Of a stretch of DNA of 37,497 nt, positions 1 through 37,497 are shown in pieces. Below the pieces are notes generated by a model. It did no database searches and was not told where the DNA came from. It saw only the letters and a list, made by a program, of their open reading frames with translations. The translations under genes and the position numbers were made by a program. This DNA is from an uncultured Clostridia bacterium. Its GTDB lineage: Bacteria > Bacillota > Clostridia > Oscillospirales > Oscillospiraceae. Numbering within the stretch: position 1 is the stretch's first letter; each line of letters opens with the position of its first letter. Location: positions 1-37,497 of the forward strand of contig CAMOXI010000012.1 in NCBI GenBank assembly GCA_946628965.1, in the 5' to 3' direction.

Positions 1-227
1 ACACCCCGTTCTTCAACAACTACCGTCCCCAGTTCTACTTCCGTACCACCGACGTTACCGGCGTCATCTCCCTGCCCGAAGGCACTGAGATGTGCATGCC
101 CGGCGACAACGTCGACATGGACGTCGAGCTGATCACCCCGATCGCCATCGAGAACGGCCTTCGCTTCGCTATCCGCGAGGGCGGCCGTACCGTCGGCTCC
201 GGTGTTGTCATCGGCATCAACGAGTAA
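1..227 (+). CDS. tuf: Elongation factor Tu, C-terminal end (partial)
   Basis: The window opens inside this gene; the reading frame starts at base 3 and gives the last 74 residues. EF-Tu is a GTPase that delivers aminoacyl-tRNA to the ribosomal A site. The visible part is domain 3, recognisable from the [13 protein letters not shown] block, the MPGDN turn, and the ending [15 protein letters not shown], which is nearly invariant in bacterial EF-Tu. The codons are strongly biased to C-ending forms (aac, ttc, ggc), as expected for a very highly expressed gene. A strong terminator follows 35 bases after the stop, so this is the end of its transcription unit. Confidence 0.97.
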
Positions 228-260
228 TTCTTACTCACGAGTAGTTTCAACTCACAAAAA

Positions 261-290
261 AAGGCTGCGCTGCATAGCGCAGTCTTTTTT
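261..290 (+). terminator. Intrinsic terminator of tuf
   Basis: A GC-rich hairpin (ggctgcgc / gcgcagtc, one G-T pair, loop tgcata) is followed directly by seven T residues, the standard Rho-independent form. Confidence 0.9.
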
Positions 291-466
291 TACATGCAGG
301 TACTCATCACATTTTGTCTTATCAAGCTGCGCGCGGGACGCTTCAGCCGCTTGCGCGGCAGGGGAAAATGGTATACACTATAATACAATCGGGAAAGTGA
401 GGCAGATCTCCCGCTTCAATCCCGGTACCCTGTCCCGATCCGGCAACACGAAAAGGAGGATCCCTT

Positions 467-1348
467 ATGTCGCTCATGAGCTTTCTGATGAGGCGCGCGT
501 TCCTCAAGTCCGACAACAAACGCGACGCAGGTCTGACCTCGCCCCCGGACATCGAGCGCTTCAACGATATCCGCTACGCCCCCAACAAGGAGGCCACGCT
601 CGAGATCTACTATCCCAAGGGGACGACCGGGAAGCTGCCGGTCATCGTCTCCATTCACGGCGGCGGCTATGTATACGGTTCGACGAAGACCTATCAGTTC
701 TACGGCATGAACCTCGCCCAGCGCGGCTTCGTGTTCGTAAACTTCAACTATCGTCTTGCCCCGCGCCATAAGTTCCCGGCGCCCATCGAGGACACCAATC
801 ATGTCATGGAGTGGCTGATCGCCAACGCCGACGCCTACCACGTCGACCTGAACAACGTTTTTATGGTGGGCGATTCTGCGGGAGGGCAGCTTCTGTCCCA
901 GTACGCCGCGATGGTCACAAACCGCAGCTATGCCGACATCATGGAGATCCACCCGCCCAAGGGCTTCACGCTTCGGGCGATCGGCCTCAACTGCGGCATG
1001 TATAATATCTTCGATGTGTTCCAAGGCAATACCAGGAGCATTATGTTCGATTACTTCGGCAGGAATTACCTCGAGCACGGCGAGAAGATCAACGTCCTGC
1101 AGTATATCAACGCCTGCTATCCGCCCACTTTCCTGCTGAGCGCACCGGGTGACTTCCTTCAGAAGTTCCAGCAGCCGATGTGCGACCTGATCAAGCAGCG
1201 CGGCGGCCGCGCCGAGTACCACTGCTACGGCGACGAGAACACCGGGCATGTTTTCATGTGCGATCTGCGCAACGCCTACGCCACCAAGGCCAACGACGAG
1301 GAGTGCGCGTTCTTCCGCCGCTGGATGGCGAAGGAGGGAAGGTCATGA
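467..1348 (+). CDS. Alpha/beta hydrolase, HSL-type esterase/lipase
   Basis: A 293-residue alpha/beta-hydrolase of the hormone-sensitive-lipase type, expected to hydrolyse carboxyl esters in the cytoplasm. The oxyanion-hole motif HGGG is at residues 64-67 and the nucleophile elbow GDSAGG at 135-140 (Ser137). YRLAPRHKFPAPIED around 95-109 is the usual block of this family. The C-terminal GHVF supplies the likely catalytic His, with an Asp a little upstream (PGDF). No signal peptide is visible. The start is set by AAAGGAGG eight bases upstream. A TATAAT box lies at 379-384, but I see no good -35. The stop overlaps the next start (ATGA), so the two genes are translationally coupled, suggesting an acylated or acetylated sugar substrate. 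That last point is inference. Confidence 0.88.
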   Translation: MSLMSFLMRRAFLKSDNKRDAGLTSPPDIERFNDIRYAPNKEATLEIYYPKGTTGKLPVIVSIHGGGYVYGSTKTYQFYGMNLAQRGFVFVNFNYRLAPRHKFPAPIEDTNHVMEWLIANADAYHVDLNNVFMVGDSAGGQLLSQYAAMVTNRSYADIMEIHPPKGFTLRAIGLNCGMYNIFDVFQGNTRSIMFDYFGRNYLEHGEKINVLQYINACYPPTFLLSAPGDFLQKFQQPMCDLIKQRGGRAEYHCYGDENTGHVFMCDLRNAYATKANDEECAFFRRWMAKEGRS

Positions 1349-2226
1349 TCTTTGAGCTTCGCAACGACAGCTGCCGCGCCTTTGCGGATACGCACGGCGG
1401 CGAGCTGATCTCCTTCATGGGGACGGACAATCGGGAGCATATCTGGCAGGGCAGCCCCGATTCCTGGACGGGCCGCAACCCGATCCTCTTTCCCATTGTC
1501 GGCCGCCTTCGGGACGGAAAAGTGCGCTTTGAAGGCGAGACCTGCGAGATGCCGCAGCACGGTCTGGCTCGCCGCCGGGAATTCACGCTTCTGCACAAGT
1601 TCAGGGAGTCTGTGGAGCTGGAGCAGCGTGAGGATGAGGAGACGCTTCGGCACTATCCATATCCCTACCGCCTGCGCGTGCGTCATGAGCTGATCGACAG
1701 CGGCTTTGTCACAAGCTTCGAGGTCTTCAACCCCGGCGAGAGGCCGATGCCCTTCTGCATCGGCGCGCACACGGGCTTCTGCTGCCCGATGCGCGAGGGG
1801 GAGCGCTTTGAGGACTATGTGCTGCGCTTCGACGAGGAGGAAACCGTCAGTTCCATCCGTGTGACCCCGTCCGGCGCGCTCAGCAAGAAAGATCGCTTGC
1901 CGGTGCTCGCCGGTGCGCGGGATTACCCGCTGACGCACGGGGTCTTCGACAGCTGCGATACGCTGATTTTCGACAGCCTGCGCTCACACGGCGTATCGCT
2001 TATGAATCCGGAGACCGGACACGGCGTCCACATGGACTTCGCCGGTTTCCCGCTTTTCGCGGTATGGACGATGCCGCACGCCAACGCCCCCTATCTCTGT
2101 CTTGAGCCCTGGGTGGGCTGCGCCGCCATGGAGGACGACACAGGAGATTTCCTCGACAAACCCTTCTGTGTGACCCTCGCGCCGGGCGAGAGCTGGCAGA
2201 TCCGCTACACGGTCACCTTGTTTTGA
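1345..2226 (+). CDS. Aldose 1-epimerase family protein (LacX/GalM-like)
   Basis: A 293-residue protein of the galactose-mutarotase fold, which interconverts alpha and beta anomers of sugars or binds related carbohydrates. The N-terminal part has the NPILFPIVGR and QHGLARR blocks (about residues 45-75), typical of the LacX/YeaD branch; the second carries the conserved His. GAHTGFCCP (about 145) matches the usual G-x-H-xxF/Y region, and PYLCLEPW near residue 250 is the conserved C-terminal signature. The start ATG overlaps the upstream hydrolase stop by 4 bases, with GGAGGGAAGG before it. The exact sugar cannot be read from sequence; true GalM activity is not certain in this branch. Confidence 0.87.
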   Translation: MIFELRNDSCRAFADTHGGELISFMGTDNREHIWQGSPDSWTGRNPILFPIVGRLRDGKVRFEGETCEMPQHGLARRREFTLLHKFRESVELEQREDEETLRHYPYPYRLRVRHELIDSGFVTSFEVFNPGERPMPFCIGAHTGFCCPMREGERFEDYVLRFDEEETVSSIRVTPSGALSKKDRLPVLAGARDYPLTHGVFDSCDTLIFDSLRSHGVSLMNPETGHGVHMDFAGFPLFAVWTMPHANAPYLCLEPWVGCAAMEDDTGDFLDKPFCVTLAPGESWQIRYTVTLF

Positions 2227-2270
2227 GAATTGATAGAATCGACAGCTTGAAACGCCGCACGGAAACTGAA

Positions 2271-2387
2271 GTGAACCCCAAAAGTTAGACATTTATAGAA
2301 TTAGGCGACCTGAAGGGTCTGATATCTGTGTTGAGCAGGTGTCAGGCCCTTTAGTTTTAGCTTGAAGTGTGCGCGGATTGGGACTAT
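2271..2387 (-). mobile_element. IS3-family (IS150-group-like) remnant: transposase C-terminus plus inverted repeat
   Basis: On the minus strand, 2303-2387 translates in one frame to a peptide ending FKLKLKGLTPAQHRYQTLQVA, stop at 2301. This is the characteristic C-terminus of IS3-family OrfB transposases (family knowledge). Beyond the stop, 2271-2291 reads tgtctaacttttggggttcac, which resembles the terminal inverted repeat of IS150-group elements. Nothing further of OrfB, OrfA or the other end is present, so this is a dead scar of about 120 bp. The IS group is a judgement from memory of the family ends. Confidence 0.75.
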
Positions 2388-2390
2388 ACT
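2362..2390 (+). promoter_or_regulatory. Promoter for proC, lying inside the IS remnant
   Basis: TTGAAG (2362-2367), a 17-base spacer, then TATACT (2385-2390) form a good sigma-A promoter 50 bases upstream of proC. The -35, the spacer and the first bases of the -10 fall within the degenerate transposase coding sequence. Confidence 0.65.
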
Positions 2391-2440
2391 GAGAATAACC
2401 GAGAAAACTGAGAAAACAGAGCTAACAGGGAGGAACGACC

Positions 2441-3229
2441 ATGCCGACCGTTGGATTCATCGGGACAGGGAATATGGGTGCCGCGCTTGCGCGCGCGGCG
2501 GTGAAGAGCCCGCTTACAGAGCAGCTTCTGCTCTCGAACCGCAGCGCGGAGAAGCCGCGCCGACTCGCAGAGGAGCTCGGCGGCTCCGTGCTGGATAACC
2601 GGGGTGTCGCGCAGAAGGCCGAGGTGCTGTTCCTTGCCGTGAAGCCCCAGATGCTCGCGGACGTGATCGGGGAGATCCGCCCCGTGCTCGACGCGCGGCG
2701 GGATCGCGTCGTGCTCGTCTCCATGGCGGCCGGCTGGAGCCTCGAAAAGCTCGGCGCCGCGCTGGGGGACAGGCCCATCGTGCGCATCATGCCGAACATC
2801 CCCGTCTCGGTCGGCGCGGGCGTGACGCTCCTCTGCCCAAACGGGCAGATCTCCGCGGAGGAGCTGCAGACTGTTGAGGATCTGCTCGCGGCCTCCGGGC
2901 TCGTCTCCGAGCTCGATGAGGCGCATCTTGACGCGGCGGGCGGGGTGACGGGCTGCGGCCCGGCCTTCGCGGCCATGTTCGTGGAGGCCCTGGCGGATGG
3001 GGCAGTGGCCTGCGGTCTGCCGCGGCGCGAGGCGCTCGCCTTCGCCGCTCAGATGCTCAAGGGCTCGGCCCAGCTCCTGCTCGAGACCGGGGAGCACCCG
3101 GGATCACTCAAGGATCGCGTCTGCTCGCCCGGCGGCAGCACCATCCAGGGTGTGCGCTTGCTCGAGGAGCGCGCCTTTCGCGCCGCGGTGACGGACGCCG
3201 TGATCGCGACCTACGAAAAGAAATTCTGA
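2441..3229 (+). CDS. proC: Pyrroline-5-carboxylate reductase
   Basis: A 262-residue enzyme catalysing the last step of proline biosynthesis, NAD(P)H-dependent reduction of 1-pyrroline-5-carboxylate, in the cytosol. The dinucleotide-binding motif GFIGTGNMGAALARA is at residues 5-19, FLAVKPQ (about 64-70) and RIMPNIPVSVGAG (about 111-123) are family hallmarks, and the C-terminal dimerisation signature runs from the DRVCSPGGSTIQG region near residue 225. The length is normal for ProC. GGGAGG precedes the ATG. It sits alone between an IS scar and a traX-like gene, not with proA/proB. Confidence 0.95.
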   Translation: MPTVGFIGTGNMGAALARAAVKSPLTEQLLLSNRSAEKPRRLAEELGGSVLDNRGVAQKAEVLFLAVKPQMLADVIGEIRPVLDARRDRVVLVSMAAGWSLEKLGAALGDRPIVRIMPNIPVSVGAGVTLLCPNGQISAEELQTVEDLLAASGLVSELDEAHLDAAGGVTGCGPAFAAMFVEALADGAVACGLPRREALAFAAQMLKGSAQLLLETGEHPGSLKDRVCSPGGSTIQGVRLLEERAFRAAVTDAVIATYEKKF

Positions 3230-3242
3230 GAGAGAGACAGCC

Positions 3243-3947
3243 ATGACAGAAGAAAACAAACCTGCGCTCGCCATCCCGGAAAAGCTGCGCGTGATCGACG
3301 GCACGACGCTCAAGCTCCTCGCCATTGTCAGCATGACCATTGACCATATCGGCGCGGTGTTCTTTCCGCACGTTGCGTGGTGGCGTATTGTCGGCCGTCT
3401 GGCTTTTCCGCTTTTCGCGTTCAGCATCTCGGAGGGCTGCGCCCACACGCGCAGCTTACCCAAATACATGCTCCGTCTGGGGATCTTTGCTCTCGTGTCG
3501 GAGATTCCCTTTGATCTTTGCTTTCGAGGCTGCCTCCTGGAATTCGGCCATCAGAACGTCATGCTGACCTTCCTGCTCGCCGTCTCCGCGATTTTCTGCT
3601 GTGAGAAGCTGGACACCGGGAAGAAATGGCTCGACGCCATGCTGAAAACCGCCGTCTGCGGCGTATTTTGCGTGCTGGCCATCCTTCTGCACACGGATTA
3701 CAACGCTTTCGGCGTCGGGCTCGTGCTGGTGTTCTGGTTTTTGCGCCGCTATCATATAGGACGCAACCTTGCCGCACTGGCCTTCGAGTTCGTGATGCGC
3801 GGCGGTCTGCAGTCCTGGTGCATGCTGAGCGCAGTGCCGCTCCTGCTCTACAACGGCAAGCGCGGTCTGTCCATCAAGTACCTGTTTTATTTCTTCTACC
3901 CCGGCCATCTGCTGCTTCTTGCCGCGCTGCGCCATTTTCTCGCCTGA
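3243..3947 (+). CDS. TraX family membrane protein
   Basis: A 234-residue integral membrane protein. The block LKLLAIVSMTIDHIGAVFFP (residues 21-40) is the signature of the TraX family, whose founder N-acetylates F-pilin. In Firmicutes chromosomal members occur without pili and are usually annotated only as acyltransferase-like. Around seven hydrophobic segments are visible, and SEGCAHTRS (residues 62-70) and the region near GHQNVM are conserved polar loops. It starts 13 bases after the proC stop with a GAGAGAG purine run, so it is probably co-transcribed with proC. Its substrate is unknown here. Confidence 0.87.
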   Translation: MTEENKPALAIPEKLRVIDGTTLKLLAIVSMTIDHIGAVFFPHVAWWRIVGRLAFPLFAFSISEGCAHTRSLPKYMLRLGIFALVSEIPFDLCFRGCLLEFGHQNVMLTFLLAVSAIFCCEKLDTGKKWLDAMLKTAVCGVFCVLAILLHTDYNAFGVGLVLVFWFLRRYHIGRNLAALAFEFVMRGGLQSWCMLSAVPLLLYNGKRGLSIKYLFYFFYPGHLLLLAALRHFLA

Positions 3948-4111
3948 GAAGGGGAGCGTCCTGGGCGCTGCATCGGCTGCCGTTGATCAGCTTGCCGCGC
4001 GTGCTGCCGAAGCGAATGCGCGGCGAGCTGCTGTGAATTCGCGCCGCGTTGCTGTGAATTCTGCCTTGCAATCCCTGCGCGGAACGTGTATACTGAAGGA
4101 GCGTCCGATTC

Positions 4112-4200
4112 GGAGGGTTACCGAAGCGGTCATAACGGGGCGGTCTTGAAAACCGTTAGGGGGCAACTCCACGCGGGTTCGAATCCTGCACCCTCCGCCA
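4112..4200 (+). tRNA. tRNA-Ser (anticodon UGA)
   Basis: An 89-base class II tRNA. The 5' acceptor ggagggt pairs with accctcc (4190-4196), followed by discriminator G and an encoded CCA (4198-4200). The anticodon loop cttgaaa gives UGA, the T-arm contains gggttcgaatcc, and a long variable arm between anticodon and T stems is diagnostic for serine. tRNA-Ser genes are frequent integration sites, and the AT-richer accessory patch begins just downstream. Confidence 0.95.
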
Positions 4201-4201
4201 C

Positions 4202-4239
4202 AAAAGGTAGGTAATTTTAATAGAAATTGCCTACCTTTT
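4202..4239 (+). terminator. Terminator after tRNA-Ser
   Basis: A 16-bp stem (4202-4217 with 4224-4239, one G-T pair, loop taatag) ends in a short T run directly after the CCA. Confidence 0.8.
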
Positions 4240-4298
4240 CATTTTGCCCGAAAGCCCTTGATTTCAAGGCTTTTTCGGTGCCCGTCCATTAAAAAGCA

Positions 4299-4340
4299 GC
4301 CGCTACGGAGTCATTTCCGCAGCGGCGTTTTTGCTTTTTT
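4299..4340 (+). terminator. Second terminator-like hairpin
   Basis: An 11-bp stem with one mismatch (gccgctacgga / tccgcagcggc) is followed by gtttttgctttttt. It may terminate read-through or be left from a lost gene. Confidence 0.6.
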
Positions 4341-4370
4341 GGGTGTTCCCGGCCCACCTCTCCCGGACAA

Positions 4371-4445
4371 ATCGTTCTCACAGAGGGGTATTGTTCAATT
4401 TGAAGGGTATCGTTCTCACAGAGGGTAATCGTTCAATTTGAGGTC
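4371..4445. repeat. Two tandem 38-bp direct repeats
   Basis: The unit beginning atcgttctcacagaggg and containing gttcaatttga occurs at 4371-4408 and 4409-4445. The copies differ at a few positions, including a single-base shift in the central G run. The repeats lie between the tRNA terminators and the DUF6442 operon in a stretch with no gene (4341-4584). They could be transposase or regulator binding sites; nothing else supports either. Confidence 0.7.
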
Positions 4446-4584
4446 TCCGGCTCTTTTTCCGCGTACTGCCAGTCATATCTATAAGCCTTTTTTCGATAGC
4501 CATATGAGTAGAGGGAGCGCATTCAGGCTCGGAGACGCAACTGGTCAGGGAAGCTTTGCTCTGTTTTGGCCGTTTTTTGCAAAG

Positions 4585-4652
4585 AAAACTTGGAAAAGAC
4601 ATTGACAAGTAAACTTGGCGGCGTTATAGTATTGACAATAAAACTTGGCAAG
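4585..4652 (+). promoter_or_regulatory. Promoter and repeated operator of the DUF6442-XRE operon
   Basis: TTGACA (4602-4607), a 17-base spacer and TATAGT (4625-4630) form a near-consensus promoter. An aaacttgg motif occurs three times (4586-4593, 4611-4618, 4641-4648). The middle copy forms the inverted repeat CAAG-TAAA-CTTG (4606-4617) between -35 and -10, and the last forms CTTG-G-CAAG at the start of the leader. This arrangement suits autoregulation by the XRE protein encoded two genes on (inference). Confidence 0.7.
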
Positions 4653-4660
4653 GAGATGCT

Positions 4661-4984
4661 ATGATGAATAGAGAAGAAATACTTGAGAAGAGCAGACGGG
4701 AGAATGAGGGTACGGATGAGATGGAGTTGGTCGTACTGAATTTGGCTGGAAAACTGGCGGCGCAGATAGGGATAGTTATCTGCTGCGTCGTGGCGGTTTT
4801 ACAGGCTGCGTTCACCGATTCCACAAGTTATGAGAGTTGGATGATTTATTTCAGTATTTTAGGGACACTTTTTACAGTAAAATATAGTATACTTCGTAAA
4901 AAGCACGAGCTGCTGCTTGCTATTCTTTGTTCTGGATTATTCGTGTTCTTTACCGTTTTGTTCGTTCACAGACTGGTAGGATAA
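4661..4984 (+). CDS. DUF6442-like small membrane protein
   Basis: A 107-residue protein with a charged N-terminus (MNREEILEKSRREN) followed by three hydrophobic segments (about residues 33-49, 60-75 and 84-103). This layout, and the pairing with a small XRE regulator immediately downstream, matches the DUF6442 family common in clostridia; its function is unknown. The start is supported by AAGGAG; a second ATG lies 3 bases later. The coding sequence is clearly AT-richer than the core genes to the left. It ends 5 bases before the XRE gene, so they form an operon. Confidence 0.75.
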   Translation: MMNREEILEKSRRENEGTDEMELVVLNLAGKLAAQIGIVICCVVAVLQAAFTDSTSYESWMIYFSILGTLFTVKYSILRKKHELLLAILCSGLFVFFTVLFVHRLVG

Positions 4985-4989
4985 GCAAC

Positions 4990-5199
4990 ATGAACGATAA
5001 ACTGATACTGAGAAATCGATTGAAGGACGCACGAGTACAGAACGGTCTTTCACAGAGCCAACTCGCTGAAATGGTTGGTGTTTCCCGTAACACGATCAGT
5101 TCGATCGAAACCGGTCAATTCAACCCTACTGCCAAGTTGGCACTTGTTCTCTGCATTGCATTGGACAGGAAATTCGAGGATTTGTTCTATTTTGAGTAA
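4990..5199 (+). CDS. Small XRE-family (Cro/CI-type) DNA-binding regulator
   Basis: A 69-residue protein that is almost entirely a helix-turn-helix domain: LRNRLKDARVQNGLSQSQLA, then EMVGVSRNTISSIETGQFNP (recognition helix region, about residues 28-47) and the usual C-terminal LALVLCIALDRKFEDLFYFE. Such proteins are repressors, often autoregulatory. It starts 5 bases after the DUF6442 stop with no strong ribosome binding site of its own, suggesting translational coupling. The operator-like repeats before the operon are its probable target. Confidence 0.9.
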   Translation: MNDKLILRNRLKDARVQNGLSQSQLAEMVGVSRNTISSIETGQFNPTAKLALVLCIALDRKFEDLFYFE

Positions 5200-5260
5200 A
5201 GCAAAGTATGATCCATCATGGATGGACGAGGCGGAGGGCCTGTCCCCGCTGCTGGATGAT

Positions 5261-5291
5261 GATTGGTAAACAGACGAATAAATCGGGATTG
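5261..5291. repeat. 31-bp dispersed repeat, copy 1 (before the GNAT gene)
   Basis: gattggtaaac, 8 variable bases, then aaatcgggattg. The second copy is at 6562-6592, with 25 of 31 positions identical. The bases upstream (5200-5269) also read as an open peptide tail ending GLSPLLDDDW-stop, with no start of its own, so a gene fragment may be present. Confidence 0.6.
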
Positions 5292-5304
5292 TTGGAGATT
5301 ATAT

Positions 5305-5706
5305 ATGGAAATCAAAGAGTATAAAGATTATAAAGAAGCGGAAATCTTGCGGCTCTATACAGAAGTGGGCTGGACAGCTTACACAGAAGACATGACAGCA
5401 CTTCGGCAGGGCTATGAGCACTCATTGTTAGTATTGGCGGCGTATGAAAACGATGAATTGCTCGGTATAATAAGGGTTGTCGGAGATGGCTTTACCATTG
5501 TATTTGTTCAGGACATTCTTGTTTTTCCCAAAAAGCAGCGGCAAGGCGTTGGCACAGCCCTTTTACAGGCAGTTCTTGACCGTTATTCCGACGTTCGGCA
5601 AATTGAGCTGACAACTGACAACACCCCCAAAACCGTAGCGTTTTATAAATCGCTGGGTTTTTCAGCATTCGAAGAGATCGGTTGCTGTGGATTTATTCGT
5701 TGCTGA
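5305..5706 (+). CDS. GNAT family N-acetyltransferase
   Basis: A 133-residue acetyl-CoA-dependent N-acetyltransferase. The order is typical: an N-terminal helix, the strand ELLGIIRVVGDG (about 50-61), the strand FVQDILVFPKKQRQGVGTAL (about 68-87) with the acetyl-CoA pyrophosphate-binding Q-R-Q-G-V-G loop, and TPKTVAFYKSLGF (about 110-122) near the C-terminus. The frame is open upstream to a TTG at 5263, but GGAGAT seven bases before the ATG at 5305 decides the start. The substrate cannot be inferred. AT-rich relative to the flanking core genes. Confidence 0.88.
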   Translation: MEIKEYKDYKEAEILRLYTEVGWTAYTEDMTALRQGYEHSLLVLAAYENDELLGIIRVVGDGFTIVFVQDILVFPKKQRQGVGTALLQAVLDRYSDVRQIELTTDNTPKTVAFYKSLGFSAFEEIGCCGFIRC

Positions 5707-5746
5707 CAGCTTGCAGTTTGTCGATCCAGCACCCCAACCGTTCACG

Positions 5747-5801
5747 TTGAACCCCCTTTGGCAAGTGCACCCCCCTTGAACACGGTTGCCCCCCCTGCGG
5801 G
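5747..5801. repeat. Three imperfect ~19-20-bp C-rich units
   Basis: ttgaaccccctttggcaag, tgcaccccccttgaacacgg and ttgccccccctgcggg follow one another just after the GNAT gene. They resemble the repeated binding sites found at the ends of some insertion sequences, but no transposase is present. Confidence 0.5.
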
Positions 5802-5833
5802 AAATTCTATCAAAACGCGATACCTTTTCCATC

Positions 5834-5875
5834 AAAGAAACCTCTTTTGTCTACCAAGGCAAGAGAGGTTTTCTT
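5834..5875. terminator. Terminator-like hairpin after the GNAT gene
   Basis: aaacctct (5838-5845) pairs with agaggttt (5863-5870), followed by tctt. The flanking A and T runs would allow it to act in either direction. Confidence 0.6.
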
Positions 5876-5876
5876 G

Positions 5877-5905
5877 TTGCTGTAACCTTGTGGTTATGAT
5901 ATAAT
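5877..5905 (+). promoter_or_regulatory. Extended -10 promoter for the gene at 5939
   Basis: TTGCTG (5877-5882), 17 bases, then TGA-TATAAT (5897-5905), with transcription expected to start about 25 bases before the ATG. Confidence 0.7.
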
Positions 5906-5938
5906 ATACCAACAAAGTCTGAAAAAGAGGTGCTGACT

Positions 5939-6397
5939 ATGAAAACGAATAACGATTTTCAGTCATTTCTTTACCAGTTGAACGGCAGACGTTTGGTTTC
6001 TTTCGGATGTGAGGCTGACATTCTAGAGTTTATCTTTGAAGGTAATTTCGTTCTTCATGCGATGGGATTCAGCCGTGTTATTAACGGAAACGATATCCTT
6101 GTCACAACACACGATTATCAGTCGTGGGATGAATTGGACAGTACGCATAATGATGAATGGGTGAACGCGGCTGCTTTCAGAGAAAAGATCGTTGGCGGAC
6201 TTGTCTTGTCTGTGCTGATCAACGAAGTTCATGACCTCAAAATCACGTTGGACAATGGAATTGTGGTTGAATGTATGGTTGCCAACTCTTATCCGCATCA
6301 TTCCGACGAAAAGGAACAGTGGCTCTTGTTTGAACATACAAGGGACCACTCCGGGAAGTTCCTTACTGCATATAATAAAACAATCGAACTAATCTAA
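5939..6397 (+). CDS. Hypothetical protein, single-domain cytosolic
   Basis: A 152-residue protein that I do not recognise. It has no signal peptide or membrane segment and a predicted beta-rich pattern with alternating hydrophobic residues (RLVSFGCEADILEFIFEG, then DLKITLDNGIVVECMVANSY). The late block EKEQWLLFEH is the most family-like part. Similar small proteins occur scattered in accessory regions of Firmicutes, sometimes as immunity-like singletons, but nothing here proves that. The ATG at 5939 is chosen because AGAGG lies at the right distance; a GTG at 5930 is in frame. It has its own strong promoter and is AT-rich. Confidence 0.75.
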   Translation: MKTNNDFQSFLYQLNGRRLVSFGCEADILEFIFEGNFVLHAMGFSRVINGNDILVTTHDYQSWDELDSTHNDEWVNAAAFREKIVGGLVLSVLINEVHDLKITLDNGIVVECMVANSYPHHSDEKEQWLLFEHTRDHSGKFLTAYNKTIELI

Positions 6398-6737
6398 ACC
6401 GATTCTACTCCTTCTGGTGTATCTTTTAGGCGTTCTTTCTATGGTTTGGTGTCCTTTTACGCGCTCTTTCACACATCATCACGGTAATGCTGATAGAATT
6501 GCCCTAATGCTATTATGAACATGCAAACAGGACCGCGGGTCTGCCCGGGATGCCGGGAGAGGATTGGTAAACGGGTGGGCAAATCGGGATTGCAGGGAAA
6601 AATATCATCCGAAGAATCGGGAAAGATATGGGAAAAGGAAGAGCGTATTGCGCCAATCAAAGGCCGGAAGTATTCTCATATCCACAAAAACTGCCCGGGA
6701 AAAGCTTCATTCCCAATCGATATTGATAGAGGTGAAC
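6398..6737. other. Gene-poor interval with repeat copy 2
   Basis: No coding sequence with a ribosome binding site is visible. Frames are open through part of it (6515-6880, and 6564 into the next gene), but these lack start signals. It contains the second copy of the 31-bp repeat (6562-6592). Confidence 0.6.
6562..6592. repeat. 31-bp dispersed repeat, copy 2 (before the DUF4256 gene)
   Basis: gattggtaaac, 8 variable bases, aaatcgggattg, as at 5261-5291. In both copies the repeat lies upstream of an accessory gene and in the same phase relative to that gene's frame, and both contain an in-frame GAT TGG TAA. Confidence 0.6.
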
Positions 6738-7262
6738 ATGATGTTGGAAGTATTGAAAGCGAGATTTTCAGAACACAAGGAACTTCACCCGGATTTGGAT
6801 TGGGTCGAGGTCGAGAAAAGGCTGCGCGAGTTTCCCGATGCCATCGCGGTTTTGCAAAAGATGGAGGAAAGCGGCGGTGAGCCGGACGCCATCGGCTACG
6901 ACGAAAAAACAGGAAAGCTCATTTTCTGTGACTGTGCAAAGGAGTCTCCTTCCGGGCGCAGAAGCTTGTGCTATGACGAAAAGGCTTTGCAGGGACGCGC
7001 CAAAAATCCGCCGTCAGGCAGCGCAGAACAGAAAGCGAAAGAGATTGGCGTTTCATTGATGACGGAGGAACTGTACCGCAGACTGCAGAGTCTCGGCTCA
7101 TTTGATCTGAAAACATCAAGCTGGATCGCCACGCCGGACGATATCCGCAGGTTGGGCGGCGCGCTGTTCTGCGAACGGCGCTATGATACCGTGTTCACTT
7201 TTCACAACGGCGCCGACTCCTATTATTCCGTGCGCGGATTCAGAGGATTTATTCTCATCTGA
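6738..7262 (+). CDS. DUF4256 domain-containing protein
   Basis: A 174-residue protein of the DUF4256 family, function unknown. The match is strong along the whole length: HPDLDWVEVEKRL near the N-terminus, then MEESGGEPDAIGYD, CDCAKESPSGRRSLCYDEKA, GVSLMTEELYRRLQSLGSFD, KTSSWIATPDDIRRLGGALF and the ending HNGADSYYSVRGFRG. The ATG at 6738 has AGAGGTGAA in front; another ATG follows directly. The frame is open further upstream, but that part has low-complexity basic residues, no start signal and the dispersed repeat, so it is excluded. Confidence 0.9.
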   Translation: MMLEVLKARFSEHKELHPDLDWVEVEKRLREFPDAIAVLQKMEESGGEPDAIGYDEKTGKLIFCDCAKESPSGRRSLCYDEKALQGRAKNPPSGSAEQKAKEIGVSLMTEELYRRLQSLGSFDLKTSSWIATPDDIRRLGGALFCERRYDTVFTFHNGADSYYSVRGFRGFILI

Positions 7263-7382
7263 GCATGCCGCCCGGGCAGCGCAGGGAACACCGGCTGAAC
7301 GACGGATCGTCCGCCTTATGGCACGACAGAAAAGGAAGAAACAGGCCGAGCGGAGCGGCATTCATGCCGGGGGGAGGAAAAC

Positions 7383-8654
7383 ATGAAGCAAGAGTACCCG
7401 CGTTTCGATATGCGGCGCCCACCGGTGCGCACGCGCTGGTATCTGCGCCCGCTGACATACCTGCTCAGCGCGCCTGAGACCTATCTCCACCGAACGATCA
7501 TCACGCGCAAGGGGACGGAAGGGCTGAAACCGCCCTACCTCATGCTCTGCAATCACAACGCCTTTCTGGATTTCAAGGTCGCAACCAGAACGATCTATCC
7601 CCACCGGGCGAACTACGTCGTGGCGATCGACGGCTTCATCGGCAGGGAAGAGCTGCTGCGGAATGTCGGCTGTATCTGCAAACGCAAGTTTACCAACGAC
7701 ATCAGCCTGATCCGGCAGCTCAAGCGCGTGGTGGACAACGGCGACGTCGCCATGCTCTATCCCGAGGCGCGCTACTCCCTCTGCGGGACAACGGCGGTGC
7801 TGCCCGCCTCCCTCGGCAAGCTCTGCAGGCTGCTGGGCGTCCCGGTCGTGACGCTGATCTGCCACGGCCATCATGTCAATTCGCCGTTCTGGAATCTGCA
7901 CAGCCGCGACGTAAAGCCGACCGAAGCGGAATTCAGCCTCCTCTTCACGCCAGAGCAGCTGAAAAGCACCCCGCCCGACGAGATCAACGCCGCGATCGTA
8001 CAGGCCTTTCAATATGACGACTTCGCCTGGCAGAAGGCGCGCGGCATCCGCACGCCCTACGGCAAACGCGCGGAGGGACTGCACAAGGTGCTGTACCAGT
8101 GCCCCGCCTGCCGGACGGAATACCGCATGGGCTCCGAGGGGACGCGGCTGTTCTGCAAGGCCTGCGGAAAGAGCTGGATCATGTCCGAGCTGGGCGAGCT
8201 GAGCGCGGAAAAGGGCGAGACGGAGTTCAGCCATATCCCAGACTGGTACGAGTGGGAGCGCGCGAACGTCCGCGCGGAGGTCGAGAGCGGGACCTATTCC
8301 AGCGGCGAGCTGCCCGTAACGGTCGATTCGCTGCCCAACGCAAAGCGCTTTATCCGCCTGGGCGAGGGGATCATGGTGCACGATATGGACGGCTTCCGGG
8401 TGAGCGGCGTCGATGTGGACGGCGACCCCTTTGAAATGATCAAGCCCGTCCCCAGCCTGTATTCCTGCCATATCGAGTATGAGTACCTTGGGAAATTCGG
8501 GGACTGCGTCGATCTCAACACGCTGGAGGACACCTGGTACATCTACCCGCACGACTGCGATTTCTCCGTCACGAAAATGGCGCTGGCAACCGAGGAGCTG
8601 TACTGCCGCCATCGCCGGGAGATCGGCCGCCCCTGCCCGCCCGGGCTGGCGTGA
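7383..8654 (+). CDS. PlsC-like lysophospholipid acyltransferase with C-terminal zinc ribbon
   Basis: A 423-residue protein. The N-terminal half is a 1-acyl-glycerol-3-phosphate acyltransferase domain: NHNAFLDF (about 57-64) carries the catalytic N-H-x4-D motif, and YPEARYS (about 125-131) is the second acceptor-binding motif (usually EGTR). Residues about 239-261 hold two CxxC pairs (CPAC and CKAC), a zinc ribbon, followed by a domain of about 150 residues that I do not recognise. Typical PlsC proteins are 200-250 residues, so this is an extended form. No membrane anchor is obvious. GGGGGGAGG precedes the start. The expected role is acylation of a membrane-associated acceptor; the acceptor is uncertain. 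Confidence 0.85.
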   Translation: MKQEYPRFDMRRPPVRTRWYLRPLTYLLSAPETYLHRTIITRKGTEGLKPPYLMLCNHNAFLDFKVATRTIYPHRANYVVAIDGFIGREELLRNVGCICKRKFTNDISLIRQLKRVVDNGDVAMLYPEARYSLCGTTAVLPASLGKLCRLLGVPVVTLICHGHHVNSPFWNLHSRDVKPTEAEFSLLFTPEQLKSTPPDEINAAIVQAFQYDDFAWQKARGIRTPYGKRAEGLHKVLYQCPACRTEYRMGSEGTRLFCKACGKSWIMSELGELSAEKGETEFSHIPDWYEWERANVRAEVESGTYSSGELPVTVDSLPNAKRFIRLGEGIMVHDMDGFRVSGVDVDGDPFEMIKPVPSLYSCHIEYEYLGKFGDCVDLNTLEDTWYIYPHDCDFSVTKMALATEELYCRHRREIGRPCPPGLA

Positions 8655-8718
8655 GGACAGAGAAGCGGGGGAGCCCGAGGGGGCAAGACCCGCCTCGAAC
8701 ACAAGAAACCGCTGTCGG

Positions 8719-8740
8719 AAAAGTCCGGTATGGACTTTTT
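8719..8740 (+). terminator. Terminator of the acyltransferase gene
   Basis: aaaagtcc, loop ggtat, then ggacttttt: a short stem with a T run. Confidence 0.6.
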
Positions 8741-8749
8741 GACAAGCAG

Positions 8750-8787
8750 ACAAGCCCCGCAATTCCACAAGGAATTGCGGGGCTTGT
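8750..8787. terminator. Long hairpin between convergent units
   Basis: A perfect 17-bp stem (8750-8766 with 8771-8787, loop acaa) lies 15 bases beyond the permease stop on the minus strand. It lacks a T run on either side, so it may stop RNA decay or help termination of both converging units. Confidence 0.7.
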
Positions 8788-8802
8788 CTATTAGCGCGGA
8801 TA

Positions 8803-9636
8803 TCAGCCTTTGACTGCGCCGGCCACGAAGCTGTCCTGGATCTTCTTGCTGAGGAAGATGTAAATGAACAGCGTCGGGAAGGTGGCGAGGACGAGAGCGG
8901 CGCCGATGGGGCCCCACTCGGTCGTGTACTGGCCGGAGAGCGCCTGGACGCCGACAGGCAGGGTCCTGAGGGAGGATTTGCTGATGAAGACGTTGGCAAA
9001 CATCAGCTCGTTCCAGCACTGCAGGAAGGTGTAAATGCCGACGGTAGCCACCGCGGGCTTCATCAGCGGTACGATGATGCGCAGGAAGATCCCCCACACG
9101 CTGCAGCCGTCGATGCAGGCGCTTTCATCCAGCTCGCGCGGGATCTCATTCATGAAGCCCGTGCAAACCAGGATCGCCATGGACAGCGAGAAGGCGGAGT
9201 AGGGAATGATCAGCGCCCAATAGGTGTTGAGCAGGTGCAGCCGGGAGAGCGTCACATAAACGGGGACGATGGAGGCGTGAATGGGGATCGTCAGACCAAG
9301 CATGAAGAACTTGTTGAGCGTCTTGCGCTGCTTCCAGATCAGCCGCGTCAGCGCAAAGGTGGCCATCAGCGCAACGACAAGCGTGATGAGGATCGTCGCA
9401 ATGGCAACGATGGCGCTGTTCAGGAAGTAAACGCCCATCTTGCCGGTGTTCAAGGCACTGCTGTAGTTCGACCAGAGCCATTCTCTCGGCAGGCCGATGA
9501 TGTTCTCGCCGAAGATCTCCGGATTGCTCTTCAGAGAGAAGGTGAACATCCAGTAGACCGGGAAGAGGTTGACGAGCATCCACAGGATCAGACCGATATA
9601 AATGACGATCTGACGACCTTTACTGATATTTCTCAT
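8803..9636 (-). CDS. Carbohydrate ABC transporter permease (CUT1, MalG-type)
   Basis: A 277-residue inner-membrane subunit with six predicted helices. The EAA loop that docks the ATPase is visible as PRELDESACIDGCSVWGIFLRIIVPLMKP (about residues 167-194). VGVQALSGQYTTEWG near residue 228 and the ending SFVAGAVKG are typical MalG features. It lies 1 base after the upstream permease stop, forming a permease pair for the lipoprotein at 10616-11941. No ATPase gene is adjacent; in Firmicutes CUT1 systems one shared MsmK/MsiK-type ATPase often serves several transporters. A cello-oligosaccharide substrate is inferred from the GH94 and GH3 neighbours. Confidence 0.93.
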   Translation of the reverse strand: MRNISKGRQIVIYIGLILWMLVNLFPVYWMFTFSLKSNPEIFGENIIGLPREWLWSNYSSALNTGKMGVYFLNSAIVAIATILITLVVALMATFALTRLIWKQRKTLNKFFMLGLTIPIHASIVPVYVTLSRLHLLNTYWALIIPYSAFSLSMAILVCTGFMNEIPRELDESACIDGCSVWGIFLRIIVPLMKPAVATVGIYTFLQCWNELMFANVFISKSSLRTLPVGVQALSGQYTTEWGPIGAALVLATFPTLFIYIFLSKKIQDSFVAGAVKG

Positions 9637-9637
9637 C

Positions 9638-10516
9638 TCAGTCCTCCTCCTTGAAGATGGCGCTGATCAGCAGCGCAAAGCCGAAGCACAGAATGATCAG
9701 CATGACTGCGATCGTGCTGCCCATGCCGTAGCGGTTGCGCAGGAACAGCATGTTTATCATCAGCGTGCTCGGCACCTCCGTGGCGTGCAGCGGGCCGCCG
9801 TTCGTCAGGACGTAGATCAGATCGAAGGATTTGAGCGAGCCGGTCACTGCGAAAATGACGCTGATGCGAATGATCGGTTTGATGTAGGGAAGGACGATAT
9901 AACGGTTGACCTGTCCGTCGGTCGCCCCGTCGAGCATGGCGGCCTCGCGCAGCTCTTGCGGCACGCTTTTGACGCCCGCGTAGAGCAGCAGCATATGGTA
10001 GCCGACGTACTGCCACAGCGTCGGGACAAAGACCGCGCCCAGTGCAGTCTTCTTGTTCCCCAGCCAGATCTGTGCCCAGTCTTCGCGGCCGATGCTGCGC
10101 AGGAACACGTTCAAAATGCCGTAATCCGGATTGTAGATCTTCAGCCAGAGCTGGCCGATGACCACGGTGGAGATCAGAACCGGCATGAAATAGACCGAAA
10201 GGAAAGTCCGCTCGCCCTTGATCTTCTTGCCCAGCGTGAGTGCCAGGGCAAGAGCCAGCGGCAGCTGCAGGAACACCGACAGCAACGCGAGCAGCAAAGA
10301 GTTGCGCAGCGCCTTCAGAAAGCCGATGGCGTTGCTGGTAAAGAGCTCCTTGTAGTTGGAAAAGCCGATAAAGGTTTTGGCTCCGAAACCGCTCCAGTCA
10401 AAGAAACTGAAATAGGCGGAGGCGCCGATCGGCGCGATCAGCACGCCGCAGAAAAGGAGCAGCGCCGGCAGCAGAAAAATCAGGATATGAAGTTTGTTGC
10501 TGTAAAGCTTTTTCAT
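9638..10516 (-). CDS. Carbohydrate ABC transporter permease (CUT1, MalF-type)
   Basis: A 292-residue membrane subunit with six predicted helices, starting LHILIFLLPALLLFCGVLIAP. The EAA motif PQELREAAMLDGATDGQVNRYIVLPYIKP lies near residues 179-207, followed by FAVTGSLKSFDLIYVLTNGGP, a classic MalF-type segment. It pairs with the MalG-type permease 1 base downstream. A hairpin separates it from the binding-protein gene upstream, which probably lowers its expression relative to that gene. Confidence 0.94.
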   Translation of the reverse strand: MKKLYSNKLHILIFLLPALLLFCGVLIAPIGASAYFSFFDWSGFGAKTFIGFSNYKELFTSNAIGFLKALRNSLLLALLSVFLQLPLALALALTLGKKIKGERTFLSVYFMPVLISTVVIGQLWLKIYNPDYGILNVFLRSIGREDWAQIWLGNKKTALGAVFVPTLWQYVGYHMLLLYAGVKSVPQELREAAMLDGATDGQVNRYIVLPYIKPIIRISVIFAVTGSLKSFDLIYVLTNGGPLHATEVPSTLMINMLFLRNRYGMGSTIAVMLIILCFGFALLISAIFKEED

Positions 10517-10540
10517 GTGTCACACCCCTCTGATTTGGGA

Positions 10541-10582
10541 GGCGGCTCCCACAGATCCCTGGACGATCTGTGTGGAGCCGCC
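10541..10582 (-). terminator. Intra-operon hairpin between binding protein and permease genes
   Basis: A stem of about 17 bp (ggcggctccc...agatc with gatctgtg...gccgcc) in the 99-base gap. Read on the operon strand it has no T run after it, so it fits a processing or RNA-stabilising structure that keeps binding-protein mRNA in excess. Confidence 0.65.
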
Positions 10583-10615
10583 TTTTTTCAGTGCCGGAAG
10601 TCCGGCGGGAGGCGA

Positions 10616-11941
10616 TTAGCCGAGGTCCTTGGTCAGACCGGCAACAAAGCCCTCACCGTCGATCTCGCAGCCGTAGACCTGGGCGACATAGCTCAGGTAG
10701 GTGTTGGCCGGGTCGGCGCTCATGGCGGTGTCGCCAAAGAGAACCATGCCGTCGGAGGCGGCGACGATGTCGGCAACAGCGGCGACCAGAGGCAGCACGT
10801 CACTGGTGTCGTAATCGGGCGTCCAGGCCGGCAGGCCGGCACCGGCGAGGTAGCAGTAGTGGCAGATCCCGCGGCCGAGCTCAAAAGCAGCCTGGGCAGC
10901 CAGCTCCGGATGCTTGGAGGAGGCGCAGACGGCGAGAGAGTCGGACGGGCCGCCGATGACCTGGCTGTAGGTGGCGCGGTCGGCGTTCATGACCGGGAAC
11001 AGGGCGACAGCAGCGTTGAAGTCAGCGTTGTTGACCTCACCGGTGTTCCAGGAGCCGTTCTGATAGAAGGCGGTCTTGCCGGCGAGGAAGTTGGCCTTGA
11101 CCTCGTCGTTGCCGAGAGCCATGCCGGCGGGATCGAAGTAACCCTTGTTGATCATATCCTGGAAGGTGGAAACAGCGGTGGCGATGTCGGGATCGTTCCA
11201 GGTGGCCTGGCCCTGGAAGATGGCGTTCAGCGCTTCATAGCCGATCGTCTTCTCCATGATGGGCTCGAGGTACTCAGTCACGCACCAGGTCTCCTTGCCG
11301 GCGCAGCCGAAGGGGATGATGCCCTCAGCAACCAGAGCGTCGCAGCAGGCGCAGAGATCCTCGTAGGTCTCGGGGACGTGATCCCAGCCGACCTGGCCGA
11401 GCAGATCCATGTTGGCGAAGAGGGTGACGATGTTGTAGGTCAGAGGAACTGCGTAGTGCTTGCCGCCGTAGGTGGAGTTGGAGAGCATGACCTCGGGCAG
11501 CTGATCGGCGAAGGGCTTGTAGGCCTCGTCCAGGCAGTAGACCGTGCCGGCGTTGGCGAAGTCGCCAAGGAAGGCGCCGGACCAGGTGAAGAAGATGTCA
11601 GGCAGATCCTCGGTGTCGCCGCCCATCATCGCGGCCTTGATCTTGGTCTTGTAGGACTCGTTCTCGAAGGCTTCCCACTCGATCTTGATGTCGGGGTGAG
11701 CGGCCTCAAACTCGGCGATGGCCTTCTCATAGCCGGGGCGGTTGGCGTCGCTTTCGGTCGCGATGCACCACAGCTTCAGAACGGTCTGCTCACCGGCAGG
11801 GGCTTCGGCAGCAGGGGCCTCGGCGGCAGGAGCTTCAGCGGCGGGGGCTTCGGCAGCGGGGGCAGGGGCGGCCTGCTGTCCGCAGGCGGCCAGCGCAAAG
11901 ACCATGCAGAGCGCAAGGACAAGAGCAAAAATCTTTTTCAT
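10616..11941 (-). CDS. Sugar ABC transporter substrate-binding lipoprotein (CUT1)
   Basis: A 441-residue extracellular solute-binding protein, family 1. The N-terminus is a lipoprotein signal (MKKIFALVLALCMVFALAAC) with lipidated Cys20. A linker of about 30 residues follows, built from repeated AEAPA units, which would space the protein from the membrane. The mature part begins VLKLWCIATESD, with AIAEFEAAHPDIKIEWEAFE as the usual first-lobe helix and strand, and AGKTAFYQNGSW near residue 309, the signature of the family. AGGAGG precedes the ATG. With the two permeases it forms an importer; cello-oligosaccharides are the likely cargo (inference from neighbours). Confidence 0.94.
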   Translation of the reverse strand: MKKIFALVLALCMVFALAACGQQAAPAPAAEAPAAEAPAAEAPAAEAPAGEQTVLKLWCIATESDANRPGYEKAIAEFEAAHPDIKIEWEAFENESYKTKIKAAMMGGDTEDLPDIFFTWSGAFLGDFANAGTVYCLDEAYKPFADQLPEVMLSNSTYGGKHYAVPLTYNIVTLFANMDLLGQVGWDHVPETYEDLCACCDALVAEGIIPFGCAGKETWCVTEYLEPIMEKTIGYEALNAIFQGQATWNDPDIATAVSTFQDMINKGYFDPAGMALGNDEVKANFLAGKTAFYQNGSWNTGEVNNADFNAAVALFPVMNADRATYSQVIGGPSDSLAVCASSKHPELAAQAAFELGRGICHYCYLAGAGLPAWTPDYDTSDVLPLVAAVADIVAASDGMVLFGDTAMSADPANTYLSYVAQVYGCEIDGEGFVAGLTKDLG

Positions 11942-12081
11942 AATATTCCTCCTGTTTTTGATGGTTGATGGTTGGTTTGCGTACTACTAAAGAATTGGGC
12001 GAAACGCGGAGCCGATCCTTGTCCAGGCAGACGGTAGACCGCGTCGGCCAAAGTCTTCACAAAAGAAGGGAGTGCCCTGTC

Positions 12082-14178
12082 TCAGGGGCGGGAGAGGGGA
12101 AGAGAGAGCGGCTTGCGTCCGGTCAGCTCCGCAGTGCGTTGATCCGGTGCGCCGAAGCCGGCGTAGAGGGTCCAGCTGCCGCTGCCCGGCAGCCGCTCGC
12201 CCGCATCGTTGACGACGGTGAAGGCCGCCTTGTCGATCTCGATCGTGAGCGCCTTCTCCTCGTGCGGGGCAAGATGAATACGGCGGAAGCCGCAGAGCAC
12301 GGGATTGGGCGGCGCGAAAGCCGAGTCCTCGTCGTGCAGATAGAGTTCGACGACCTCCTCAAGCTCGCGGTCGCTCTCATTTCTGACCGTGAGCCTTGCG
12401 TGTCCGGTATCCGCCTCCAGAGAGGAGAGGGAGCAGCTGCCGTAGCTCAGGCCGTAGCCGAAGGGGTAGAGCGGCGTTTCCCGATAATAGCGGTAGGTGC
12501 GGCCGCGCATGGAGTAGTCCGTGAATGCGGGCATATGGGCGAGCGCGTCGTTGCGATAAAAGGTGACGGGCAGCTTGCCCGAGGGCGATTCATTTCCGAA
12601 GAGCAGCTCGGCAACGGCACGGCCGCCGGAAGCGCCGGGATACCAGCTCAGCAGGACGGCGTCCGCCTTTTCCTGGGCCTCGGAGAGATCAATCGCGCTG
12701 CCGGCCATCAGGATCACGACCGTCGGCTTCCCGAGGGCGAGCACACGCGAGAGCAGAGCCCGCTGCGGCGCCGGCAGGAGCAGATCCGCCTTGTCGCCGG
12801 AATAGTAGCTGTTCCCGGTGTCACCCTCTTCGCCCTCCAGCGTCTCGTCGAGACCGAGGACGAGGATCACCTTGTCGCTGTTCTTTGCGACGGCGACTGC
12901 CTCCGCGATCCGGTCATCAGCCTGGGCGAGCGGCTCGACGCGGTCTTCGCTCAGCGCGCAGCCCTGCGAATAGAGGATGCGGCAGCGCCCGGCCGTCAGA
13001 TCCTGGATCCCCTCCAGGACGGTGACATAGCGCGAGGCCGTGCCGTGGTAGTTGCCGATCAGCGCGGAGCGGCTGTTGGCGTTGGGGCCGATCACGCCGA
13101 TCGTTTCGCCTGCCTCGAGGTCGAGCGGCAGCAGACCGTCGTTCTTGAGCAGCACGCAGGAGCGCAGCGCCGCCCGGTGTGCGAGCGCGAGATGCTCCTC
13201 ACTTTCGATCACGTCGTAGGGGATCGCATCGTATTCGCTGCCCTCGCCGCCGAGAATACCGAGCAGGAAACGGGTCGTAAAGAGTCGGACCGCACAGCGG
13301 CGGATATCCTCCTCCGTGACGAGGCCCAGCTCATAGGCGTGCATGATGTGCTGATATGTACAGCCGCAGTTGAGGTCGCAGCCCGCCTTCAGCGCTTTGG
13401 TAACAGATTCGACGGGCGAGGCGGTGATCTTGTGGTTTTCGTGGAAGTCCCGGATCGCCCAGCAGTCGGAGACGAAGTGGCCCTGGAAGCCCCATTCGCC
13501 GCGGAGCTTCTGCATCAGGGTCTCGCTCGCGCAGCAAGGCTCGCCGTTCGTGCGGTTGTATGCGCCCATCACAGATTCAACCCCGGCGTCGCAGACGAGC
13601 GTCCGGAAGGCGGGGAGATAGGTCTCCTCCATGTCCTTGGGCGAGACAAGTGCGTTGAAGCTGTGCCGGAGCGCCTCGGGACCGCTGTGCGCGGCGAAGT
13701 GCTTGGCACAGGCGCTTGTTTTCAGCGACTCTCCCTCACCCTGCAGACCGCGGACGAAGGCGGCGCCGAGACGGGAGGTCAAATAAGGATCCTCGCCGTA
13801 GGTCTCGTGGCCGCGCCCCCAGCGGGGATCACGGAAGATGTTGACGTTGGGCGACCACATCGTCAGCCCATGGTAGATATCGCGGTCGCCCTCGGCGGAA
13901 AGCGCGTTGTATTTCGCACGCGCCTCGTCAGCGATCGCGGAGGCGATCTTCTGCAGCAGCTCGTCGTCAAACATGGCCGCCATACCGATCGCCTGGGGAA
14001 AGCTGGTTGCGGTACCGCCGCGGGCAAGCCCGTGCAGCGCCTCGTTCCACCAGTTGTATGCGGGGATGCCGAGCCTCTCGATGGCAGGAGCGTCAAAGCG
14101 CAGTTGACCGGCCATTTCTTCGACCGTCATCCGCCCAACCAGTTCTTCCGCCAGCTGTTTTGCATGCTCCCGCGTCAT
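12082..14178 (-). CDS. Glycoside hydrolase family 3 (beta-glucosidase/beta-xylosidase type)
   Basis: A 698-residue GH3 enzyme without signal peptide, so cytoplasmic. It has the N-terminal TIM-barrel (NWWNEALHGLARG about 42-54; NIFRDPRWGRGHETYGEDP about 113-131; KHFAAHSGPE about 159-168; VSDCWAIRDF about 236-245, with Asp238 the probable nucleophile), then the alpha/beta sandwich domain (GVIGPNANSR), and a C-terminal fibronectin-III-like domain (from about residue 590). The sequence type is that often annotated as xylosidase/glucosidase; the GH94 and transporter context favours beta-glucosides. It lies 47 bases after the LacI gene and 140 before the binding-protein gene, same strand, so the four-step unit lacI-GH3-binding protein-permeases is likely. 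Confidence 0.93.
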   Translation of the reverse strand: MTREHAKQLAEELVGRMTVEEMAGQLRFDAPAIERLGIPAYNWWNEALHGLARGGTATSFPQAIGMAAMFDDELLQKIASAIADEARAKYNALSAEGDRDIYHGLTMWSPNVNIFRDPRWGRGHETYGEDPYLTSRLGAAFVRGLQGEGESLKTSACAKHFAAHSGPEALRHSFNALVSPKDMEETYLPAFRTLVCDAGVESVMGAYNRTNGEPCCASETLMQKLRGEWGFQGHFVSDCWAIRDFHENHKITASPVESVTKALKAGCDLNCGCTYQHIMHAYELGLVTEEDIRRCAVRLFTTRFLLGILGGEGSEYDAIPYDVIESEEHLALAHRAALRSCVLLKNDGLLPLDLEAGETIGVIGPNANSRSALIGNYHGTASRYVTVLEGIQDLTAGRCRILYSQGCALSEDRVEPLAQADDRIAEAVAVAKNSDKVILVLGLDETLEGEEGDTGNSYYSGDKADLLLPAPQRALLSRVLALGKPTVVILMAGSAIDLSEAQEKADAVLLSWYPGASGGRAVAELLFGNESPSGKLPVTFYRNDALAHMPAFTDYSMRGRTYRYYRETPLYPFGYGLSYGSCSLSSLEADTGHARLTVRNESDRELEEVVELYLHDEDSAFAPPNPVLCGFRRIHLAPHEEKALTIEIDKAAFTVVNDAGERLPGSGSWTLYAGFGAPDQRTAELTGRKPLSLPLSRP

Positions 14179-14225
14179 TTGGCTCCTGTTCCTTTCTTTG
14201 ATATATAGGACCCCGGTCAGTCCGC

Positions 14226-15236
14226 TCAGCCCAGCCGCTTCACGGAGCCGCCCTCCAACAGGCTTCCTCCGATCACGAGGTGCTCCTGCAGCGAGGTGCG
14301 GGGGTGTTCGATCCGCTCGATCAGCATGGCCGCAGCAGTCCGGCCCAGCTCGTCTGTGTTCTGATGCCAGGTCGTGAGGCGGGGGCTGACTGCCCTTGCC
14401 AGGTCGATCCCGTCATAGCCCATGACGGAGATATCCTCCGGGATGCGAAGCCCCATCTCACGGATGGCGTTGATTCCGCCAAGTCCCGCATAGTCGTCGG
14501 GGAAGAGGATGCAGCTCGGACGCTCGGGCAGAGAAAGCAGACGCAGCGTGGCCTCGCGGCAGTAGTCCGGATGGTGGTAGGCACAGGGCTGGACATACTC
14601 CTCGGGCAGCGAAAGCTGCAGCGCTTCGCAGACCCGGTAAAAGCCGGTCAGCCTGTTTTCCGTCACCGCGGTCCGGTTGCCGTGGATATAGGCGATGCGG
14701 CGGTGCCCCATCGCATAGGCGTGCCGGACAAGGGCTTCTATCCCCTGCATGTTGTCCGACAGCACAGCGCAGCGGTTGTTGAAGGCGTGGTCAAGCGTTA
14801 CGACCGGGACATTGGAGAATACCAGCTCCTGAATACCGGGGTCCAGAAAGTCCGCACAGATGATGGCGACGCCTTCGACCTGCCGATACAGGGCGTGCTG
14901 CAGATAGCTCGCCTGGTGATGACCGATGTCGCTGCTGATGAAGGTGATGTCATAGCCGCAGCGCTCCGCCTCAAAGCGAAAGCTGTTGAGCGTCGAAGCA
15001 AAGTATTCGTGCGTGAAGCCGCTGTTCTGCAGATCCGAGAAGAGGATGCCCAGATTATAGGTGCGGTTGGTCTTCAGCGCGCGCGCCGCGGAATTGGCGG
15101 TATAGCCCAGCTCCTTCGCCACCGCGATGACACGCTCTCGCGTTGCCTCGCCGATATCCCGGTGCCCGTTCAGGGCCTTGCTCACGGTGGCAACGGAGAC
15201 GCCGCACTTGCGTGCAACATCCTTCATCGACACCAC
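14226..15236 (-). CDS. LacI family transcriptional regulator
   Basis: A 336-residue repressor. The N-terminal helix-turn-helix MKDVARKCGVSVATVSKALNG and the hinge helix region (TANSAARALKTNRTYNLGIL) are typical, followed by the periplasmic-binding-protein-like sugar sensor domain with PSCILFPDDYAGLGGINAIRE and VMGYDGIDLARAVSPRLTTW. The frame is open to a TTG at 15275, but the GTG at 15236 has AAAGGGG eight bases upstream, and the longer form would put an operator-like site inside the coding region, so GTG is chosen. Expected effectors are cello-oligosaccharides or a metabolite of them; the targets are the two operator-like sites described at 15252 and 15506. Confidence 0.92.
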   Translation of the reverse strand: MVSMKDVARKCGVSVATVSKALNGHRDIGEATRERVIAVAKELGYTANSAARALKTNRTYNLGILFSDLQNSGFTHEYFASTLNSFRFEAERCGYDITFISSDIGHHQASYLQHALYRQVEGVAIICADFLDPGIQELVFSNVPVVTLDHAFNNRCAVLSDNMQGIEALVRHAYAMGHRRIAYIHGNRTAVTENRLTGFYRVCEALQLSLPEEYVQPCAYHHPDYCREATLRLLSLPERPSCILFPDDYAGLGGINAIREMGLRIPEDISVMGYDGIDLARAVSPRLTTWHQNTDELGRTAAAMLIERIEHPRTSLQEHLVIGGSLLEGGSVKRLG

Positions 15237-15251
15237 AGGATCAGCCCCTTT

Positions 15252-15265
15252 ACTTAATCGTTTTC
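15252..15265. promoter_or_regulatory. Operator-like site 1 (lacI leader)
   Basis: ACTTAATCGTTTTC on the plus strand; 13 of 14 bases match the site at 15506-15519. It lies just downstream of the lacI start-point, between promoter and ribosome binding site, where a bound repressor would block transcription. Confidence 0.65.
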
Positions 15266-15274
15266 GTTGTTTCA

Positions 15275-15303
15275 AAAATAGCGCAAAACAACAGAAAATG
15301 CAA
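15275..15303 (-). promoter_or_regulatory. Promoter of the lacI-GH3-transporter unit
   Basis: On the minus strand TTGCAT (15303-15298), 17 bases, TATTTT (15280-15275). Both boxes are partial matches but the spacing is ideal. Confidence 0.55.
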
Positions 15304-15460
15304 GTGCTTGGGGCGATTTCTTTTGATTTCGTTAGGCATGCACAATCAGAAAGGGAGGTTTTTGTATATTTTTAACAGAGCTCCGGCGGCTCTTCCTGAG
15401 GTCCTGCAGGACGAACGCCCCAAATAAGCGGATTAATGGGGAAAATGCTAAAAAAAGGAC

Positions 15461-15519
15461 TTGCAATTTGACTGCGTTTCAGATACTCTTAATAAGTAAG
15501 CAAGAACTTAAACGTTTTC
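15461..15519 (+). promoter_or_regulatory. Promoter and operator-like site 2 for the GH94 gene
   Basis: TTGCAA (15461-15466), 17 bases, TACTCT (15484-15489) is a weak promoter; TTGACT at 15468 is an alternative -35. ACTTAAACGTTTTC at 15506-15519 has the palindromic core AAACGTTT typical of LacI-family operators (also close to a cre site) and sits directly before the AGGAGG. Confidence 0.6.
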
Positions 15520-15533
15520 TTGAGGAGGCAAGC

Positions 15534-17969
15534 ATGCAGTTCGGATATTTTGACGATGCGCGCCGGGAGTACGTGATCACCACGCCGCGCACGCCCTTGC
15601 CCTGGATCAACTACCTGGGCAGCGAAGCCTTTTTTGCGCTCTGCTCCAATACCGCGGGGGGCTACGCCTTTTTCCGCGACGCACGGCTTCGCCGTCTTAC
15701 GCGCTATCGTTACAACAACTGTCCCCTGGATTCCGAAGGCTTTCATATCTATATAAAGGACGACGGGACGGTCTGGAATCCGGGCTGGCAGCCTGTGCAG
15801 GAGGAGCTGGATTCTTACCTTTGCCGCCACGGCCTGGGCTATACCGTGATCGAAGGGGCAAAGAACGGCGTGGCAGTCAGCCAGGAGCTCCTCGTCCCGC
15901 AGGGGGACGACTGCCTGCTCATGCGCGTCAGCGTTCGCAATGAGAGCGCCGAAGAAAAAGAGCTGCGCCTTTTCCCCTACGTGGAATTCTGCCTCTGGGA
16001 CGCCATGGACGACGGCTCCAACTTCCAGCGCAACTATTCCACCGGCGAGGTGGAGGTCGTGGGTGCGGCGATCTATCACAAGACAGAATATCGTGAGCGG
16101 CGCGATCACTACGCTGTCTTCTGGGCGAACCGGCAGCCCGACGGCTTCGACACCTCGCGGGACGCTTTCGTGGGCGTGTACGGCAGCCCCGCCCGGCCGC
16201 AGGCCGTCTTCGGCGCCGGCTGCACCGGAAGCATCGCCCACGGCTGGCAGCCCGTTGCCGCGCAGCAATTTGATCTTTCGCTCGCACCGGGCGAGAGCAG
16301 CTCGCTGATCTTTGGCCTTGGCTACATCGAGAATCCCGCAGAGGAAAAATGGGCAGCCCCCGGCGTCGTCAACAAGACGCGCGCCGAGGCAATGATCGCC
16401 CGCTACGCAGATGACGCCGCTTTCGACGCTGCGCTGGATGCGCTGTGCGCGCATTGGGATGCGCTGCTCTCCGGCTATCGGCTCTCCAGCGGAGAGGAAA
16501 AGCTGGATCGCATGGTCAACATCTGGAACCAGTACCAGTGCATGGTCACCTTCAACATGAGCCGCTCCGCCAGTTATTTTGAATCCGGCATGGGACGCGG
16601 CATGGGCTTCCGGGATTCCTGTCAGGATCTGCTGGGCTTCGTTCATATGATCCCGGAGCGGGCGCGGGAGCGCATTCTGGACATCGCCGCCACCCAATTC
16701 CCCGACGGCAGCGCCTATCACCAGTATCAGCCGCTGACAAAGAAGGGAAATCTCGCGGTGGGAAGCGGCTTCAACGACGATCCGCTCTGGCTGATCGCCG
16801 GGACGGACGCCTATCTGCGCGAGACCGGCGACTGGAGCATCCTCGAAGAGCCGGTGGACTTTGACAACGATCCCTCTCTGGCTCAGCCGCTGCTGGAGCA
16901 TCTGCGCCGCAGTTTCGATTATACCAGGACGCATCTCGGGCCGCACGGCCTGCCGCTGATCGGCCGGGCGGACTGGAACGACTGCCTCAATCTCAACTGC
17001 TTCTCGGAGCATCCGGGCGAGAGCTTCCAGATCACCGGCCCCAGCGAGGGCCCCGTGGCCGAGAGCGTGTTTATTGCCGGCATGTTTGTCAAATACGGCC
17101 GCGCCTGGACGGCAATCTGCCGCCGGCTCGGGCTGGAGCAGGAGGCCGATGCCGGCGACGGGGCCATTGCCGCCGTGGAAAAGGCTGTGCTGGACGCCGG
17201 CTGGGACGGCGCCTGGTTCCGCCGCGCCTTTGACGCCTTCGGGCATGTCGTAGGCGGAAGAGAATGCGAGGAGGGCCAGATCTTCATCGAGCCCCAGGGC
17301 ATGTGCGTCATGGCGGGCATCGGCAAGGAGACGGGCGAGGCCGCCAAAGCGCTGGAGAGCGTGAAGGAACGGCTGGATACGCCGTACGGCATCGTCCTGC
17401 TGCAGCCGGCCTACAGCCGCTATCATCTGGAGCTGGGCGAGATCTCCAGTTATCCCCCCGGCGTCAAGGAAAACGCCGGCATCTTCTGCCACAACAACCC
17501 CTGGATCGTCTGTGCGGAGGCGGAGCTGGGGCATGGCGAGCGCGCCTTTGAGGTCTACCGCCGCACCGCGCCCGCCTACATCGAGGATATCAGCGAGATC
17601 CACCGCACCGAGCCCTATGTCTACAGCCAGATGGTCGCCGGAAAGGACTCCCCGCGCTTCGGAGAGGGGAAAAACAGCTGGCTCACCGGCACGGCGGCCT
17701 GGACCTTCCTCAGCATTTCACAGGCCATCCTGGGCGTGAAGCCCACGCTGGACGGCCTGCAGATCGACCCCTGCGTTCCCGGCTTCCTCCGCCGCTTTAC
17801 GGTCACCCGCCGCTTCCGCGGCGCGGTCTATGCGATCACGGTGGAAAATCCGGACGGAGTGGAGAAGGGCGTTCGCTCCGTCACCCTCGATGGCCAGGAG
17901 ATCGCGGGGACTGTTCTGCCCGTGCAGCCCTCCGGAAGCCGTGTCTCCGTCCTGGTTCGCATGGGCTGA
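15534..17969 (+). CDS. Cellobiose phosphorylase (GH94)
   Basis: An 811-residue cytosolic GH94 enzyme; clostridial cellobiose phosphorylases have this length. It splits cellobiose with phosphate into alpha-glucose-1-phosphate and glucose, saving one ATP. The start [20 protein letters not shown] and the block PWINYLG...[25 protein letters not shown] are hallmarks of this branch. The (alpha/alpha)6 barrel contains [13 protein letters not shown] (about 360-372), [12 protein letters not shown] (about 477-488, containing the catalytic Asp) and [14 protein letters not shown] (about 640-653). GAGGAGG is 5 bases before the ATG. It is divergent from lacI and shares its operator. A different disaccharide specificity (for example laminaribiose) is possible but less likely. 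Confidence 0.93.
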
Positions 17970-18010
17970 GCTCCGGCGGCGGAGCGGGGCTTTGGATGCC
18001 GGTCTCCTTT

Positions 18011-18095
18011 CATGGAATAATAACCGCAAGGCGGCTATTATATTTCAGTCGTTTTTCTCGCCGCTGGCGCGGCAACCGAAAAACATGACAGATTA
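18011..18095. repeat. ~85-bp two-hairpin dispersed repeat, copy 1
   Basis: Contains ataataaccgcaaggcggctattat (hairpin 1) and gtttttctcgccgc...gcggcaaccgaaaaac (hairpin 2), ending catgaca-attat. The second copy is at 24259-24349. Here it follows the GH94 stop and precedes a flavodoxin stub. Confidence 0.8.
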
Positions 18096-18119
18096 TCAAA
18101 ATGCTCCGGAGGCTAAACG

Positions 18120-18236
18120 ATGAAAACACTTGTGATTTTCTTCAGCGCAGAGAGCGGGACGACGGCGCGGGCAGCGAAGGACGCTGCCGCTGCGCTGGGG
18201 GCGGAGCTCGTCTCCTGGGTCAAAGAGCTGCTGTGA
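18120..18236 (+). pseudogene. Flavodoxin N-terminal fragment
   Basis: A 38-residue open frame, starting MKTLVIFFSAESGTTARAAK, matches the first strand, the FMN phosphate-binding loop (S-A-E-S-G-T-T) and the first helix of flavodoxins, then runs into a stop where a complete flavodoxin would continue for 100 or more residues. A CGGAGG lies before the ATG, so it could still be translated. Its TGA overlaps a possible GTG start of the next gene (GTGA), as if a deletion joined a flavodoxin head to the esterase gene. Confidence 0.65.
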
Positions 18237-18244
18237 CGGAAGGC

Positions 18245-18925
18245 ATGGAGAAGCAAAGCTTCCTGCTGGACGGGCGCGCGGTGACGCTGTTCTGTTCATC
18301 GGCGCCGCAGATCCTGTTCCTCCAGCCGGTGGACACGCATGACGCGGCCCTGCTGGACAGGCAGCTTGAGGCAATGCGGCAGTGCCCGCTGCCCTTTGCG
18401 CTGGCGGCCTTTGAGATCCAAGACTGGAACCGGGAACTGAGCCCCTGGGAGGCGCCGCCGGTGTTCGGGAAGACGCCCTTCGGCGGCGCCGCGGAGGAGA
18501 CGCTCCGCTTCATGACAGATCGGCTCGTGCCGGAGCTGCGTGCGCGGCTTGCGCTGAACGGAGAGACGCCGCTCTGCCTCGGCGGTTACTCGCTCGCGGG
18601 GCTTTTTGCGCTCTGGGCGGCGACGCGGACGGGGATCTTTTCCTCCGTTGCGGCGGCCTCGCCCTCCGTGTGGTTCCCCGCCTGGCTCGACTATGTCCGC
18701 TCTTGCCCGATCCGGGCGAGGAGGGTCTATCTGAGCCTCGGCGACCGGGAGGAGCGGGCGAAAAACCCCGTCGTGGCCGCGGTGGGCGAGCGCATCCGGG
18801 AGCAGTACGCGCTGCTGCAGCCCGATCACTGCGTCACACTGGAATGGAATCCCGGCAATCATTTCCGGGACAGCGAGCTGCGCACCGCGAGGGCCTTCTG
18901 CTGGATCGCAGAGCAGGAAGTGTGA
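18245..18925 (+). CDS. Alpha/beta hydrolase / esterase
   Basis: A 226-residue serine hydrolase of the putative-esterase type. The nucleophile elbow is LGGYSLAGLFALWA (Ser about residue 117), and NPGNHFRD near the C-terminus supplies the catalytic His. The N-terminal half is short on recognisable motifs. The ATG at 18245 is used; an in-frame GTG at 18233 overlaps the stop of the flavodoxin fragment (GTGA) and may be the real start through coupling. The open frame to 18101 is not used because it runs antiphase through the flavodoxin fragment. Substrate unknown. A strong terminator follows. Confidence 0.8.
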   Translation: MEKQSFLLDGRAVTLFCSSAPQILFLQPVDTHDAALLDRQLEAMRQCPLPFALAAFEIQDWNRELSPWEAPPVFGKTPFGGAAEETLRFMTDRLVPELRARLALNGETPLCLGGYSLAGLFALWAATRTGIFSSVAAASPSVWFPAWLDYVRSCPIRARRVYLSLGDREERAKNPVVAAVGERIREQYALLQPDHCVTLEWNPGNHFRDSELRTARAFCWIAEQEV

Positions 18926-18995
18926 ACACACGCCCCTCCGCACGTTTCGCAGCCTGAGAAGACAGGTGCGGCGCGCCCGGGGAAACATCATACAG

Positions 18996-19045
18996 AAAGA
19001 ACACGGCCAGTCCCGCAGCAGATGCGGGGCAGCCGTGTTCTTTTT
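18996..19045 (+). terminator. Strong terminator after the esterase gene
   Basis: aaagaacacggc pairs with gccgtgttcttt, with an inner cagtcccgc / gcggggc stem, ending in a T run. Confidence 0.85.
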
Positions 19046-19179
19046 GCCCGGTGAGAGGGGGCCGCGAGCGGCGGCCTCTCTGCCGTGGTGAAAAATAATT
19101 TTTCGTCTCTCCGTATTTTTAAGTTCGTTTAAATTTGCGCCGCTATGATGGCATCAGAACAAGGAAGGAGGCGCCGCAA

Positions 19180-19923
19180 ATGGATACGACCTTCATTTTC
19201 AAACGGATCGAGAAGAAATATCTTCTCTCCGAGGCGCAGTTTCAAGCGCTCTTCCGGCGAATCCGCTTCCATCTGCGGCCGGACGAATTCGGCCGCAGCA
19301 CCGTGATGAGCCTCTATCTGGATACGCCGGATCACCGCATCATCCGCAACTCCATCGAGGCGGTGAACTACAAGGAAAAGCTCCGCCTGCGCAGCTACGG
19401 TACAGCAAAAGCCGACAGCAGCGTGTTTCTGGAGCTGAAGAAGAAAAACAACGGCGTTGTGTATAAGCGCCGCGCGTCCATGACGCTTGCCGAGGCGGAG
19501 CGCTATCTGGAGCAGGGGATCCGGCCATTTGAAAGCCAGATCATCCACGAGCTCGACTGGGCCATGAGCTTCTACGGCAGCCTGCGGCCCGCCATGCTGA
19601 TCGCCTGCGAACGCGAGGCCTGGTTTGATGAGGAGCACCCGGATCTCCGCCTGACCTTTGACCGAAACATCCGTTACCGCGAGAGCGAACTCCGCCTCAG
19701 CGCAGGCACGGAGGGAATTGCCTTGCTGCCGGAGGACACGGTGCTGCTGGAGATCAAAACTGCGGGCGGCATGCCGCTGTGGCTGGCGCATGCGCTGGAC
19801 GCGGAGGGCATCCTGCCGGGCAGCTTCTCCAAATACGGTGCCGGCTATCTCCACAGCCTGGAGAGAACAAGGCGCATCATCACGTTATCTAAAGGGGGAA
19901 ACCAATATGTCGTCAATTTTTGA
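19180..19923 (+). CDS. VTC domain polyphosphate polymerase-like protein
   Basis: A 247-residue protein with a VTC domain (CYTH-like triphosphate tunnel fold), the catalytic module that makes polyphosphate from ATP in the eukaryotic VTC complex. Signature residues are visible: RIEKKYLL (about 9-16), SLYLDTPD (about 46-53), KEKLRLRSYG (about 68-77), VFLELKKKNNGVVYKRR (about 85-101), LEIKTAGGMPLW (about 190-201) and FSKYGAGYLHSLE (about 216-228). These supply the basic lining and acidic metal ligands of the tunnel. No membrane segment. AAGGAGG precedes the start. It overlaps DUF4956 by 17 bases, the usual bacterial arrangement. Activity in bacterial members is inferred from the fold. Confidence 0.92.
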   Translation: MDTTFIFKRIEKKYLLSEAQFQALFRRIRFHLRPDEFGRSTVMSLYLDTPDHRIIRNSIEAVNYKEKLRLRSYGTAKADSSVFLELKKKNNGVVYKRRASMTLAEAERYLEQGIRPFESQIIHELDWAMSFYGSLRPAMLIACEREAWFDEEHPDLRLTFDRNIRYRESELRLSAGTEGIALLPEDTVLLEIKTAGGMPLWLAHALDAEGILPGSFSKYGAGYLHSLERTRRIITLSKGGNQYVVNF

Positions 19924-20575
19924 TTCGGTTCTGAGCGGAAGCCTTTCCGTTGGCAGTTATCTGCTCTGCCTGCTCGCCGCGGGGCTGTGCGGCGCCGTGG
20001 CCGCGCTTGCGCTGAGCCGCGAGCGCGAGGCGAGCCGCAGCTTTCTCATCTCACTCGTCGTCCTGCCGATCATCGTCAGCACGGTGATCCTTATGGTCAA
20101 CGGCAACGTGGGCACGGGCGTCGCCGTGGCGGGCGCGTTCTCGCTTGTGCGCTTCCGCAGCGTGGCGGGCAAGGCGCGGGATATCTCCGCGATCTTCCTC
20201 GTTATGACGGCTGGTCTCGCCTGTGCGGCAGGCTATCTCGCCCTCGCGCTGCTCTTCACGCTGATCGCATCCGGCGTGATGCTGCTGCTCTCCCGCCTGC
20301 CCATGAGCTGCGACCGCACCGCCGCGCTGCTCGTCACCGTGCCCGAGTCGCTGCATTTCAGCGACGCCTTTGACGATCTGTTCGCGCAGTACACGAAGAA
20401 CAGCAGGCTCGTCAAGGCAAAGACCTCGAATATGGGCAGCCTGTATAAGCTGCATTATAAAATAGAGCTGAAGAATCCCGCGGCTGCGCAGGACTTTCTG
20501 GACGCGCTGCGCTGCCGGAACGGCAATCTGGAAATCGCTCTGCTGAACGATACCGAAGGAGGAGAAGAACTATGA
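19907..20575 (+). CDS. DUF4956 domain-containing membrane protein
   Basis: A 222-residue protein with about four N-terminal membrane helices (residues 16-35, 45-65, 70-85 and 100-130). The conserved family block GTGVAVAGAFSLVRFRSVAGKARDISAIF runs from about residue 68 to 96. A soluble C-terminal domain follows (from about 135), with alternating charged and hydrophobic strands. DUF4956 proteins are almost always encoded next to VTC-domain proteins and are thought to form the membrane part of that system. The start overlaps the VTC gene by 17 bases with AAAGGGGG in front, and its stop overlaps the next start. Confidence 0.93.
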   Translation: MSSIFDSVLSGSLSVGSYLLCLLAAGLCGAVAALALSREREASRSFLISLVVLPIIVSTVILMVNGNVGTGVAVAGAFSLVRFRSVAGKARDISAIFLVMTAGLACAAGYLALALLFTLIASGVMLLLSRLPMSCDRTAALLVTVPESLHFSDAFDDLFAQYTKNSRLVKAKTSNMGSLYKLHYKIELKNPAAAQDFLDALRCRNGNLEIALLNDTEGGEEL

Positions 20576-22092
20576 CAGGCAAATACAGGATCATGCTGGC
20601 CGGTGCGCTCGCAGCCCTGCTGATGACGGGCTGCGGCCTCACATCCCCGGCCTCGGCGGAGAGCACAGCGGCAGAGACCGCGGCCGCTCTCTCCGCAGCG
20701 CCGGAGGCCGATGTGTCTGAGCGCGACGCCTCCGGCGAATACGACGCTGCCGAGGCGGTGACGCTCTCGCCCGGGAGCGATCTGACGATCACGGAGGCAG
20801 GCGTGTACATCCTCTCCGGCAGCTATGAAGAGCAGATGATCGTGATCGAAGCGGGGGAGGAGGACAAGGTGCAGCTCGTGCTGGATAACGCGTCGATCAG
20901 CGATGCCGATGGCCCTGCAATTTATGTCCGCAGCGCGGACAAGGTCTTTCTCACTGCCGCAGCGGGCACGGAGAACACGATTTCCGACGGTTCCTCCTAC
21001 AGCCTCTCCGACGGGGAAACCACGCTGGACGCTGCGGTGTTCAGCAAGGCGGATCTCACCATCAACGGCGCCGGCAAGCTCACGATCAACGGCAACTATA
21101 AGCACGCGGTCGTCTCCAAGGATGATCTGGTTGTCACGGCAAAGGATCTCAGCATCTGCGCGGAGAACGTCGGCCTGAACGGCAAGGACTCCGTGACGCT
21201 CTCGGAGGCGACGGTCAGCATCACGGCCGGCAGCGACGGCGTCCGCTCGGATAACGGTGAGGATGCGGAGCGCGGCTATGTCTATGTGCTTGATTCCGCC
21301 CTCACGATCACCGCCGGGAAGGACGGTATCCAGGCAGAGACCGTTTTTGCCTCGGAGAACGCGGAAATCAGCATTACGGCCGGCGGCAGCGCGTCCGGCG
21401 CCTACAGCACAGAATCCGGCAAGGGGATCAAGGCCGGCGTCTCCCTCATCATGAACGGCGGCGTCTGCAGCATCGACTCCCTGGACGACGCTATCCACAC
21501 AAACGGTTCGCTTATGATCGGCGCGGGCAGCTTCTCGCTCCGCAGCGGGGACGACGGGATCCACGCGGATGAAAAGGCGGAGATCAGCGGCGGCACGCTG
21601 GAGATCAGCGCGGCAGAAGGCATTGAGGGCAGCTATGTTCTCATCAGCGGCGGGGAGATCACGATCCAGGCCTCCGACGACGGGATCAATGCCGCCAGAA
21701 AGTCTTCGACCTATGCGCCGAGCGTCGAAATCACCGGCGGCAGCATCAGCATCACGATGGGCGCGGGGGATACCGACGGGATCGACTCCAACGGCAGCCT
21801 CATCATCAGCGGCGGCACCATCAGCATCAACGCCAATTCGCCCTTCGACTATGACGGCAGCGCGAGCTTCACCGGCGGCACGGTGTACGTCAACGGTCAG
21901 CAGGTCAGCACACTGACGAACCAGATGATGGGCGGTCCCGGCGGTATGGGTGGCTTCGGCAACGTTCCCGGAGGCGGCCAGGGCGGTTTCCCCGGCGGTC
22001 AGGGCGGTTTCCCCGGCGGCCAGGGCGGTTTCCCCGGCGGCCAGGGCGGCTTCCCCGGCGGACAGGGCGGTTTCCCGGGAGGGCGCCCCTGA
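20572..22092 (+). CDS. DUF4353 (carbohydrate-binding domain) lipoprotein with Gly-rich tail
   Basis: A 506-residue secreted lipoprotein. The signal MLAGALAALLMTGC places the lipidated Cys near residue 18, followed by an Ala/Ser/Glu-rich linker. The body is a repetitive beta-helix-like domain in which the themes ITAG.DGI, ISGGEITI and NGSLIISGGTISI recur about every 25-30 residues, typical of DUF4353. The last 45 residues are GGFPGGQ heptad repeats. It overlaps DUF4956 by 4 bases (ATGA). VTC, DUF4956 and this type of protein (often with CotH kinases) form a recurrent cluster; the role is probably at the cell surface. Substrate unknown. Confidence 0.9.
   Translation: MTGKYRIMLAGALAALLMTGCGLTSPASAESTAAETAAALSAAPEADVSERDASGEYDAAEAVTLSPGSDLTITEAGVYILSGSYEEQMIVIEAGEEDKVQLVLDNASISDADGPAIYVRSADKVFLTAAAGTENTISDGSSYSLSDGETTLDAAVFSKADLTINGAGKLTINGNYKHAVVSKDDLVVTAKDLSICAENVGLNGKDSVTLSEATVSITAGSDGVRSDNGEDAERGYVYVLDSALTITAGKDGIQAETVFASENAEISITAGGSASGAYSTESGKGIKAGVSLIMNGGVCSIDSLDDAIHTNGSLMIGAGSFSLRSGDDGIHADEKAEISGGTLEISAAEGIEGSYVLISGGEITIQASDDGINAARKSSTYAPSVEITGGSISITMGAGDTDGIDSNGSLIISGGTISINANSPFDYDGSASFTGGTVYVNGQQVSTLTNQMMGGPGGMGGFGNVPGGGQGGFPGGQGGFPGGQGGFPGGQGGFPGGQGGFPGGRP
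21982..22086 (+). repeat. Five 21-bp coding repeats (GGFPGGQ)
   Basis: Units start at 21982, 22003, 22024, 22045 and 22066 with only a few third-base differences, so they arose recently by tandem duplication and are likely to vary in copy number. Confidence 0.9.
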
Positions 22093-22107
22093 CAGCAGAT
22101 CACACAG

Positions 22108-22146
22108 CAAAAAGGACACGGATCCGTTGATCCGTGTTCTTTTTGC
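22108..22146. terminator. Bidirectional terminator
   Basis: gcaaaaaggacacggat, loop ccgttg, atccgtgttctttttgc: T run on the plus strand and, because of the A run, also on the minus strand. It serves the DUF4353 gene and the converging kinase gene. Confidence 0.85.
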
Positions 22147-22165
22147 TCTTAACTTTGCTCTTAAC

Positions 22166-23467
22166 TTACGCAAGAGGCAGCTCCGCCGTCACGGTCAGGG
22201 ATGCGCCGTCCTCCGACTGGGCGTGGATGCTTCCCTTATGCGCCTCCGTGATCGCCTTGGCGATCGCAAGGCCGAGGCCGAAGCCGCCGGTTTCCGCGCT
22301 GCGGGAGGGGTCCTCCCTGGCAAAGCGCTCGAACAGCCGGTCCGCGTTCCCTGTCTCCATGGGCGGCGTGCTGTTTTTGACGGCAAGCCGCGCGTTTTTC
22401 CCTGCCTTTGAGAGCGTGAGACTCACCGTTCCGCCCGCGGGGGAGTACTTCATGGCGTTATCCAGCAGGATGGAGGCGAGCTTGGCAAGCGCCTTCTCGT
22501 CACCGCTGACCGTCAGCTCCGGCTCGATGGAGGAGAGGAAGCGCCTGCCCTTGGTGATCGCCAGCGCCTGGAAGGACTGCGCCGTTTCGTCCACGAGCTC
22601 GGAGAGAAGGAGAGGCTGCAGCTGCAGCGCGGCGTTTTCCTCCTCCATCTTCGAGAGATAGATCAGATCGGCGGTCAGCTCCGAGAGCCGGAGCGTCTGG
22701 CGGCGGATATCCGAGAGCCATTCGTTCTCCTCGCCGAGCTCGGAGCCCAGCACATCCGCATCCGCCCGGATGATCGTGATGGGCGTTTTCAGCTCATGCC
22801 CGGCGTCGGTGATGAAGCGTTTTTGCTTTTCGTAGCTCTCCGCAATCGGACGGACGATGCGTCCGGAAAAGAGCAGCAGGAGCAGGAAGACAGCGAGCGT
22901 CCCGGCCAGGGAGATGCCGATGCTCGCATAAAGAAAGCTGCGGAAGGTCTCCAGCTCCCGTGCGCAGTTGAGAAAGAGCAGCAGTGTTTCGCCCTCACAG
23001 TCCGCGCGGCAGCAGCGGTATTCGCCGGCGAAGCCCCGTGTCTTCCCGGCAGCGTAAACTTCCTCCGCAAGGGCCTGCGCCTCCTCCTCGCTCAGCGAGG
23101 CGAGGTTATCCAGATTCAGACGCAGAAAATCGCCGTCTCCGGAAAACCAGGCGGAAAAGAAACGGGACTGGTAGGCGAGCTCTCTGTTGAAGCCGTGCCC
23201 GCCGCCGAACAACTCGCTTTCGCCCGGCGTCGGCGGCAGCATAGCTTCGTCCGGCATGGCCGGCGGAAGCTCCGGCCGGTCCTCATCCCGCAGCATCTCC
23301 CCGGGGAAGGAGCCCCGGTTGGCGGAGAGGATCGCGAGGGTCTGATCCGCATCGGCGACGAGGCGCTGATAGTTGATCAGGTTGATTGCGCCGATCAGCA
23401 GGAACAGCACCAGAAAGACGGAGACGATAGCCGCCGCCACGAATTTTCTGCGGAGCTTTTGGATCAT
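22166..23467 (-). CDS. Sensor histidine kinase
   Basis: A 433-residue membrane sensor kinase. TM1 covers about residues 11-31, an extracellular domain of about 150 residues follows (acidic, Pro-rich, with a CCRADC cluster near 154-159), then TM2 about 185-205. The HisKA phospho-acceptor is in GHELKTPI (about residue 227). The ATPase part has LLDNAMKYSPAGG (N box), a degenerate DRLFERF (F box) and GGFGLGLAIAK (G box). Its start overlaps the response-regulator stop (ATGA), so the two are co-translated. The signal is unknown; the extracellular Cys pairs may matter. Confidence 0.95.
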   Translation of the reverse strand: MIQKLRRKFVAAAIVSVFLVLFLLIGAINLINYQRLVADADQTLAILSANRGSFPGEMLRDEDRPELPPAMPDEAMLPPTPGESELFGGGHGFNRELAYQSRFFSAWFSGDGDFLRLNLDNLASLSEEEAQALAEEVYAAGKTRGFAGEYRCCRADCEGETLLLFLNCARELETFRSFLYASIGISLAGTLAVFLLLLLFSGRIVRPIAESYEKQKRFITDAGHELKTPITIIRADADVLGSELGEENEWLSDIRRQTLRLSELTADLIYLSKMEEENAALQLQPLLLSELVDETAQSFQALAITKGRRFLSSIEPELTVSGDEKALAKLASILLDNAMKYSPAGGTVSLTLSKAGKNARLAVKNSTPPMETGNADRLFERFAREDPSRSAETGGFGLGLAIAKAITEAHKGSIHAQSEDGASLTVTAELPLA

Positions 23468-24138
23468 GTCTTGCCCTCCAGGTAGTAGCCCGTGCCGCGC
23501 TGCGCCTTGATCTCGATATCCGCATCAATGGCTCTGAGCTTTTTGCGCAGCATGGAGATATACACCCACACGACGTTCAGCTCCGTCTCACTCTCGTAGC
23601 CCCAGATGTGATCCATGAAGGTCTCGGTGGAGATCAGCTGGCGGGGGCTGCGCATCAGCATTTCCATCATCTGGAACTCCTTGCCGGCGAGCTTGACGCT
23701 CCCGCCCGGGCCGCTCAGATCGTATCCCGCGCAGTCGAGCATGACAGAAGCGAAGCGCAGGGTCTTGTCAGGCTGAACGGAGAGGTCGCGCGTCATCGCG
23801 CGGATGCGCGCAAGCAGCTCCTTCATATCAAAGGGCTTGGTCAGATAGTCGTTCGCGCCGCTGTCCAGCCCCGCAACCCGGTCGTCGATCTCCGACCTGG
23901 CGGTGAGCAGCAGCACAGGCGTGCGGTCGCCGCGGGCGCGCATCCGCCGCAGCACCTCGAAGCCGTCCAGCTTCGGCATCATCACGTCCAGGATCGCACC
24001 GTCGTAGTTTCCGGTCTCGAGGTAATCCAGCGCGCTCTCGCCGTCATAAACGACGTCGACCGCGTAGTGATTCTTGACCAGGATCGCCGAAACAGCCCTG
24101 GCCAGGGATCTCTCGTCTTCGGCATACAGAAGCCTCAT
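23464..24138 (-). CDS. OmpR/PhoB-family response regulator
   Basis: A 224-residue two-domain regulator. The receiver domain has the acidic pair E7/D8, phospho-acceptor Asp51 in ILDVMMPKLDG, Thr79 in LLLTA and Lys101 in TKPFDM. The C-terminal winged-helix domain ends with NVVWVYISMLRKKLR and IEIKAQRGTGYYLEG, typical of OmpR-type DNA binding. The ATG at 24138 has AGAGG at the right distance; the frame is open 9 bases upstream to a GTG. It is the first gene of the pair with the kinase. Confidence 0.95.
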   Translation of the reverse strand: MRLLYAEDERSLARAVSAILVKNHYAVDVVYDGESALDYLETGNYDGAILDVMMPKLDGFEVLRRMRARGDRTPVLLLTARSEIDDRVAGLDSGANDYLTKPFDMKELLARIRAMTRDLSVQPDKTLRFASVMLDCAGYDLSGPGGSVKLAGKEFQMMEMLMRSPRQLISTETFMDHIWGYESETELNVVWVYISMLRKKLRAIDADIEIKAQRGTGYYLEGKT

Positions 24139-24156
24139 ACTCATCACCTCTGTCCC

Positions 24157-24165
24157 ATTGTAGCA
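24157..24165 (-). promoter_or_regulatory. Extended -10 promoter of the two-component operon
   Basis: On the minus strand TGC-TACAAT, 19 bases before the response-regulator ATG. No good -35 is seen, which is common with the TGn extension. Confidence 0.55.
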
Positions 24166-24258
24166 TAGCGGCGCGGAAAAAGCATCTGTTTTTTCTCCGC
24201 GTTATGCGGAAACGTGCAGCGGATTTGCTTCGCGGACGGCTTGTTTCCACGCCGCAGG

Positions 24259-24349
24259 CATGGTAAAATAACCGCAAGGCGGTTATTATTCTGATCCCAA
24301 GTCGTTTTTCTCGCCGCTCGCGCGGCAACCGAAAAACATGACAAATTAT
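24259..24349. repeat. ~90-bp two-hairpin dispersed repeat, copy 2
   Basis: Matches 18011-18095 almost throughout: the ataaccgcaaggcgg hairpin, 6 extra bases between the hairpins, the gtcgtttttctcgccgc...gcggcaaccgaaaaacatgac hairpin, then a-attat. It lies between the divergent two-component and YdcF genes. Confidence 0.8.
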
Positions 24350-24379
24350 ACCATAGCCGCTTCGCATCTATGGTATAAT
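24346..24379 (+). promoter_or_regulatory. Inverted repeat overlapping the -10 of the YdcF-like gene
   Basis: ttataccata (24346-24355) and tatggtataa (24369-24378) are perfect complements 13 bases apart, and TATAAT (24374-24379) is the likely -10. This may be an operator or simply part of the adjoining repeat element. Confidence 0.5.
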
Positions 24380-24407
24380 AAAGTAAAAGAGCAGAGGAGG
24401 GGCGCGC

Positions 24408-25454
24408 GTGAAAGAGGAAAAAAGGAAACGGGGCAGGGGAGGATGGCTCCTGCTGCTCCTGCTGCTGATCCTGGGCGGCACGCTGCTGCTGCGCCTGCAT
24501 GCCTCCGCGCCTCCGTCCGGGAAACCGGACGCGCAGGCGAACGCGAACGAGCTGTCCGCGCCGGAAGTGACGCAGCCTCCCGCCGCGTCGCCCGAGCCGA
24601 CGCGCTCCCCGGAGGCAAGCGTACTGCCCGAGCCGCCTGAGACGAGCGCGCCCCCTGCCGCCGTGAGCGCTGCGGAGCCTACGCCGAACCCGGAGGTCAT
24701 CCATCCGATCCGTTACAACAAGCAGAGCTTCCAGCTTGTGACGGATATGGTCTATGCCTACCAGCACCAGACGGCGGATCACCTCGCGGTGATCGAAAGC
24801 GACGTCACGCAGCTCAAGGCGATTGACCCGGAGCTCGGCGCGGCCTGGGAGGAGATCATGCGCACCTGGGTCGAGGTCAATGGGGATCTGGAGATCAATT
24901 ATGAGCGCCTGCCGGACGATCTGCCGCAGGACGATTCGCTTGCCATCCTCGTGCTGGGCTTCCAGCTTGAGCCGGACGGCAGCATGGCGCCGGAGCTGAA
25001 GGGGCGCTGTGATCTGGCCCTGAAGGCGGCGGAACAATACCCCAACGCCTTTGTGATCGTGACGGGTGGCGGCACGGCGATGAAAAACCCGGACGTGACA
25101 GAGGCGGGCGTCATGGAGGCCTATCTGCTTGAGCAGGGGATCGCACCGGAGCGGATCATCCGCGAGGCCGCCTCCCGCACGACAGAGGAGAACGCGCAGC
25201 GCTGCCTGGCGATCCTTACGCGGGAGTATCCGCAGGTGCGGCAGCTCGCGCTCGTGACGAGCGATTATCATATCCCGCTCGGCACGCTGCTCTTCACCGA
25301 GGTGGCGCAGCTCTACGGTTGCGAGCACGGCGCGGTGCCCTTCCGCGTGACGGCGAATCTGGGCTTCCCCGCGGAGGGACTGCCGGATTACACCGACCCG
25401 AAGCGCCAGGAGCTGTATGTCTGGGCCGTGGCCGATCCGCAGATCACGTCATGA
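24408..25454 (+). CDS. YdcF/SanA-like DUF218 protein, membrane-anchored
   Basis: A 348-residue protein with one N-terminal membrane anchor (WLLLLLLLILGGTLLL, about 13-28) and a long Pro/Ala/Glu-rich linker (about 35-100), so the rest is outside the membrane. The DUF218 domain runs from about residue 178 (SLAILVLGFQLEPDG) through FVIVTGGGTAMKNPD, EAGVMEAYLLEQGI, IIREAASRTTEENAQ and LALVTSDYHIPLG, all family hallmarks. Relatives (SanA, ElyC, YdcF) are linked to envelope integrity and vancomycin permeability in enterobacteria. The start is GTG, preceded by GAGGAGG. The part at 100-175 is not recognised. Confidence 0.87.
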   Translation: MKEEKRKRGRGGWLLLLLLLILGGTLLLRLHASAPPSGKPDAQANANELSAPEVTQPPAASPEPTRSPEASVLPEPPETSAPPAAVSAAEPTPNPEVIHPIRYNKQSFQLVTDMVYAYQHQTADHLAVIESDVTQLKAIDPELGAAWEEIMRTWVEVNGDLEINYERLPDDLPQDDSLAILVLGFQLEPDGSMAPELKGRCDLALKAAEQYPNAFVIVTGGGTAMKNPDVTEAGVMEAYLLEQGIAPERIIREAASRTTEENAQRCLAILTREYPQVRQLALVTSDYHIPLGTLLFTEVAQLYGCEHGAVPFRVTANLGFPAEGLPDYTDPKRQELYVWAVADPQITS

Positions 25455-25498
25455 TCCCGCGAGACGCAGCCCTCGGGAATAAGAAGAGAAAGAGATAG

Positions 25499-25537
25499 CA
25501 GAAACTCGCCTCCGACAAGGCCGGAGGCGAGTTTCTG
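25499..25537 (+). terminator. Hairpin terminator after the YdcF-like gene
   Basis: A 16-bp stem: 25499-25514 pairs with 25522-25537 around the loop acaaggc, 44 bases past the stop. The T content after the stem is low. Confidence 0.65.
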
Positions 25538-25660
25538 TACGTATCGTAAATCTGTACAGGCTTCGCCGGAAAGCGGCAGCCCCGACTGCCGGCTTCGGCA
25601 GGCAGCCGCGCGGGATCGGCAAGGCAAGCGTGCATGCCCGAGCGGATCCGCACTTTTGTC

Positions 25661-25689
25661 TTGCCAGTTTGCCGCCGCTCGATTATACT
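25661..25689 (+). promoter_or_regulatory. Promoter of the glycerate operon
   Basis: TTGCCA (25661-25666), 17 bases, TATACT (25684-25689). Confidence 0.7.
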
Positions 25690-25747
25690 GTAAGAGTCTC
25701 CAACGCTGAATGCGCCGCCGCCGAGCGGGCAGAAAGGAAAGCATGCC

Positions 25748-26713
25748 ATGAAAATCGTCGTTCTTGACGGATATACCGAAAACCCCGGCGACCTGAGCTG
25801 GGACGCGCTGAAAGCCTTCGGCGAGCTCACCGTATACGACCGCGTCTCCTATGAGGAATCTCCCAAGATCGCCGAGGCGATCGGCGACGCGGAGATCGTC
25901 TTCACCAACAAGACCCCCATCTCCCGCGCCACGCTGGATGCCTGCCCGCAGATCCGCTATATCTCCGTGCTCGCCACCGGCTACAACGTGGTGGATATCG
26001 CCGCGGCAAAGGAGAAGGGCATCCCCGTCTCCAACGTGCCGACCTACGGCACGGCGGCCGTTGGCCAGTTCGCCATCGCCCTGCTGCTGGAGATCTGCCA
26101 CCACATCGCGCATCACAGCGAGGCCGTGCACACCGGGCGCTGGGAGGCGAATCCCGACTGGTGCTTCTGGGACTACCCGCTCATCGAGCTGGCAGGGAAG
26201 ACCATGGGCATCATAGGCTTCGGCAAGATCGGCCAGACCACCGGCCGCATCGCCAAGGCCCTGGGCATGACGGTGCTGGCCTCCGGCAGCCGCCCCACCG
26301 AGAGCGGCCTGGCCATCGCGGAGTATGTGGAGCGGGATGAGCTCTTCGCCCGCTCGGACGTCATCTGCCTGCACTGCCCGGCCTTCCCCAGCACGGTCAA
26401 CATGATCAACCGGGACACGATCGCCAGGATGAAGGACGGTGTGATCCTGATCAACAACAGCCGCGGCCAGCTCGTCGTGGAGCAGGATCTGGCCGACGCC
26501 CTTAACTCCGGCAAGGTCGCGGCTGCCGGTCTGGACGTGGTCTCCACTGAGCCCATCCGCGGAGACAATCCGCTGCTCAAGGCCAAAAACTGCTTCATTA
26601 CCCCGCACATCTCCTGGGCGCCCAAGGAGGCGCGGGAGCGCATTCTGGCGTGTTCCGCAGAGAATCTGCGCAGCTTCCTCGCGGGAGAGCCGCAGAATGT
26701 TGTGAACGCCTGA
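25748..26713 (+). CDS. D-2-hydroxyacid dehydrogenase (hydroxypyruvate reductase / glycerate dehydrogenase)
   Basis: A 321-residue NAD(P)-dependent D-isomer-specific 2-hydroxyacid dehydrogenase. The Rossmann motif GIIGFGKIGQTTG begins at about residue 154. The catalytic triad is Arg239 (NNSRGQLV), Glu268 (STEP) and His287 (ITPHISWAP). The H-x-S/A-W-A ending and the neighbouring glycerate kinase point to hydroxypyruvate/D-glycerate. The reaction interconverts D-glycerate and hydroxypyruvate. GAAAGGAAAG precedes the ATG, and the kinase gene starts 15 bases after the stop, making a two-gene operon. D-lactate dehydrogenase-like activity is the main alternative. Confidence 0.9.
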   Translation: MKIVVLDGYTENPGDLSWDALKAFGELTVYDRVSYEESPKIAEAIGDAEIVFTNKTPISRATLDACPQIRYISVLATGYNVVDIAAAKEKGIPVSNVPTYGTAAVGQFAIALLLEICHHIAHHSEAVHTGRWEANPDWCFWDYPLIELAGKTMGIIGFGKIGQTTGRIAKALGMTVLASGSRPTESGLAIAEYVERDELFARSDVICLHCPAFPSTVNMINRDTIARMKDGVILINNSRGQLVVEQDLADALNSGKVAAAGLDVVSTEPIRGDNPLLKAKNCFITPHISWAPKEARERILACSAENLRSFLAGEPQNVVNA

Positions 26714-26728
26714 GAGGGGAGAAGCATC

Positions 26729-27961
26729 ATGTCATTGCGCTCTGACGCCGAACAGATCTATCGCGGCGCCCTGCAGGACGCCCTGCCGGATGAGGCCGTC
26801 CGCCGCGCGCTTTCGCAGATCGATTTCGGCGGGAAAAGCGTCCATCTGGTCGCCATCGGCAAGGCCGCCTGGCAGATGGCTGCCGCTGCCCATGCCGCGC
26901 TCCCCGGCGCCGTCGCGGACGGCGTTGTGATCACCAAGTATGAGCACGCCAAAGGCCCCATAGGCGAGCTGCGGATCTTTGAGGCCGGGCACCCTGTGCC
27001 CGACCGCAATTCCTACGCCGCCACCGGCGAGGTAATCAAGCTGGTCTCTGCACTTACGGAGCGGGACGCGGTGCTTTTTCTGGTCTCCGGCGGAGGCTCC
27101 GCGCTCTTCGAGCGCCCGCTGATCGGCGAGGAGGAGTTTGAGGATATCACGCGCCAGCTGCTCGCAAGCGGCGCGGACATCACGGAGATGAACGTGATCC
27201 GCAAGCGGCTTTCCGCCGTCAAGGGAGGGAAGTTCGCGCAGCTCTGCGCCCCGGCGCGGGTCTATGCGGTGATCCTCTCGGACGTGCTGGGCGATCCGCT
27301 GGACGCCATCGCCTCCGGCCCCGCCTATCCGGACAGCAGCACACGCGAGGACGCGCTGCGCATCGCGCGGCAATATGAGCTCAGGCTCTCTCCCGCGGCG
27401 CTCGCCTGTCTCGAAGAGGAGACCCCGAAGACGCTCGACAATGTGGAGAGCATCGTGACGGGCAGCGTGCGGCAGCTCTGCACTTCCGCGGAGCGGATCT
27501 GCCGGGAGTTGGGCTATCGCCCGATCCTGCTGACGGATCGGCTATCCTGCACCGCGCGCGACGCCGGCGTTTTCCTCGCGAACATCGCGCGCAGTCACGC
27601 CGGGGACGGCGAAAAGCTCGCCTATATCGCGGGCGGCGAGACTGTTGTGCGCCTCACGGGCCATGGCCTCGGCGGGCGGAACCAGGAGCTTGCGCTTGCC
27701 GCTGCAGACGGTATCCGGGGTCTGGAGAAGGTCTGTGTGTTCTCCGTCGGCTCCGACGGGACGGACGGCCCGACGGACGCGGCGGGCGGATACGTAGACG
27801 GCGGCAGCGCCCAGGCTTTGGAGGCCGAGGGCATCGAACTTGCTGCCGTTCTGCAGGACAACGACTCCTATCACGCGCTGGAGGCCATCGGCGGCCTCAT
27901 CGTCACCGGCCCCACCGGCACCAACGTCAACGACCTCTGCTGCGTCCTCGTCGGAGGATAA
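26729..27961 (+). CDS. Glycerate 2-kinase (MOFRL family)
   Basis: A 410-residue kinase of the DUF4147/MOFRL type, which phosphorylates D-glycerate to 2-phosphoglycerate. Key blocks are VHLVAIGKAAWQMA (about 32-45), FLVSGGGSALFERP (about 117-130), EMNVIRKRLSAVKGGKFA (about 155-172), VILSDVLGDPLDAIASGP (about 181-198), and in the C-terminal MOFRL domain GGRNQELALAAA and VFSVGSDGTDGPTDAAGG. The AGAGGGGAGAAG stretch precedes the ATG. With the dehydrogenase upstream it would feed hydroxypyruvate or glycerate into lower glycolysis. Confidence 0.94.
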   Translation: MSLRSDAEQIYRGALQDALPDEAVRRALSQIDFGGKSVHLVAIGKAAWQMAAAAHAALPGAVADGVVITKYEHAKGPIGELRIFEAGHPVPDRNSYAATGEVIKLVSALTERDAVLFLVSGGGSALFERPLIGEEEFEDITRQLLASGADITEMNVIRKRLSAVKGGKFAQLCAPARVYAVILSDVLGDPLDAIASGPAYPDSSTREDALRIARQYELRLSPAALACLEEETPKTLDNVESIVTGSVRQLCTSAERICRELGYRPILLTDRLSCTARDAGVFLANIARSHAGDGEKLAYIAGGETVVRLTGHGLGGRNQELALAAADGIRGLEKVCVFSVGSDGTDGPTDAAGGYVDGGSAQALEAEGIELAAVLQDNDSYHALEAIGGLIVTGPTGTNVNDLCCVLVGG

Positions 27962-27973
27962 AACGGATAAGAG

Positions 27974-28014
27974 AAAGCGGCAGCTGCGATCAAAGATCAC
28001 AGCTGCCGCTTTTT
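27974..28014 (+). terminator. Terminator of the glycerate operon
   Basis: aaagcggcagctg(c)gatc, loop aaa, gatc(a)cagctgccgctttttcc: long stem with T run. Confidence 0.88.
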
Positions 28015-28106
28015 CCTGCTTTTCCTGCTTGAAGACACGGCTGTTTCCCGGATAAGAACACGCGCTTGCGCGGGCGGCTTTCCTTCGCACCGGGAGAGAC
28101 CTGCGC

Positions 28107-28520
28107 TCACAGACGCTTTATCAGCGTCAGGACATTCTGCCCGTCCCGAAACTCGTAACGCAGGTCGTCCATGGACTTCCTGGTCATGAAGATGCCGAGA
28201 CCGCCGATCTCCCGTTCCTCCGCGGGGAGCGAAACGTCCGGGTCTGTTCTGTCCAGCGGGTTGAAGGGAATGCCGCTGTCAAGAAAGGTCAGCGTCACCG
28301 TGGGCGGCTCCTCCTGCAGCTCAAGGCGGAGGGTGGCTGTGCCCGTCTCCGGCGCGTAGGCATAGTTCGCGATATTGACATAGATCTCCTCCGCCGCGAC
28401 GGCGATCTGCATCTGCGCCTTGAGCGGGCAGTCCGCTTCCTCCAGGTGCTCCTCGAGAAAAGCATTGACAAGCCTGAGATTGTCGAGCGTAGCGTCTACG
28501 GTCAATTCATACGTTTTCAT
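28107..28520 (-). CDS. RsbW/SpoIIAB-like anti-sigma factor serine kinase
   Basis: A 137-residue GHKL ATPase. It has the N box AVAAEEIYVNIANYAY (about 49-64), the G1 box TFLDSGIPFNP (about 88-98) and the G2 box GGLGIFMTRKSMD (about 113-125). Such proteins bind a sigma factor or other partner and phosphorylate a STAS-domain antagonist on Ser. The ATG at 28520 is chosen; the open frame to 28622 lacks a start signal and lies in the end of the preceding gene. It follows the STAS-kinase gene by 13 bases, so the two are an operon. No sigma factor gene is present in the window. Confidence 0.9.
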   Translation of the reverse strand: MKTYELTVDATLDNLRLVNAFLEEHLEEADCPLKAQMQIAVAAEEIYVNIANYAYAPETGTATLRLELQEEPPTVTLTFLDSGIPFNPLDRTDPDVSLPAEEREIGGLGIFMTRKSMDDLRYEFRDGQNVLTLIKRL

Positions 28521-28533
28521 GGCAGTATTATTC

Positions 28534-29718
28534 TCAAAAGAGAAGCGTTTCCGTCTTGTCAAGAAGTTCCAGCAGCTCCTTTGTCCACAGCGCGATCTCC
28601 GCGCGGCCCTTTTCGCTTTCAAGTCCCTTACGGCGGATGGAGCGGCGGATCATGCGCGTATAGCCGACAATGCGCGCCTTGTCGGCCACCTCGCGGATCC
28701 TGGCCGGGTCGTCCGTCTCCAGATAGGCCGCCAGCACTTTGTTCCAGAAGGTACGGCCCGTTTCATAATCAAAGCCTTGGAAGGACAGAATGACGCTGTG
28801 GTCGTACTCGGAATAGCCGATAAAGGAGTTGTAAATGCTCGCCAGCTCAAAAACCGGATGACCGACGGCCAGCGTGTCCATGTCGATCAGCAGCACCTCG
28901 TCGTTCTGCAGCTCGAGGTTCTTGGTGTGATAGTCCCCATGGAGCATGTGGTCGTCATGGGGAACCGCCTCGACAAGAGCGGCCAGCTTTTCCCAGGCCT
29001 CCTTCGGCAGATGATCCTGCATGAAATCCACCCAGCCGAGGACGGTCTGGCGCATATCCGGCAGCTTGCCCTCCGGCACCACGGTGCTGTGGATGATCTT
29101 GAGCATCTTCACGTATTCCTGCACGCACCAGTCCAGCTTTTCCGGCTCTGAGGCGATGATCTTGGAGAAGGAGCGGGCGTTAAGAAGCTCAAACACGGAA
29201 CCGTAGCTGTTGCCCACGCGCACCACGTCGTAAGAGATCGCGGTGGGGACGCCGAGGATCAGCGCAAGCTTTGCAACCTCGCGCTCATGCTGGATATCCG
29301 CCAGCGCGTCGGCATTGTTATAGACCTTTACAACGTTGTCTTGGTCGATGCGGTAGATGGTGCCGTTCGCGCCGCGTCCGATCTCCTCGCAGCCCTCGAT
29401 GGATACGACCCGATATGCCTTTTCCACGTCCATCATCTGGGTAAAGCCGGTCATGTCCAGGATTTCGTATACCTCGCTGCCGACATTGATCAGGCGCAGC
29501 GTGGGATTGATTTTCCGCAGATGCAGCAGCACGCGCAGCCCCGCGCTGGAGATGTAGCTCAGCTGCTCCAGATCCAGCACGATCTGCCTGTCCGCAGCGT
29601 CCGCGGCCAGCTTCATGATCGCTTCCTCCACCTCGCGCGCATTCACGGAGTCGATGCGCCCGGACAGGGCGATCTTCAGCTGATCGGCAGTCAGGATGCC
29701 ATTGACAACTTCGTTCAT
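28534..29718 (-). CDS. STAS domain fused to APH-like kinase
   Basis: A 394-residue fusion. Residues 1-100 are a STAS domain (anti-sigma-factor antagonist type), with the phosphorylatable serine region YISSAGLRVLL at about 55-65. Residues 107-394 are an aminoglycoside-phosphotransferase/choline-kinase-like fold: glycine-rich loop EIGRGANGTIYRI (112-124), Lys131 in VVKVY, the catalytic loop HGDYHTKN (260-267) and metal-binding LIDMD (277-281). All kinase motifs look intact. I believe it corresponds to a described STAS-phosphotransferase family (TIGR02172-like, from memory). GGGAGAA precedes the ATG at 29718. It is encoded with an anti-sigma kinase and divergent from a PP2C phosphatase, so the STAS part is probably switched by both and controls the attached kinase. 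The kinase substrate is unknown. Confidence 0.88.
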   Translation of the reverse strand: MNEVVNGILTADQLKIALSGRIDSVNAREVEEAIMKLAADAADRQIVLDLEQLSYISSAGLRVLLHLRKINPTLRLINVGSEVYEILDMTGFTQMMDVEKAYRVVSIEGCEEIGRGANGTIYRIDQDNVVKVYNNADALADIQHEREVAKLALILGVPTAISYDVVRVGNSYGSVFELLNARSFSKIIASEPEKLDWCVQEYVKMLKIIHSTVVPEGKLPDMRQTVLGWVDFMQDHLPKEAWEKLAALVEAVPHDDHMLHGDYHTKNLELQNDEVLLIDMDTLAVGHPVFELASIYNSFIGYSEYDHSVILSFQGFDYETGRTFWNKVLAAYLETDDPARIREVADKARIVGYTRMIRRSIRRKGLESEKGRAEIALWTKELLELLDKTETLLF

Positions 29719-29767
29719 AGTATGTTCTCCCTTCCTGAAATATCCTGTACTCTCACATTTGCTGCAA

Positions 29768-29908
29768 TCAGTCGATGCCGGCGAGCGCACGGACGATGCT
29801 GCTCAGCGCCTCCCAGGACCGCTGAGCCGTGCCCTCCGCGAGCAGCTCGTCCATAAGCTCCGCAGCCATTACTCGTTTTGCAAGCCGTTTCTGTTTCAAA
29901 TTGCGCAT
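29768..29908 (-). CDS. Possible 46-residue small protein upstream of the STAS kinase
   Basis: An open frame beginning MRNLKQKRLAKRVMAAELMD, very basic at first and then an amphipathic helical segment (ELLAEGTAQRSWEALSSIVR). It lies between the promoter and the STAS-kinase gene on the same strand, with a plausible coding pattern. No clear ribosome binding site precedes the ATG at 29908 or the one at 29869, and the frame stays open upstream to about 29990. It could be a leader protein or the decayed end of an older gene. Confidence 0.4.
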   Translation of the reverse strand: MRNLKQKRLAKRVMAAELMDELLAEGTAQRSWEALSSIVRALAGID

Positions 29909-29998
29909 TCTGTTCAGCGCACAGGCCGACTGAGATGGAATGTATAGAATTTCTGCGCTTTCCTCCGCGCCTTGGCCGCGCAGGGAAGTATTTATTTC

Positions 29999-30027
29999 AG
30001 TATATCACAAAGCTTAGTCTCCAACAA
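29999..30027 (-). promoter_or_regulatory. Promoter of the STAS-kinase / anti-sigma operon
   Basis: On the minus strand TTGTTG (30027-30022), 17 bases, TGA-TATACT (30007-29999), an extended -10. It leaves a leader of about 270 bases before the STAS-kinase gene. Confidence 0.55.
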
Positions 30028-30115
30028 CTGTTTTTGAACCGTTTTCGCAAACTTCGTCCAAGCAGATCCGAATCCGTATTTGGCCGTGCGCTCCTTGACT
30101 TTTTAAGAAAAGGGC

Positions 30116-30144
30116 TTTCCGGATCGGCAAAACGATGATATAAT
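30116..30144 (+). promoter_or_regulatory. Promoter of the PP2C-PTS operon
   Basis: TTTCCG (30116-30121), 17 bases, TGA-TATAAT (30136-30144), an extended -10 facing away from the STAS-kinase promoter. About 120 bases of leader follow. Confidence 0.65.
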
Positions 30145-30271
30145 AAACCAATACGAAAATTTGTAATCGCTTTTCATTTCGCTTTCCTTTTTTGACAAGC
30201 AGCAGGGATGATGAGTAAACGGAAGCTGTTCCCCGGCTGGGGCGGAACATGCGGAATATAAGGAGACAATC

Positions 30272-31537
30272 ATGGAAAAGCTCAGGAAACTTTTCTCCGG
30301 CGGCATTCGGATGAAGATCTTCAGCATGCTGCTGATTACGATCCTTCTGATTATCGCGGCTTACACGGCGATCCTCTTCTACCAGTCGAACAAGGTGGAG
30401 CAGCTTGTCGAGGACAGCTATGAGCTGCAGCAGCAGCTCTTCGCGGAGAGCGGCCTGGAGGACCACTCCGAGCGCGTTTGGAGCGAATCGGTAGAGGTTT
30501 TCCGGCGGGGGATGTTCCACGCCCGGAATATCCTGATCCTTCTGGTGGCCCTGATCGTGGTGACAGGGCTTGCGTCCGCCTTTTCCATTTCAAGCCAGAT
30601 CACCGATCCCCTGAACATGATCACCAAGCGCGTGGCGTCTCTGGGCGTCCGCAACAGGCGCTTCGAGATGGAGGACGCCTACAGAACCGGGGATGAGATC
30701 GAGGTTCTGGCGGAGTCCTTTGCCAAGCAGTCCGCAAGAACTGAACTGTATATTGACCAGGTCAAAAGAGTCACCGCGGAAAAGGAACGGATCGGCACGG
30801 AGCTCGAAATGGCCAGCAGGATCCAGAGCAGCCAGCTGCCCCGCCTGTTTCCGCCCTTCCCGAACCGGAAGGAGTTCGGCCTGTTTGCCAGCATGACGCC
30901 GGCAAAGGAGGTCGGCGGAGACTTCTATGATTTCTTCATGATCGACGACGACCATATTGCCTTCGTCATAGCGGACGTGTCCGGAAAGGGCGTGCCCGCG
31001 TCGCTGGTGATGATGGTCTCCCGCGTTCTGATCAAATCCAGCCTGCAGAACGGCAAGAACCCGGCGGAGGCCCTCGAGAGTGTGAATAACCAGCTCTGCG
31101 AGGGCAACGATGAGGGCTATTTCATCACCGTGTGGCTCGCCGTGTTCGAGATCTCGACGGGAAAAGGCGTGGCGGCCAACGCCGGACACGAGCATCCGGT
31201 GCTGCGCAGGGCAGGGGGCGGCTATGAGCTGCAGGTCTACAGACATTCCATGCCCGTCGGCAGTATGAAGGGTATCCCGTTCAGACAGCATGACTTCCTG
31301 CTGAACCCGGGCGACAGCTTTTTCGTGTACACGGACGGCGTCGCGGAGGCGACGAACGAGCAGAAAGAGATGTTCGGAACCAAGCGCATGCTGGATGCGC
31401 TGAACAAGGACCCGGACGCGCCGCCGGAGCAGATCCTTCCGAACGTTAAATCTGAGATCGACCGCTTTGTGGATGGCGCGGAGCAGTTTGACGATATCAC
31501 GATGCTCTGCTTCCGCTATAACGGGCCTTGCGCTTGA
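30272..31537 (+). CDS. SpoIIE/RsbU-type PP2C phosphatase with HAMP domain
   Basis: A 421-residue membrane protein. TM1 about 15-35, a short extracellular segment (about 36-84), TM2 about 85-106, then a HAMP linker (ISSQITDPLNMITKRVASLG) and a coiled linker (VKRVTAEKERIGTELEMASRIQSSQLP) leading to the SpoIIE PP2C domain. Metal-binding motifs are present: EVGGDFYDFF (about 212-221), IADVSGKGVPASLVMM (about 231-246), NAGHEHP, FFVYTDGVAEATN (about 350-362) and FDDITMLCF near the end. Such enzymes dephosphorylate STAS-domain proteins, here most likely the divergent STAS-kinase fusion. AAGGAG precedes the ATG. The PTS-like gene follows 39 bases downstream. Confidence 0.93.
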   Translation: MEKLRKLFSGGIRMKIFSMLLITILLIIAAYTAILFYQSNKVEQLVEDSYELQQQLFAESGLEDHSERVWSESVEVFRRGMFHARNILILLVALIVVTGLASAFSISSQITDPLNMITKRVASLGVRNRRFEMEDAYRTGDEIEVLAESFAKQSARTELYIDQVKRVTAEKERIGTELEMASRIQSSQLPRLFPPFPNRKEFGLFASMTPAKEVGGDFYDFFMIDDDHIAFVIADVSGKGVPASLVMMVSRVLIKSSLQNGKNPAEALESVNNQLCEGNDEGYFITVWLAVFEISTGKGVAANAGHEHPVLRRAGGGYELQVYRHSMPVGSMKGIPFRQHDFLLNPGDSFFVYTDGVAEATNEQKEMFGTKRMLDALNKDPDAPPEQILPNVKSEIDRFVDGAEQFDDITMLCFRYNGPCA

Positions 31538-31576
31538 GCAGACCGGAGCGTTATCTGGCTATAGGAGAATGAAGCA

Positions 31577-33202
31577 ATGAAACAGAACCGGATCAGGGGC
31601 GCCCTGAAACTAATCGGAGATATTTTTGTTCCGCTTCTCCCGGGGATCATCAGCGCAGGCTTGTGCGGGGGCTTTGCGTCTCTCATCTCGCAGACCGTAC
31701 CAAACTATACAGAGAACAACCTATGGGCGTTTATCTACCAGATCCTGACGCTGATCAATACCGCCATGATGAGCTTTCTGACCGCCTGGGCGGGCTATCG
31801 GGCGGCGGAGCGCTTCGGCGGAACGCCCATCCTGGGCGGCATGCTGGGCATGATCACCTCCCTCGACGGCATCAATCAGATCTCCTCCATCATGGGTCTG
31901 TATAACAGCGCCGTTCCGCTGGATTCGATCCTCTGCAGCGGGAAGGGCGGCGTGCTGGCGGTGATTGCCGGCGCGCTTCTGATCGCCTTTGTGGAAAAGA
32001 CGATCCGCTCCGTGATGCCCGCGTCGGTCAACATCGTCTTCACACCGCTGCTGACCATGTTCCTCTGCGTGGTCCCCTACATCATCTTCATCATGCCGCT
32101 CTTCGGCTATGCCTCCGGCGGCATCGTCTGGCTGTTCAGCAGAGCCTGCCTGTCCGAGAACGTCCTGATCCGGGCTGTCTCCGGTTACTTTGCCGCCGCC
32201 TTCTTCCTTCCGCTGGTGGCCGCGGGCATGCACCACGGCCTGGTGGCGCTCTACAGCGTTCAGCTGCAGGAGCTCGGCTATATCACGCTGTATCCCGCCC
32301 TCGCCATGGCTGGCGCCGGGCAGGTCGGCGCAGCGTTCGCGCTCTGGAGAAAGGCAAAGAAGGTCGGCAACAACAACCTCTGCTCGGTGATCTCCGGCGC
32401 GCTGCCGGCAGGCCTCCTGGGCGTGGGCGAGCCGCTCATTTACGGCGTAACGCTCCCTCTCGGCAAGCCCTTCCTCACGGCGGGGCTCGGCGCGGGCTTC
32501 GGCGGCGCCTTCATCATGGTCACGCAGGTGGCCTCCACCACCTGGGGCCCCTCAGGGCTGCTGGGCGCCTTTGTGATGATCGCGGGCCCGGGCGGCTCGG
32601 TACAGAGCGTCCTCTTCTACCTGACTGCGCTCGTCATCAGCTATATCGGGGGATATCTCGTCACCAACGCGCTGTACCGCGAAGAGGAGCTGAACTATGA
32701 GGTTTCCGTTTCTGCCAAACAGGCGGACGCCTGGCGCTCCGCATCCTTCTCCAGACTCAGCAGAAAAGACTCCCGGCGGGTCGAGGCGGGAGAATCGCTG
32801 ATGTCTACCGGAAGGCACTATGCCGTCAATCTGGATCTGACGGCGCCCGTCGCCGGCAAGACGGTTCCCATGAAGCAGATCCCGGATATCATGTTCTCCT
32901 CGGGCGTGATAGGCAAATGCGTCGGGATCATGCCGGAGAACGGGCATATCCTCTCTCCCTGCAACGGAACGGTCGTGGAGATCGCAGATACCGGCAATTC
33001 GCTGACCTTCAAGACCGCCGATGGTATGGAAATCCTCGTGCTGGTGGGCATCGATACCTTCCTGCTCAACGGCGACGGTCTCAGCCTTCAGGTCAAGGAA
33101 GGGGAGAGCGTGAAGAAGGGGCAGCCTGTGATGGAGGCAGACCTCGGCCGGATCACGGAGGCCGGGCTCTCGCCTATGGTGATTACCGTCCTGACCAAAT
33201 AA
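31577..33202 (+). CDS. PTS EIIC-EIIA protein lacking EIIB and both EIIA phospho-histidines
   Basis: A 541-residue protein. Residues 1-380 are an EIIC of the glucoside/sucrose/MurNAc superfamily with about ten membrane segments and typical blocks (AAGMHHGLVALYSVQL about 214-229; GVGEPLIYGVTLPLGKPF about 279-296). Residues about 410-541 are an EIIA-Glc domain (LTAPVAGKTVPMKQIPD, FSSGVIGKCVGIMP, LSPCNGTVVEI, GIDTFLLNGDG, VKKGQPVMEADL). Aligned without gaps to E. coli Crr, His75 becomes Asn474 and the active-site His90 becomes Leu489 (codons AAT at 32996 and CTG at 33041). The protein starts directly in EIIC, so no EIIB Cys is present. Normal PTS phosphotransfer by this polypeptide is therefore not expected. 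GGAGAA precedes the ATG; it is downstream of the PP2C gene in one operon. Confidence 0.9.
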   Translation: MKQNRIRGALKLIGDIFVPLLPGIISAGLCGGFASLISQTVPNYTENNLWAFIYQILTLINTAMMSFLTAWAGYRAAERFGGTPILGGMLGMITSLDGINQISSIMGLYNSAVPLDSILCSGKGGVLAVIAGALLIAFVEKTIRSVMPASVNIVFTPLLTMFLCVVPYIIFIMPLFGYASGGIVWLFSRACLSENVLIRAVSGYFAAAFFLPLVAAGMHHGLVALYSVQLQELGYITLYPALAMAGAGQVGAAFALWRKAKKVGNNNLCSVISGALPAGLLGVGEPLIYGVTLPLGKPFLTAGLGAGFGGAFIMVTQVASTTWGPSGLLGAFVMIAGPGGSVQSVLFYLTALVISYIGGYLVTNALYREEELNYEVSVSAKQADAWRSASFSRLSRKDSRRVEAGESLMSTGRHYAVNLDLTAPVAGKTVPMKQIPDIMFSSGVIGKCVGIMPENGHILSPCNGTVVEIADTGNSLTFKTADGMEILVLVGIDTFLLNGDGLSLQVKEGESVKKGQPVMEADLGRITEAGLSPMVITVLTK

Positions 33203-33256
33203 TCAACCGGGCTTCCTCGAAAGCCCGGCCGCAAAGAAAATTTGCTTTTTCGTAGG

Positions 33257-33296
33257 AAAAGCGGGGCCTGCAGACAATTCTGCATGCCCCGCTTTT
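33257..33296. terminator. Terminator between converging PTS-like and DUF1349 genes
   Basis: aaaagcggggc pairs with gccccgctttt. A second small hairpin (ccgggctt / aagcccgg, 33207-33228) lies between it and the PTS-like stop. Confidence 0.8.
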
Positions 33297-33403
33297 CGCA
33301 TCCCCTGCGTTCCGGAACGGATGGATCAAATCCCGCTCCGCGCCCGGCGTACTGATATGCCATGCCGAAGCACATAGGGTGCTATACCTTTCTTCAATCG
33401 CGC

Positions 33404-34030
33404 TCACTTTGTATCATGCGGCTCTTCATCCGGCGCCTGCCCGTCATGCGCAGGCCATAGGCATTCGGTGATCTTCATATCGGTGAAGATTGCCTGGAAG
33501 GAGGACTCCTCCGGGCTGCAGGCATAGACGCCAAAGCGGATGGGGCCGGCCCCTTCCCACATGTGGCAGATCCGCATTTGCGTAAAATGCTCTCCGTCCT
33601 GCGAGCACTCGATGCAGAAGTCGTCCTCCCGGCGGCTGAAGCGATACCACATGGTTTTAACGTTTGCAGGGATGGCTGTGGTGGCCCAGTCGGAATAGCC
33701 GTGGTTGGTAACCACGCTGCCCAGGTGCTGGAACTCTTCGTTCTCATATTCAACGGAGGCTTTGAGCCAGTTTTCGCTGTCGAGGTACATCACGATCCCG
33801 CATTGGTCAAAGCGGTGATGGCTCTCTGTGAAGTCCGTCTTCACGGTAAAGGAAAAGAATGTCTCCTCAGTCTCCAACTGGAGTACCGGCGCATTGTCGT
33901 TGCGAAAATGATAATAGGTTCTCTGCCACAGATCGGTTCCGGGCTCTGTCGTCATTTCGATCCGGCCATCCGCGATGGAGTACTGCCGGGGTTCTCTTGT
34001 CCATTTCCATTTGCTGATGTCAAACATCAT
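33404..34030 (-). CDS. DUF1349 domain-containing protein (concanavalin-like lectin fold)
   Basis: A 208-residue protein covered by a single DUF1349 domain, a beta-sandwich related to ConA-like lectins/glucanases. Characteristic blocks are TTEPGTDLWQRTYYHF (about 28-43), FTVKTDFTESHHRFDQCGIVMY (about 60-81) with the metal/ligand-side residues, WLKASVEYENEEFQHLGSVVTNHGYSDWAT and the ending MRICHMWEGAGPIRFGVYACSPEE. No signal peptide. It may bind or act on a small carbohydrate, but no activity is established for most members. The first of two ATGs (34030) has GGAGG at 7 bases; the open frame to 34087 is the leader. It has its own promoter. Confidence 0.9.
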   Translation of the reverse strand: MMFDISKWKWTREPRQYSIADGRIEMTTEPGTDLWQRTYYHFRNDNAPVLQLETEETFFSFTVKTDFTESHHRFDQCGIVMYLDSENWLKASVEYENEEFQHLGSVVTNHGYSDWATTAIPANVKTMWYRFSRREDDFCIECSQDGEHFTQMRICHMWEGAGPIRFGVYACSPEESSFQAIFTDMKITECLWPAHDGQAPDEEPHDTK

Positions 34031-34063
34031 AGCTTTTCCTCCGAATCCGTCTCTCAGCAGAGA

Positions 34064-34106
34064 ACTCTCATCTTGAGAGTATACCATGCAGAAGTTGGTT
34101 TATCAA
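34064..34106 (-). promoter_or_regulatory. Promoter with palindromic operator before the DUF1349 gene
   Basis: On the minus strand TTGATA (34106-34101), 17 bases, TGG-TATACT (extended -10 ending at 34078). A perfect inverted repeat ACTCTCA-TCT-TGAGAGT (34064-34080) starts inside the -10 and covers the transcription start, a likely repressor site. Confidence 0.7.
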
Positions 34107-34187
34107 TTCCAAGTTTGACAACGGCCGCTCCCGGCAGCATCTCATTCCCGCCATCGACACCGTTCCCTTGAAAACGAGTCTGTCTTT

Positions 34188-34298
34188 TTATTCCAGCAAT
34201 TGTTGATCGCGTATCTGGAGATCTTGCCCCGCCTCTTCAGCTATTTCGCTTTCTGGATGATCGAGGGCAATGCGGGAATAAAACTCTTGTATATTCAT
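34188..34298 (-). CDS. Possible 36-residue small protein or truncated N-terminus
   Basis: An open frame starting MNIQEFYSRIALDHPESEIA, rich in acidic residues and helical, ending QLLE-stop. A strong promoter lies 39 bases upstream, but the ribosome binding site is weak (GGATGA too far; GCAGAG too near). It may be the surviving head of a lost gene. No recognised family. Confidence 0.35.
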   Translation of the reverse strand: MNIQEFYSRIALDHPESEIAEEAGQDLQIRDQQLLE

Positions 34299-34336
34299 CT
34301 CTGCAAATCATCCTATGATCCTCGAATTCGTCTTAT

Positions 34337-34366
34337 ATTATATCACAGAATCTTTTTTCCCCTCAA
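34337..34366 (-). promoter_or_regulatory. Second promoter upstream of the DUF1349 gene
   Basis: On the minus strand TTGAGG (34366-34361), 18 bases, TGA-TATAAT (ending at 34337). It would transcribe the small frame at 34188-34298 and possibly DUF1349. Apart from these, 34031-34584 holds the terminator at 34385 and nothing else I can support. Confidence 0.6.
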
Positions 34367-34379
34367 GATGGGCAACAAA

Positions 34380-34416
34380 AAACAGGTGGATGTAACTGAA
34401 ATCCGTTACATCCACC
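34380..34416 (-). terminator. Terminator of the sirtuin-macrodomain unit
   Basis: On the minus strand ggtggatgtaac, loop ggatttca, gttacatccacc, then tgttttttg: a perfect 12-bp stem with a T run, about 170 bases after the sirtuin stop. Confidence 0.8.
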
Positions 34417-34584
34417 CGATATGCGTTAGGACACCAATAATCATACAATTCGGCGTTTCTTGCCTCCAAAGGGAGGTGGGTGCAAGGTAGGTGCAAATCA
34501 AATGATGAGAGCTTTTCTGCGCCAATCTTTTTGCTGAATGGACATTGTACCCCGGAGACGCCACGGACAGCGGATTGCCGTGTG

Positions 34585-35574
34585 CTACAGGAGCCTTTTC
34601 AATACTTCCCCTGTGTCACCGTCTATGCAGATAGAGCGATCTTTGATCACTTCCGGGCAGATGGCCGCGCTGCGGTTGAGGCATGCGTAGACGGCCATGG
34701 AATTCTCCGCAGTCATGGCCCAGAAGGGGTACTTGATGATGACCGGCGTGTTGCCTCCGACGCCCAGTTCAAGGAACAGCACGTGCTGTCCCTCGTGCGC
34801 TTTCAGGAAAGCCGCATAGTTCGCCGAGGCTGCATGCCATCCTGCGTCCTCCACAAAGGTGTCGTCCGCGCGCAGGTTCATCGCCGCGGCCCGCCCGGTT
34901 TTCGGGTCGGTCGGGATCAGGTCGTGCGGCAAGCGCATCGAGAGCTTCTGGTCCTCGGGCACCTGAAAGACGCCGTTTTCGTCCCGCATGAAGCCCTGCG
35001 CCTCCATGGCAAGCATCGTCCAATCCTCATTGTCCCATGTCCTGCCGCCGCGCCCCTGTGCGTCCTGAAAAAGACCGTAATCACCTTGAGTGTAAAACAG
35101 CCGGGACTTGTCAAAGCCCGCGCGCTGGAACTGATGATCCACGTTGGTTGTGATAACGAAATAGTTCTTATCCTTTACCAAGGCCAGCAGATCGGTATAG
35201 ACCGGCTTCGGCGGGTCGATGTAGCGGTTGAAGTAAATATGCCGAGCCCACCAGGCCCAGCGGGTTTCGCTGTCCGGGAAGGGATAGAAGCCTCCGGAAT
35301 ACATGTCCGTGATACCGAAACGCTCTATGAAATCGAAGAAAACCTTCTCGAAGCGCTCGCCGCTGTAGGTCAGCCCGGCGGCTGTGGAAAGTCCCGCTCC
35401 GGCCCCGATCACAACTGTGTCAGTGGTTTTCAGTTCCTCTCTGAGGCTGGCGATGTTTTCTTCCCTGCTTCCTGTTCCCTCACCCAGAGAATAACCAAAG
35501 CCGCGCACAGCGGAAAGGCCCTTGCGGATGGAATCGGAATACCCTTTCGGTCTGTTATCGAAGGCTCTGCTCAT
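34585..35574 (-). CDS. Class M sirtuin (SirTM)-like NAD-dependent protein
   Basis: A 329-residue sirtuin-fold protein. The NAD-binding GAGAGLSTAAGLTYSG is at about residues 57-72, TTNVDHQFQRAGF (about 142-154) is the catalytic N-x-D region with the usual TTNxD motif, and TQGDYG replaces the standard sirtuin catalytic His loop (typically HG). A C-terminal NAD loop (FLELGVGGNTPVIIKYPF) is present. The usual four-Cys zinc module of deacetylase sirtuins is not seen. These features, and overlap with a macrodomain gene, match SirTM proteins, which ADP-ribosylate proteins rather than deacetylate. The ATG at 35574 (20 bases inside the macrodomain gene) is preferred over an upstream GTG at 35595. Confidence 0.88.
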   Translation of the reverse strand: MSRAFDNRPKGYSDSIRKGLSAVRGFGYSLGEGTGSREENIASLREELKTTDTVVIGAGAGLSTAAGLTYSGERFEKVFFDFIERFGITDMYSGGFYPFPDSETRWAWWARHIYFNRYIDPPKPVYTDLLALVKDKNYFVITTNVDHQFQRAGFDKSRLFYTQGDYGLFQDAQGRGGRTWDNEDWTMLAMEAQGFMRDENGVFQVPEDQKLSMRLPHDLIPTDPKTGRAAAMNLRADDTFVEDAGWHAASANYAAFLKAHEGQHVLFLELGVGGNTPVIIKYPFWAMTAENSMAVYACLNRSAAICPEVIKDRSICIDGDTGEVLKRLL

Positions 35575-36391
35575 AATTGCACCTGTCCCTGTCACTGAAT
35601 ACGTTGAAAATGACCCGTTCCATCTTGCCAGAATGGGCGGCGAGCCATTCTGTCACTGTCTGGACAGCGATCTCGGACGCCCGTTCTTTCGGGAAGCGGA
35701 ACACGCCGGTGGAGATGCTGCAGAATGCCACACTGCGGAGACTGTTTTCCGCGCACAGGTCCAGCGTATTCCGGTAACAGTCAGCCAGATCGTTCTCCAG
35801 GTCCGGGGTAAGTCTGTCGTATACGATCGGCCCAACGATGTGCACGACTTTCTTCGCAGGAAGATTATATCCTTCCGTCAGCATCGGCACTGCGGTCGGC
35901 TGCTCATAATTTCTCCCATAGCGGGAACGAAGCGCTTGCATCTGCTGATGGCATTCGGCGCGCAGCTGGATACCCGCATAGGTGTGGATACAGTTGTCGA
36001 TGCAGCTGTGGCAGGGTTGGAAGCAGCCAAGCATCTGTGAATTGGCGGCGTTAACGATCGCGTCCACGGCAAGGCAGGTGATGTCACCCTGCCAGAGGGA
36101 CAGCGTGTCCGCAAAAGGCCGTTTGCTGCCGAGACTCTCCACGATCGAAGGGATCCGATCAAGGGGCACGATCCCTCGTTCTTCCGCCCGCTCCTTCAGG
36201 TACGCGTCCTGGACCAGCAGGGTCTCCTTTGCCATGGGACGAGGCATGCGGATGTTCATCAGGGAACGCAGGAGCCTTTGCCTGCTCTCCGTGTCCGCAG
36301 GCGTCCGCAGATCTTTATACTCAACGGAGTCCGTCTTGAAAGCTTCTAGCAGATAGTCAAGGCGCTGCTCCTGTAACGATATCTTTGTCAT
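35555..36391 (-). CDS. Zinc-type macrodomain protein-ADP-ribose hydrolase
   Basis: A 278-residue protein with an N-terminal helical extension (about 1-90) and a macrodomain from about residue 100. LWQGDITCLAVDAIVNAANSQMLGC is the ADP-ribose binding start, CHSCIDNCIHTYAG carries the Cys/His zinc-ligand cluster of the SirTM-associated class, and YNLPAKKVVHIVGPIV and CSISTGVFRFPKERA are the phosphate loop regions. It would remove ADP-ribose that the overlapping sirtuin adds. GAGGAG precedes the ATG at 36391; the frame is open to 36505 without a start signal. The gene comes first in the operon. Confidence 0.92.
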   Translation of the reverse strand: MTKISLQEQRLDYLLEAFKTDSVEYKDLRTPADTESRQRLLRSLMNIRMPRPMAKETLLVQDAYLKERAEERGIVPLDRIPSIVESLGSKRPFADTLSLWQGDITCLAVDAIVNAANSQMLGCFQPCHSCIDNCIHTYAGIQLRAECHQQMQALRSRYGRNYEQPTAVPMLTEGYNLPAKKVVHIVGPIVYDRLTPDLENDLADCYRNTLDLCAENSLRSVAFCSISTGVFRFPKERASEIAVQTVTEWLAAHSGKMERVIFNVFSDRDRCNYEQSLR

Positions 36392-36476
36392 GCTTCGGTC
36401 TCCTCTTGAAAACAGGGCCCCGGTAATCATCCGAAGCCCTGTACAGTCACTTCCCTGATCCCGGCAATTCTTGTAT

Positions 36477-36505
36477 ATTTTATAACGAACAGGCCGGAAA
36501 ATCAA
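36477..36505 (-). promoter_or_regulatory. Promoter of the macrodomain-sirtuin operon
   Basis: On the minus strand TTGATT (36505-36500), 17 bases, TAAAAT (36482-36477). Confidence 0.65.
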
Positions 36506-36570
36506 CGCTTACATGAACATTTGGCTATGTCGTAAAGCAAGCCTTTGACGTGTCTGAGAAACGCAAAAAA

Positions 36571-36602
36571 GTACACAGGCTATCGTATCATAGCCTGTGT
36601 AC
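36571..36602 (-). terminator. Terminator of the gene at 36634-37092
   Basis: A 13-bp stem (gtacacaggctat / atagcctgtgtac) followed on the minus strand by tttttt. Confidence 0.85.
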
Positions 36603-36604
36603 CC

Positions 36605-36636
36605 ATGTGTCATGTGCGCCCGAAAAAGATATCTCA
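36605..36636. repeat. 32-bp 3'-end repeat, copy 1
   Basis: 31 of 32 bases are identical to 37248-37279. On the minus strand both copies begin with the TGA stop codon of a gene and continue gatatctttttcgggcgcac. Confidence 0.85.
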
Positions 36637-37092
36637 TGATAGCAGGTGCTCTTCTATCAATTCGATAACCGCCTTTTCTTCCTCTCCGTACAAAGAAGAG
36701 GAAAGGGCGAGGAGGAAAAATGAACCCAGCAAGATAATAATTCCTGCCAAAATCAGCATCAGAACATTCGGATCAAAAGCCAAAAACGAAACGGCAAAAA
36801 TCAACCATGAGATGATTGCTTTTTTCCATTCCCAACCGAATTGCCCATCAATAACTGTCATGCCATCCTTTTCTGTCAGCTTCCCAAGAAAAACCGGCTG
36901 ATTGATCGCCGCGCCTCCTGATCGACCGGGTTTTGTCTTTATCAAAAAGAAAGCCGTTCTCCGATAAAACCTGTAGTAAAACGCGCGCTCCCCCATTCGC
37001 CAGCCAAAGGATGCAGCCGGTTTTGCAAAAACAGATATGCGTACCTTGATCTGCTCCGGCGTAAGCTTGCTCTCAAAATGATACTGTGCCAT
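36634..37092 (-). CDS. Hypothetical protein with two membrane segments
   Basis: A 152-residue protein that I do not recognise. The N-terminal 85 residues are soluble with a basic, aromatic stretch (FGWRMGERAFYYRFYRRTAF). Two hydrophobic helices follow (about 91-106 and 109-130), then an acidic cytosolic tail (EEEKAVIELIEEHLL). The shape resembles YcxB-like small membrane proteins, but I cannot assign it. AAGGGGGG precedes the ATG. It has its own terminator and shares a 3' repeat with the gene upstream. Confidence 0.75.
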   Translation of the reverse strand: MAQYHFESKLTPEQIKVRISVFAKPAASFGWRMGERAFYYRFYRRTAFFLIKTKPGRSGGAAINQPVFLGKLTEKDGMTVIDGQFGWEWKKAIISWLIFAVSFLAFDPNVLMLILAGIIILLGSFFLLALSSSLYGEEEKAVIELIEEHLLS

Positions 37093-37213
37093 ATTGCGCC
37101 CCCCTTGACGACTGCCGGGCGATAGTTCAAATCCATCCCATCACGGGAGGATATCTTTTTATTTCCAATCAAAATCTGCCAGCAAAAAAGCCCGCGAAGC
37201 CTTGATAAACCTG

Positions 37214-37245
37214 AAAAATCCGCCCGGATATCTTTTCCGGGCGGA
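37214..37245 (-). terminator. Terminator of the partial gene at the right edge
   Basis: tccgcccgg / ccgggcgga stem with five T residues on the minus strand. Confidence 0.85.
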
Positions 37246-37247
37246 CA

Positions 37248-37279
37248 ATGTGTCTTGTGCGCCCGAAAAAGATATCTCA
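37248..37279. repeat. 32-bp 3'-end repeat, copy 2
   Basis: The partner of 36605-36636, again starting at a stop codon (37279-37277 on the minus strand). Confidence 0.85.
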
Positions 37280-37497
37280 ATCGCAGGGGTCTGCCGCCTC
37301 AAAATAAAGCTTGTATTCTGGAGACAGCTTCAATTCTTTCCATGTATCTTCCAAAGTGCCAAACAGAGAGGATCCCTGCCAAGCTGCCGAGGGTTCCCAT
37401 ATCGCAGGGAATGGGTTCTTTCCCCGGGATGCGTACATCCATTCTTCCTCCGTGAAGGGGTGAAGTTCTTCGTAAACAAACCTGAAATAACCCTTGT
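37277..37497 (-). CDS. Hypothetical protein, C-terminal part (runs off the window)
   Basis: The last 72 codons of a gene entering from the right edge (frame begins at 37495). The visible peptide is rich in Trp, Glu and aromatic residues (HPFTEEEWMYASRGKNPFPA, then EDTWKELKLSPEYKLYFEAA) and ends in DPCD. I do not recognise the family; it looks like a small soluble single-domain protein. It is not similar in sequence to its neighbour, although both share the 32-bp 3' repeat. It has its own terminator at 37214. Confidence 0.65.
   Translation of the reverse strand, partial: KGYFRFVYEELHPFTEEEWMYASRGKNPFPAIWEPSAAWQGSSLFGTLEDTWKELKLSPEYKLYFEAADPCD

Follow-up and report, generated by a model that had tools for sequence, protein, structure and literature searches.

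Two adjacent genes of the window, the whole 37,497-nucleotide stretch of DNA analysed here, probably encode a single two-part membrane receptor, in which a PTS permease built of EIIC and EIIA domains would act as the ligand-sensing subunit of a PP2C phosphatase of the SpoIIE type that has no sensor of its own (Table 1). This reading draws on comparative sequence analysis: the linked genes show matched losses, of the chemistry in the permease and of the sensor in the phosphatase, and the simplest account of them would be that the permease is the phosphatase's sensor. A regulatory or sensing role for the EIIA domain or the permease had been suggested in the initial annotation of the window, and gene linkage, selection and the lost chemistry all lend support to it.

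Table 1. Features of the window that belong to or adjoin the proposed receptor.
Feature	Position	Strand	Basis or remark
HATPase_c_2 anti-sigma-kinase-like protein	28107..28520	-	Pfam
STAS (anti-anti-sigma-like) and APH-fold kinase fusion	28534..29718	-	Pfam PF01740, PF01636
SpoIIE-type PP2C phosphatase, 421 aa	30272..31537	+	Pfam PF07228, 1.1e-47
53-aa extracytoplasmic stub of SpoIIE	30374..30532	+	hydropathy; paralogue comparison
EIIC-EIIA protein without EIIB, 541 aa	31577..33202	+	starts 39 bp past the SpoIIE stop
EIIC membrane domain, residues 10-370	31604..32686	+	Pfam; HH219-220 and GEPLIYG motif around E285 kept
EIIC-EIIA linker, residues 371-418	32687..32830	+	borders by BLAST; basic motif RxxxFxRxx[R/K]
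EIIA domain, residues 419-541, under purifying selection, without phosphorylatable histidine	32831..33199	+	Pfam, Crr alignment, dN/dS
Codon N474, Crr His75 position	32996..32998	+	lost in window, retained in most orthologues
Codon L489, Crr His90 position	33041..33043	+	Leu is a clade trait

Domains, active-site residues and selection in the EIIC-EIIA protein

Pfam analysis of the 541-residue protein detected PTS_EIIC at residues 14-304 (PF02378, 8e-23) and PTS_EIIA_1 at residues 420-540 (7e-35), with no match to EIIB; as the initial annotation had it, EIIB is missing, and none was present either in the proteins or in the fetched flanks of all 39 EIIC-EIIA loci collected. Judged as a glucose-superfamily PTS permease, the window protein possesses the EIIC domain and has Leu in place of His90, the phosphorylation site of EIIA. 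Its best NCBIfam matches were the beta-glucoside IIABC model (2.9e-74) followed by the MurNAc IIBC model (1.7e-56), both far below cut-off. In Crr, phosphorylation takes place on His90, with His75 assisting. Alignment with Crr (1ggr) was ungapped over residues 406-538, with an offset of 399, and placed L489 at His90 and N474 at His75, confirming both replacements first read from the sequence. A sequencing error at these two codons is unlikely: record DFGE01000028.1, assigned to the same strain because it shows a single mismatch across 11,921 bp, encodes the identical 541 residues, a further genome (G116) matches the window at 100% over 4,623 bp, and many other genomes likewise have Leu in place of His90. 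The single-chain structure model of the EIIC-EIIA protein was poor (mean pLDDT 49).

Summed dN/dS values (Nei-Gojobori, 12 close pairs chosen by hand with L077 left out) were 0.065 for EIIA, 0.062 for EIIC and 0.20 for the linker; these values are rough, since dS exceeds 1 in a few pairs, and pairs with dS below 0.02 were dropped, leaving 12, 10 and 10 pairs. By this measure EIIA is under strong purifying selection, close to that on EIIC and with no decay, which agrees with the earlier description of the domain as constrained in structure but not in catalysis. The Leu codon at the His90 position itself varies synonymously (CTG, TTA, TTG, CTT and CTC). The EIIC domain is similarly intact: 138 positions are at least 95% conserved in 41 EIIB-bearing relatives, and the window keeps 136 of them, while in the EIIB-less clade 121 are equally conserved, 15 have the same majority residue and two have changed conservatively.

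The linker measures 47-48 residues in unbroken EIIC-EIIA copies, and its basic motif is found at 37 of 39 EIIC-EIIA loci, compared with none of 12 EIIBCA linkers, which range from 21 to 109 residues (borders by BLAST). PP2C enzymes remove phosphate from Ser and Thr, and this motif contains Ser residues at the same 37 loci; a reversed flow of signal, with SpoIIE, perhaps against a Ser/Thr kinase, setting the phosphorylation or transport of EIIC-EIIA through a Ser/Arg-rich linker, could be imagined on these grounds. We regard it as improbable, because in an alignment of 16 sequences (A1) R387, F391 and R393 are invariant and no Ser of the motif is, and because SpoIIE phosphatases of similar shape usually target STAS proteins.

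The EIIB-less clade and its MurNAc-type relatives

Among 99 whole genomes searched, those of the same genus yielded close orthologues, and the window's own genome carries a second copy (G000:C1), 82% identical and likewise preceded by SpoIIE. Overall, 22 of the 102 genus genomes have the EIIB-less form, one of them (G015) together with the EIIB form; an EIIB-type match alone was obtained in three more, being read in G001 and judged from frame length and match in G118 and G130. An even sampling of 390 further genomes across the class gave a match at E <= 1e-100 in four, with frame lengths that fit EIIBC or EIIBCA, not EIIC-EIIA. Finally, a scan of named genomes took in 80 of 137 relatives, namely 39 EIIB-less and 41 EIIB-bearing loci, with [Clostridium] aminophilum DSM 10710 and Lachnospiraceae NK4A144, MC2017, KH1P17 and KH1T2 among the carriers. 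Many record names of the relatives indicate the ruminant gut as their origin.

Of the 81 rows in the EIIC-domain tree, 40 are EIIB-less, counting the window, and together these make up one side of a branch supported at 100/100. The separate EIIA tree (48 rows), into which 20 of the 39 EIIC-EIIA rows were taken by hand, likewise places these 20 domains on one side of a 100/100 branch. Leu occupies the His90 position at 35 of the 38 readable EIIB-less loci and His at three (L061, L066 and L089), L077 being unreadable there since its EIIA frame is broken after residue ~480. His75 is lost in only three of the 39 loci, those of L054 (window strain; Asn), L088 (Asn) and L080 (Ser), and the EIIB-bearing loci contributed 28 EIIA domains (12 in EIIBCA, 15 in EI-EIIA, one lone), every one with both histidines. 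The picture of a doubly dead EIIA domain thus holds for the window strain but not for the clade: the His90 loss is the shared one, that of His75 is rare, and a double loss across the whole clade was rejected.

The three loci with His at the Crr His90 position possess both histidines, nest inside the Leu clade and are still without EIIB, so that no close homologue in the clade was found to combine both histidines with an adjacent EIIB. By parsimony, the His90 position changed at least twice inside the clade; with every EIIB-bearing row coded as His, including the 14 without EIIA in the protein, the minimum across all rows is three changes (L077 left out). Given these minima and the placement of the three loci inside the Leu clade, His probably came back once or twice. 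L061, L066 and L089 also group together on the EIIA tree, which includes the His90 column itself. When EIIA sites at least 85% uniform in both groups were compared, without L077 (broken frame) and L087 (contig end), three differed: His90 to Leu, Crr 96 from Val to Phe and Crr 103 from Phe to Leu.

The 41 EIIB-bearing relatives comprise 14 EIIBC, 11 EIIBCA and 16 EIIBC-HPr proteins. In 15 of the last 16, the gene is followed by an EI-EIIA gene, forming a self-contained phosphotransfer set; this two-gene arrangement of a MurNAc-type permease looks unusual (L050 800-4640, the same as L101; L051 6570-10410; and 14 further loci). The murQ gene lies in the flank of 17 of the 41 relatives (five confirmed by NCBIfam) and mupG in that of nine. 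S. aureus MurP, which is described as taking MurNAc-GlcNAc and MurNAc, keeps the same gene company (PMC6262408). It is because murQ adjoins the EIIB-bearing relatives that these are considered MurP-like, and by this comparison the EIIB-less clade is a descendant of the MurNAc-type permease family. The window EIIC shares its family with MurP-type permeases; its clade differs from them in having neither EIIB nor a phosphorylatable EIIA histidine, and murQ was absent from the fetched flanks of all EIIB-less loci. Above cut-off, murQ was detected in one of 30 genomes (27 carriers and three with the EIIB form alone), and the weak matches in 26 others, below cut-off, are taken to be SIS-domain proteins of a different kind. 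Use of MurNAc as a nutrient by way of murQ therefore appears unlikely in the EIIB-less carriers, and, with this count and the beta-glucoside model as best match, a MurNAc ligand would be a suggestion from ancestry.

These data also bear on whether EIIC might act as a facilitator, through which sugar would enter downhill to be trapped by a cytosolic kinase, with SpoIIE regulating uptake or being merely co-regulated. The EIIC core is intact, and some other PTS permeases are known to allow facilitated diffusion via their EIIC domains. However, no kinase or hydrolase recurs beside the EIIC-EIIA/SpoIIE pair (by eye), murQ for the presumed ancestral substrate is not above cut-off in 29 of the 30 genomes, and it would be left unexplained why the phosphatase lost its sensor where the permease was gained; we consider such a function unlikely.

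The phosphotransfer chain is incomplete in many carriers. Enzyme I (PF05524) was detected in seven of the 22 genus carrier genomes and not found in the other 15, six of which are 92-96% complete; most genomes are MAGs, and absences of this kind rest on completeness estimates and one model per enzyme. The window's own genome does have Enzyme I on C45, where EIIA-only, HPr and EI genes stand in a row (L053 10515-11105, G000:C45). Missing Enzyme I is not general, since outside the genus the enzyme is usually present: starting from named loci, 15 carrier genomes were reached, some of them again genus genomes, and 12 of these have it, including all nine reached via L063, L082-L086, L091, L095 and L116. 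HPr was detected in 13 of the 15 carriers tested, and the eight HPr genes read all keep the motifs that we take to be the His15 and Ser46 sites. Of the 15 carriers tested, 12 yielded no Glc-family EIIB, and no EIIB was detected in the window's own genome (75% complete); in G057 and G006 an EIIB part lies beside the HPr/EI genes. The EIIA or EIIC domain might then still work in trans, paired with the EIIB or EIIA of another permease, as the above occurrences of Enzyme I and HPr and the three His90 loci, two of which (L061 and L066) are in genomes with Enzyme I, would allow. Leu in place of His90 at 35 of 38 loci, with no Enzyme I detected in 15 of 22 genus carriers and no Glc-family EIIB in 12 of 15 carriers, makes this a very improbable role.

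The linked SpoIIE phosphatase

SpoIIE lies upstream on the same strand at all 38 EIIC-EIIA loci with upstream sequence, at a spacing of -1 to 111 bp, and the operon partnership seen in the window is thus a fixed one; at the 39th locus (L088) the upstream side is cut by the contig end. By comparison, any SpoIIE in the fetched flank was found at three of 41 EIIB-bearing loci (Fisher p = 2e-19, shared ancestry ignored). Genes further out mostly differ between those EIIC-EIIA loci that have enough flank (by eye). The loss of EIIB and of the active-site histidine, together with the broken EIIA frame of L077, might suggest a decaying relic that stands beside SpoIIE by chance, but this is contradicted by dN/dS of about 0.06 in both domains, by synonymous variation of the Leu codon and by 38/38 linkage in mostly differing contexts, and we give it next to no credence.

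From hydropathy and Pfam, the phosphatase consists of a transmembrane helix (residues 16-34), an outside loop (35-87), a second helix (88-106) and the PP2C domain (225-416), with a HAMP-like region recognised by eye. The PP2C motifs GGDFYD, ADVSGKG, TDG and FDD, whose conserved Asp residues are presumably metal-binding, are invariant in 15 SpoIIE sequences, and all 38 linked SpoIIEs align to the 421-residue window protein with at most two residues of length difference. The nearest paralogues, dCache-HAMP-SpoIIE phosphatases of the genus with 725-741 residues, share the homologous first membrane helix and the TM2-HAMP-PP2C part (61-66% identical), and differ in keeping a sensor region of ~300 extra outside residues, inserted between the positions equivalent to residues 55 and 62 of the window protein; no EIIC-EIIA lies in the fetched flanks of L150-L155. 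Among the SpoIIE matches listed (at least 62% identity, 99 genomes), 16 are short, with open frames of 432-505 aa, and adjoin EIIC-EIIA, and six are long (728-753 aa), none of them adjoining it. A dCache_1 domain was detected in the insert of the four scanned of these six long proteins (E 6e-15 to 2e-20) and in the more distant L156, and no Cache hit was obtained by Pfam in the two linked phosphatases scanned, those of the window and L082.

In the SpoIIE tree, the linked phosphatases form a clade (100/100) nested among Cache-type SpoIIEs, with three more distant ones as outgroup; of its nine rows labelled Cache, five were scanned by Pfam (L150, L151, L152, L154 and L156) and L153, L155 and two L157 rows were so labelled by length and likeness. 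The L110 row was left out of the rebuilt tree, its branch of 7.38 indicating probable mis-slicing, and neither SpoIIE tree includes the near-identical rows L054, L060 and L062-L064. From this nesting, the linked phosphatase would by parsimony have lost its Cache sensor. In a mirror-tree comparison, the distances of SpoIIE and EIIC-EIIA correlate moderately (r = 0.45, 34 pairs).

The presence of SpoIIE near three EIIB-bearing relatives means that adjacency alone is no proof of sensing. These loci are arranged as EIIBCA-SpoIIE-STAS (L093), SpoIIE-murQ-EIIBC-HPr (L106) and SpoIIE-EIIBC-HPr (L110), the STAS gene of L093 being small and the SpoIIE frames of L093 and L106 looking broken; they hint that the connection of this permease family with partner switching goes further back.

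Proposed signal path, known systems and partner switching

In the proposed receptor, the EIIC domain, coming from a MurNAc-type permease and with its conserved core intact, would bind a sugar outside the cell, a ligand suggested by descent. The protein would no longer phosphorylate this sugar, there being no EIIB, no His90 and, in many carriers, no Enzyme I. Binding would instead alter the shape of EIIC, a change that would travel through the linker and the EIIA domain, itself catalytically silent, to the HAMP and PP2C parts of SpoIIE, which, with its own Cache sensor lost, would receive the signal within a predicted complex working in this direction. The phosphatase may then dephosphorylate a STAS partner-switch protein, its putative target, and gene expression would change. 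Against the receptor reading stand the His90 residues of L061, L066 and L089, the only moderate mirror-tree correlation and the usual presence of Enzyme I outside the genus. A more far-reaching version, which we put forward tentatively as possible rather than probable, is that a MurNAc-type permease without phosphotransfer has replaced the Cache sensor of SpoIIE and reports cell-wall sugars from lysing rumen neighbours to a partner-switching network, constituting a new receptor class.

Several known systems offer parallels. LacS, a GPH carrier whose EIIA-Glc-like domain has kept the phosphorylatable histidine and regulates rather than energises, resembles EIIC-EIIA as a permease with an EIIA domain and differs in carrier family and in the kept histidine. 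UhpC is a transporter-derived sensor that feeds a signalling protein. For DctA-DcuS and CbrA, too, a transporter or transporter-like protein is described as feeding a signalling protein (PMC4280142, PMC7096432). All three operate with histidine kinases, and none includes a PTS permease or a SpoIIE phosphatase. The kinase BceS, without an extracellular sensor domain, is described as perceiving its ligand through the transporter BceAB (PMC7828314). The pair studied here would be alike, as a sensor-less signal protein relying, as we propose, on a linked transporter, and SpoIIE fits such an intramembrane-sensing layout, with two transmembrane helices, a 53-residue loop and no outer sensor; the difference is that BceAB-BceS joins a histidine kinase to an ABC permease, and here a PP2C phosphatase stands with a PTS EIIC. 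No description of the EIIC-EIIA/SpoIIE pairing was found in the open-access literature searched, and the PTS permease and the PP2C output appear to be the new elements with respect to known transporter-derived sensors.

Transporters turned sensors are thus known for histidine kinases; in the present case a PTS permease seems to have been turned to this use by a PP2C phosphatase. The loss of energy coupling on one side and of the Cache sensor on the other can both be read in living relatives, so that the individual steps from transporter to receptor should be open to testing, also in the named carrier strain [Clostridium] aminophilum DSM 10710. Input signals of partner-switching phosphatases are often unknown, and these enzymes may gain a defined sugar ligand. 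Domain annotation would label EIIC-EIIA proteins as PTS transporters, predicting an uptake that many carriers cannot power.

As to the target, STAS proteins are the usual substrates of SpoIIE-family phosphatases with this architecture, and a STAS protein is most likely here as well; in the window strain the divergently encoded STAS-kinase is a likely candidate. It had been asked at the outset whether the clade always adjoins a PP2C/STAS gene: the PP2C part stood at every locus with upstream sequence, but the STAS part did not. Neither the STAS-kinase nor the HATPase gene turned up in the flanks fetched for the other EIIC-EIIA loci, some of these flanks being short, and both were rejected as fixed partners. 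At genome level, 13 of 15 carriers have STAS-kinase matches at E < 1e-60, compared with 16 of 46 non-carriers of the genus, some of these matches covering the kinase part alone (p = 0.0007, with a threshold set after seeing the list and confounding by ancestry). HD-kinase proteins near L081, L085 and L086 match the query through their kinase part (by eye) and were not counted as STAS. In relatives, HATPase_c_2 is fused to the STAS-kinase (L156, by Pfam; L157, by BLAST), and this STAS-kinase-HATPase single chain adjoins a Cache-type SpoIIE (L156 4009-5586, L157 787-2337). The entire partner-switch set is there contained in two or three genes, the same parts forming two genes in the window.

Two further loci of the window were recorded. 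At 34585-36505 on the minus strand, a Macro-domain protein (Pfam) lies beside a second protein without a Pfam match, which we take to resemble the macrodomain-linked sirtuins (SirTM), and the two look like an ADP-ribosylation pair. Positions 8803-17969 hold a sugar locus with ABC permeases, a binding protein, a GH3 enzyme, a LacI regulator and a GH94-type phosphorylase.
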